Assembly: GCF_015493435.1 (NCBI RefSeq)
Contig: NZ_WGDD01000047.1
Location: forward strand, 1 to 39,855
Length of the DNA stretch: 39,855 bases
DNA from: Sulfurovum sp.
GTDB lineage: Bacteria > Campylobacterota > Campylobacteria > Campylobacterales > Sulfurovaceae
Direction of reading: 5' to 3'
Position 1 is the first letter of the stretch. The number at the start of each line of letters is the position of its first letter. The position numbers and the translations under genes were made by a program. The notes beneath the pieces are model-generated. The model did no database searches. It was not told the origin of the DNA and worked only from the letters and a program-made list of their open reading frames with translations. Below, one piece after another: positions 1 to 39,855 of this stretch.

Positions 1-101
1 TATTTCAATATGGTTTTTTGATACACGAACCTTAATATATTAGCAAATGCTTTATGCTTCATTACGTAGGTTTTCACTATTGATTTAGACTTTTCAAACA
101 T
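1..101 (-). CDS. Partial hypothetical gene cut by the window edge
   Basis: An open frame on the minus strand starts with ATG at 101 and runs off the window without a stop, giving 33 visible residues that begin MFEKSKSIVKTYVMKHK. It lies 9 bases after the methyltransferase stop codon, in the same direction, which suggests it is the next gene of the glycan operon. No strong ribosome-binding site is visible (only a weak GTGAAATTTA before the ATG). The visible part is basic and partly hydrophobic and matches no family I can name. The reading frame could be fortuitous because so little is seen. Confidence 0.5.
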   Translation of the reverse strand, partial: MFEKSKSIVKTYVMKHKAFANILRFVYQKTILK

Positions 102-110
102 TAAATTTCA

Positions 111-794
111 CTATTTTTTCATTATAACATTAAATCTAAATTGGGAATTGTTATACTTTTTGAAAGTTTGATCCCATACTTCTATATCTAACTTATATTC
201 TTTTGCAATATCTTCAAAAAAAGATTTATTATAAAAATGATGGGATAAACCACTGTATTTCTTTTCATATTCTTCTTTTGTCATGGTCTTCATTCTGAGT
301 TGATGATATTCATGTTCTTTATCTGCATCATTGATATCAAGGATAGCAATAGTAGAAGTTGCTTTTTGGATCATTTTTATGATCACTTCCCTCGCATAAT
401 TTAAGTTTTCAAAATATAAAAATACACCATGACTCAGAACTACATCATGATTTTGCTCTGCGTTAAGTTCTATAGCCTCAGCTGTTTGAAAATTACAGTT
501 TGGCATGAGCGCATTTGCCAAGGATGTTAAAGAGTTTGCAAAATCTATACCACCTACCCGATGCTTCTGCAGGAAGAGAGGATATAAAAATGCTCCAGCC
601 CCACATCCAACCTCAAAAATGGAATCAGTAGGTTTTATAGCAAGTTTTCCATAGTGATACTGAGTATATTTTGTCCAATCTTCTACACTAAAATATCCGG
701 TAGGACTATCAAATCCGTCTACTTTTAGCAATAACTCCTGTATATATCGTTCAAGACGATACTGATTATTGTAAATATGTTGCCAGTTCATCAT
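111..794 (-). CDS. Class I SAM-dependent methyltransferase
   Basis: Predicted SAM-dependent methyltransferase of about 228 residues. The glycine-rich SAM-binding motif I (FEVGCGAGAF) lies near residues 60-69, an acidic strand end (GGIDFA) follows, and a later LSHGVFLYFENL segment fits the motif IV region of class I enzymes. I chose the ATG at 794, or the adjacent ATG at 791, because the upstream gene stops at 796-798 and AGAAAGAAG sits just before it. A longer frame from 827 would overlap that gene by about 30 bases. The one-base gap implies translational coupling with the nucleotidyltransferase-aminotransferase fusion. The acceptor is unknown; an amino group on a phosphoethanolamine-like glycan substituent is a reasonable inference from the neighbour. 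Family call is firm, substrate is not. Confidence 0.85.
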   Translation of the reverse strand: MMNWQHIYNNQYRLERYIQELLLKVDGFDSPTGYFSVEDWTKYTQYHYGKLAIKPTDSIFEVGCGAGAFLYPLFLQKHRVGGIDFANSLTSLANALMPNCNFQTAEAIELNAEQNHDVVLSHGVFLYFENLNYAREVIIKMIQKATSTIAILDINDADKEHEYHQLRMKTMTKEEYEKKYSGLSHHFYNKSFFEDIAKEYKLDIEVWDQTFKKYNNSQFRFNVIMKK

Positions 795-795
795 T

Positions 796-2613
796 TTAAC
801 TTCTTTCTGATATTTGCTGAAGTGCATTTATCATGAGAGTATTGTCATCGGAATTTCTGACAGAAATTCTAATGCATTCATGCTCCTCAAAACCTTTTTT
901 CCCAGTCAAATCTTTAACGTAAATATTGTATTTAAATAACAGCAGTTCTGTCAACTCACGAGCACTAAATCTATCAATCACATGAACTAAGAAATAATTT
1001 GCCTGAGAAGGAATCACTCTTAGAAAAGAGATATTTTGAAGTTTTTTATAAAATCTATTTCTTTCCTCCGAAAGTTTAATACACCCTTCCTTGTATTCCT
1101 TTAAATACTTGCCAATTATTTGCAAGAAGAATTCTCCCAATGAATTAATGTTCCAAATAGGCATTTTTTCCTGAATAGCGGATATGATTTTTGTATTTGA
1201 TGTAGCAAGAATACCCAATCTTAATCCGGGAATGCCATAGCTTTTAGAAATACTTTTTATAATGACAAGGTTTGGATACCTATCTAATACTGTCTGTGTA
1301 AGTAAACTTTCCTCTTCTCCTTTGGAAGAAAAATCTACAAATGATTCATCCAATATAAAGTTTTTACCGCTCCGCAGTAGTTCATTCGCAAGCATTAACA
1401 AGTCATTTTTGGAAATAAAGTTTCCACTTGGATTATCAGGATTAATAAGCAATAGATTATCACATTTTTTTGATAACTCTATCATATCTTTTAGACTATA
1501 TGAAAAATCCTTATTCGAAGGTGTGAATTGTACTATTCTGTCTGCTCCTAAACATTCAGGATATTCATTGAATGTAGGGAATGGCAATCCAACAGTTCCT
1601 TCTATGACAGTACTTAAATACCGAATGATTTCTGCTGCACCGTTTCCCACCACTATATTGCCTACTCCAATACCAAAAAGTTTTCCTGCAAGTAATTTTT
1701 GTATCTCTTGTCCGGATGGATATTGAGAAAGAAGTTCATAAAAATGAGTTTTGATTTCTTCCTGCATTTTTTGCGGCGGGAAATAGGGAGTTACCAAATA
1801 ACAAAAATCTTTTAGATTTGGAAAACGCCAATATCCCCCATAATGTGACTGAATAAGATCTAATTTTTTTTTACCGGAGGGTGCAAAAATAATCTCAGCA
1901 TTTTTTTTATCCTGAATATCATCTATTTCATACCATTTTTCACCATTCAAACGTAAAGCTTTCAGCTCAATATCACCCAAAAGAGTAAGAACTCTTAATA
2001 CTGATTCGTAATATTCATTGTCCCCCATGGCTTTTGAGTAGGCTTCAAGGAAAGGAATATATATTTTTCGAGAAAATTCTTTGGAAAACTTATAAATATT
2101 AACAGTTTTATAATACTGATCAATATCTTTAAAATTAAAAAGCCCTTTAGTCACAAAGCTTAGAATATTGTCATTAGCATCCAATATGACAGATGTACCA
2201 TCCATCCATATCTGATATTTATCAACTACAGCTAACGATTTTCGTTTATCTTCTAAAAGCCTTTTTAGAATTTTTTCTTCAAATATAAGATCACTTTCCA
2301 GCAGGATAGTATCATCCTGTGCCAATTTGTCCTTTGCAAGAAAAAGGGAGTAAATATTGTTTGTTTTATCATATATTGGATTTTCTATGTATTCGATTTT
2401 TATATTTTTATACTGAGTGCCTACATGATTCATGAGGTTTTCTTTTTGATACCCTACAACTATTATCAGTTTCTTGATTTTCCTATGATTAAGAATTTCA
2501 AGTATATAGTCGATCAATCTTTTATGATTGAGCTTGACCATACACTTTGTGTTTTCTTTCGTATGTTTTCCCAGTCTGCTTCCGCTACCTGCGGCTAAAA
2601 TTAATGCTTGCAT
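796..2613 (-). CDS. Bifunctional sugar/phosphoalcohol nucleotidyltransferase-aminotransferase fusion
   Basis: A 605-residue two-domain cytoplasmic enzyme. Residues 1-240 form an NTP-transferase domain of the LicC/choline-phosphate cytidylyltransferase kind: N-terminal LILAAGSGSRLG loop, acidic LESD near 106-108, and the closing WYEIDDIQD at 227-234. Residues 255-605 form a fold-type I PLP enzyme close to HisC/CobD: NPDNPSG at 391-397, LDESF at 421-425, Schiff-base lysine K457 in SISKSYG, and the IRIS arginine near 582. By analogy with Campylobacter capsule enzymes that make CDP-activated ethanolamine- or serinol-type groups, it may both make and activate a small amino-phosphoalcohol. That substrate is inference. 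It is followed with no gap by a methyltransferase. The start ATG has a weak AAGGCGAG upstream. Confidence 0.87.
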   Translation of the reverse strand: MQALILAAGSGSRLGKHTKENTKCMVKLNHKRLIDYILEILNHRKIKKLIIVVGYQKENLMNHVGTQYKNIKIEYIENPIYDKTNNIYSLFLAKDKLAQDDTILLESDLIFEEKILKRLLEDKRKSLAVVDKYQIWMDGTSVILDANDNILSFVTKGLFNFKDIDQYYKTVNIYKFSKEFSRKIYIPFLEAYSKAMGDNEYYESVLRVLTLLGDIELKALRLNGEKWYEIDDIQDKKNAEIIFAPSGKKKLDLIQSHYGGYWRFPNLKDFCYLVTPYFPPQKMQEEIKTHFYELLSQYPSGQEIQKLLAGKLFGIGVGNIVVGNGAAEIIRYLSTVIEGTVGLPFPTFNEYPECLGADRIVQFTPSNKDFSYSLKDMIELSKKCDNLLLINPDNPSGNFISKNDLLMLANELLRSGKNFILDESFVDFSSKGEEESLLTQTVLDRYPNLVIIKSISKSYGIPGLRLGILATSNTKIISAIQEKMPIWNINSLGEFFLQIIGKYLKEYKEGCIKLSEERNRFYKKLQNISFLRVIPSQANYFLVHVIDRFSARELTELLLFKYNIYVKDLTGKKGFEEHECIRISVRNSDDNTLMINALQQISERS

Positions 2614-2695
2614 ACTCGCCTTAGACTTTCTATTAAGTAAATAAATCCAGTTTTATATCTATAATATGTATTATATGTTTAAAATACTTTGGGGG

Positions 2696-3834
2696 TGTTG
2701 GCGCCGGCCGCATTTGGACACCGTGCCGGAGTTGATGTGGACAGTGCGCCGGAGCACATGTGGACACCTCGCCGGAGTGCATGTGGACACTTTAGCCTCT
2801 TGACCGGCGCGTAAGTTTGTATTAAGTTGTTGGATATTCTCACTAAAATACAGCCTAAAAAGGGCTTTTATGCGGAGACTATCCATAAGTACCGTCAAAG
2901 AGGTGCTGAGACTCAAATATCTTGGTGATCTATCCAACAGGAATATCGAAACACTCGGTATTGCCTCCAAATCCGCTGTTTCCAACTTTACCACCCGTTT
3001 CGAGAAGAGTGGTCTTGAGATCAATGAGGCGTTGGCGATGCAAGAGCATCAGCTGCTCTCACTGCTGTTTCCTGAACTCAAGCAGTACCAACAAAGCCGT
3101 ACAGACAAACCCCATCCCGACTGGAACTACATTCACACAGAACTGTCTAAAAACTCAATGACCAGACAGCTGTTGTGGGAAGAGTACAAAGAACAACATC
3201 CTAACGGTTACGGCTACACCCAGTTCAAGGAGTACTACAACCGATACAAGAAGCAGTTGAATCCTTCCATGAGACAGATACACTATGCAGGAGACAAACT
3301 CTTCGTCGACTTCAGCGGACTGACCATATCCGTGGCGAATGCTATCACCGGTGAAGTGAAAAAAGCACAGATCTTCGTTGCCGTACTGGGAGCGTCTGGC
3401 TATACTTTCGTACATGCCGTTATGAGCCAGAATACAGAGGATTTCATCGAATGCCACAACAAAGCCTTTGCCTTCTATGGCGGTGTAGCAAACCAGATCG
3501 TTCCGGATAATCTCAAAGCCGCCGTGATTACACACACCCGAAAGAAGATTGTTCTCAATGAGAGTTACGCCGATATGGGAAGACACTACGGTACTGCCAT
3601 TGTGCCTGCACGTCCTTACCATCCACAGGACAAAGGAAAAGTAGAAGCGGGGGTTAAAGGCATACAGCGCTGGATCCTGATGAAACTGCGACATCGTACT
3701 TTCTTCGATATCAATGAACTCAATGATGCCATTGCCTCACTGCTTGACGATTATAACAACAAAGTGATCCGCCGTCTAGGTAAAAGCAGAACCGAGCTGT
3801 TCAGCATGCTGGACAAACCGGCGCTGCATCCGCT
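2696..3834 (+). mobile_element. IS21-family insertion sequence remnant, left end only
   Basis: The left boundary is placed at TGTTGGCGCC (2696), the TG start expected for IS21-type ends. Four tandem repeats follow (2701-2790), then an istA-type transposase gene. No istB ATPase gene and no right terminus are present. Transposase homology stops at about 3834, where sequence of a nucleotidyltransferase gene begins in another frame. The element is therefore one-ended and probably arose by insertion followed by deletion. The G+C-rich end contrasts with the A+T-rich surroundings, which supports foreign origin. Confidence 0.8.
2701..2790 (+). repeat. Four tandem 22-23 bp IS21-type terminal repeats
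   Basis: Four imperfect direct copies begin near 2701, 2723, 2746 and 2769, each built on GCCGGAG followed by ATGTGGACA; the first is the most diverged. IS21-family elements are known to carry several such terminal repeats as transposase-binding sites, so these are most likely the IstA binding sites of the left end. The repeats are seen directly; the role is by family knowledge. Confidence 0.85.
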
Positions 3835-3877
3835 GAGATTAAACTCAAAGAATATAATATTGACCATCCCCTCATGA
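2870..3877 (+). pseudogene. istA: IS21-family transposase IstA, C-terminally truncated
   Basis: A 335-residue IstA-like transposase. It has an N-terminal helix-turn-helix region and a retroviral-integrase-like DDE core: D147 in FVDFSG, D213 in VPDNLK and E259 in KGKVEAGV, so the catalytic triad is intact. Full-length IstA proteins are usually near 500 residues. Here homology ends at about residue 321 (DKPALHPL), and the last dozen residues are read out of frame through the neighbouring nucleotidyltransferase gene. The ATG at 2870 is preceded by AAAGGGCTTTT. With its C-terminus, the IstB partner and the right IS end all missing, it is unlikely to transpose by itself. Confidence 0.85.
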
Positions 3878-4750
3878 ATAAATTTAAAGGGATCTATCGT
3901 CAGACTTGGTATAAAAATCAAATGATTTTTCATAATGCGACTCCTATTTTGAAACAATTTCATGAAGCCGAAATTGACTGCCTGCTTTTAAAAGGTGTTG
4001 CACTAACAATACTGTATTACAAAGACATGGGCATACGGCACATGAGTGATCTTGATATATTGGTTTCGCCTAATAATGTCAGACGTGCTATACAGATTCT
4101 TCAGGACCTTGGGTATCAACCAAAAAAAGAATTTATTTTCCCATTTAAAGAGTCCTATTTATACCTACAGCATTCAATCGACTTTGTACACAAAGACAAT
4201 AAACAGGAAGTTGATCTACATTGGCACATCTTCTTTAAAAACTGTGGATTGCATGATGACGATAGCCTTTGGCAAAATAAACAACCAGTTCAACTGAATG
4301 GCTTTCCTCTTTATACACTTGATGCAACTGATCACTTAATGCATGTTTGCATTCATGGCCTTAGATTTAATGAACTTTTCCCTATACGCTGGATTGTCGA
4401 TGCAAAAATTATTATTGACCAAAATGAGATAGCGTGGGAAAGATTGATTGAAGAAATTAAAAAACGTAAAGTGGTCTTACTTTTTTCATATGCTATGCAA
4501 TATCTTTCATCTGAATTCAATGTCAATATTCCTAAAAACGTATTAGAAAGAAGTATTCCGTTGGTACAAAACCAACTTTATCCGTTATTCTCAGGCAAGA
4601 GCAACAAGTCCCTATTTCTATTTACGTCCTTCTTCTTATTTTGATTACTTGATGTATTGTTGGAAACTTTCATCTGTAACAGAACTGCCAATATTATTTC
4701 TAAAAAAAGGATGGCGCAGCACACACCGTCATTTTAAATATAAAAAATAA
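3838..4750 (+). pseudogene. Nucleotidyltransferase family protein (PF14907-like), N-truncated and frameshifted
   Basis: Remnant of an uncharacterised nucleotidyltransferase-like gene. The recognisable core runs from LKEYNIDHPL (about 3844), before the first in-frame ATG at 3874, through LLLKGVALTILYYKDMGIRHM and the nucleotidyltransferase acid motif SDLDILV, then HWHIFF and LMHVCIHGLRF segments. The frame closes at 4644 with an unrelated tail. The +1 frame then continues the family-like C-terminus (YFYLRPSSYFDYLMYCWKL) to a TAA at 4748-4750, so a one-base frameshift lies around 4575-4600. The IS21 remnant has removed the N-terminus. Intact members often sit in glycan or peptide-modification loci. 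The frameshift could be a sequencing error, but the 5' truncation is real. Confidence 0.75.
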
Positions 4751-4783
4751 AATTTTATAAAACGCTAATCAGAGATATATATT

Positions 4784-5620
4784 TCAATTTCTCCATACTC
4801 CGGAACAATGATGGACAATAAACACCTTGTGTCTTTCTTGTGGAACTAAAACAATATTATTGGCTTTTCTGAAGTACTCATCGGTTAAATGATATACGTG
4901 AGAAACAACATCCGGTCCTGTCGTAAAAAGAACGTCATAATCACATTTTATTTCCAAAGAGGCTCTTTTTTGGCATTCTTCTATTACTTTTTCCATAAAT
5001 GGATGTTCTGGGCTACAAAGCATAGCATAATTCGCTACTCTCACAAGTGCTTCTGTACGATATTTCGGCTCTAAAAAGAAACGGATCGACTGGTCTTTTT
5101 CTCCAACTGCTTCCTCTACATTTTTCCAACGGTGTTCCTCAAAAAGGATGCAATAAGATTCAGGAAGTCTGCCACTTACAAGCAAGCCGGTTTCTATTAA
5201 TAAGGTATCCAAGGTACTATTCATAGAAATATCAAAGTCAAAGTATATACCTCCATAATGCTTCATTACTATATATCTTGCAATATCTGCCTGTTGTATT
5301 TTTCTTGGATACTTAAAATAAAAATCCATTCCTGTCTGTCGGACAAGTGCTTCTATGTTTTTTTTATTCCACATTACATGATATATATCAGGGGTATTTC
5401 TTCTCACTGAACAGATATGGTGCATTTGTGATTTTGGTTCACAATCATCCCACAATAATGTTCGATGCAGAATTCTATTATAGGGATATCCTTTGTTTAT
5501 ACAAAGCATCTCCAAACTGTAATAAAATGGTTTCAGTGCTACCACATTATCTTGAACAGAACATATCCGGTCTTTATGACACCAAAAGTTATACAAATAC
5601 TGCTTTAATCTTTTTAACAT
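4784..5620 (-). CDS. Glycosyltransferase family 32-type sugar transferase
   Basis: A 278-residue glycosyltransferase with the DXD sugar-binding motif (Gly_transf_sug, GT32). The diagnostic stretch at 110-131 reads ADIARYIVMKHYGGIYFDFD, where D128 and D130 would bind the metal and the nucleotide sugar. A C-terminal HHCSGVWRN tail also fits the family. No signal peptide or membrane segment is seen, so it probably acts at the cytoplasmic face of the inner membrane on a lipid-linked glycan. It starts 21 bases after the flippase stop in the same direction, consistent with one operon. The donor and acceptor sugars cannot be read from the sequence. The ribosome-binding site is weak (AAGAGATATA before ATG). 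Confidence 0.87.
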   Translation of the reverse strand: MLKRLKQYLYNFWCHKDRICSVQDNVVALKPFYYSLEMLCINKGYPYNRILHRTLLWDDCEPKSQMHHICSVRRNTPDIYHVMWNKKNIEALVRQTGMDFYFKYPRKIQQADIARYIVMKHYGGIYFDFDISMNSTLDTLLIETGLLVSGRLPESYCILFEEHRWKNVEEAVGEKDQSIRFFLEPKYRTEALVRVANYAMLCSPEHPFMEKVIEECQKRASLEIKCDYDVLFTTGPDVVSHVYHLTDEYFRKANNIVLVPQERHKVFIVHHCSGVWRN

Positions 5621-5641
5621 TATATCTCTTAAAAAGTATAC

Positions 5642-7348
5642 CTATTTATGCTTTTCCGAAAGCATTCCATTTTCCAAATAATATATCTTTTCACATCTGT
5701 CCAATGTGCTTAATCTGTGGGCAATAATAATAAGTGTTTTCCCCTCACTTACATTGTAAATTTCATCCATTATTTTGGATTCTGTTTCATTGTCCAGGGC
5801 AGAAGTTGCCTCATCAAGAACAAGGACCTCAGGGTCGGAATAAAGTGCTCTTGCAATGGCAACACGCTGTTTCTGTCCCCCGCTCAGCTTGGTACCTCCC
5901 TCTCCCACCAGAGTATCCATACCATTATGGTGTTCTACCAAAAAATTCCATATATTGGCTTTTTTCAATGCGATCATCATTTTTTCCTTCTCAATCTCTT
6001 CACCCATAGCCACATTCTCGGCAACTGTTCCGTCAAGTAAATAAATACTCTGCGGAATATAACCGATTTTTTGTCTCCAGCTTCGTATATTTTGCTCACT
6101 TAATGGTGTATTGTCTACATAAACTGTACCGTACTGAGGCCGATAAAGGCCTATGATGATATCTACCAGAGTACTTTTACCGCTGCCGCTTTCACCGGCA
6201 AAAGCAATTTTTTCACCTTTTTTGATCGTTAGGTCCACATCCTTTAATATCTCTTTCCCTTCAATATAGGAAAAACTTACATGCTCCAGATAAATTTCAT
6301 CACAAAATTCTATTTTTTCATTTGCAAGGTCTTCTACTTCATAAATAAGATCATTATGAACAATGTCCAAAGCCTGTCTGTTAAACTGGATATGGTTGTA
6401 ACTGCTTAGAATTCGATGAAAGGAAGGAAGAAGGCGGTACAGGCCCAGTACAAATATAGAAAGTACCCCAAAGTGACTGGAAATGTCTGTCTGGTTCATA
6501 TAGACAAGATATACAACAATGGCAACGACAATGGAAAATCCCAGTGCTTCAAGAAAAAGCCTTGGCAGGTTTGAAAATGTTTCATTGGCAATAAACGTAT
6601 TGGCATACTGGTTCCCTATATCTGAAAATGTTTTTAATATTTTCTTTTCATCCCCATGCAGTTTGATCATTTTAAAATTGCTGAGTGTTGTGGAAACCAC
6701 TTTGAAAAAAGTCTTTTCATACTGGGCTCTTTTTTTACCCAAACGTTTAATGAATTTTGAAACTGTCTGCGTCATCAATAGAGCATTTACTCCCAATACA
6801 AGGGTAAGAACCAATGCAATCTTCCAATTCACATACAAAAGCAGACTGTAGATCAAAATAATGACAAAAATTTCACTTAGCATAAAAAGCAGTGCCGAGA
6901 TCAGCGATGTCAGATTTTGCGCTTCGCTGACAACTGTTTTTATCAGATCACTGCTATTGCGTTCAATAAAACTCCGATATGGCATACCAAGATAATTTTC
7001 AAAAATTTTGTAGGCAATCACATAATAACGGCCTTTTGAAAATTTTGCCAGATAATAAGAATACAAAAAATTGACAGCACCACGAAAAATATAAAACACC
7101 ACAAGCATAAGACCAAAGGCTATGACAAAATTTGCTTCACTTCCAAATCCGAACAATGCATAAAAAAAGTGATAATATTTGTTTGTTTGAATTACATTAA
7201 AATCACTGGCAACTGCAATAAAAGGCATAATCGCAGATATCCCGATTGTTTCAATCATAGAAACCATAATGGAAAAGCCCAGCAAAAACAGTAAAAATTT
7301 CTTATCGTGTTTAGACAATAATAAATTTAGCTTTTTAACTATCTCCAA
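5642..7348 (-). CDS. PglK-like ABC transporter (lipid-linked oligosaccharide flippase)
   Basis: A 568-residue half-transporter with an N-terminal exporter-type membrane domain of about six helices (residues 15-310) and a C-terminal ATPase. The ATPase has Walker A GESGSGKST, signature LSGGQKQR, Walker B VLVLDEATSALD and the switch histidine in IIAHRLS. The N-terminus (KKFLLFLLGFSIMVSMIET, MPFIAVASDF, KFSKGRYYVIAYKIF) closely recalls Campylobacter PglK/WlaB, which flips undecaprenyl-linked oligosaccharide across the inner membrane. With the GT32 gene behind it, export of a lipid-linked glycan is the likely role. The start is TTG at 7348 with AAAGGAATTTT directly upstream; no ATG fits better. 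An MsbA-type lipid exporter is the alternative, less likely by sequence. Confidence 0.88.
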   Translation of the reverse strand: MEIVKKLNLLLSKHDKKFLLFLLGFSIMVSMIETIGISAIMPFIAVASDFNVIQTNKYYHFFYALFGFGSEANFVIAFGLMLVVFYIFRGAVNFLYSYYLAKFSKGRYYVIAYKIFENYLGMPYRSFIERNSSDLIKTVVSEAQNLTSLISALLFMLSEIFVIILIYSLLLYVNWKIALVLTLVLGVNALLMTQTVSKFIKRLGKKRAQYEKTFFKVVSTTLSNFKMIKLHGDEKKILKTFSDIGNQYANTFIANETFSNLPRLFLEALGFSIVVAIVVYLVYMNQTDISSHFGVLSIFVLGLYRLLPSFHRILSSYNHIQFNRQALDIVHNDLIYEVEDLANEKIEFCDEIYLEHVSFSYIEGKEILKDVDLTIKKGEKIAFAGESGSGKSTLVDIIIGLYRPQYGTVYVDNTPLSEQNIRSWRQKIGYIPQSIYLLDGTVAENVAMGEEIEKEKMMIALKKANIWNFLVEHHNGMDTLVGEGGTKLSGGQKQRVAIARALYSDPEVLVLDEATSALDNETESKIMDEIYNVSEGKTLIIIAHRLSTLDRCEKIYYLENGMLSEKHK

Positions 7349-7397
7349 AAAATTCCTTTATACTATTATTTAGTGTGTCTAACTTCATTTTTATTTA

Positions 7398-9788
7398 TCA
7401 CCTTCTTCGTTTTCTTCGTCTCATCAGCCAATATACCAGGCTTCCCCCAAGTACCAGTCCTGCCAGTACCTGTACCCAGGCACTTAACAGAATGGTTTTG
7501 TGAACGATCGTATGATGCATCTTGTTATCGATCTTGACACCTGCAAATTTCGCGGTGTGTACCATCAGGGACACAGCAAGGTCTTCACTTGGCATTTCCT
7601 GGTGACAGCTTAAGCAAACACCTCTTCTGTCAAGCTTGCTTCGGGTTTCATTGCCAAGCGCCTGCGAGAGTTTCCAGTGGTCTCCTACCGTTTGAATCTG
7701 TGTCCCGTTCTCATCTACAAAACGGGAAAGATCATCTTTGAGATTTGGTACAGCCGGTATCTGTTCGTCAACCTGTCTTGGCAATACTTTCTGATCTGCT
7801 GTCATCAGATCTACAATGGTTGTTTTACTCTGATCTGCAAAATATTTACCCCCGTTGATACCATATCCCAGTGCTTTGGCACTGCTATGACAGCTTTCAC
7901 AGCTTCTTCCTTTTTTCGTTATGGTATGTGGGTTGACAGGTGACATGACAATCGAATTGACACCCTCTTTGGGAATGTTGACACCTTTGCCTTTTTCTAC
8001 ACCCTTAAGTTTAAAAATGTGATTCTGCAGTTTTGCTTTTCCATCTTTGCCTATGACTGTCAGGATCACCTGGCACCCAGGGATAACAGGAGAGATCCTT
8101 CCCTCTCCGTTCTGTGCCAACGCCGGGTTTTCCCAGCGCAGGTAACTACGCGTCTCTGTCACCTTTCCGTCAACCAGAAAATCCTTTAAATTCTTTACAT
8201 CTCCGGTAACTCCGTTATGATGACTGTGTGATGCAGCAAGGTAGTCAGGGTTCTGCTTACCGCCGGAATAGTCGATCTTGACATGGCAGCCGTAACACTG
8301 CGGTGCCCAGGTAGCATGACAGGTATAACATTCCAGTCTGTCAGTATGGGCTTTGATCTGATCCATCGCCACCAAGCCTTCTTTTGACAGCTTGCCCTCC
8401 TGTTTCAATCCTTTAAGCGGCGTCAGTGTAATATCTTTTCCTGAAGCAAGATGCATGACAACCTTGTCACCTTTTCTGACTGCTTTGACAAGAGGGTTGC
8501 CCCGTGCAGAGAGCAGGAAACCGTCTCCCTTGTCTTTTGGAATGGCACCTTGTTTCAAATATGCTGCCAGGTTTTTTGTCGTGCCCCTCGCCTTTCCTGT
8601 TTTAGGCTTCGTTTTAAACTCGTCAGAGTATCCCAGCGGCAACTCCCACGGATATTTGTCCGTGGTACCGTGGCAGTCCTGACACTCTATCTCTACCGCA
8701 CCAAGATTGGCCCCTCTAAAAGTTCCGTCTCCATGGTGATCCTGGGAGGTATGGCAGTCCTGGCAGAGCATTCCTTTGGAATAGTGGATGTCTTCCTGCA
8801 AATGCAGATAGCGTTTGGTATGCAGTTTGGGCTGCCCGTTTCCCTCGCTGTCAAAAGTAGCCTGATAGTTTGTTTCCATCAATCCCTGATAGGAAACCCC
8901 GATCCGCTTTCCTCTGTTGTGGCAAGTCGTACAGGTTTCCACCGGAATACCGCTGTACTGGGTACCATGTACCTGTACTTTTACTTTGCGTGACGACTGT
9001 ATCTCGTGAACGAGCGAATGTCCATGTTCTTTTTTGTCTATGGTCGGGTCATTCCCCTCATAAAGCCCCGCATTCGAGTAGGGAATATGACAGGAAGAGC
9101 ATCCTATCCCCCGGTAATCCCCTCTGCGCTTGCGCCCTTTTCCGCTGGTATGGCAGCGCAGACACTCCTGGCGCAGATAGGTATAGACTGACAGGGTAGG
9201 GTCTTTGTCTATCTCTTCTGCGGTAGGTGCTTTGGGTATCTCATGCATTTTTTCCGGAAAACCCTGCGGCTCTTCCCTGGCAAGTTTTGCCATATACTTT
9301 CTGTACACTTCTGTACCGATACGCTGATGCAGGTTCTTCCCGTTAAAATTACCGGCAGTATGTTTATATCCTTCTTTAGCACCAAACCCCCAGAGTGCAC
9401 CGTGGATCTTACCCCCTTCTGTATTCATCAGGTTGTTCCACTGTGCGGCAACCTGCTTGGGATGACACATTCCGCAGGTATGCTCGTTGATCCAGGGACT
9501 TCCCGGTGCCGGATAGAAGTTTTTGGGACCTTTGTGCTTGAGGAAGTAGTCCAGTGTACCGCTGTGCGCTTTAGCTTTCTCGCTCTCCTGAGGACTGCCG
9601 CCATGACATACGACACAGTCATTTCCCTCAGCACCGGCCTTCGCTGCAAGCTGAAATATTTTCTGCATCATTTTAGACTGGTGATCTCTGATGGGCTCAA
9701 TACCTTTATGACATGAGAGACAGCTGTTTTTCACATTTGCAGACAGCAAAACCGATACTAATACCATACAGACAATTATTTTTTTCAT
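7398..9788 (-). CDS. Membrane-anchored dodecahaem cytochrome c
   Basis: A 796-residue exported multihaem cytochrome. A signal peptide (residues 1-17) is followed by twelve CXXCH haem-attachment motifs beginning at C23, C58, C105, C209, C230, C286, C342, C369, C487, C498, C630 and C725. One transmembrane helix lies near 766-789, and a strongly basic tail (RRRKRRR) places the C-terminus in the cytoplasm with the haem domain in the periplasm. Many extra histidines could be distal haem ligands. No oxidoreductase, NapC/NrfH-type or quinol-oxidising partner lies beside it, so the electron donor and acceptor are unknown. I see no CX15CH site of the MccA type. The ATG is preceded by GGAGGGTC. The family assignment is firm, the reaction is open. 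Confidence 0.9.
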   Translation of the reverse strand: MKKIIVCMVLVSVLLSANVKNSCLSCHKGIEPIRDHQSKMMQKIFQLAAKAGAEGNDCVVCHGGSPQESEKAKAHSGTLDYFLKHKGPKNFYPAPGSPWINEHTCGMCHPKQVAAQWNNLMNTEGGKIHGALWGFGAKEGYKHTAGNFNGKNLHQRIGTEVYRKYMAKLAREEPQGFPEKMHEIPKAPTAEEIDKDPTLSVYTYLRQECLRCHTSGKGRKRRGDYRGIGCSSCHIPYSNAGLYEGNDPTIDKKEHGHSLVHEIQSSRKVKVQVHGTQYSGIPVETCTTCHNRGKRIGVSYQGLMETNYQATFDSEGNGQPKLHTKRYLHLQEDIHYSKGMLCQDCHTSQDHHGDGTFRGANLGAVEIECQDCHGTTDKYPWELPLGYSDEFKTKPKTGKARGTTKNLAAYLKQGAIPKDKGDGFLLSARGNPLVKAVRKGDKVVMHLASGKDITLTPLKGLKQEGKLSKEGLVAMDQIKAHTDRLECYTCHATWAPQCYGCHVKIDYSGGKQNPDYLAASHSHHNGVTGDVKNLKDFLVDGKVTETRSYLRWENPALAQNGEGRISPVIPGCQVILTVIGKDGKAKLQNHIFKLKGVEKGKGVNIPKEGVNSIVMSPVNPHTITKKGRSCESCHSSAKALGYGINGGKYFADQSKTTIVDLMTADQKVLPRQVDEQIPAVPNLKDDLSRFVDENGTQIQTVGDHWKLSQALGNETRSKLDRRGVCLSCHQEMPSEDLAVSLMVHTAKFAGVKIDNKMHHTIVHKTILLSAWVQVLAGLVLGGSLVYWLMRRRKRRR

Positions 9789-9816
9789 CTATTTTGACCC
9801 TCCGGTATAAAATATG

Positions 9817-9822
9817 ATTATA
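9817..9822 (-). promoter_or_regulatory. Predicted -10 box for the multihaem cytochrome gene
   Basis: On the minus strand TATAAT reads within TTGGATATAATCAT, about 30 bases before the GGAGGGTC ribosome-binding site of the cytochrome gene. No convincing -35 box is seen, as is common in Campylobacterota. Confidence 0.5.
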
Positions 9823-9845
9823 TCCAAAAATATTATTATATTCAT

Positions 9846-9872
9846 TTGAGATTTACCCGTTTATGCTATAAT
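9846..9872 (+). promoter_or_regulatory. Predicted sigma70 promoter for the SurA-like gene
   Basis: A perfect extended -10 box (TGCTATAAT, with TATAAT at 9867-9872) lies 31 bases before the ATG, and TTGAGA at 9846-9851 is a possible -35 box at 15-base spacing. It would drive the chaperone gene and dcd. Confidence 0.6.
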
Positions 9873-9903
9873 CATTGCTATATCATTTGAGGGAAACTAC
9901 TAT

Positions 9904-10722
9904 ATGAACAGACTGATACTACTTGGACTACTCACTTTTCTGACCTTTGCGCAAGCCAAAATAGTGGATGCCGTTGCGATCACGGTCAACGGGCAGGCGA
10001 TCACCACATCCGAGATACGCAGAGTACAGGAAAAGGCCGGTGTTCCCAAACAGGAAGCCATCGATCTCCTGATACAGGACCGACTCCAGAAAGCAGCAAT
10101 GAAAAATATCAAAATTTCGGAAGAAACCATTGATGCGAAGATCACACAGATTGCCAACCTCAACAATATCAGTGTCCCCAAAATGCAAAAACTCCTGAAA
10201 CAGCAGGGTACCCCCTGGAGTAAATACCGTGAATCTATACGACAGGCAATGAAAAAAGAACGCTTTTTCAGAGAAAAAGTTTCAAAAACCATCCTTCCTC
10301 CCAGCGAAGGGCAGCTTAAGCTCTATTATGAAAACCACAAAGAGGCTTTCATGATGCCGAGTTCTCTCAATCTTACAGAATACTCTGCACATTCGGAGAA
10401 AGCCCTGCAGAATTTTCTACGTACAGGAAAAAGCAAAGGGATAAGAAGCATTACCCAGACAAAAAAAACCAAAGGAATGAACCCTGCCATGCTCTCCATG
10501 CTTCTCTCCACCCCTGACGGCCGATTTACCAAACCGATCAATGCCGGGGACAGATGGGTTGTCTATCAGGTCAAAGGCAAAAACGGAGCGAAACTGATGT
10601 CTTTTGAAGAAGCAAAGAATGCCGTGGCAGGACGATGGAGACAAGAGCAGCAGGCGCAGGCACTGAAAGACTACTTCTCCAAAATGAAAACTCAGGCAGA
10701 TATAAAAATACTGAGAAAATAA
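9904..10722 (+). CDS. SurA-like periplasmic peptidyl-prolyl isomerase/chaperone
   Basis: A 272-residue periplasmic folding factor. The signal peptide (residues 1-18, ending FAQA) is followed by a SurA-type N-terminal domain starting VDAVAITVNGQAITTSEIRR, with the EAIDLLIQDRLQ segment typical of SurA/PpiD proteins. The C-terminal part (about 130-250) resembles a reduced parvulin domain ending in VVYQVKGKNGAKLMSFEEAKNAV, so isomerase activity may be weak or lost. It is smaller than E. coli SurA and similar in size to Campylobacter homologues. The likely role is outer-membrane protein biogenesis. The ATG follows GAGGGAAAC; dcd starts 27 bases downstream, so the two are probably co-transcribed. 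Confidence 0.85.
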   Translation: MNRLILLGLLTFLTFAQAKIVDAVAITVNGQAITTSEIRRVQEKAGVPKQEAIDLLIQDRLQKAAMKNIKISEETIDAKITQIANLNNISVPKMQKLLKQQGTPWSKYRESIRQAMKKERFFREKVSKTILPPSEGQLKLYYENHKEAFMMPSSLNLTEYSAHSEKALQNFLRTGKSKGIRSITQTKKTKGMNPAMLSMLLSTPDGRFTKPINAGDRWVVYQVKGKNGAKLMSFEEAKNAVAGRWRQEQQAQALKDYFSKMKTQADIKILRK

Positions 10723-10749
10723 TCATCGATCGATAGGAAGGAAAAGAAT

Positions 10750-11316
10750 ATGGGATTGAAACCGGATAAGTGGATACGTGAGAAATCAACCAACGAAGCA
10801 ATGATCACCCCTTTTTGTGAAGGATTGGTAGGTGAAGGTGTCGTCAGTTACGGACTGAGCTCCTACGGCTATGATATCCGTGTCTCTGATGAATTCAAGA
10901 TCTTCACCAATATCAATGCCGAAGTAGTAGACCCTAAAGATTTCAACCATAACAATGTGGTGGATTTCAAAGGCGATGTCTGTATCGTTCCGCCCAACTC
11001 TTTCGCCCTGGCACGCACAATCGAATATTTCAAAATGCCCAGTGATACACTCGCGATCTGCCTGGGAAAAAGTACTTATGCACGATGCGGTATTATCGTG
11101 AATGTGACTCCGTTCGAACCCGGTTTTGAAGGGCATATCACCATTGAGATATCCAATACCACACCGCTCCCTGCAAAAATTTATGCCAATGAAGGCATTG
11201 CGCAGGTCCTTTTCCTCCAGGGGGACGAAGCATGTGAAACCACGTACAGCGACCGCAAAGGAAAATACCAGAGCCAAACCGGGATTACCCTTCCGAGAAT
11301 CTTAAAACAAACATAG
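10750..11316 (+). CDS. dcd: dCTP deaminase
   Basis: A 188-residue cytoplasmic enzyme converting dCTP to dUTP, the precursor for dTMP. It has the conserved trimeric-dUTPase-fold stretches: [10 protein letters not shown], the nucleotide-binding [25 protein letters not shown], the catalytic glutamate in GHITIEISN, and the C-terminal [13 protein letters not shown] lid. Length is normal for the family. The AGGAAAAGAAT before the ATG is a good ribosome-binding site. It follows the SurA-like gene in the same direction. Confidence 0.95.
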
Positions 11317-11351
11317 TATACTCTACCCATTTTAGAAAAAAGGTTTTCCCT

Positions 11352-12257
11352 GTGCGTGCATTGCTTCTTTCACTTCTTATCTCTCTAAGTCTCTTTGCCG
11401 AAGAGATTCCTCAGGAATCTTTCGGCGACACAGTATATAACTCCATCATGAAACCGGCACAGTCCGAAGAAGAACTCATGGACAGAGTTCTTTATACCAA
11501 TATTGCCGGCGCTGCCCTTGTAACAGTCTGGGGAGTTGCTTTCTGGGACTACTTCAGTACAGCTCCCCGCCTGGGAAGCGAACAATGGTTCCAGCATGAC
11601 ACCAAATACGGCGGAGCAGACAAACTGGGCCATATGTATTCTACCTACCTGTGGTCTCTGGGATTCTCCTCTCTGTATGAGTTCTGGGGTATGGATACGG
11701 AACGTTCCAACATTTACGGTTCTCTCTCAGCATGGTCTTTCCAGTTTCTGATGGAGCTGGGAGATTCGTTCAGTACGACACAAGGCTTCTCCTATGAAGA
11801 TGTCGTTGCCAATACGGTAGGGGCACTCTTCTATTATGCCAGAGAAAAGTATCCCTCACTGAAGAACAAAGTGGATCTCAGACTAGAATATCTTCCGGAC
11901 TTCCAGGGAGGCGGAGATATCTTTACCCAGTACAATTCGATGAAATATCTGTTTGCTCTGAAATTCAGCGGTTTTAAAAGCATGCAGGACAACCTGCTCA
12001 AATACGGAGAGCTCCAGCTGGGGTATTATACCCGCGGTTACCAGAACTATGAAAACTATGAACAAAAAGAGAGAAACATTTATATCGGGATCGGCATCAA
12101 TGTTTCTGAAGTGCTTGCTTCATGGGGATGGAAGAAAACAGGAAAAATATTTAACTATTATCAGTTACCGTATACTTATGTGCCATTCAGCTATGACTTT
12201 GACAGCCAAAGCTATTTCAAGCCGTATTCAAGACCATATCACGGATACCAGAAATAA
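11352..12257 (+). CDS. DUF2279 (YfiM-like) envelope protein with GTG start
   Basis: A 301-residue predicted envelope protein. A GTG at 11352, preceded by AAAAAAGG, opens a signal peptide (residues 1-16, SLSLFAEE). The central region (about 45-165) matches the DUF2279/YfiM pattern: a hydrophobic helix, KYGGADKLGHMYSTYL, then a FQFLMELGDSFSTTQGFSYEDVVANTVGA segment whose charged residues sit inside helices. The C-terminal 130 residues are rich in Tyr and alternate in polarity (KYGELQLGYYTRGYQNY, ERNIYIGIGINVSE), suggestive of outer-membrane beta strands. Function is unknown. A strong hairpin overlaps its stop codon, so it probably ends the transcript begun upstream of the SurA-like gene. Confidence 0.8.
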   Translation: MRALLLSLLISLSLFAEEIPQESFGDTVYNSIMKPAQSEEELMDRVLYTNIAGAALVTVWGVAFWDYFSTAPRLGSEQWFQHDTKYGGADKLGHMYSTYLWSLGFSSLYEFWGMDTERSNIYGSLSAWSFQFLMELGDSFSTTQGFSYEDVVANTVGALFYYAREKYPSLKNKVDLRLEYLPDFQGGGDIFTQYNSMKYLFALKFSGFKSMQDNLLKYGELQLGYYTRGYQNYENYEQKERNIYIGIGINVSEVLASWGWKKTGKIFNYYQLPYTYVPFSYDFDSQSYFKPYSRPYHGYQK

Positions 12258-12277
12258 AGCATTTCACGCTTTATTTC
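12251..12277 (+). terminator. Hairpin terminator after the DUF2279 gene
   Basis: A perfect 10-bp inverted repeat (GAAATAAAGC and GCTTTATTTC) with a 7-base loop begins just before the TAA stop and is followed by a short T-rich run. It separates the SurA/dcd/DUF2279 group from topA. Confidence 0.65.
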
Positions 12278-12308
12278 ATTGCATCCCATAGCCTTTTATC
12301 TACTTTTG

Positions 12309-12317
12309 TGTTACAAT
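12309..12317 (+). promoter_or_regulatory. Predicted extended -10 promoter for topA
   Basis: TGTTACAAT (TACAAT at 12312-12317) lies 44 bases before the topA ATG and just after a terminator hairpin. The -35 region is poor. Confidence 0.45.
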
Positions 12318-12361
12318 GCCAAAAATTAATATGGATTTCCTATATATAAAGTAAGGTATGA

Positions 12362-14560
12362 ATGAAAAATTTAATTATCGTCGAATCCCCGGCAAAAGCA
12401 CGTACGATTACCAATTTCCTGGGCAAGGACTACAAAGTCATCGCTTCCAAAGGGCATATCAGAGACTTGCCCAAGAGTACATTCGGCATTACCATTGATG
12501 AGACAACGGGCGACCTTGTTCCCAAATACTCCATCCCGAGAGATGCCAATCCTACCGTCAAAGAACTGAAAAAGCTGGCAAAAGAGGCAGAAACCGTCTA
12601 TATCGCGACCGATGAGGACCGTGAAGGGGAAGCCATAGGCTACCATATTGCCAAGGCAATAGGGAAAGAACCGACTGAACTGCCGCGTATCGTCTTTCAC
12701 GAGATCACCAAATCAGCCATACAGCATGCCCTTGAAACACCAAGAAAAGTTGATATGGACAGTGTGGATGCCCAGCAGACTCGACGCCTGCTTGACCGTA
12801 TCGTAGGATACAAGCTTTCTCCTCTGCTGGCAAGCAAGATCCAAAAAGGCTTAAGTGCCGGAAGAGTGCAAAGTTCCACCCTCAAGATCGTGGTAGACAA
12901 AGAAAGAGAGATAAAAGCATTCAAACCGGAAGAATACTGGACCATAAATGCCCTTTTTCAAAAAAATATTGATGCTTCTATTTATGACTATAACGGCCTC
13001 AAAATTGACAAACTCACCATTAAAACCGATGTAGATGCCAATGAGATCGTAGATTCTGCCAAAGGTGAGTCATTTTCGGTCACATCTATTGAAAAGACCA
13101 AACGAAAAACAAAAACACCACCGCCGTTCATGACGTCTACGCTTCAGCAGGCAGCCTCCACACAGCTTGGATTTTCACCCAAAAAGACAATGATGGTCGC
13201 ACAGAAGCTGTATGAAGGTGTCAAAACAGACAAGGGAACCATGGGTGTCATCACCTATATGAGAACTGACTCGCTTAACCTTGCGAAAGAAGCAATAGAG
13301 GCATCCCGCGAATATATTCAGCATACCTATGGAGATAAATACCTTCCGGCAAAAGCAAAAAACTATGCCACGAAAGCAAAAGGCGCACAGGAAGCACACG
13401 AAGCGATCCGTCCAACACGTGTAGACTTTGATGCAGCACTTGCCGCCAAGTTCCTCAATGCAGATGAACTGAAACTCTACCGGCTCATCTACAACCGCTT
13501 TCTTGCCTGCCAGATGACCGAAGCGGAGCTTGAATCCCAAACCATTCTTTTCAAGGGTCAGAAATGTACCTTTAAAGCCAGCGGAAGGAAACTGCTTTTT
13601 GACGGCTTTTACAAAGTAACCGGATACAGTGAAAAAGACAAACTGCTTCCTTCTCTGGAAAAAGGGCAGGCTGTCTCTCTTGATGACATCAAAGCAGAAC
13701 AGCATTTTACCGAACCTCCGGCACGCTATAATGAAGCCAGCCTCATCAAAAAGCTGGAATCCCTGGGAATCGGCCGGCCAAGCACCTATGCCCCAACGAT
13801 CACTATTTTACAGACCAGAAAATATATAGAGATAGAGAAGAAACGTATTCACCCTACAGAGATCGCCTTTACCGTCATCGAAATGTTGGAAAAACATTTT
13901 CCCGAAATCGTAGACAGCGGATTTACTGCTACGATGGAAGAGACGCTGGATAAAGTTGCAGACGGAGAAACAGACTGGCAGACGATCCTCAAAGAATTTT
14001 ATACTCCCTTTATGCATAAGGTGGAAGAGGGCAAAAAAAATATCAAAAGTCTCAAAGTTGCAACACCGACGGGAGAAAACTGCCCAAAATGCGGCTCAGA
14101 GCTTCTGTTACGTAAAGGCCGTTACGGCGAATTTATCGCATGCAGCAACTTTCCTAAGTGCAAATACACTAAAAATACTGACGGTACAGAAGTGGAACAA
14201 CCTGAAGAGACCGATGAAAAATGTGAAAAGTGCGGTTCTCCCATGGTCATAAAAAATTCCAAAAGAGGAAAATTCCTTGCCTGTTCCGCCTACCCCAAGT
14301 GCAAAAATGCGAAATCACTTACCCCGCCCAAAGAATTAAGTGTTCCCTGTCCGGAATGCGGAGGAAAGCTCCAGGAAAGAGAAGGCAGACGGGGCAAGTT
14401 CTTCGGCTGCGAGAATTACCCCAAGTGCAAGTTCATAGCCAACTTTGAACCGGTAGACAAAAAATGCCCGGAATGCGGCTACACCATGGGTAAAAAGACA
14501 CTTCGGGGCAAAGAGATCTTTGAATGCTTCAAATGCAAACACAAAGAAGAGGCACAGTAG
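12362..14560 (+). CDS. topA: DNA topoisomerase I
   Basis: A 732-residue type IA topoisomerase that relaxes negative supercoils. The Toprim domain opens at IIVESPAKARTI and carries the acidic TDEDREGEAIG. The active-site tyrosine is Y299 in VITYMRTDS, followed by the EAHEAIRPT motif. The C-terminus has four cysteine-rich zinc-ribbon units, the first three starting CPKCGSELL, CEKCGSPMV and CPECGGKLQ and the last ending FECFKCKHK. The start ATG follows TAAGGTATGA. Length and domain order are normal. bioB starts 4 bases after its stop. Confidence 0.97.
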   Translation: MKNLIIVESPAKARTITNFLGKDYKVIASKGHIRDLPKSTFGITIDETTGDLVPKYSIPRDANPTVKELKKLAKEAETVYIATDEDREGEAIGYHIAKAIGKEPTELPRIVFHEITKSAIQHALETPRKVDMDSVDAQQTRRLLDRIVGYKLSPLLASKIQKGLSAGRVQSSTLKIVVDKEREIKAFKPEEYWTINALFQKNIDASIYDYNGLKIDKLTIKTDVDANEIVDSAKGESFSVTSIEKTKRKTKTPPPFMTSTLQQAASTQLGFSPKKTMMVAQKLYEGVKTDKGTMGVITYMRTDSLNLAKEAIEASREYIQHTYGDKYLPAKAKNYATKAKGAQEAHEAIRPTRVDFDAALAAKFLNADELKLYRLIYNRFLACQMTEAELESQTILFKGQKCTFKASGRKLLFDGFYKVTGYSEKDKLLPSLEKGQAVSLDDIKAEQHFTEPPARYNEASLIKKLESLGIGRPSTYAPTITILQTRKYIEIEKKRIHPTEIAFTVIEMLEKHFPEIVDSGFTATMEETLDKVADGETDWQTILKEFYTPFMHKVEEGKKNIKSLKVATPTGENCPKCGSELLLRKGRYGEFIACSNFPKCKYTKNTDGTEVEQPEETDEKCEKCGSPMVIKNSKRGKFLACSAYPKCKNAKSLTPPKELSVPCPECGGKLQEREGRRGKFFGCENYPKCKFIANFEPVDKKCPECGYTMGKKTLRGKEIFECFKCKHKEEAQ

Positions 14561-14564
14561 GCAC

Positions 14565-15422
14565 ATGTCCGCGCAGAAACATATCTTTTTATGTGCCATT
14601 AACAATATTCTCAGTGGAACCTGCAAGGAAGACTGCAAGTTCTGCACACAGAGTGTCAGATACCATGCAGATATAGAACGATACAGTTACAAACAGATCG
14701 TACAGATTGTACAGGAAGCCAAACAGGCCAAAGCCAACGGTGCCCTGGGATACTGTCTTGTCACAGCAGGAAAAGGACTTGACGACAAGAAAGTCGACTT
14801 TGTAGCCCGCACGGCTCAGGCAATCAAAGCCGAGGTAGAAGGATTGAATCTGATTGCCTGCAACGGTACTGCAGACAGAGAACAGCTTGCCTACCTGAAA
14901 GCACATGGCATAGACAGCTACAACCACAACCTGGAAACCTCCGAAAGGTATTATCCGGAAATCTGTCTGACACATAGCTGGCATGAACGTTATGAGACGT
15001 GTGAAAATGTTAAAGCAGTCGGTCTTGCACTCTGCAGCGGCGGCATATTCGGTATGGGAGAAACAGAAAAAGACCGTGACAGCCTACTGGAAGCAATTGC
15101 CTCTCTTCAACCTGAATCAAGCCCTCTCAACTTTTACCATCCCAACCCTGCGCTACCTATCAAAACCAGAAATATAGAACTTGACGAGGCACTGGAGATC
15201 ATACAAAAGGCTTATACGCTTCTGGGAAAAGAGAAACTTCTTATGGTAGCCGGCGGCAGAGAACTGCTTTTTAACGGACAGGAGGAAAAAATGTTCCAAG
15301 CGGGAGCCAATGCCATAGTCATAGGCAATTATCTGACGACTTCCGGCACAGCTCCGGGGAAAGACCGGCAGATGCTGAAGAAACTGGGCTATGAGGTAGC
15401 CACACATTGTGATTCACACTGA
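14565..15422 (+). CDS. bioB: Biotin synthase
   Basis: A radical-SAM enzyme of 285 residues that inserts sulfur into dethiobiotin. The 4Fe-4S cluster motif is C20-KED-C24-KF-C27. Other family segments are CLVTAGKGLDD, YNHNLETSERYYPEI (cluster-binding region), CSGGIFGMGET and NPALPIKTRN. I chose the ATG at 14565 (MSAQKHIFL), just after the topA stop with AGGCAC before it, rather than an in-frame ATG at 14520 inside topA. It is shorter than the E. coli enzyme but typical of epsilonproteobacterial BioB. Its stop overlaps the antiporter start by 14 bases. Confidence 0.95.
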   Translation: MSAQKHIFLCAINNILSGTCKEDCKFCTQSVRYHADIERYSYKQIVQIVQEAKQAKANGALGYCLVTAGKGLDDKKVDFVARTAQAIKAEVEGLNLIACNGTADREQLAYLKAHGIDSYNHNLETSERYYPEICLTHSWHERYETCENVKAVGLALCSGGIFGMGETEKDRDSLLEAIASLQPESSPLNFYHPNPALPIKTRNIELDEALEIIQKAYTLLGKEKLLMVAGGRELLFNGQEEKMFQAGANAIVIGNYLTTSGTAPGKDRQMLKKLGYEVATHCDSH

Positions 15423-16563
15423 TATTACCCTCATTCTAAGCCTTTCGCTTTTGATCTGGGGCAGTCCCTTTGTTTCAAAGCTTCTGCGTATGCCCACTCC
15501 TCCCGTTGAAATCATTCTCGGTTCGATCACTGCCTACCTCGGACTGATCGGTCACAATCAATATTTTGACATTATTGCGGAAGTGGGCTTTCTTTACCTG
15601 ATGTTTCTTGCCGGTATGGAAGTGGACTTAAAACAGATCACACAGAGCCCCAAAGCGATAATTAGAAGATCAATGCTTTTTCTGGGATTGATGGCACTGT
15701 TCTCGGTCACGTCAGGGATCATGTTTCACCTCAATACTATCACTATCATTTCCATGCCGCTTATTTCAATTGGTATCCTGGCCTCTCTCGCTAAAACCTA
15801 TGGCAAAGAACAGCCTTGGATAAAACTGGCTTTCATTGCCGGTATTCTCGGAGAGATCATCAGTATTGCCATTCTTACTATTTTCGATGCCGCAAGTACC
15901 ACTGGTGTCAATATGACCCTGGTCATGAAAGTCAGTTATCTTACCGCATTTATTGCCGCTGTCTACCTGCTTTACAAAATACTTCGTTTACTCTTCTGGT
16001 GGCTTCCCGAACTGAAAAAAACACTGATACCCAGACTCGATACTGCCGATCAGGATATCCGGCTTTCCATGGCACTCTTTTTCATTCTCATCGCTATCAT
16101 GCTCTATCTGAAACTGGAATTGGCACTTGGTGCATTTATCGCAGGTGTTGCCATTTCAGCATTTTTTCATCATGAAAAGCAGCTGGAGGCAAAGATATCC
16201 AGTCTTGGGTTTGGGTTTCTGGTACCACTTTTCTTCATCCATGTGGGTGCATCATTCGATCTTGGAGCACTGGCAGAAGAGGGGGTGGTTGCGGGGGCTT
16301 TTCTCATTACATTTTTAATGACGCTTTCACGTATACTTGCAGCAGTAGTACTTAAACATATAGGCGGACCAAAAGATGCTTTACTGGTTGCCCTTTCTCT
16401 CTCTATGCCATTGACACTGCTTGTTGCCGTTGCAACTATAGGCTATGAAACAAAACTGCTGAATATGCTCAGCTATTATCAGTTGATACTTGCCAGCATC
16501 TTTGAAATTCTTCTTTCTATGATACTGATCAAATGGATCAGCAGCAGACAGGAAAACCGTTAA
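15409..16563 (+). CDS. CPA2-family cation/proton antiporter
   Basis: A 384-residue integral membrane protein of the KefB/Na+-H+ exchanger (CPA2) type with about 11-12 hydrophobic helices. Recognisable segments are SKLLRMPTPPVEIILGSI, VGFLYLMFLAGMEVDLKQI (the acidic transport helix) and LALGAFIAGVAISAF. It lacks the C-terminal TrkA-N/RCK regulatory domain present in KefB and KefC, which suggests simple Na+/H+ or K+/H+ exchange. Translation appears to start at GTG 15409, 14 bases inside the end of bioB. It ends convergently with the coiled-coil gene; the two stop codons share the bases TTAA at 16560-16563. Confidence 0.88.
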   Translation: MIHTDITLILSLSLLIWGSPFVSKLLRMPTPPVEIILGSITAYLGLIGHNQYFDIIAEVGFLYLMFLAGMEVDLKQITQSPKAIIRRSMLFLGLMALFSVTSGIMFHLNTITIISMPLISIGILASLAKTYGKEQPWIKLAFIAGILGEIISIAILTIFDAASTTGVNMTLVMKVSYLTAFIAAVYLLYKILRLLFWWLPELKKTLIPRLDTADQDIRLSMALFFILIAIMLYLKLELALGAFIAGVAISAFFHHEKQLEAKISSLGFGFLVPLFFIHVGASFDLGALAEEGVVAGAFLITFLMTLSRILAAVVLKHIGGPKDALLVALSLSMPLTLLVAVATIGYETKLLNMLSYYQLILASIFEILLSMILIKWISSRQENR

Positions 16564-17306
16564 TCTCTGTCAACTTCTTTCATGGCTTCTTCCAGATTTT
16601 TTTCCGCTTCTTTGGCTCTTTGCTCTTCTTCTTTGGTGATATTGATGTCTACAATACCTTTTTGGGAAGGAGATAGATTCTTTATTTTAGTTTGTTTCGC
16701 TGTTGAAGCTTTTTTTGCCGCCTCTTCCTTTGCCAGTTTCTTTTTCAAGGCTGCTTTTTCTGCTTCAAGCTTTGCCAGCTTATCAGCTGTCTTTTTTTCT
16801 TCCTGTGCCTTTTTGATACGGGCAACTTCTTCTGCTTCTTTTGCTGCTTTTTTTTCAGCTTTTTTCTTTTCTTCCGCAGCCTTCTGTTCTGCATCTCTTT
16901 TGGCTTCAAGTCGTTTCTGCTCAGCTTGAACTTTTTGGAGTCTCGATTCTTTTTCCTGTGCGGTTTCTATGGTGACAACATCCGTTTTGGTCGTTACTTC
17001 CGCTTTTCCTTTACCTTCGGGCTTTACTGTGACATTCTTTTCTTCCACTGTCACTTCTTCCGGTGTCTCTTTCACCGACACGGTATTCTCTTCCTCGGCT
17101 GTCCCGTCTGATGTATCTTCTACCTCGGCATCAAGCTCTGCATCTTCTTTGGCTTCTTTTTCTTTGGCAATTTTATCAAGATCTTTTAAAAGCAGGTTTT
17201 CTGCCTGATCGATCTTTTTGAAATTTGTATTAAGATCAAAAGGATTATCTGATGCATTCGCACCTATCATTGCCACCATTACGGCTACCCATACATACTG
17301 TTTCAT
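16560..17306 (-). CDS. Exported Lys/Glu/Ala-rich coiled-coil protein
   Basis: A 248-residue low-complexity protein. A signal-peptide-like N-terminus (MKQYVWVAVMVAMIGANA) is followed by an acidic Glu/Thr/Val region (about 45-115) and a long Ala/Lys/Glu helix (about 115-215) with heptad-like repeats such as EKKKAEKKAAKEAEE. The composition recalls TolA domain II, but there is no TolA C-terminal domain, so a spacer or cell-wall-spanning role is only an inference. In Campylobacter and Helicobacter the slot after eno and the FtsB-like gene is held by other exported or AMIN-domain proteins. AAAGGAGTAGGAA before the ATG is a strong ribosome-binding site. It lies 3 bases after the FtsB-like stop. Confidence 0.8.
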   Translation of the reverse strand: MKQYVWVAVMVAMIGANASDNPFDLNTNFKKIDQAENLLLKDLDKIAKEKEAKEDAELDAEVEDTSDGTAEEENTVSVKETPEEVTVEEKNVTVKPEGKGKAEVTTKTDVVTIETAQEKESRLQKVQAEQKRLEAKRDAEQKAAEEKKKAEKKAAKEAEEVARIKKAQEEKKTADKLAKLEAEKAALKKKLAKEEAAKKASTAKQTKIKNLSPSQKGIVDINITKEEEQRAKEAEKNLEEAMKEVDRD

Positions 17307-17309
17307 TTC

Positions 17310-17561
17310 CTACTCCTTTGGTTCTAACTGTTTTAGTTCAAAAAGCTCTTTTTGAAGTTTTTGGTTCCCGGTCTTCAAATTTCTCTCTTCCTGCTTTAAC
17401 ATCGCTTTTTTTTCTTGAAGATGATTCAACACTGTCAGTGAATTTTCTCCGTAAATCAAAATACCCACATAAATACCAAAGAACAGAATTCCGATCGCCG
17501 TAATCAAAATTGCTTTGATTGAGAGCCCGGCTATGGATTCTACCCTGTTACGCTTCGGCAA
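17310..17561 (-). CDS. FtsB/DivIC-like septum formation initiator protein
   Basis: A small bitopic membrane protein of 83 residues: short basic cytoplasmic N-terminus, one transmembrane helix near 16-38 (IKAILITAIGILFFGIYVGI), and a periplasmic coiled coil (LNHLQEKKAMLKQEERNLK). This layout and the position directly after eno match the FtsB/DivIC family, which scaffolds cell-division proteins at the septum; eno-ftsB adjacency is also known in E. coli. Translation appears to start at TTG 17561, because AGGATAGGAT lies immediately upstream, overlapping the eno stop, and no ATG fits. The short coiled coil without a clear FtsB C-terminal motif leaves some doubt. Confidence 0.75.
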   Translation of the reverse strand: MPKRNRVESIAGLSIKAILITAIGILFFGIYVGILIYGENSLTVLNHLQEKKAMLKQEERNLKTGNQKLQKELFELKQLEPKE

Positions 17562-17564
17562 ATC

Positions 17565-18872
<1,308 letters not shown>

Positions 18873-18878
18873 TCAAAT

Positions 18879-18884
18879 ATTTTA
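18879..18884 (-). promoter_or_regulatory. Predicted -10 box for eno
   Basis: In the 105-base recA-eno gap the minus strand reads TTGGATAAAATATT, with TAAAAT as the -10 box and TTGAGT about 16 bases upstream as a weak -35 box. This suggests eno has its own promoter besides read-through from recA. Confidence 0.45.
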
Positions 18885-18950
18885 TCCAAATTATCCTAAG
18901 ACTCAAGGAAATAGTGGTTTTTAGCAGCGAAGAGTGTCCAGAGAAAAAAC

Positions 18951-19997
18951 TTAAGTATCCTTGTTCATTTCATTTTCATCTACGGCAAGTGCCTCACCGA
19001 AACCAAGGGCATTTTTGACCTTTGCCTCGATCTCTGCTCTAAGCTCCGGGTTCTCTTTCAGTGTCAGTTTGGCATTTTCTTTCCCCTGTCCGAGCTTTTC
19101 GGCTCCGTAAGAGAACCATGCACCGGATTTGTCAACAATATCCATCTTGATACCATAATCGATCAGTTCACCGATATAGGAGATCCCTTCTCCAAACATA
19201 ATATCAAACTCTGCCTGTCTAAACGGAGGCGCAACTTTGTTTTTCACAACCTTGGCTTTGACACGGTTACCTATGCTAGACTCTCCCTGCTTTAGTGTGG
19301 CAATACGTCTTACATCAATTCTTACAGAACAGTAAAACTTCAATGCATTACCGCCAGTAGTTGTCTCTGGAGAGCCGTATCCCATCGTCCCAATCTTCAT
19401 ACGAATTTGGTTAATGAAAATCACCGTCGTATTTGTCTTGTGTAGGATAGCTGTGAGTTTACGGAGTGCCTGTGACATAAGTCTGGCTTGAAGCCCAACA
19501 TGTGTATCTCCCATATCACCTTCTATCTCTGTTTTAGGTGTCAATGCAGCAACGGAATCCACAACTATCAGGTCAACAGCTCCTGAACGCGCCAATGTTT
19601 CAAGCACATCAAGTGCCTGCTCACCGAAGTCTGGCTGAGATACCAACAGATTATCTGTATCAACACCTAAGTTCTTAGCATAAACCACATCAAGCGCATG
19701 CTCTGCATCTATAAAAGCACACACCATCTCTTTTTTCTGAGCAGAAGCGATGGTTTGTAGCGCCAAAGTTGTCTTACCAGACGACTCTGGTCCATAAATC
19801 TCAATAATACGCCCTTGAGGAATACCGCCAATCCCTAAAGCCATATCTAGCCCGAGTGAACCTGTAGAGATAGATTCTATCGGTTCAAATGCTTTATCTC
19901 CGAGACGCATCAGTGTCCCTTTTCCAAAAGTCTTGTCTATCTGTTTGATCGCCATATCCAAAGCTTTCTGTTTTTGTGCATCCATTGCCATTGTCAT
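18951..19997 (-). CDS. recA: Recombinase RecA
   Basis: A 348-residue strand-exchange ATPase. Walker A is GPESSGKTT (69-77), Walker B is [10 protein letters not shown], and the [12 protein letters not shown] and [22 protein letters not shown] segments (DNA-binding loops) are present. The ATG at 19997 follows AAGGAAAAAGGAT; further ATGs at codons 3 and 5 are possible starts. I see no LexA-type box upstream, as expected for a lineage that generally lacks a LexA SOS system. Divergent from mqnD. Confidence 0.97.
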
Positions 19998-20059
19998 ATC
20001 CTTTTTCCTTTATCTGTTGAATTCTAACACCATTTTAATAGCTTTTTGATAGAGGAGTT

Positions 20060-20086
20060 AAAAATATGTCATATTGTCATATTTTT
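20060..20086. repeat. Inverted repeat in the recA-mqnD divergent region
   Basis: Nine-base arms AAAAATATG (20060-20068) and CATATTTTT (20078-20086) are perfect inverted complements around a 9-base spacer; the core also contains the direct repeat GTCATAT. It lies between the two divergent genes, about 65 bases from either start, and could be an operator. The A+T bias makes chance a real possibility. Confidence 0.35.
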
Positions 20087-20113
20087 AATCCAATTTCTTT
20101 TTGTGTACCCTTA

Positions 20114-20122
20114 TGTTAAAAT
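20114..20122 (+). promoter_or_regulatory. Predicted extended -10 promoter for mqnD
   Basis: TGTTAAAAT (TAAAAT at 20117-20122) lies 28 bases before the mqnD ATG. No clear -35 box. Confidence 0.5.
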
Positions 20123-20150
20123 ACGACAACATTAAACAAAGTGAGTTTTC

Positions 20151-21017
20151 ATGCCCCATACCATTCAATTAGCCCATTCCCCGGATGCCGATGATATCTT
20201 TATGTACTATGCCATCAAATTTGGCTGGGTCGATACCAAAGGATATACATTTGAAAATATCGGACTGGATATTGAGACACTCAATATCGAAGCTATGAAG
20301 GGCACTTATGATGTAAGTGCCATCAGTTTCGGGATGTATCCGCTCATTAAAGAGGAGTATGCCCTGCTTCGTACTGCTGTCAGTTTTGGAGAAGGATACG
20401 GCCCAAAACTCATTCGACGTCAAGACAAACAACTGAAACGTAATTTCAAAGTAGCACTTTCCGGAAAATATACGACCAATGCTATGTTATTCCGTATCTA
20501 TTATCCTGAAGCCAGACCTGTTTATATGGATTTTCTTGAGATAGAAGAGGCTGTTGTCTCTGGTGAAGTAGATGCTGGAGTACTCATCCACGAGTCTATT
20601 TTAGACTTTGATGAGAGCCTGGAAGTAGAAAAAGAAATTTGGGACATCTGGGTAGAACTTGCAGGAGAGGGACTACCGCTGCCTCTTGGAGGTATGGCCA
20701 TACGTAGAAGTCTGCCCCTTAACCGTGCGATAGATGTAGAAAACATTCTTATCGATGGAGTGAAAGTAGCCAATGAGAAAAAAGATGAACTCTGTACTAA
20801 ACTGGAAGCAGACAATCTGGTCCGTATTTCCGATAAGATGCTGACAAAATACCTGGATATGTATGCATCGGATGAATCGGTAGAGCTTTCCGCACTGCAG
20901 CTTAAAGCACTTGACCGACTTTATCAGCTTGGATTTGAACATGGTCTTTGGGAATGCCCCGTCAAAACAGAGGACTACCTGATACCAAAAGAGTACAGCG
21001 AACTTCGGGAACAATAA
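20151..21017 (+). CDS. mqnD: 1,4-dihydroxy-6-naphthoate synthase (futalosine menaquinone pathway)
   Basis: A 288-residue enzyme with a periplasmic-binding-protein fold. The N-terminal AHSPDADDIFMYYAI, DVSAISFGMYPLI, GEVDAGVLIHES and GLPLPLGGMAIRRSL segments are characteristic of MqnD. MqnD converts cyclic dehypoxanthine futalosine to 1,4-dihydroxy-6-naphthoate in the alternative menaquinone route used by Campylobacterota, here likely supplying the respiratory quinone for the sulfur-oxidising chain. The paralogous MqnA shares the fold but not the HSPD start. ATG at 20151. murB follows closely. Confidence 0.92.
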   Translation: MPHTIQLAHSPDADDIFMYYAIKFGWVDTKGYTFENIGLDIETLNIEAMKGTYDVSAISFGMYPLIKEEYALLRTAVSFGEGYGPKLIRRQDKQLKRNFKVALSGKYTTNAMLFRIYYPEARPVYMDFLEIEEAVVSGEVDAGVLIHESILDFDESLEVEKEIWDIWVELAGEGLPLPLGGMAIRRSLPLNRAIDVENILIDGVKVANEKKDELCTKLEADNLVRISDKMLTKYLDMYASDESVELSALQLKALDRLYQLGFEHGLWECPVKTEDYLIPKEYSELREQ

Positions 21018-21083
21018 TGAATACCGACTACTGTACCCTCAATATTCAACCTCCTGTCTTCTGTCAACAAGAGGGGAATCTTC

Positions 21084-21863
21084 TTGTTTTTTAAAACCAT
21101 AGACTTCTCCAGATACTCCAGTATAAAGATCGGCCAACCCACAGAAGTACTGATGATCGAAAAAGAAGACATTCTCCCCTCTGACCGCTATCTGATAGGC
21201 GGAGCCAACAACGTGCTCGTTTCCCCCGCCCCGCCACCTCTGATGATGCTTTCAAAAGATTTTGCCTATATGAAACAGACTGAAGACGGTATGCTGGAGA
21301 TCGGTGCAGCAATGCCTACCGGGCGCATCGTTTCCTATGCCAGAAAACATGATCTTTCAGGTTTTGAATTTTGTGCAAAACTTCCCGGAACACTAGGCGG
21401 TATGCTCGCCATGAATGCAGGCGTAAAAACCTATGAAATCTTTAACATCCTGCAGTCTGTTGAAATAGACAGGAACTGGATACCAAAAGAAAATATTCCC
21501 TACGGCTATCGCTATGCCAGACTCAACGGTACGGCAACGGCTGCCAGGTTCCCGGCCAAAGCAGGATTTAACAGGGAGCTCCTGGATACCCTGCTTGCCA
21601 TGCGGAATAATCAGCCGCATCATCCCAGTGCCGGATCAGCATTTAAAAACCCGCCCGATGACTATGCAGGAAGACTGATCGAGGCGGCCGGTCTGAAAGG
21701 GCTAAAAAAAGGTGCTATGCAGTGGAGTAATCTCCATGCCAATTTTCTGATAAACCTGGGAGGGGGGAGTTACGAAGATGCCAGATATTTAATCGATCTG
21801 GCAAAAGAGAAAGTATTTGAAACTTTTGGTATTACCCTTCAGGAAGAAATAAAGATCCTTTAA
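21084..21863 (+). CDS. murB: UDP-N-acetylenolpyruvoylglucosamine reductase
   Basis: A 259-residue FAD enzyme that reduces UDP-GlcNAc-enolpyruvate to UDP-MurNAc in peptidoglycan synthesis. FAD-binding segments YLIGGANNVLVS and FEFCAKLPGTLGGMLAMNAGV are present, as is the catalytic serine region HPSAGSAFKNP with GRLIEAAGLKG. It is short, as usual for epsilonproteobacterial MurB. Translation appears to start at TTG 21084 because GAGGGGAA lies 6 bases upstream and no ATG is available. It follows mqnD by 66 bases and meets the DUF1566-type gene convergently. Confidence 0.93.
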   Translation: MFFKTIDFSRYSSIKIGQPTEVLMIEKEDILPSDRYLIGGANNVLVSPAPPPLMMLSKDFAYMKQTEDGMLEIGAAMPTGRIVSYARKHDLSGFEFCAKLPGTLGGMLAMNAGVKTYEIFNILQSVEIDRNWIPKENIPYGYRYARLNGTATAARFPAKAGFNRELLDTLLAMRNNQPHHPSAGSAFKNPPDDYAGRLIEAAGLKGLKKGAMQWSNLHANFLINLGGGSYEDARYLIDLAKEKVFETFGITLQEEIKIL

Positions 21864-21870
21864 AAAAGCT

Positions 21871-22356
21871 TTATTTCGCAATACACCGTACACATCTTAT
21901 ATAGTTCGACTGGCTTGGTTTACGAGGATACCGATACGCATCTGAAGTGTATACCACATTATATTTATTCTCTACGGTAGGTGTAGAACTCCAGAAGTCA
22001 TCTCCTCTGAAATACCTGAAGACCTGCCCCGGTTTTTTGTGTACATGTACCAATTCGTCTGATGTCGGAAGTCTCCAGTCATTATAGCCTGCATAATCAA
22101 GTCGTTTACAGTAATCCACTGCATGCTTCAATCCGCCTGCCTTGCCGTAAGAACGATTTCTTTTATAGGCACCGTCTTCTTTGTCTGTATATTTTTGGTC
22201 CTGCCACATTAACTGTGCATCATGCTCAATATAGGTTTCATCCGGTGAACAGTTCGATACAGGCTCAGAAATGGGTGCAACCTGCGAAATATTTCCCCCT
22301 GCGAGCAATAGGCCAAATGACATAGCCATCCCCCACATAATCAGCACACTCTTCAT
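21871..22356 (-). CDS. Exported DUF1566-domain protein
   Basis: A 161-residue exported protein. A hydrophobic N-terminus (MKSVLIMWGMAMSFGLLLAGG) is followed by a DUF1566/Lcl_C-type domain: LMWQDQKY, a YCKRL-YAGYNDWRLPTSDEL core, DFWSSTP, and a closing NYIRCVR. Such domains share ancestry with FGE-sulfatase/C-type-lectin folds and are often found on surface proteins; the precise role is unknown. I chose the ATG at 22356 because AAAGGAGAAAAG sits directly upstream, instead of a longer start at 22377. It is monocistronic by position, with an A+T-rich gap of 85 bases before the L,D-transpeptidase stop. Confidence 0.85.
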   Translation of the reverse strand: MKSVLIMWGMAMSFGLLLAGGNISQVAPISEPVSNCSPDETYIEHDAQLMWQDQKYTDKEDGAYKRNRSYGKAGGLKHAVDYCKRLDYAGYNDWRLPTSDELVHVHKKPGQVFRYFRGDDFWSSTPTVENKYNVVYTSDAYRYPRKPSQSNYIRCVRCIAK

Positions 22357-22441
22357 CTTTTCTCCTTTAAAGTCCAATATTATTCAATATGATAATATAA
22401 CCTTTATCAAATTCAGCTAAAAGTACCGAGATTAGTTAAAA

Positions 22442-23035
22442 TTATGCATGAATATCGATTTTTACCCCATTTTGAACCGCTCTCCAGAGTGCAGTCATGG
22501 CCTTATTGGAAACAGCCATACATCCTTCTGTCCAGTCATGGGCAAGCGTATATCGGTCCGCATGCCCGTCGGCATTCCATTTTGGCTGTCCGTGTATAGT
22601 AATATAGCCTCCTGTTTTGACACCCTTGGCTTTTGCTCTTGCTTTGTCGGCAGCATTTGGATAGGAGATCATTAAAGATCTGTAGAGTCTGGGATCACAT
22701 TTTTTGCGGACTATGCAATAACTTCCTTCCGGTGTTCGATAATCACCTGCCTGTATTTTATTTCCTTTGTCTCCGTTTTTTCCTAAAGAAATTCTAAATT
22801 CATATATTTTTTTCCCGTTTCGGTAGGCATAAAGCTTTCTTTTTTTCTTGTACACGACAATTTTATCGATCTTTTGCGAATGATCTATCTCTGTACCTCG
22901 GGAAAGCTGTTGTCTGCATTCCTGTGTCGGATAAGGGGTATTGTCTACTTTCCCGTATGCTCGAGGCTCTCCGCATCCACTCATTAAAAAAGCAGCTGAA
23001 ATACCTGCCAGACCCAATAGTATTTTTATCTTCAT
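22442..23035 (-). CDS. L,D-transpeptidase (YkuD) lipoprotein, copy 1
   Basis: A 197-residue periplasmic enzyme of the YkuD family, which makes 3-3 peptidoglycan crosslinks or attaches proteins to peptidoglycan. It has a lipoprotein-like signal (LMSGC, C21), and a YkuD domain from about residue 57: GDYRTPEGSY, SLMISYPN, TIHG (H148) and the catalytic C172 in DWTEGCMAVSN. The usual SHGC/THGC motif reads TEGC here, a His-to-Glu change next to the nucleophile that its neighbour does not have. The start at ATG 23035 follows GGGGATGAT and lies one base after the preceding gene's stop, so the two are translationally coupled. Confidence 0.9.
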   Translation of the reverse strand: MKIKILLGLAGISAAFLMSGCGEPRAYGKVDNTPYPTQECRQQLSRGTEIDHSQKIDKIVVYKKKRKLYAYRNGKKIYEFRISLGKNGDKGNKIQAGDYRTPEGSYCIVRKKCDPRLYRSLMISYPNAADKARAKAKGVKTGGYITIHGQPKWNADGHADRYTLAHDWTEGCMAVSNKAMTALWRAVQNGVKIDIHA

Positions 23036-23036
23036 A

Positions 23037-23423
23037 TCATCCCCAGTCTTCATTTTTATGTTTTGATTTATGCTTTTCTTTTTTATAGGAAGCACCGTTT
23101 TTCAGTTTTTGAAGGCGGTTCAGATTACTCATTTCCGCCTCTCGAATATCGTCAAAAACCTTAGCATCAAACCCGTTATCGCAACAGGTCTGCTGATAAA
23201 GTTTTTCTATATATGTTTTGAGATGCTGATGATACTTGGAATCGAGCTGCATGTCACTTTTTTCATCCAATTTCTTTTTCAGCTGTTTAAATTTAATGAG
23301 AAAATCCCCCGCACACATATTTTCATTGCGAAACATACGAAAAAGATTCTTACTGATCTTTTCGAGTTCAACGATATATTTCTGACGATTGAATTTGTCT
23401 ACCTGCTTTTGCGTATATGCCAC
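23037..23423 (-). CDS. Small hypothetical protein between two L,D-transpeptidases
   Basis: A 128-residue soluble, basic, helix-rich protein with no signal peptide or membrane segment that I can see. It contains CAGDFLIKFKQLKKKLDEK and TCCDNG, and ends in a Lys-rich tail (KKEKHKSKHKNEDWG). It matches no family I recognise. It starts with GTG at 23423 (AAGAAGG upstream) and ends one base before the downstream transpeptidase start, 16 bases after the upstream one, so all three are probably one operon. Whether it acts with the periplasmic enzymes is unclear given its apparent cytoplasmic location. Confidence 0.75.
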   Translation of the reverse strand: MAYTQKQVDKFNRQKYIVELEKISKNLFRMFRNENMCAGDFLIKFKQLKKKLDEKSDMQLDSKYHQHLKTYIEKLYQQTCCDNGFDAKVFDDIREAEMSNLNRLQKLKNGASYKKEKHKSKHKNEDWG

Positions 23424-23439
23424 TTTTATTCGGACCTTC

Positions 23440-24009
23440 TTATTTTATTGTCACGGGTACACCTTCTCGTACCGCATACCACAGTTTCTTCATTGAACTG
23501 TTTGTCACAGCCACACATCCATGTGTCCAATTTCTGGACAGGGTATACTTGTCCCCCTTGCCATCTGCATTCCATTTAGGCTGCGCGTGTATAGTAATAT
23601 CACCTCCGGGATTTAGCCCTTTTGCTTTAGCCCTTGCTTTATCTTCTGCTCTGGGATAGGAGATACACAAGGAACGGTAGTATTTCGGAGAGCATAATTT
23701 TCTGTGAATAAAAAACTCACCTTCCGGGGTACGGTAATCCCCTTTTTCCTGTTTTTGCCCTTGAGGATTTTTTCCCAGAGAAATAGGAAATGTTCCTTTG
23801 ACTTTTCCATCTTTGTAAAGGTACATCTTTCGCTCCTTTTTAATTACTACGATCCTGTCAACAGCATCTGCCTCAGAATAATCCTCCGCGGTAAGAAGCT
23901 CTTTTTTGCATTCCGCAAGATTATAGCGGTCCTTGGGCCCTCCGGGTGTGCATCCGGACAAAAACATTAAAAACGGTATTACGATAAAAAAATAGGGTTT
24001 TATATACAT
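23440..24009 (-). CDS. L,D-transpeptidase (YkuD) lipoprotein, copy 2
   Basis: A 189-residue paralogue of the transpeptidase at 22442. It has a clear lipobox (MFLSGC, C20) and the YkuD domain with GDYRTPEGEFF, SLCISYPR, the KARAKAKG run, TIHAQPKWNADG (H141) and the canonical catalytic THGC (C165). The two copies share long identical blocks (GDYRTPEG, DKARAKAKG, PKWNADG), so they arose by local duplication. The likely role is peptidoglycan 3-3 crosslinking or lipoprotein attachment at the outer-membrane-facing side of the wall. The start ATG lacks a good Shine-Dalgarno sequence, so the exact start is uncertain. Confidence 0.9.
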   Translation of the reverse strand: MYIKPYFFIVIPFLMFLSGCTPGGPKDRYNLAECKKELLTAEDYSEADAVDRIVVIKKERKMYLYKDGKVKGTFPISLGKNPQGQKQEKGDYRTPEGEFFIHRKLCSPKYYRSLCISYPRAEDKARAKAKGLNPGGDITIHAQPKWNADGKGDKYTLSRNWTHGCVAVTNSSMKKLWYAVREGVPVTIK

Positions 24010-24088
24010 AAAGATAATTGTAACAAAAATACAAAGAAATACAAAGAAGAAAAACGCAAAAGCGTTGAAGAAAAATCATAGGAAAAGG

Positions 24089-24114
24089 CCAAAGCCGGAG
24101 AAAAAAGGCTTTGG
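24089..24114 (-). terminator. Hairpin terminator downstream of tpx
   Basis: Perfect 8-bp arms CCAAAGCC (24089-24096) and GGCTTTGG (24107-24114) around a 10-base loop, followed on the minus strand by CCTTTTCC and further T-rich sequence. It lies 11 bases after the tpx stop and separates tpx from the transpeptidase genes. Confidence 0.6.
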
Positions 24115-24124
24115 TTTGGAAGAA

Positions 24125-24646
24125 TTATGCGTTCGCAGCAGCTTTTGCGGCTTCAAGTGCTTCTTCATAGTTAGGCTCTTCTGTGATTTCAGGCACAGTT
24201 TGCTTGTACGTTACTTTCCCGTCTTTCCCGATCACAAAAATCACTCTAGCAAGCACACCGGCCAAAGGACCGTCTGCCAAAAGTACTCCGTAAGCATTAC
24301 CGAAATCTTTGTTTCTGAAATCTGAACATACTTTAATGTTTTCAATCCCCGCTGCGCCACACCATCTCGCCGCTGCAAAAGGAAGGTCCATAGATACTGT
24401 CATTACTTCTACACCGTCAAGTCCGGCTGCTTCAGAATTGAATCTTCTTGTTTCTGCATCACATACACCTGTATCAAGTGAAGGAACCGCTACTACAAGT
24501 TGAACTTTACCTTCTCCACCTACTTGCTCATCCTGGAGCATTGGGTTACAGTTTACTACTGTTACTACCGGTGCCGTATCACCTACATTGATTTCATTAC
24601 CTGCGAGATTACATACGATGTCGTTTTTAAATGTTACTGTTGCCAT
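24125..24646 (-). CDS. tpx: Thiol peroxidase
   Basis: A 173-residue atypical 2-Cys peroxiredoxin that reduces hydroperoxides using thioredoxin. The peroxidatic C62 lies in PSLDTGVCDAETRRFN and the resolving C96 in ARWCGAAG, matching the Cys61/Cys95 pair of E. coli Tpx. Length is normal. AAAAGGATATTAA precedes the ATG. It stands alone, with its own terminator and a promoter region carrying 12-bp direct repeats, which suggests dedicated stress control. Confidence 0.95.
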   Translation of the reverse strand: MATVTFKNDIVCNLAGNEINVGDTAPVVTVVNCNPMLQDEQVGGEGKVQLVVAVPSLDTGVCDAETRRFNSEAAGLDGVEVMTVSMDLPFAAARWCGAAGIENIKVCSDFRNKDFGNAYGVLLADGPLAGVLARVIFVIGKDGKVTYKQTVPEITEEPNYEEALEAAKAAANA

Positions 24647-24678
24647 TTAATATCCTTTTATTTAAGTTTGATAAACGT

Positions 24679-24718
24679 ATTATGACTTAATTAGGATAAA
24701 TTTAGTCTTAATTAAGAT
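24679..24718 (-). promoter_or_regulatory. tpx promoter region with two 12-bp direct repeats
   Basis: CTTAATTAGGAT (24686-24697) and CTTAATTAAGAT (24707-24718) differ at one base and are spaced 21 bp, two helical turns. On the minus strand CATAAT (24679-24684) is a plausible -10 box for tpx, so the repeats would cover the spacer and -35 region, the usual place for a repressor. A peroxide-responsive regulator is an inference. Confidence 0.45.
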
Positions 24719-24874
24719 TTTCCCCGAGGAATGGCCTTCCCCTCTTATCACCAAAGAAGGGAAGCATCTATCGCCACAGCAGAGTCTAAACATAAAAATG
24801 TATCATATGGTAACATATTTAAAAAGATTTCTTTTCTATCCCGGCTTTCATTCCTTACTGTCGGAAAAGCAGCT

Positions 24875-25273
24875 TTATGCCTGGATATCAGCGACCGCCT
24901 TCACCCATTTCTCCATAGCGGCATTGGCATCTGGGTTTGGGGCCTCCATAAAATTGATCATGAAAGTATCCCCCATATCTGCAATACCTATGGAGCGGGG
25001 TCTCACAGCCATCACTTCCGGCTTTGGCAGTACCTTCCCGAAACAGCAAATGAGGTTTTTTGCACCCCTGATATTTGCAGCGATCTCACCGACCTCCAGG
25101 CTTGATGTATGTGCGTAATGATCAAAAACCCCTATGTATACAGCAATGGGATGCATCTCGATCTGTGACTTGATATATGCAATGATCTCATCTATACTTT
25201 GGCAGCGTGTCTCTTCTTTTGCAATTTCTATGCTAAATACCGGGTATTTTTCCATCACCGTAATTTGCTTCAT
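24875..25273 (-). CDS. Conserved-looking hypothetical protein
   Basis: A 132-residue soluble protein without a signal peptide. It starts MKQITVMEKYPVFSIEI, has a central YIGVFDHYAHTSSL and a NLICCFGKVLPKPEVMAVRPRSIG segment, and ends with a predicted helix. The pattern of well-formed strands and helices suggests a real folded domain, but I do not recognise the family. The ATG at 25273 is preferred to 25294 because AAGGAAAAACAG lies right before it. It starts 62 bases after the SQR-like flavoprotein in the same direction, so a functional link with sulfide oxidation or redox balance is possible. Confidence 0.8.
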   Translation of the reverse strand: MKQITVMEKYPVFSIEIAKEETRCQSIDEIIAYIKSQIEMHPIAVYIGVFDHYAHTSSLEVGEIAANIRGAKNLICCFGKVLPKPEVMAVRPRSIGIADMGDTFMINFMEAPNPDANAAMEKWVKAVADIQA

Positions 25274-25335
25274 CTGTTTTTCCTTGTATGACATTTATAA
25301 TTGATTTTGATAGAACAGGCCTCATAGTCTGCGAA

Positions 25336-26508
25336 TTACATACCCGGTATGCGCGGTATTTTTCCCAGTTTGGAGTTACGGCAGTACCAGCCCCATCCTT
25401 TTTTCATCCAATGCCCTACCAGAGGCATAGGAATCATCTTTGCACTTTTACTGTCACGATAGACAAATGCTGCACCGTTTCCTGTATCCATGACACACAA
25501 GATGTTGAGATGCTCCACATAACTTTTTTTTGAATCAATACGCTGCATATGCTGAAAAATATTGTAAGCCGTATTGCGCGCCATTACTTCGGCAACATGC
25601 CCCTGTTTCGCTCTCCACTCCGGTCCCAGAAGAGCACTGCTGTCACCAATGGCATACATGCCCTCGAATCCTTCCACTTCATTGTATTCATTCGTCACTA
25701 CAAAACCGGCATCGCTCAAAGGCAAACCTGACTCCGCAATCACACTGTGGCCTGTTCCCGCAGAAATAAACATAGTAAGATCTGATTCCAGCTTGGTTCC
25801 ATCTTCAAACAAAATTCCGTCTGCTTCAAAAGCGCTGATCTTGACACCCACTTTTTTACTGATATTTGTCATAGAGAACATTTTATCCATCATTTCCAGT
25901 GCCTTGTCTCCCATTTTCTGTCCCGGTTTCTCCATAGGCGCAAAAAATGTCAACTCAAATCTTTCCCGTAAGCCTTTTTTCTTCAGAAAGTCATGTGTAT
26001 TGAAAAGAACCTCAAAAGCCGGACCGCCACGTACGGCAGAACTGTCTTTCGGGTTCCCGCCAAATCCCATGGCTATCTTTCCGCTTCCTTTTTCTACCAG
26101 GGCATCCAGTTTTTCATATAGTGCCGTTGCTTCTTCAGGCTTTCCGCAGATGGAAAGAGAATGCTCTCCCATACCCTTGAGTTTGATCTTTTCCTGTCCC
26201 AGCGCTACGACAATATATTCATATTCATCAAGCACTCGGCCGCTTTCCAGAGTAACCCGCTTTTCTTTTGCATCCAGTGCCATGACCGAATCGACAATCA
26301 GCTGGAAACCGTGTGCAAATGCCAGTTCATTCAAAGGGATGGAAACATCTTCCATTGTGGCATCACCTGTAGGTATCCAGATGGACGTCGGATAGATATA
26401 AAAAAAATCCCTGTCACTTACAAGTGTGACTTCAACTTCCTGTTTTCTCAAATAGATAGCGGCCTCTACACCCGCAAATCCACCACCGAGCACCAATACT
26501 TTTTTCAT
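25336..26508 (-). CDS. Sulfide:quinone oxidoreductase-like FAD flavoprotein
   Basis: A 390-residue pyridine-nucleotide-disulfide-type flavoprotein without a signal peptide. It has the FAD-binding GGGFAGVEAA (8-17), the second-dinucleotide segment near 143-152, the AIGDS FAD-ribityl motif (286-290), and an SQR-type C-terminal region (CVMDTGNGAA, HWMKKGWGWY, GKIPRIPGM). Sulfide:quinone oxidoreductases oxidise sulfide at the membrane surface and reduce quinone. Only C121, C338 and C376 are present; no cysteine lies near 150-165, where many SQRs have the third catalytic one. It may therefore be an SQR-related enzyme with altered chemistry, or an NDH-2/FCSD relative. It follows ccoG by 49 bases. 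Confidence 0.75.
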   Translation of the reverse strand: MKKVLVLGGGFAGVEAAIYLRKQEVEVTLVSDRDFFYIYPTSIWIPTGDATMEDVSIPLNELAFAHGFQLIVDSVMALDAKEKRVTLESGRVLDEYEYIVVALGQEKIKLKGMGEHSLSICGKPEEATALYEKLDALVEKGSGKIAMGFGGNPKDSSAVRGGPAFEVLFNTHDFLKKKGLRERFELTFFAPMEKPGQKMGDKALEMMDKMFSMTNISKKVGVKISAFEADGILFEDGTKLESDLTMFISAGTGHSVIAESGLPLSDAGFVVTNEYNEVEGFEGMYAIGDSSALLGPEWRAKQGHVAEVMARNTAYNIFQHMQRIDSKKSYVEHLNILCVMDTGNGAAFVYRDSKSAKMIPMPLVGHWMKKGWGWYCRNSKLGKIPRIPGM

Positions 26509-26557
26509 TGTTATTCTCCTACCACTACGTTAGATCATCAAGCCCTTTGGGGCCACA

Positions 26558-28042
26558 TCACTGCTGACTCTTTTTTGCTTTTTCAATTAAGTCTGCACGA
26601 GGATAGACAAAGACGGTATGTCGTATCACTGATATATTCTTTTTATCATCAGCAGCGAATGCTCTGATCGTAACAGGAATCGGAACATCTTTTCTTACAT
26701 TGTCCGCCAGTTTGTATTTGGTTCTGAGTACTACAACTTTTTTACGTTTTTGCTCCGCAGCAAGACGGAATGGTGCTTTCGGTCTTATGATTTGCAGTTT
26801 ATTCTTCAAGTCACCCATGATTTCAAAATAATACTTATGCGGTTTGCTGTCTGTGTTGGCAAACAAGAAGACATAGTCATTCTCCACTTCTCCGTTCTTG
26901 AGTATTTTGTAAAGTCTGGTTGTTTTATTTACATTGAGCAGCATATTCTCTTTTTCGCTTCCCATGGTAAAAAGTGCTACAAGGACCAGAACCAATACTG
27001 TAAAATACGCAATTACTTTCGGTCTGAAATAATTTGTTTTCCCCTTCTGATAGATCGTTTCATTTTCACTTGACCACTTGACCAGAGAAGGTTTGCCGAG
27101 AGCACCCATCACTGTCGTACAGGCATCTACACATTCCAGACAGTTGATACATTCAAGCTGCAAACCTTTACGAATGTCAATATGGGTGGGACAGACCGTC
27201 ACACAGCTTTCACATGTGGTACATTCAGCATATGGTTCATCGGCAAGCAGATCTTTTGTTTTACTGTATTTTTTATGCCGTTCATTTCCGTGACCTTCAT
27301 AAATATCACCGCCACGATGAGGATCATAAATCGCCATGATCGTATCATCATCATAGAGTACTGACTGCACACGGCTGTAAGGACAGATATAAACACAGAA
27401 ATTTTCTTTAATAAATACTACATCCACAATAATAAATAAAGCAATCCCCACAAGCATTCCGATCAGGAGAGTATGGTCTGCCGGATGCTGTAGGTACTTG
27501 AAGAAATCTTCCGGAGGAACAAAATACCAGAGAAAATCAGCAGCAGCAATGAATGCCAATACAGACCATATCAGGATCGCAATTACTTTTTTGACCTGGT
27601 TTTCAGGCTTGCTCATATCAGGATCTTTCTGTTTATTCTTGATACGCTTTCTCAGCCCAAGAAGCTTTGTTTCTATAAAATCCCGGTAGATCACACGGAA
27701 GACTGTTTGGGGACATGCCCATCCGCACCATGCCCTTCCTCCGACTGCGGTCACCGCAAAAATACCCAAAAAAAGCAACATAAGCAGAAACGGCATGAGG
27801 TAAAGCTGCTGCATATCATATGCTACGCCGGCCAACTGCAGTTTTTTATGGTCAAAACTCAACAGAAACAAATGATTCCCATGAATGGTGATCCACGGCA
27901 TAACCAAAGCAATAATGGTTACCACTGCATAGACCCAGTAACGTTTGATACGATACGGCACCCAGCCCTTCAAATATTCTTTTGCCTGATTTTTCTTCGG
28001 CTTCTTTTTAACTTCTTCCACATTTTGTGCTACAGCTTCCAT
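26558..28042 (-). CDS. ccoG: Cytochrome c oxidase accessory protein CcoG (FixG/RdxA)
   Basis: A 494-residue membrane iron-sulfur protein needed for copper handling in cbb3 oxidase assembly. Transmembrane helices lie near 36-52, 80-100, 153-172 and 192-210, with one more near 336-354. Cys pairs are in RAWCGWACP (105-111) and CVYICP (216-221). Two 4Fe-4S ferredoxin motifs begin CTTCESCVTVCP (274-285) and CINCLECVDAC (298-308). A C-terminal Ig-like periplasmic domain follows. The ATG overlaps the upstream recombinase-like gene's stop (TAATG), implying translational coupling. Presence implies a cbb3-type oxidase elsewhere in the genome. Confidence 0.94.
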   Translation of the reverse strand: MEAVAQNVEEVKKKPKKNQAKEYLKGWVPYRIKRYWVYAVVTIIALVMPWITIHGNHLFLLSFDHKKLQLAGVAYDMQQLYLMPFLLMLLFLGIFAVTAVGGRAWCGWACPQTVFRVIYRDFIETKLLGLRKRIKNKQKDPDMSKPENQVKKVIAILIWSVLAFIAAADFLWYFVPPEDFFKYLQHPADHTLLIGMLVGIALFIIVDVVFIKENFCVYICPYSRVQSVLYDDDTIMAIYDPHRGGDIYEGHGNERHKKYSKTKDLLADEPYAECTTCESCVTVCPTHIDIRKGLQLECINCLECVDACTTVMGALGKPSLVKWSSENETIYQKGKTNYFRPKVIAYFTVLVLVLVALFTMGSEKENMLLNVNKTTRLYKILKNGEVENDYVFLFANTDSKPHKYYFEIMGDLKNKLQIIRPKAPFRLAAEQKRKKVVVLRTKYKLADNVRKDVPIPVTIRAFAADDKKNISVIRHTVFVYPRADLIEKAKKSQQ

Positions 28043-28728
28043 TATGATATCCTTTCTAATTGTTGTTCTTTCTGTGTTTCACTCTCTTCGTCAAAGGGAC
28101 AGATCAATACAGTATTATCCACACCGGGAACCTCTTTGAGAGGACTTATTTCCATCCATGACCCCTCCACCAATTCTCTGATACCTCTTGACTCAATATA
28201 ATCCTTCAAAGAACTTCGGCTTACCCCCAGTTCTCTGGCGATGGCACTCACATTCATTCCTTCTCTGAGCAAAGAAACAATTTGTGCCTGATAGACATCG
28301 AATTTTGATGAGGAACGACTCCCTTTGGGGCGTCCTATCTGGTTCGATCTGGCTTTTTGCGCTTCACGTAGATCGTTCAGCAGAGGAAAGACTTTGACTA
28401 TCGGTGTCTCCTTCGTAACATGTATCTGCAAACTGGAAATATAAAGTTTAATATTCCGGCTCAACATACAGTTAAAAAGTTTGATCATTTCTTCTGCTTT
28501 ATCACTGAGCACAGACAGAGTATCTACTACCAGTATATCTCCGTCAGCCAAAGAATGAAGAAATTCTTCAAACTGCTTGCGCTCTTCGATAGAATGATTC
28601 TTTGTAGAGTACTCTATCACCTCTTTGTCTATCGATATACCCTGAGTCAATGAAAATGAGAGAATATTACGCTGTTGGTCTGACAAATTTGTATTGTCAG
28701 GCATCTGTCTTAAATATGCATACGTCAT
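28042..28728 (-). CDS. Serine-recombinase-derived protein with lost catalytic residues, probable DNA-binding regulator
   Basis: A 228-residue homologue of resolvases/invertases. The N-terminal fold is kept (AYLRQM start, DILVVDTLSVLS), but where active enzymes have YARVS the sequence reads YLRQM, so the nucleophilic serine is replaced by M9. Where they have DRLGR it reads DTLSV, so both active-site arginines are missing. The Hin/resolvase helix-turn-helix is well preserved (about 148-185: IVSLLREGMNVSAIARELGVSRSSL), and a 40-residue acidic tail follows. DNA cleavage is therefore unlikely and a transcription-factor role is inferred. It is coupled to ccoG by TAATG, has a strong promoter (28753-28781) and an upstream TGACG repeat array. 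AAAGGAGCAGT precedes the ATG. Confidence 0.82.
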   Translation of the reverse strand: MTYAYLRQMPDNTNLSDQQRNILSFSLTQGISIDKEVIEYSTKNHSIEERKQFEEFLHSLADGDILVVDTLSVLSDKAEEMIKLFNCMLSRNIKLYISSLQIHVTKETPIVKVFPLLNDLREAQKARSNQIGRPKGSRSSSKFDVYQAQIVSLLREGMNVSAIARELGVSRSSLKDYIESRGIRELVEGSWMEISPLKEVPGVDNTVLICPFDEESETQKEQQLERIS

Positions 28729-28752
28729 ACTGCTCCTTTATCATTACAAAGT

Positions 28753-28781
28753 ATTTTAACACAGTTGGTGATAAAAGTCAA
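28753..28781 (-). promoter_or_regulatory. Consensus-like sigma70 promoter of the recombinase-like/ccoG operon
   Basis: On the minus strand TTGACT (28776-28781) and TAAAAT (28753-28758) are spaced exactly 17 bp, the best -35/-10 pair in the window. It lies 25 bases upstream of the ATG at 28728. Confidence 0.65.
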
Positions 28782-28799
28782 TATATTTTTATATATTTT

Positions 28800-28844
28800 C
28801 GTCATTTAATTGTTTTTATCGTCATTATTTCTATATTTACGTCA
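28800..28844 (-). repeat. Three TGACG repeats phased at 20 bp
   Basis: CGTCA (TGACG on the minus strand) occurs at 28800-28804, 28820-28824 and 28840-28844, exactly 20 bp apart, in A+T-rich spacers. The array sits just upstream of the -35 box of the recombinase-like gene. Spacing of two helical turns places all copies on one DNA face, as in activator or autoregulator binding sites. Seen directly; the ligand is inferred. Confidence 0.5.
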
Positions 28845-28923
28845 AACTTTCTTTTTTACAGCTTGTATTTACATGATAGAAGCGTAGCTGTGATAAAATA
28901 ATAAAAAACTTGAAGGACGCTTT

Positions 28924-29403
28924 GTGAACCTTACACATTTGGATGAACAGAACAAACCGAAAATGGTAGATGTATCAGAAAAAGGAAACACTGCCCGTAC
29001 GGCAACAGCCAGCGGACTCATCGAAGTAGGCCAGGATGCATTTGATGCCGTCATCGCCAATACCGCAAAAAAAGGACCTGTCCTACAAACTGCTGTTATC
29101 GCCGCAATACAGGGAACCAAACAAACCAGTACCCTTATACCGATGTGTCATCCCCTGATGCTTACTTCCGTTAAAACAGATATTGAAGAACTTCCTGCAC
29201 TTCCCGGTTTCAAGCTGACGGTCACAGCAAAACTTATCGGTCAGACGGGGGTAGAGATGGAAGCATTGACTGGTGTAAGCGTAGGACTGCTGACCATTTA
29301 TGATATGCTTAAAGCCATTGACAAAGGCATGGTCATACGAAACGTACAGCTTGAACATAAAAGCGGTGGAAAATCCGGTGATTTTTCAAGAGAGGGTAAC
29401 TAA
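28924..29403 (+). CDS. moaC: Cyclic pyranopterin monophosphate synthase MoaC
   Basis: A 159-residue enzyme of molybdenum-cofactor synthesis, forming cyclic pyranopterin monophosphate from the MoaA product. Family signatures are [34 protein letters not shown], the active-site [33 protein letters not shown] and the catalytic-lysine region near [15 protein letters not shown]. The start is GTG 28924, preceded by GAAGGA. Moco is required by SoxC encoded 9 kb downstream. Confidence 0.96.
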
Positions 29404-29464
29404 AGTTGCATATAAATTTTATGTAATGTTCTATAATGATTTCATTAAAAACAAAGGAGAGAAT

Positions 29465-29734
29465 ATGCTCTTAGACGACAAAACCCAAGACAAACCAAAA
29501 ATTGAATATCCTGCAAACTGGGGATTCAAACTCATAGGCAGAAACAAAGAAGCATTGCATGCCTGTATCAAAGAGGTAATGGGAGACAAAGAACATCTCT
29601 GTTCTCTTGGTAATGCCTCCAAAACAGGAAAGTTCCATAGTTACAATGCCAGCTGTATTGTCGACGACCAGGAAGAACGGGACAGACTTTTCAAATGTTT
29701 CCAGGATCATGATGACGTGGAAATGGTGATCTGA
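29465..29734 (+). CDS. DUF493 family protein (YbeD/HP0495-like)
   Basis: An 89-residue small protein of the YbeD/DUF493 family with a ferredoxin-like fold. It has the characteristic EYPANWGFKLIGRNKEAL start and SYNASCIVDDQEERDRLFKCF followed by a VEMVI end. I chose the ATG at 29465 because AAGGAGAGAAT is directly upstream; a longer in-frame start would run into moaC. Role unknown; E. coli YbeD is thought to be regulatory. It is the last plus-strand gene before a convergent gene 3 bases away. Confidence 0.9.
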   Translation: MLLDDKTQDKPKIEYPANWGFKLIGRNKEALHACIKEVMGDKEHLCSLGNASKTGKFHSYNASCIVDDQEERDRLFKCFQDHDDVEMVI

Positions 29735-29737
29735 TCA

Positions 29738-30559
29738 TTACACTTTATTTTTTATTTGGTGCAGCATTCTGTCTGCACTCAGACTCACCAGCATAGAAAT
29801 GATCACATAAGCCAAAAAGAAGTAGAGTCCGACTTCTACTTCGGCACGGCTGACATTCCCTTTGTTCACAGTAAGATACACAAGAAATGTTGCAACAACA
29901 AATACATCAACCATAGACCATTTTCCTATCATTTTAAAAAATTTGACAATACCGTGTGCGAAACGTGTATTCTCAAAAAGAGCCACAAAAAGCATGGAGA
30001 ATGTTTTAATGAACGGGATCAGTACAGAAAACAGGAGAATAACCCAGCCGACCACTGCATCTCCGTTCCTAAAAAGTTTGCCGATGGAACCTATCACTCC
30101 TTTGGATTCGAAAGAGAGTACCACATCACCCAAATATTCCACCTCCTTGTGAATGGTCACCATCATAATAGGAGATACAAGTCCAAAAATAAGCATTATC
30201 AATGCCCCGGCTGCTCCAAAAAACGTAAAAGCTCGCAACGAGATAAAGAAATAGCTCAAAAGTATACCTGCAAGCGGCAGTATTGCATACAGTGCATACT
30301 TCCTGCTTTGTAATTGATGTATCTTTTGGGTTTTTTCAAGTGTTTTCACTATCTCTTTTTTTCTGTTTTTATAGAAGCCCATGGAGAGAGTCTCAGCCAA
30401 CTCTTTAAGTTGAAACTTTGCCAATTTTTTGGCACTCATTTCATCGATCAGCTGTTTCGTTGTCCGTTCATAGTCCTTGGCTTCGCTGTACGCTTTGGTA
30501 GCAAAAAACAGCATAAGCGCAAGAAGCAGGGTTAACACAGCATATACTATATATTTCAT
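29738..30559 (-). CDS. PqiA-domain membrane protein with extra N-terminal region
   Basis: A 273-residue inner-membrane protein. One N-terminal helix (5-22) is followed by a charged, probably coiled-coil periplasmic stretch (23-86) and a PqiA domain of four helices (from about residue 90) with the family core FKMIGKWSMVDVFVVATFLVYL. PqiA-type proteins act with MCE-domain proteins in lipid transport between membranes; no MCE gene lies nearby, so this is a stand-alone copy. The start ATG overlaps the stop of the upstream gene (ATGA), implying translational coupling in the glmM-lspA operon. Confidence 0.88.
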   Translation of the reverse strand: MKYIVYAVLTLLLALMLFFATKAYSEAKDYERTTKQLIDEMSAKKLAKFQLKELAETLSMGFYKNRKKEIVKTLEKTQKIHQLQSRKYALYAILPLAGILLSYFFISLRAFTFFGAAGALIMLIFGLVSPIMMVTIHKEVEYLGDVVLSFESKGVIGSIGKLFRNGDAVVGWVILLFSVLIPFIKTFSMLFVALFENTRFAHGIVKFFKMIGKWSMVDVFVVATFLVYLTVNKGNVSRAEVEVGLYFFLAYVIISMLVSLSADRMLHQIKNKV

Positions 30560-31506
30560 TCTTTTTTTACCTTAAAATAGATCAGCAGTGTTTTCTGGAA
30601 AAAATTGTCATTGTCATCGCTGATCATAACATACCGGTGTTCACCCACACGGGAAAGCCCTTCAAAATTATCAATATCCCACCCTTGATGGGAATTCATC
30701 TTTGCCAAGACTTTCGTTTTGCACAAACCTTTTGTACATTCATCAAGATACACTTTTTTCAGAGTCACAACAAAAGGGTTCATATACCCTGTAAAAGAGC
30801 GCTCAATTACCAATATATTACCGTCATCCATTACTTCTATCGCCGAAACAGCACTCTTGCCTTCAGGCTCTGCAAGGAAATGCCATTCTTTTCCCTGAAG
30901 AGCATAGATCGTTTGACGTTTTTTGTTATCTTTTTTGAGTGGAAACTCTGCAGCCGTCAGTATCCCGTACTGGGGATGCCAGGCCAATGCTTCAAGCCCC
31001 TTGTTCTTGCTGCGGAAATTTTTAACATTTCGTAATTTCTTCGGCAGCCGGTATTTCTTTATCAGGCGGCCATAGTAGTCAGAATTTTTATGAAACCAGC
31101 CGATACGGGGTTTTTCTTCAAATGAAATCAGTAGACGCCCTTTACCGTCCAGTGTCATTCCTTCGCTGTCCCTGCGCCACTTCTTAAATTTTTTACCCTG
31201 CTTCTTAAGCAGCCTTCCTGCTTTTAGAGGATCTAAATGAACGATCTTGTCCGTAAACACTGCATTAAATTCAAACAGCTTTCCTTCATCACTTACCATA
31301 AAAAGAGAATGTGTTTTCCCCTCATAAGCAAGATCCGAAATTTCAGAAAACTTGATATCATCTATCCTGCTGAAAGAAAGCTGTTTTTGATCAAGTATCT
31401 CAATCCCCAGGCTTTTACTGTCCAGCCCCTGGGGTATAATATCGGCAGGGAAACTCCCTGCACAGGAAATCTTCAAAAACAACAACAAAAAAAATAAAGA
31501 CCGCAC
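30556..31506 (-). CDS. Exported phytase-esterase-like (PF13449-type) protein
   Basis: A 316-residue exported protein of the 'esterase-like activity of phytase' type. A signal-peptide-like start (VRSLFFLLLFLKISCAG) has a cysteine that could be a lipobox. The body is a predicted beta-propeller with SEISDLAYEGKTHSLFMVSDEG, DSEGMTLDGKGRLLISFEE, NKGLEALAWHP and WDIDNFEGLSRVGEHRYVMISDDN, whose D/E-rich loops suggest metal or phosphate binding. Translation is taken from GTG 31506, overlapping the lspA stop as TAGTG with GGAAAG upstream; a longer start at 31554 would lie inside lspA. Substrate unknown. Confidence 0.83.
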   Translation of the reverse strand: MRSLFFLLLFLKISCAGSFPADIIPQGLDSKSLGIEILDQKQLSFSRIDDIKFSEISDLAYEGKTHSLFMVSDEGKLFEFNAVFTDKIVHLDPLKAGRLLKKQGKKFKKWRRDSEGMTLDGKGRLLISFEEKPRIGWFHKNSDYYGRLIKKYRLPKKLRNVKNFRSKNKGLEALAWHPQYGILTAAEFPLKKDNKKRQTIYALQGKEWHFLAEPEGKSAVSAIEVMDDGNILVIERSFTGYMNPFVVTLKKVYLDECTKGLCKTKVLAKMNSHQGWDIDNFEGLSRVGEHRYVMISDDNDNFFQKTLLIYFKVKKE

Positions 31507-31952
31507 TATCGGCTTTCCTTCCGAGGGGAAAAATACACCATCACAACAATCCATGCCACAGCAAGATCAATGACCACATCCGCATAATTGAAAACAGCAA
31601 AATGAAACCCGCAGTGCCATGCAATATAATCAACGACACCTGCATGTGCGAAACGATCATACAGGTTTCCCAAGGCTCCGCCGACCAGCAGACCAATGGG
31701 CAAAGCATATCTTCTGATATAGCCCCGTGAAAGTACATAATAGAGTATCCCTCCGATCAATGCAGCCTGTAGCCATTTCAGGTATGGGCCGAGAAAGGAG
31801 AACATTGAAAATGCCACTCCTTTATTGAAGTGCAGCACAAGGTCTATACAGTTTCCCGCATAGGAATACCCATCAAGGAAAAGGACTTTGATACTTTGGT
31901 CTATTATAAATGTACCCGCTGCAACAAAAAGAAAGGCATAAAACGGACGCAT
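31506..31952 (-). CDS. lspA: Lipoprotein signal peptidase
   Basis: A 148-residue inner-membrane aspartyl protease that cleaves signal peptides from prolipoproteins. It has about four helices; the catalytic aspartates lie in ALGNLYDRF and FAVFNYADVVIDL, both intact. The ATG at 31952 overlaps the glmM stop by one base (TGATG) and is preferred to a TTG one codon earlier. The lspA-glmM pairing is also known in Helicobacter. It would process the lipoprotein transpeptidases in this window. Confidence 0.94.
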   Translation of the reverse strand: MRPFYAFLFVAAGTFIIDQSIKVLFLDGYSYAGNCIDLVLHFNKGVAFSMFSFLGPYLKWLQAALIGGILYYVLSRGYIRRYALPIGLLVGGALGNLYDRFAHAGVVDYIAWHCGFHFAVFNYADVVIDLAVAWIVVMVYFSPRKESR

Positions 31953-33289
31953 CAATTCAAAGCTTTCTTAAAGAATGCTTCACACTCTTCCATCATCGCT
32001 TCAAGTGCTTTTTTTTCTTTCCCTTCAAGCAAAAGCCGAATCTTGTTCTCTGTACCGGAATATCGGAAAAGGTGACGCATACCCGCATCTTCCACACGGG
32101 ACATGAAGCTATCAAGTCCTTCTATCTCATCAAACGGCTTCTTGTGTTCTACCGGCAGATTAACCAATATTTGCGGATAGGATTCATACGGATCAAATGC
32201 TTCACTGGCCCGTTTTTGTGTAGTAACAAGATATGCCAGCGCCTGAAGCGCGCTGGAAATACCGTCACCCGTCTTGGCATAATCAGAAAAGATAATATGC
32301 CCGCTTTGCTCTCCTCCAAAATTGATCCCTTTTTGTTGCATTACCTCCACAACATGTTTGTCTCCCACTGCCGAACGGTACAGGGCAATCTGCTCCTTTG
32401 CCAAATACTCTTCAAGCCCCTGGTTGCTCATTACTGTCGCTACTATTCCGTCGCCTTTAAGTGTCCCCTGGTGTTTCAAATGGACCGCAAGTACCGCCAT
32501 GAGTTTGTCACCGTCAACCGTTTCTCCCTTTTCATCCACTATCACCAGCCTGTCTGCATCGCCGTCAAGCGCAATACCGATATCTGCCCGTTTGTCCAAT
32601 ACCACTTTTGCAAGACTTTCCGGATGCATGGCACCGCACCCTTCATTAATGTTAAACCCGTCCGGCTTGTCCCCAATCACAAACACTTCCGCACCAAGTT
32701 CCTGTAGAATCGTGGGCCCGACAATATAGCCCGCACCATTGGCACAGTCAATCACTACGCGTTTTCCCGCAAGCGTCAAAGGTTTGGGAAAAGAGTTTTT
32801 TATATGTACAATATAGCGACCAATCACGTCATCGATCCTCTTTGATTTTCCGATCGCTTTTCCTACAGCCTGTGCCTCTTCCAGTACTTCTTCATCTGCA
32901 TAGATCGTTTCGATTCTTTCTTCTTCTGTCCGATTGAGTTTATTTCCCTCACTGTCAAAAAACTTGATCCCGTTGTCATAATAGGGATTATGGCTTGCCG
33001 AGATCATGATCCCCGCATCACAACGCATATTTTCTGTCAAAAAAGCAATCGCAGGTGTCGGCATAGGTCCTATTTGGATCACATCAAAACCAACAGCGGT
33101 CAAGCCGGATACCAGTGCATTTTCTATCATATATCCGCTTCGTCGGGTATCTTTTCCTACCAGTATTCTATTGGTTTTGGCAAACTGTTTAAAGTAAATA
33201 CCCGTTGCCATGGCCAAACGCATTGTATTGAATGCACTGACTTTCTTGCCTGCTTCCCCTCTGACACCGTCTGTTCCGAAAAGTCTCAA
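31952..33289 (-). CDS. glmM: Phosphoglucosamine mutase
   Basis: A 445-residue enzyme converting glucosamine-6-phosphate to glucosamine-1-phosphate for UDP-GlcNAc synthesis. It has the N-terminal LFGTDGVRG, the phosphoserine loop [17 protein letters not shown], the metal-binding [16 protein letters not shown] and the C-terminal phosphate-binding [10 protein letters not shown]. Translation appears to start at TTG 33289, with AAGGACAAGAT directly upstream; the nearby ATG is out of frame. It heads the glmM-lspA-phytase-like-PqiA set, where every junction overlaps. Confidence 0.96.
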
Positions 33290-33417
33290 ATCTTGTCCTT
33301 CATAAAAGTTCTCTTTAAAAGACTAATTTTACATGAAATAGATTAATCTAACACCATCCTGGCAGGTTTTATCCCCTGAAATCCGTATCTTTAATAAAAC
33401 TTTAATCTTATTTTCGA

Positions 33418-33423
33418 TATTAT
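33418..33423 (+). promoter_or_regulatory. Possible -10 box for rpsT
   Basis: TATTAT within TCGATATTATTC lies 78 bases before the rpsT ATG in a 211-base intergenic region shared with the divergent glmM gene. Weak match, no clear -35 box. Confidence 0.3.
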
Positions 33424-33500
33424 TCGCGCACTAATTTCACCCAAAAGCATTCTGTAGTCACCTGCAGTAGAGGGTATTACATTTATAAAAGGAACATTTG

Positions 33501-33770
33501 ATGGCACATCACAAATCAGCAAAAAAAAGAATTTTGCAAACGGCTAAAAGAACTGAAAGAAACAGATATTACAGAACAAGAATCAAAAATATCACTAAAG
33601 CTGTCCATGAAGCAGTGGATGCTGCTGACATGACTGCGGCACAAGAGGCTTTCAAGGTAGCCAACAAGCAGATACACTCACTTGTAAGCAAAGGTTTTAT
33701 TAAAAAAACAACTGCTGCAAGAAAAGTAAGCCGTCTGCATAAAATGGTAAACAAAATAGAAGCTGCTTAG
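33501..33770 (+). CDS. rpsT: 30S ribosomal protein S20
   Basis: An 89-residue basic, all-helical ribosomal protein that binds 16S rRNA early in 30S assembly. It starts [20 protein letters not shown] and has the typical [20 protein letters not shown] end. The ATG at 33501 (AAGGAAC upstream) is preferred to a TTG one codon earlier. The glmM/rpsT/prfA neighbourhood is the same as in Helicobacter. Confidence 0.97.
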
Positions 33771-33807
33771 TCAGTTTCCTGCTAACAGGCTTACGACAAC
33801 TATGCCT

Positions 33808-33824
33808 ATGCGGCTTTGCCGCAT
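33808..33824 (+). terminator. Hairpin after rpsT
   Basis: A perfect 7-bp stem, ATGCGGC and GCCGCAT, with a TTT loop, 37 bases after the rpsT stop and followed by CTTATAAA. It is a likely terminator or attenuator before prfA. Confidence 0.5.
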
Positions 33825-33861
33825 CTTATAAACTCCTTACAATCCAACATAAAGAACTGCC

Positions 33862-34929
33862 ATGTTCAAAGAAAAACTTCAACCATTTATAGACAGATAC
33901 GATGAAATAAGCAAACTTTTGAGTTCACCTGATATTGCCAGTGATATCAGCCGCATGACTGAACTGAGCAAGGAACAGTCAGGCCTGGGAAAACTTGTAG
34001 AAAAAGCCCGCCTTTATATAGAAACTTCTGATGCCATCCTGGAGAACAAAGAACTTCTCGGTGATGCCGAACTCGGAGACCTTGCCAAAGAAGAACTGTC
34101 AGAACTTGAACCTATGCTGCCCAAACTTGAAGAAGAGATCAAAATCCTGATGATTCCCCGGGACAAAAATGATGATAAAAATATCTTTCTTGAGCTTCGG
34201 GCAGGTGCAGGCGGCGATGAAAGTGCACTTTTTGTTGCTGATGTCTTTAAAATGTACTCCCGGTATGCAGAACAGGTGGGATGGAAAGTAGAAATCGTCA
34301 GTACCAATGACGGAACAGCAGGTGGTTACAAAGAACTGATTGCACAGATCAAAGGCGAAGGAGTCTATTCCCAGCTAAAATATGAAGCAGGCACACACCG
34401 GGTCCAGAGAGTACCCGATACGGAGACACAAGGACGGGTACATACCTCGGCCATTACTGTAGCCGTTATTCCTGAGGTCGATGATGTGGAAGTAGATATG
34501 AAACCCAATGAGATCAGAATGGATGTTTTCCGTGCCAGTGGATGCGGAGGACAGTGTGTCAATACAACAGATTCCGCCGTAAGACTTACACACCTCCCGA
34601 CAGGCATTGTCGTTTCCATCCAGGATGAAAAATCTCAACACAAAAACCGCGACAAGGCTATGAAAGTACTCAAAGCAAGAGTGTATGAAGCAGAACTTCA
34701 AAAACAATTGGATGAAACAGCAGGCCAGAGGAAACTTCAGGTAGGTTCAGGGGACCGTTCAGAGAAAATACGTACCTACAACTACCCTCAAAACAGACTG
34801 ACCGATCACCGTATCGGACTGACACTTTATGCACTTGATGACGTTATGAACAATGGAAACTTGAAACTCGTCATTGATCCCCTGATCGCACATGCCCAGA
34901 CAGAAGCGATCCAGGAAGCGGGTTTATAG
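33862..34929 (+). CDS. prfA: Peptide chain release factor 1
   Basis: A 355-residue class I release factor that terminates translation at UAA and UAG. The peptidyl-hydrolysis motif GGQ lies at 229-231 in [16 protein letters not shown]; the middle domain carries the RF1-like [23 protein letters not shown] and the C-terminus [17 protein letters not shown]. The residues flanking GGQ are Cys on both sides (CGGQC), where E. coli RF1 has A and H. The ribosome-binding site is weak (AAAGAA). Confidence 0.97.
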
Positions 34930-34940
34930 AAGGATCATAA

Positions 34941-35399
34941 GTGTTCAAACAAATTGCAGACGAAAACCCTATTGCGGAAGTCATTCTCTCAGCATTTGAT
35001 GCCAAGCTTCCCGTCAGTGGTGCCTGGGGATACAAACAGACTGAAGCAACCATCATAAACGGCTATGACAACACATCTCCCGTACAGCTTGAACATATGC
35101 TTGCTTCTATGCGTACTTTTCTTGAAATGAATATGATGCTTCCCGAAGAAGAACGCTACGGCAGTATCAACCTAAATGAGACATCACGGGAACACATAGA
35201 GGACAGGGGAAAACACTACGACAAAGTACTATATGAAATAACCGCAATAAATGAAAAAATCTATGCTGGCTTCATCAAGGAATACAAAGAAGGCTATGGT
35301 AAAGATTCATTTGATATGGAAGATCATTTCAAAAGAAGAAAAGCCGCTACACTTACAAGAATTGTTGAATATTGGTTTGATACGACTAAGATAGTTTAA
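34941..35399 (+). CDS. Hypothetical protein downstream of prfA
   Basis: A 152-residue soluble acidic protein, probably cytoplasmic, with no signal peptide or membrane segment. It begins at GTG 34941 (AAGGATCATAA upstream) and contains GAWGYKQTEATIINGYDN, a Met-rich MLASMRTFLEMNMMLPEE and a DFKRR-like HFKRRKAATLTRIVEYW end. It is coded 11 bases after prfA and probably co-translated. I do not recognise the family. Confidence 0.8.
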   Translation: MFKQIADENPIAEVILSAFDAKLPVSGAWGYKQTEATIINGYDNTSPVQLEHMLASMRTFLEMNMMLPEEERYGSINLNETSREHIEDRGKHYDKVLYEITAINEKIYAGFIKEYKEGYGKDSFDMEDHFKRRKAATLTRIVEYWFDTTKIV

Positions 35400-35429
35400 A
35401 TACTCCGCAAAGAACTTAAATCATCCCAT

Positions 35430-35451
35430 CTACCGGAATCAAATCCGGTAG
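35430..35451. terminator. Hairpin between convergent genes (unknown gene and soxZ)
   Basis: An 8-bp perfect stem (CTACCGGA and TCCGGTAG) with a 6-base loop lies in the 71-base gap where the plus-strand gene and soxZ converge. It lacks a T run, so it may be a weak bidirectional terminator or RNA-stability element. Confidence 0.45.
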
Positions 35452-35470
35452 CAGAAACCTGTATGAGGAC

Positions 35471-35776
35471 TTATTTGATCTTCTTGCTTTCTGTTACAGT
35501 TTTACCGGAGAGATCTCTCCAGGTGATATCAAGTTTTTCACCTTTTTTACCACCCTTGAACTTAAATTTGAATTGCGGATTCTTTGACCAGAACTGACTT
35601 GTGGAAACATCATAAACAATCTTGTCTCCCACTTTAGCCGTAATGTGCGTGATAAAATTCGCTTCTTTTCCTTTTTTCTTTGCCTGATCATATGTAAGCA
35701 TATCGTGTTTTGCCAACACTTTAACATTTACAACATCACCTTTGAGTTTCGCTTTGATTTTCATATTATGAGCCAT
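35471..35776 (-). CDS. soxZ: Thiosulfate-oxidation carrier subunit SoxZ
   Basis: A 101-residue Ig-like partner of SoxY in the SoxYZ sulfur carrier. It has the SoxZ-type KIKAKLKGDVVNVKVLAKHDM, ANFITHITAKVGDKIVYDVSTSQFWSKNPQFKFKFKG and the closing DLSGKTVTESKKIK. It has no signal peptide of its own, as usual: SoxZ is exported with SoxY. AAAGGAATAATA precedes the ATG. It lies 46 bases after soxY at the end of soxC-D-Y-Z. Confidence 0.94.
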   Translation of the reverse strand: MAHNMKIKAKLKGDVVNVKVLAKHDMLTYDQAKKKGKEANFITHITAKVGDKIVYDVSTSQFWSKNPQFKFKFKGGKKGEKLDITWRDLSGKTVTESKKIK

Positions 35777-35822
35777 TATTATTCCTTTATCTTTCTGTTA
35801 TATTTTTGCATTAATGCGAAGA

Positions 35823-36296
35823 TTAACCTTCACATCCGCCTTTTGCAACCTGAAGTGACATTGTACCTTTATAGAACTTGCCGTCTTTGCCTTCACCAAT
35901 AACAGTAACCACGCCGTTACCGCCATTTGCATCTGTTGCTTTCAATTTGATTTTCAGGAAATAATCCACGATACCATCTTCTGGGACATTAAATACCGCA
36001 ACTGCACTCTCCGGATCCATATTCTGGAATACCGCTACAGTTTTCAGAGGAAGATCTGATTTGATAGATACAGGTACTGCACCCCCATTACTAGCAACTT
36101 TCGGTGCTTTTACCTTAATGCCTTTGTCTTCCGGTTTAATATCCCCGAAAAGTGCTTTAACTGCAGCGTCTACTGTCTTTGCCTTCCATGCATCAGGCTT
36201 CGTAGCTCTAAAGTCGATCGAAGCGATCGCACTCAATGTCGCAGGTATTGCAGCCATTGCCAATATACCCAATCCTAAAAATTTTCTTCTGTTCAT
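35823..36296 (-). CDS. soxY: Thiosulfate-oxidation carrier subunit SoxY (C-terminus GGCEG)
   Basis: A 157-residue periplasmic carrier that holds the sulfur substrate on a C-terminal cysteine. A twin-arginine signal (NRRKFLGLG, residues 2-10) is followed by the SoxY domain with DIKPEDKGIKVKAPKVASNGGAVPV and AVFNVPEDGIVDYFLKIKL. The carrier cysteine is C155 in a terminal GGCEG; the usual motif is GGCGG, so the fourth position is Glu in place of Gly. AAGGAAACAGC precedes the ATG. The hairpin at 36327-36350 lies in the 92-base gap after soxD. Confidence 0.94.
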   Translation of the reverse strand: MNRRKFLGLGILAMAAIPATLSAIASIDFRATKPDAWKAKTVDAAVKALFGDIKPEDKGIKVKAPKVASNGGAVPVSIKSDLPLKTVAVFQNMDPESAVAVFNVPEDGIVDYFLKIKLKATDANGGNGVVTVIGEGKDGKFYKGTMSLQVAKGGCEG

Positions 36297-36326
36297 GCTG
36301 TTTCCTTAATATAGATTTACTATGAA

Positions 36327-36350
36327 GCAAAAGGTTTTTACGCCTTTTGC
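36327..36350 (-). other. Intercistronic hairpin between soxD and soxY
   Basis: Perfect 8-bp arms GCAAAAGG and CCTTTTGC around an 8-base loop, 30 bases upstream of soxY. It has no T run on the minus strand, so mRNA processing or differential stability of soxCD versus soxYZ is more likely than termination. Confidence 0.45.
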
Positions 36351-36388
36351 CATTATATTACAAATTTATTGTGAAGTAAATGTGAAGC

Positions 36389-37516
36389 TTACTTACTTGC
36401 ACCGACCATATAGTTTATGACTTCTTTGATCTTGTCATCCGGAAGCGATGTACCGCCTTTTGGAGGCATACCGTTAATACCGTGTATCGCATTGTTGTAC
36501 ACTTTGTCAATACCTTTTTTGAGTACTGCTGCCCATGCTTTCTTGTTGCCTACTTCCGGTGCACCCATCGCATCAGTACCATGACAGACTGCACATGACG
36601 CTTCATAGGTTTTTTTACCTGGAACTTCAGACCCTGCTTTTTTTGCAGGAAGATCTTTTTTCTCCGAAATAGGAGGCTGATAATCACTAATACCAGATCC
36701 GCTGATTCTCGCAAGTACCGGCTTCCCGTCAAAACAGTTCTTCATACATCTCGTACCATTGCCGTAGTTCTTAAAGTCATTGAAATATTTTCTTGCATTT
36801 TCAACACCTTTGGGACCATCGATTTTAGGTACAAAACCATCTTTATTCGGCATGACAAGCTTCAGGAATTTTTCACGGTTAAGGTCATAATCATCATCAA
36901 GCTCTTCACCATCAATTTTCAGTTCATTGATAGAAATAATGTACGCAACAAGTGCATAGACTTCATTCGTGGTCAACGACATTGGTGCAGGATGAGGCAT
37001 ACCTGTCTTGATGTACCACCACAAAGTACTTGCCCGAGGCCAGTAGGTACCAAATACTCTGATCGGTCCATCATCGTTCCCGTCAACTCTCTGGTTTGTC
37101 AAAGATTTCTGACCTTCATAAGCATTCCCTTTCTGAAGAGCAGGATAGCCTGAACCGCCAGTACCGAAGTCAAAGTGACATGCAGCACACTTATCTTCAT
37201 AAAGTGAATCACCCTCTTCTACAGTACCGTGTCCTTCTGGCAGCCCTGTACCGTCAGGCATCACATCTATATTCCATGCTGCTATTTCATCTGCAGTCGG
37301 AACTCTTCCTTTGGAAAATTTTGTCTTATGTGCTTTTTCATTAATAAAATAAGACGATGTTTTCCCATTTTTGACAGGGTACGTATCTCCTCCGTCAATA
37401 ACTTTTTTACCATTTGCATAAGTACGTGATCCGCCTGTGTCTCCTGCTATCGCTGATGTTGCAACTGCGGCTACAACTGCCGCTGATAAAAATAATTTAT
37501 GATAAGACTTGAACAT
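36389..37516 (-). CDS. soxD: Sulfane dehydrogenase cytochrome c subunit SoxD
   Basis: A 375-residue periplasmic dihaem cytochrome, partner of SoxC. A signal peptide (1-24) precedes two haem motifs, C110-AACH and C308-AVCH, with the axial-ligand methionine regions GMPHPAPM and GINGMPPKGG. The two-haem layout matches SoxD. It receives electrons from SoxC and passes them to the respiratory chain. The ATG at 37516 has GGAGGTGAACA upstream and lies 20 bases inside the soxC end, so the two are translationally coupled. Confidence 0.94.
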   Translation of the reverse strand: MFKSYHKLFLSAAVVAAVATSAIAGDTGGSRTYANGKKVIDGGDTYPVKNGKTSSYFINEKAHKTKFSKGRVPTADEIAAWNIDVMPDGTGLPEGHGTVEEGDSLYEDKCAACHFDFGTGGSGYPALQKGNAYEGQKSLTNQRVDGNDDGPIRVFGTYWPRASTLWWYIKTGMPHPAPMSLTTNEVYALVAYIISINELKIDGEELDDDYDLNREKFLKLVMPNKDGFVPKIDGPKGVENARKYFNDFKNYGNGTRCMKNCFDGKPVLARISGSGISDYQPPISEKKDLPAKKAGSEVPGKKTYEASCAVCHGTDAMGAPEVGNKKAWAAVLKKGIDKVYNNAIHGINGMPPKGGTSLPDDKIKEVINYMVGASK

Positions 37517-38849
37517 TGTTCACCTCCCCTTTCGCTGTTACTTCCCAAGTGAAGATACCGTTTCTGTGATAAACAGATTCGACACCCATAACCTCTCTTT
37601 CATGTTTAACCGTCGGCTGAACATGCCCTGCATCATCTCTTGCACGACTGGAAAGAAGTAGCGGCTTGCCTTCATATTTGTACATAAAGCTGAAACGAGT
37701 CCATGCTTTAGGCAATACAAGACCTTTAAGGCTTGTTTCAACCCAGTTCTTACCGCCGTCAAACGAAATATCAACACCTTCAATCGTACCCATTCCAGAC
37801 CAGGCAAGACCTTCTATTTCAACCATGTCGCCTTTTTTAAGATCTGTCCATGGCTTGTCTGGGCATGGACTCGTAATCACGGAATTTACCTCATTTGCAT
37901 AAAAATGCTGGATAGCTTTACCGGATTTTTTCAATGCCGTATATTTTGCCGTTTCTTCTTTTGCATAGAATGGTTCTGAAGCAAATTCAAGACGTCCAAG
38001 CCATTTGACACAAAGGTTACCTTCCCAGCCTGGGACAAGCAGTCTGATCGGATATCCCTGCTCCGGTCTAAGTGCTTCTCCGTTCTGTCCCCAGACGATC
38101 ATTGCATCATCAAGTACTTTGTCGATGGGTACAGTTCTTCCCATATGAGAGTTGTCAACTCCCTCTGCCAGCATCCAAAGTGCCTCTTTTTTCAGACCAA
38201 GGTCCTTAAGGATATCTTTAATATATACACCTGTCCATTGTGCACATGACATCATCCCTTTTGCAAATTGAATAGATGGGAACTGAGGACCTCTCCACTC
38301 CGGACCGCCGTTTGCAGGACATTCAATAAAGTGGATTCTGCTTACGTTAGGATAACGCTTCAGTTCATCCATAGTAAGCACAAGAGGTTTCTCGACCAAT
38401 CCGTGTATCATCAGACGATGCTCATTGGGATCAATCTCGGCAACACCGCCATGATCCCGGTTGAAGAATAGACCATTAGGTGTAATAATACCCATTGAAT
38501 CCTGGATAGGACACATCGCGATCGAAGCATAATAGTTACCGGAAGAAAGAAGTTTCGTATATCTTCGTGTCACATTATGCTCATATGGCGATGGTTGTCC
38601 ATACAGATTGTGGGTTACAGGATAGCCGAATGTTGTACCCCATTTTTTCTCTTCGAGAATTGCAGGATCACCTTTCTTGCCTTTGTGCTCTTCTGCATCT
38701 ACCTTTACTGGTGCCATAACACTCGCTGCTGCCAATGCACTTACCGAATAAGCTGCTGTTTTTCTAAAGAAGTCTCTTCTGCTCGGCTCAATGGCCGTTT
38801 CAGATGTAACATTGACCTCTGAAGAAGCTTTGGTTATCTTATTCATCAT
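37497..38849 (-). CDS. soxC: Sulfane dehydrogenase molybdopterin subunit SoxC
   Basis: A 450-residue sulfite-oxidase-family molybdoenzyme that oxidises the outer sulfur of SoxY-bound persulfide. The twin-arginine signal SRRDFF (23-28) targets it to the periplasm after folding with Moco. The Mo ligand is C177 in RIHFIECPANGGPEWRG; other motifs are DHGGVAEIDPNEHRL and WEGNLCVKWLGRLEFA. The C-terminal dimerisation domain starts near EGLAWSGMGTIEGV. Two ATGs are adjacent at 38849 and 38846; AAGGAGGA ends right before the first, so the second may be the true start. An extended -10 box lies at 38885-38893. Confidence 0.96.
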   Translation of the reverse strand: MMNKITKASSEVNVTSETAIEPSRRDFFRKTAAYSVSALAAASVMAPVKVDAEEHKGKKGDPAILEEKKWGTTFGYPVTHNLYGQPSPYEHNVTRRYTKLLSSGNYYASIAMCPIQDSMGIITPNGLFFNRDHGGVAEIDPNEHRLMIHGLVEKPLVLTMDELKRYPNVSRIHFIECPANGGPEWRGPQFPSIQFAKGMMSCAQWTGVYIKDILKDLGLKKEALWMLAEGVDNSHMGRTVPIDKVLDDAMIVWGQNGEALRPEQGYPIRLLVPGWEGNLCVKWLGRLEFASEPFYAKEETAKYTALKKSGKAIQHFYANEVNSVITSPCPDKPWTDLKKGDMVEIEGLAWSGMGTIEGVDISFDGGKNWVETSLKGLVLPKAWTRFSFMYKYEGKPLLLSSRARDDAGHVQPTVKHEREVMGVESVYHRNGIFTWEVTAKGEVNNVQVLS

Positions 38850-39194
38850 TCCTCCTTATTTTTAGTTAATAATACTCTTTTTAAAATATAGCAGAGTCAC
38901 TATTGCTTTTGATTGTATTAGAAAATAAATTAAAATGTCAAGCACTCAGATCAATATTTGAACAATTGCTTCAATATTCGCAAAATATATACAAATTATT
39001 ATCTTGCACAATATTTAATCAAAAAAATATGTGATTTTAATCAAAATAATAGATATACACAATACATCAAAAACCGCAACAGTATAGTATAAAATAATTA
39101 CTCAAGTGTTACCCATATCTCTGATGTAGTGTTAACAAACATCTAATTCTTTTATGCTAAAATGTATAGTATTAATCAATGAGGAATCTTATCT
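38850..39194. promoter_or_regulatory. A+T-rich divergent control region between sox and MOSC genes
   Basis: 345 bases without a gene. On the minus strand TGCTATATT (38885-38893) is an extended -10 box for soxC. On the plus strand TGCTAAAAT (39155-39163) is one for the MOSC gene. Between them lie TCAATATT copies at 38951 and 38971 (20 bp apart) inside an imperfect inverted repeat centred on CAATTG, a further CAATATT at 39009, two TTTAATCAAAA copies at 39014 and 39036 (22 bp apart), and a CRP/FNR-like palindrome GTGAT-N4-ATCAA at 39031-39044. Confidence 0.5.
39031..39044. promoter_or_regulatory. CRP/FNR-family-like binding site
   Basis: GTGATTTTAATCAA matches the FNR consensus TTGAT-N4-ATCAA at nine of ten positions. 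It lies about 140 bases upstream of the soxC -10 box and 115 from the MOSC -10 box, which is farther than usual for class I or II activation. Confidence 0.35.
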
Positions 39195-39626
39195 ATGAAA
39201 CACGTAGGCGAAGTCTTATCTCTCACCATTTCAACCACTGAAACACGATCTCCTATGGAGAAACATACAATATTTGTAGATACGAAAGGTATTGTAGGAG
39301 ACAAACACTATAATAAAGATCCAGAACGTTCGATTTTACTTACTTCTATAGACAGCTATCTCCTTGCAAAAAACCATAGCATACAAATACCTGACCATGC
39401 ACTTGGAGAGAACCTTCTCATTGATTACAACCCTTATAAACTTTCTCCAGGTACACGATTGCAGATTGGCAGTGCAATATTGGAAATCAGCCAACCCTGT
39501 ACCCTTTGCAAACATTTGAGCTGTATAGACAGTAAACTTCCTAAACTTCTCAAACATGATCGTGGTATCTTCGCAAAAGTTATCCAAACGGGGGAGATAA
39601 AAACTGGAGACAGTATAGCGCTGTAA
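39195..39626 (+). CDS. MOSC-domain protein
   Basis: A 143-residue MOSC-domain protein, a single domain without signal peptide. It has DTKGIVGDKHYNKDPERSILLTS, the ALGENLLIDYN strand, and a Cys-rich LEISQPCTLCKHLSC with a closing RGIFAKVIQTGEIKTGDSI. MOSC domains bind or handle the molybdenum cofactor or metal-sulfur groups. Its place divergent from soxC, a Moco enzyme, suggests a role in maturing or sulfurating that cofactor, but this is inference. GAGGAATC precedes the ATG. Confidence 0.9.
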   Translation: MKHVGEVLSLTISTTETRSPMEKHTIFVDTKGIVGDKHYNKDPERSILLTSIDSYLLAKNHSIQIPDHALGENLLIDYNPYKLSPGTRLQIGSAILEISQPCTLCKHLSCIDSKLPKLLKHDRGIFAKVIQTGEIKTGDSIAL

Positions 39627-39829
39627 GCATTTACACAAATAAATCATAATCATACAAATATAGCCGTCTTTATAAAAGCATTGTAAAGATATATCAAAGT
39701 CCCACCCAATATGCCGCTAAGATGTAAGCACCTCGAGATTTGCACATAATGAAAAATAAAGCGCAGAAAAATAGCCTGATAAAAAGAAAAATGACTAAGA
39801 GTAAAAGGATTGGAGGTTATAAACTCAAA
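39627..39829. other. Intergenic spacer between MOSC gene and 5S rRNA
   Basis: 203 bases with no credible coding frame. On the minus strand, directly after the 5S rRNA end, there are several T runs (TTTTT at three places), which could help termination of the rRNA transcript, but I see no strong stem. Confidence 0.4.
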
Positions 39830-39855
39830 GTGGCAGCGACCTACATTCCCACAGA
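39830..39855 (-). rRNA. rrf: 5S ribosomal RNA, 3' end (partial)
   Basis: The last 26 bases, read on the minus strand, end in GGGAATGTAGGTCGCTGCCA, the typical 3' stem of bacterial 5S rRNA (compare the E. coli GGGAACTGCCAGG end). The rest lies beyond the window. This implies an rRNA operon on the minus strand to the right. No hairpin terminator is obvious in 39627-39829. Confidence 0.7.

Follow-up and report, generated by a model that had tools for sequence, protein, structure and literature searches.

A serine-recombinase homologue without its active site is a candidate autorepressor of respiratory-oxidase genes in Campylobacterales

In the window, which is the whole 39,855-nucleotide stretch of Sulfurovum sp. 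DNA analysed here (contig NZ_WGDD01000047.1), a gene for a serine-recombinase homologue stands directly before ccoG. This locus raises the question of what a recombinase apparently deprived of its active site would do at the head of an operon for cytochrome cbb3 oxidase maturation. A preliminary description, made from the sequence alone, had proposed a dedicated regulator of that operon, and the protein is called the regulator below. The genes and the ribosome-binding site concerned are as follows.

28042..28728, minus strand: regulator gene, serine-recombinase homologue predicted to be catalytically dead, ATG start, 228 aa
26558..28042, minus strand: ccoG, accessory protein of cytochrome cbb3 oxidase, of the cupric reductase family, TIGR02745
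25336..26508, minus strand: SQR-like flavoprotein (Pyr_redox_2), a relative of the type III sulfide:quinone reductases
28924..29403, plus strand: moaC, divergent neighbour in the flank
28733..28738, minus strand: ribosome-binding site AAGGAG, 4 bp before the regulator ATG

The TAA of the regulator gene shares one A with the ATG of ccoG (TAATG), in agreement with the overlap described previously. The TIGR02745 match of ccoG scored 487 bits (cut-off, 317), and in cbb3 biogenesis CcoG acts as a cupric reductase (PMC8267372). The SQR-like flavoprotein gene is the third in a conserved run, regulator-ccoG-SQR-like. It is followed on the same strand by genes for a DUF6858 protein (24875-25294, minus strand) and a thiol-peroxidase-like redoxin (24125-24646, minus strand), an arrangement also present in many Sulfurovum-type loci, and these genes perhaps form an extended redox cluster. 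On the other side, a role as the moaC promoter was rejected for the upstream region because moaC adjoins the regulator solely in Sulfurovum- and Hydrogenimonas-type genomes; moaC is probably a flank and not a target of the regulator.

Domain searches placed the regulator above the cut-off for both Pfam Resolvase (PF00239; 34 bits, cut-off 23.3) and HTH_7 (PF02796; 30.9 bits, cut-off 23.8). The predicted structure had a mean pLDDT of 75, with tail residues 189-202 and 212-228 below 50, and its best Foldseek matches in the PDB were a gamma-delta/Hin chimaera on DNA, gamma-delta, Tn3, and Sin, with E = 9e-9 to 2gm4. The resolvase fold and Hin-type helix-turn-helix (HTH) recognised earlier were thereby borne out. 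The protein consists of a resolvase-like domain (approximately residues 1-110), a shortened E helix (approximately 110-128), a GRPKGS minor-groove arm (132-137), the HTH (142-180), and a C-terminal tail containing C210. The nearest NCBIfam model was the Mpi model PRK13413, with 64.5 bits against a cut-off of 272, and no NCBIfam model fitted; the label given by public libraries would be 'recombinase family protein'.

The active site was examined by aligning 47 family members with gamma-delta resolvase and with 8 recombinases from the same order having an intact active site. Compared with the gamma-delta sequence, six residues were changed (S10 to M9, Q14 to T13, D67 to S72, R68 to V73, R71 to D76, and R119 to E122) and three were kept (R8, Q19, and R45, corresponding to R7, Q18, and R50). 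Serine occupied the nucleophile column in all 8 active controls and in none of the 47 family members, which had K, L, D, M, V, R, and other residues there. The equivalents of R68 and R71 were gone throughout the family, and those of R8 and R45 were retained. Replacement of the nucleophilic serine by M9 had thus been read correctly; as to the two arginines reported lost at T70 and V73, the latter stands, and T70 had been misaligned, the second lost arginine being at D76. These changes suggest that the regulator has lost strand-exchange chemistry. It is very improbable that the protein, by means of other residues, still acts as a recombinase or nicking enzyme and inverts or resolves DNA at the operator sites described below. 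The fold and the R8, Q19, and R45 equivalents are what such an enzyme would retain, but neither the nucleophile nor R68, R71, or Q14 is preserved, the nucleophile column shows no constraint across the 47 proteins, and the single site in most genomes leaves no partner for exchange. Residues R171, S173, D176, S180, and R181 of the recognition helix were invariant in all 47 members and variable in the active controls.

The regulator resembles the small serine recombinases of the Mpi and Hin/gamma-delta types (PF00239 plus PF02796; PRK13413) in fold, domain order, GRP arm, and HTH. It differs from them in lacking the nucleophilic serine and the R68/R71 equivalents, in its shortened E helix, in an extra C-terminal tail with a conserved cysteine (46 of 47 members), and in belonging to a host operon, not a mobile element.

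Matches at E<=1e-10 were obtained in 160 of 299 Campylobacterales genomes, ordinary recombinases included. The family proper (E<=1e-38) was found in host families f1 (Sulfurovum), f4 (Hydrogenimonas), f5, f6, f16, f17, f18, f20, and f22, and in one f13 genome; membership of f2 came from a match at E=1e-34 with a single-sequence query. The regulator family is thus present in at least nine host families of the order. The gene directly 3' on the same strand was ccoG in 45 of 46 loci of a first set and 36 of 37 of a second, and in the one exception of the first set (L013) the contig ends there. Both this linkage and the Ser/Arg loss (47/47), whose conservation among relatives the preliminary description had named as a point to check, were conserved. 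The SQR-like gene came next after ccoG in f1, f4, f5, f18, and f22. A second ccoG copy without a neighbouring regulator gene was observed in two loci (L213 of genome G039 and L214 of genome G053).

In the protein tree, the members clustered by host family, as expected under mainly vertical descent. The dN/dS ratio in close pairs was approximately 0.05-0.07, dead catalytic domain included, and judging from these values the regulator is under purifying selection and is not a decaying gene. Loss of active-site residues would also be seen in a decaying recombinase gene kept by chance beside ccoG, but such chance survival has next to no probability given the order-wide retention, usually as one copy, the dN/dS of approximately 0.06 in the dead domain, and the conservation of HTH, cysteines, and operator.

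Comparison of upstream regions revealed a conserved putative operator on the regulator's own promoter, which is new here and goes beyond the preliminary description. The layout consists of TTGACGAWAAA, 17-19 bp, the -35 hexamer TTGACT, and then CRTCAA, with the -10 element approximately 17 bp past the -35; the consensus of the putative operator is TTGACGAWAAA-N~18-TTTWTCGTCAA. Inverted TGACG arms face each other over the -35, 33-35 bp apart from start to start and 38-40 bp from outer end to outer end. Among the 73 upstream regions, which were those where an operator-like pair was detected, the strict pattern occurred in 53, compared with 0 of 1460 dinucleotide shuffles. Promoter spacing was 16-18 bp in 69 of the 73, with near-consensus hexamers (TTGACT-17-TATAAT). 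Both arms were altered jointly in L106 (TGGCG..CGCCA) and L094 (AGACG..CGTCT), as would be expected if one symmetric protein reads both arms. The elements in the window are listed below.

28840..28844, minus strand: putative half-site TGACG, first direct repeat
28820..28824, minus strand: putative half-site TGACG, second direct repeat, at a 20-bp distance from the first
28800..28804, minus strand: putative half-site TGACG, third direct repeat, which is also the left arm of the inverted pair
28776..28781, minus strand: -35 element TTGACT, between the arms of the inverted pair
28766..28770, minus strand: right arm of the inverted pair, degenerate CACCA (CATCA/CGTCA in relatives)
28753..28758, minus strand: -10 element TAAAAT, 17 bp from the -35

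CGTCA, the reverse complement of the half-site, is repeated at 28800, 28820, and 28840 in exact 20-bp steps, and within its own genome this 20-bp TGACG repeat is confined to the regulator promoter. Sulfurovum-type loci often had one or two extra upstream TGACG copies with the same period and a degenerate right arm, CATCA (CACCA in the window). In most of the f16 loci inspected, TGACG was found in the start region.

Several candidate signals were set aside. Counts of TGACG-N28-CRTCA in the own genome were discarded as near chance, the pattern matching 15 times and its reversed control 11 times. A strict N28-only inverted repeat was dropped as too narrow, since the real sites, with their spacing of 28-30, escaped it and its matches lay elsewhere, five of them in f4 at an apparently conserved start-codon region. 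In five f4 genomes (L127-L131), a TGACG-N28-CGTCA palindrome spanned an apparent ribosome-binding site and start codon; it probably reflects coding conservation and not an operator. R175 in the recognition helix accompanied CGCCA arms (4/5 vs 2/36, p=0.0007), but the association was rejected as independent evidence, four of these sequences belonging to one clade.

Regulon searches were carried out with two operator profiles, R1 and R2, on sequence only. With R1 at E<1e-3 in 60 relatives, a strong match was present in 34 of the 38 gene-bearing genomes and in none of the 22 gene-less ones (Fisher p ~1e-12); many of these promoters had gone into the training of R1, which makes the count of genomes having both gene and operator partly circular, the informative evidence being the gene-less genomes, held-out genomes, and secondary sites. 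Two further gene-bearing genomes had the site weakly. Strong R1 matches numbered approximately one per genome and lay almost solely at the regulator promoter. R2 recovered the own-promoter site in 28 of 29 genomes left out of training. Matches at E>0.001 were mostly set aside as chance, and the few inspected were graded weak.

The tie between protein and operator is one of co-occurrence, which would also be seen if the operator were owned by another transcription factor and the recombinase-like protein were an operon passenger. This explanation is nevertheless quite unlikely. The operator is missing from the 22 gene-less relatives, and it travels with the gene in G052, where the regulator is apart from ccoG: there the operator is retained at the regulator's own start, with no strong match at the ccoG of that genome. 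No strong match was found near the second ccoG copies of L213 and L214, which have no regulator gene beside them, and the recognition helix is as frozen order-wide as the operator.

We consider it likely, from the sequence evidence, that an Mpi/Hin-type recombinase has been exapted as the autorepressor of a regulon of respiratory-oxidase genes. According to this proposal, a serine recombinase of that type would have kept its dimerising fold and its GRP-arm/HTH DNA-binding unit and lost strand exchange. The regulator would bind the inverted TGACG pair straddling the -35 of its own promoter and, in Sulfurovum-type genomes, would also engage one or two extra TGACG half-sites upstream, 20 bp apart. 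The occupied operator would keep RNA polymerase off the near-consensus promoter, and the outcome would be autorepression of the regulator-ccoG(-SQR-like) transcript; in some lineages, an SQR-like gene with its own site and genes for NifX-like and cytochrome bd proteins would come under the same control. DNA binding and repression are thus predicted properties, and negative autoregulation is proposed because arms around the -35 are in the classical repressor position; the sign of control is read from the operator position alone. Two features speak against the proposal: the operator arms span approximately one helical turn more than site I of gamma-delta (28 bp), although active relatives have the longer E helix, and in Sulfurovum-type genomes the right arm is degenerate.

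The direct repeats upstream of the -35 in Sulfurovum-type loci could instead be activator sites, in which case the regulator would recruit or remodel RNA polymerase, as an activator or in a dual role. A second target in f16, where TAGACT or CGACT replaces TTGACT within the site and the site is probably upstream of the core promoter, would fit this as well. We regard activation as unlikely, however: in nearly all families, the sole site straddles the -35 of a near-consensus promoter with normally spaced hexamers (at 16-18 bp in 69 of the 73 regions), at which activation should be unneeded and a bound dimer should block.

Whether the predicted autorepressor is dedicated to ccoG, as had been supposed, depends on the genome. 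Most genomes had a single operator site, which favours a dedicated role; in some, extra sites stood before SQR-like, NifX-like, cydAB, and other genes, so that the supposition would hold nearly, though not wholly, the regulation itself being deduced from sequence. In two f6 genomes (L201 and L216), an operator of its own preceded an SQR-like gene orthologous to the window gene after ccoG. A NifX-like gene had an operator in two f20 genera (L202 and L219), NifX being assigned by eye; the L202 protein had no Pfam match. The best operator match in all genomes searched was in L168:1650-5055 (G052 contig 67), before NifX-like, DUF4492, and cydAB genes. In at least seven f16 genomes (L166, L198, L199, L200, L217, L218, and L221), an operator preceded the gene of a small membrane protein with one helix, and a gene for an M48-type peptidase (recognised by eye) came next. 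The small protein, 63-69 aa long (78 aa in the L221 gene call), had no Pfam or NCBIfam match, and the operator in these loci was nearly invariant, TGACGATAAAATAAA..AAAAATAGACTTAAATCGTCA. A weaker operator-like site, TGACGATAAAACTATATTTTTATTTTAGTTTAATCGTCA, was observed at L222:2733-2772 (G270) before an apparent rhodanese-type protein. The site-bearing genes appear to share a theme of respiratory oxidases and sulfide/quinone electron flow.

The window regulator contains exactly two cysteines, C87 in the dead catalytic domain and C210 in the tail missing from active recombinases, each conserved in 46 of 47 members. The sole exception is the G052 regulator, which lacks both cysteines and the C-terminal tail and is the one apart from ccoG. 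Two active controls (L117 and L122) have a cysteine at or next to the C87 position, and C87 may be ancestral. Because C87 and C210 are conserved, a thiol, metal (copper), or Fe-S input through them is offered as a first guess.

FNR/FixK-type regulators control fix/cco operons, and the regulator would occupy the same functional place, cbb3 maturation and oxidase genes, with an unrelated protein. According to a review, orthologues of ArcA, FNR, and NarP are not encoded in Campylobacterota (PMC6682613). It is conceivable, but on balance doubtful, that throughout the order this dead recombinase senses copper, redox state, or oxygen through its two cysteines and, in the place of FNR/FixK, controls terminal-oxidase assembly and sulfide/oxygen respiration.

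Partial precedents exist among recombinases. A Sin dimer binds direct or inverted repeats non-catalytically at regulatory site II (PMC2428073). Docking of this kind on mixed repeats is what the mixed layout here would require; Sin keeps catalysis at site I, whereas a catalytic site is found in no member of the regulator family. TnpR resolvases of Tn3-type transposons repress tnpA/tnpR from res, and autoregulation by a resolvase from across its own promoter is likewise predicted here. TnpR, however, remains an active recombinase that represses on the side, whereas the protein described here would have only its regulatory role left, exerted on host respiratory genes. Searches of open-access literature yielded neither a description of this family nor any report of a serine recombinase that has lost catalysis and serves its host as a dedicated transcription regulator, and the passages considered from a review of recruited mobile-element proteins list no recombinase turned transcription factor (PMC8987985). 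If true, the proposal would provide a clear case of a recombinase turned dedicated transcription factor, and it would pair a named gene with a defined operator and a small set of candidate targets centred on oxidase maturation, SQR-like, and cytochrome bd genes.
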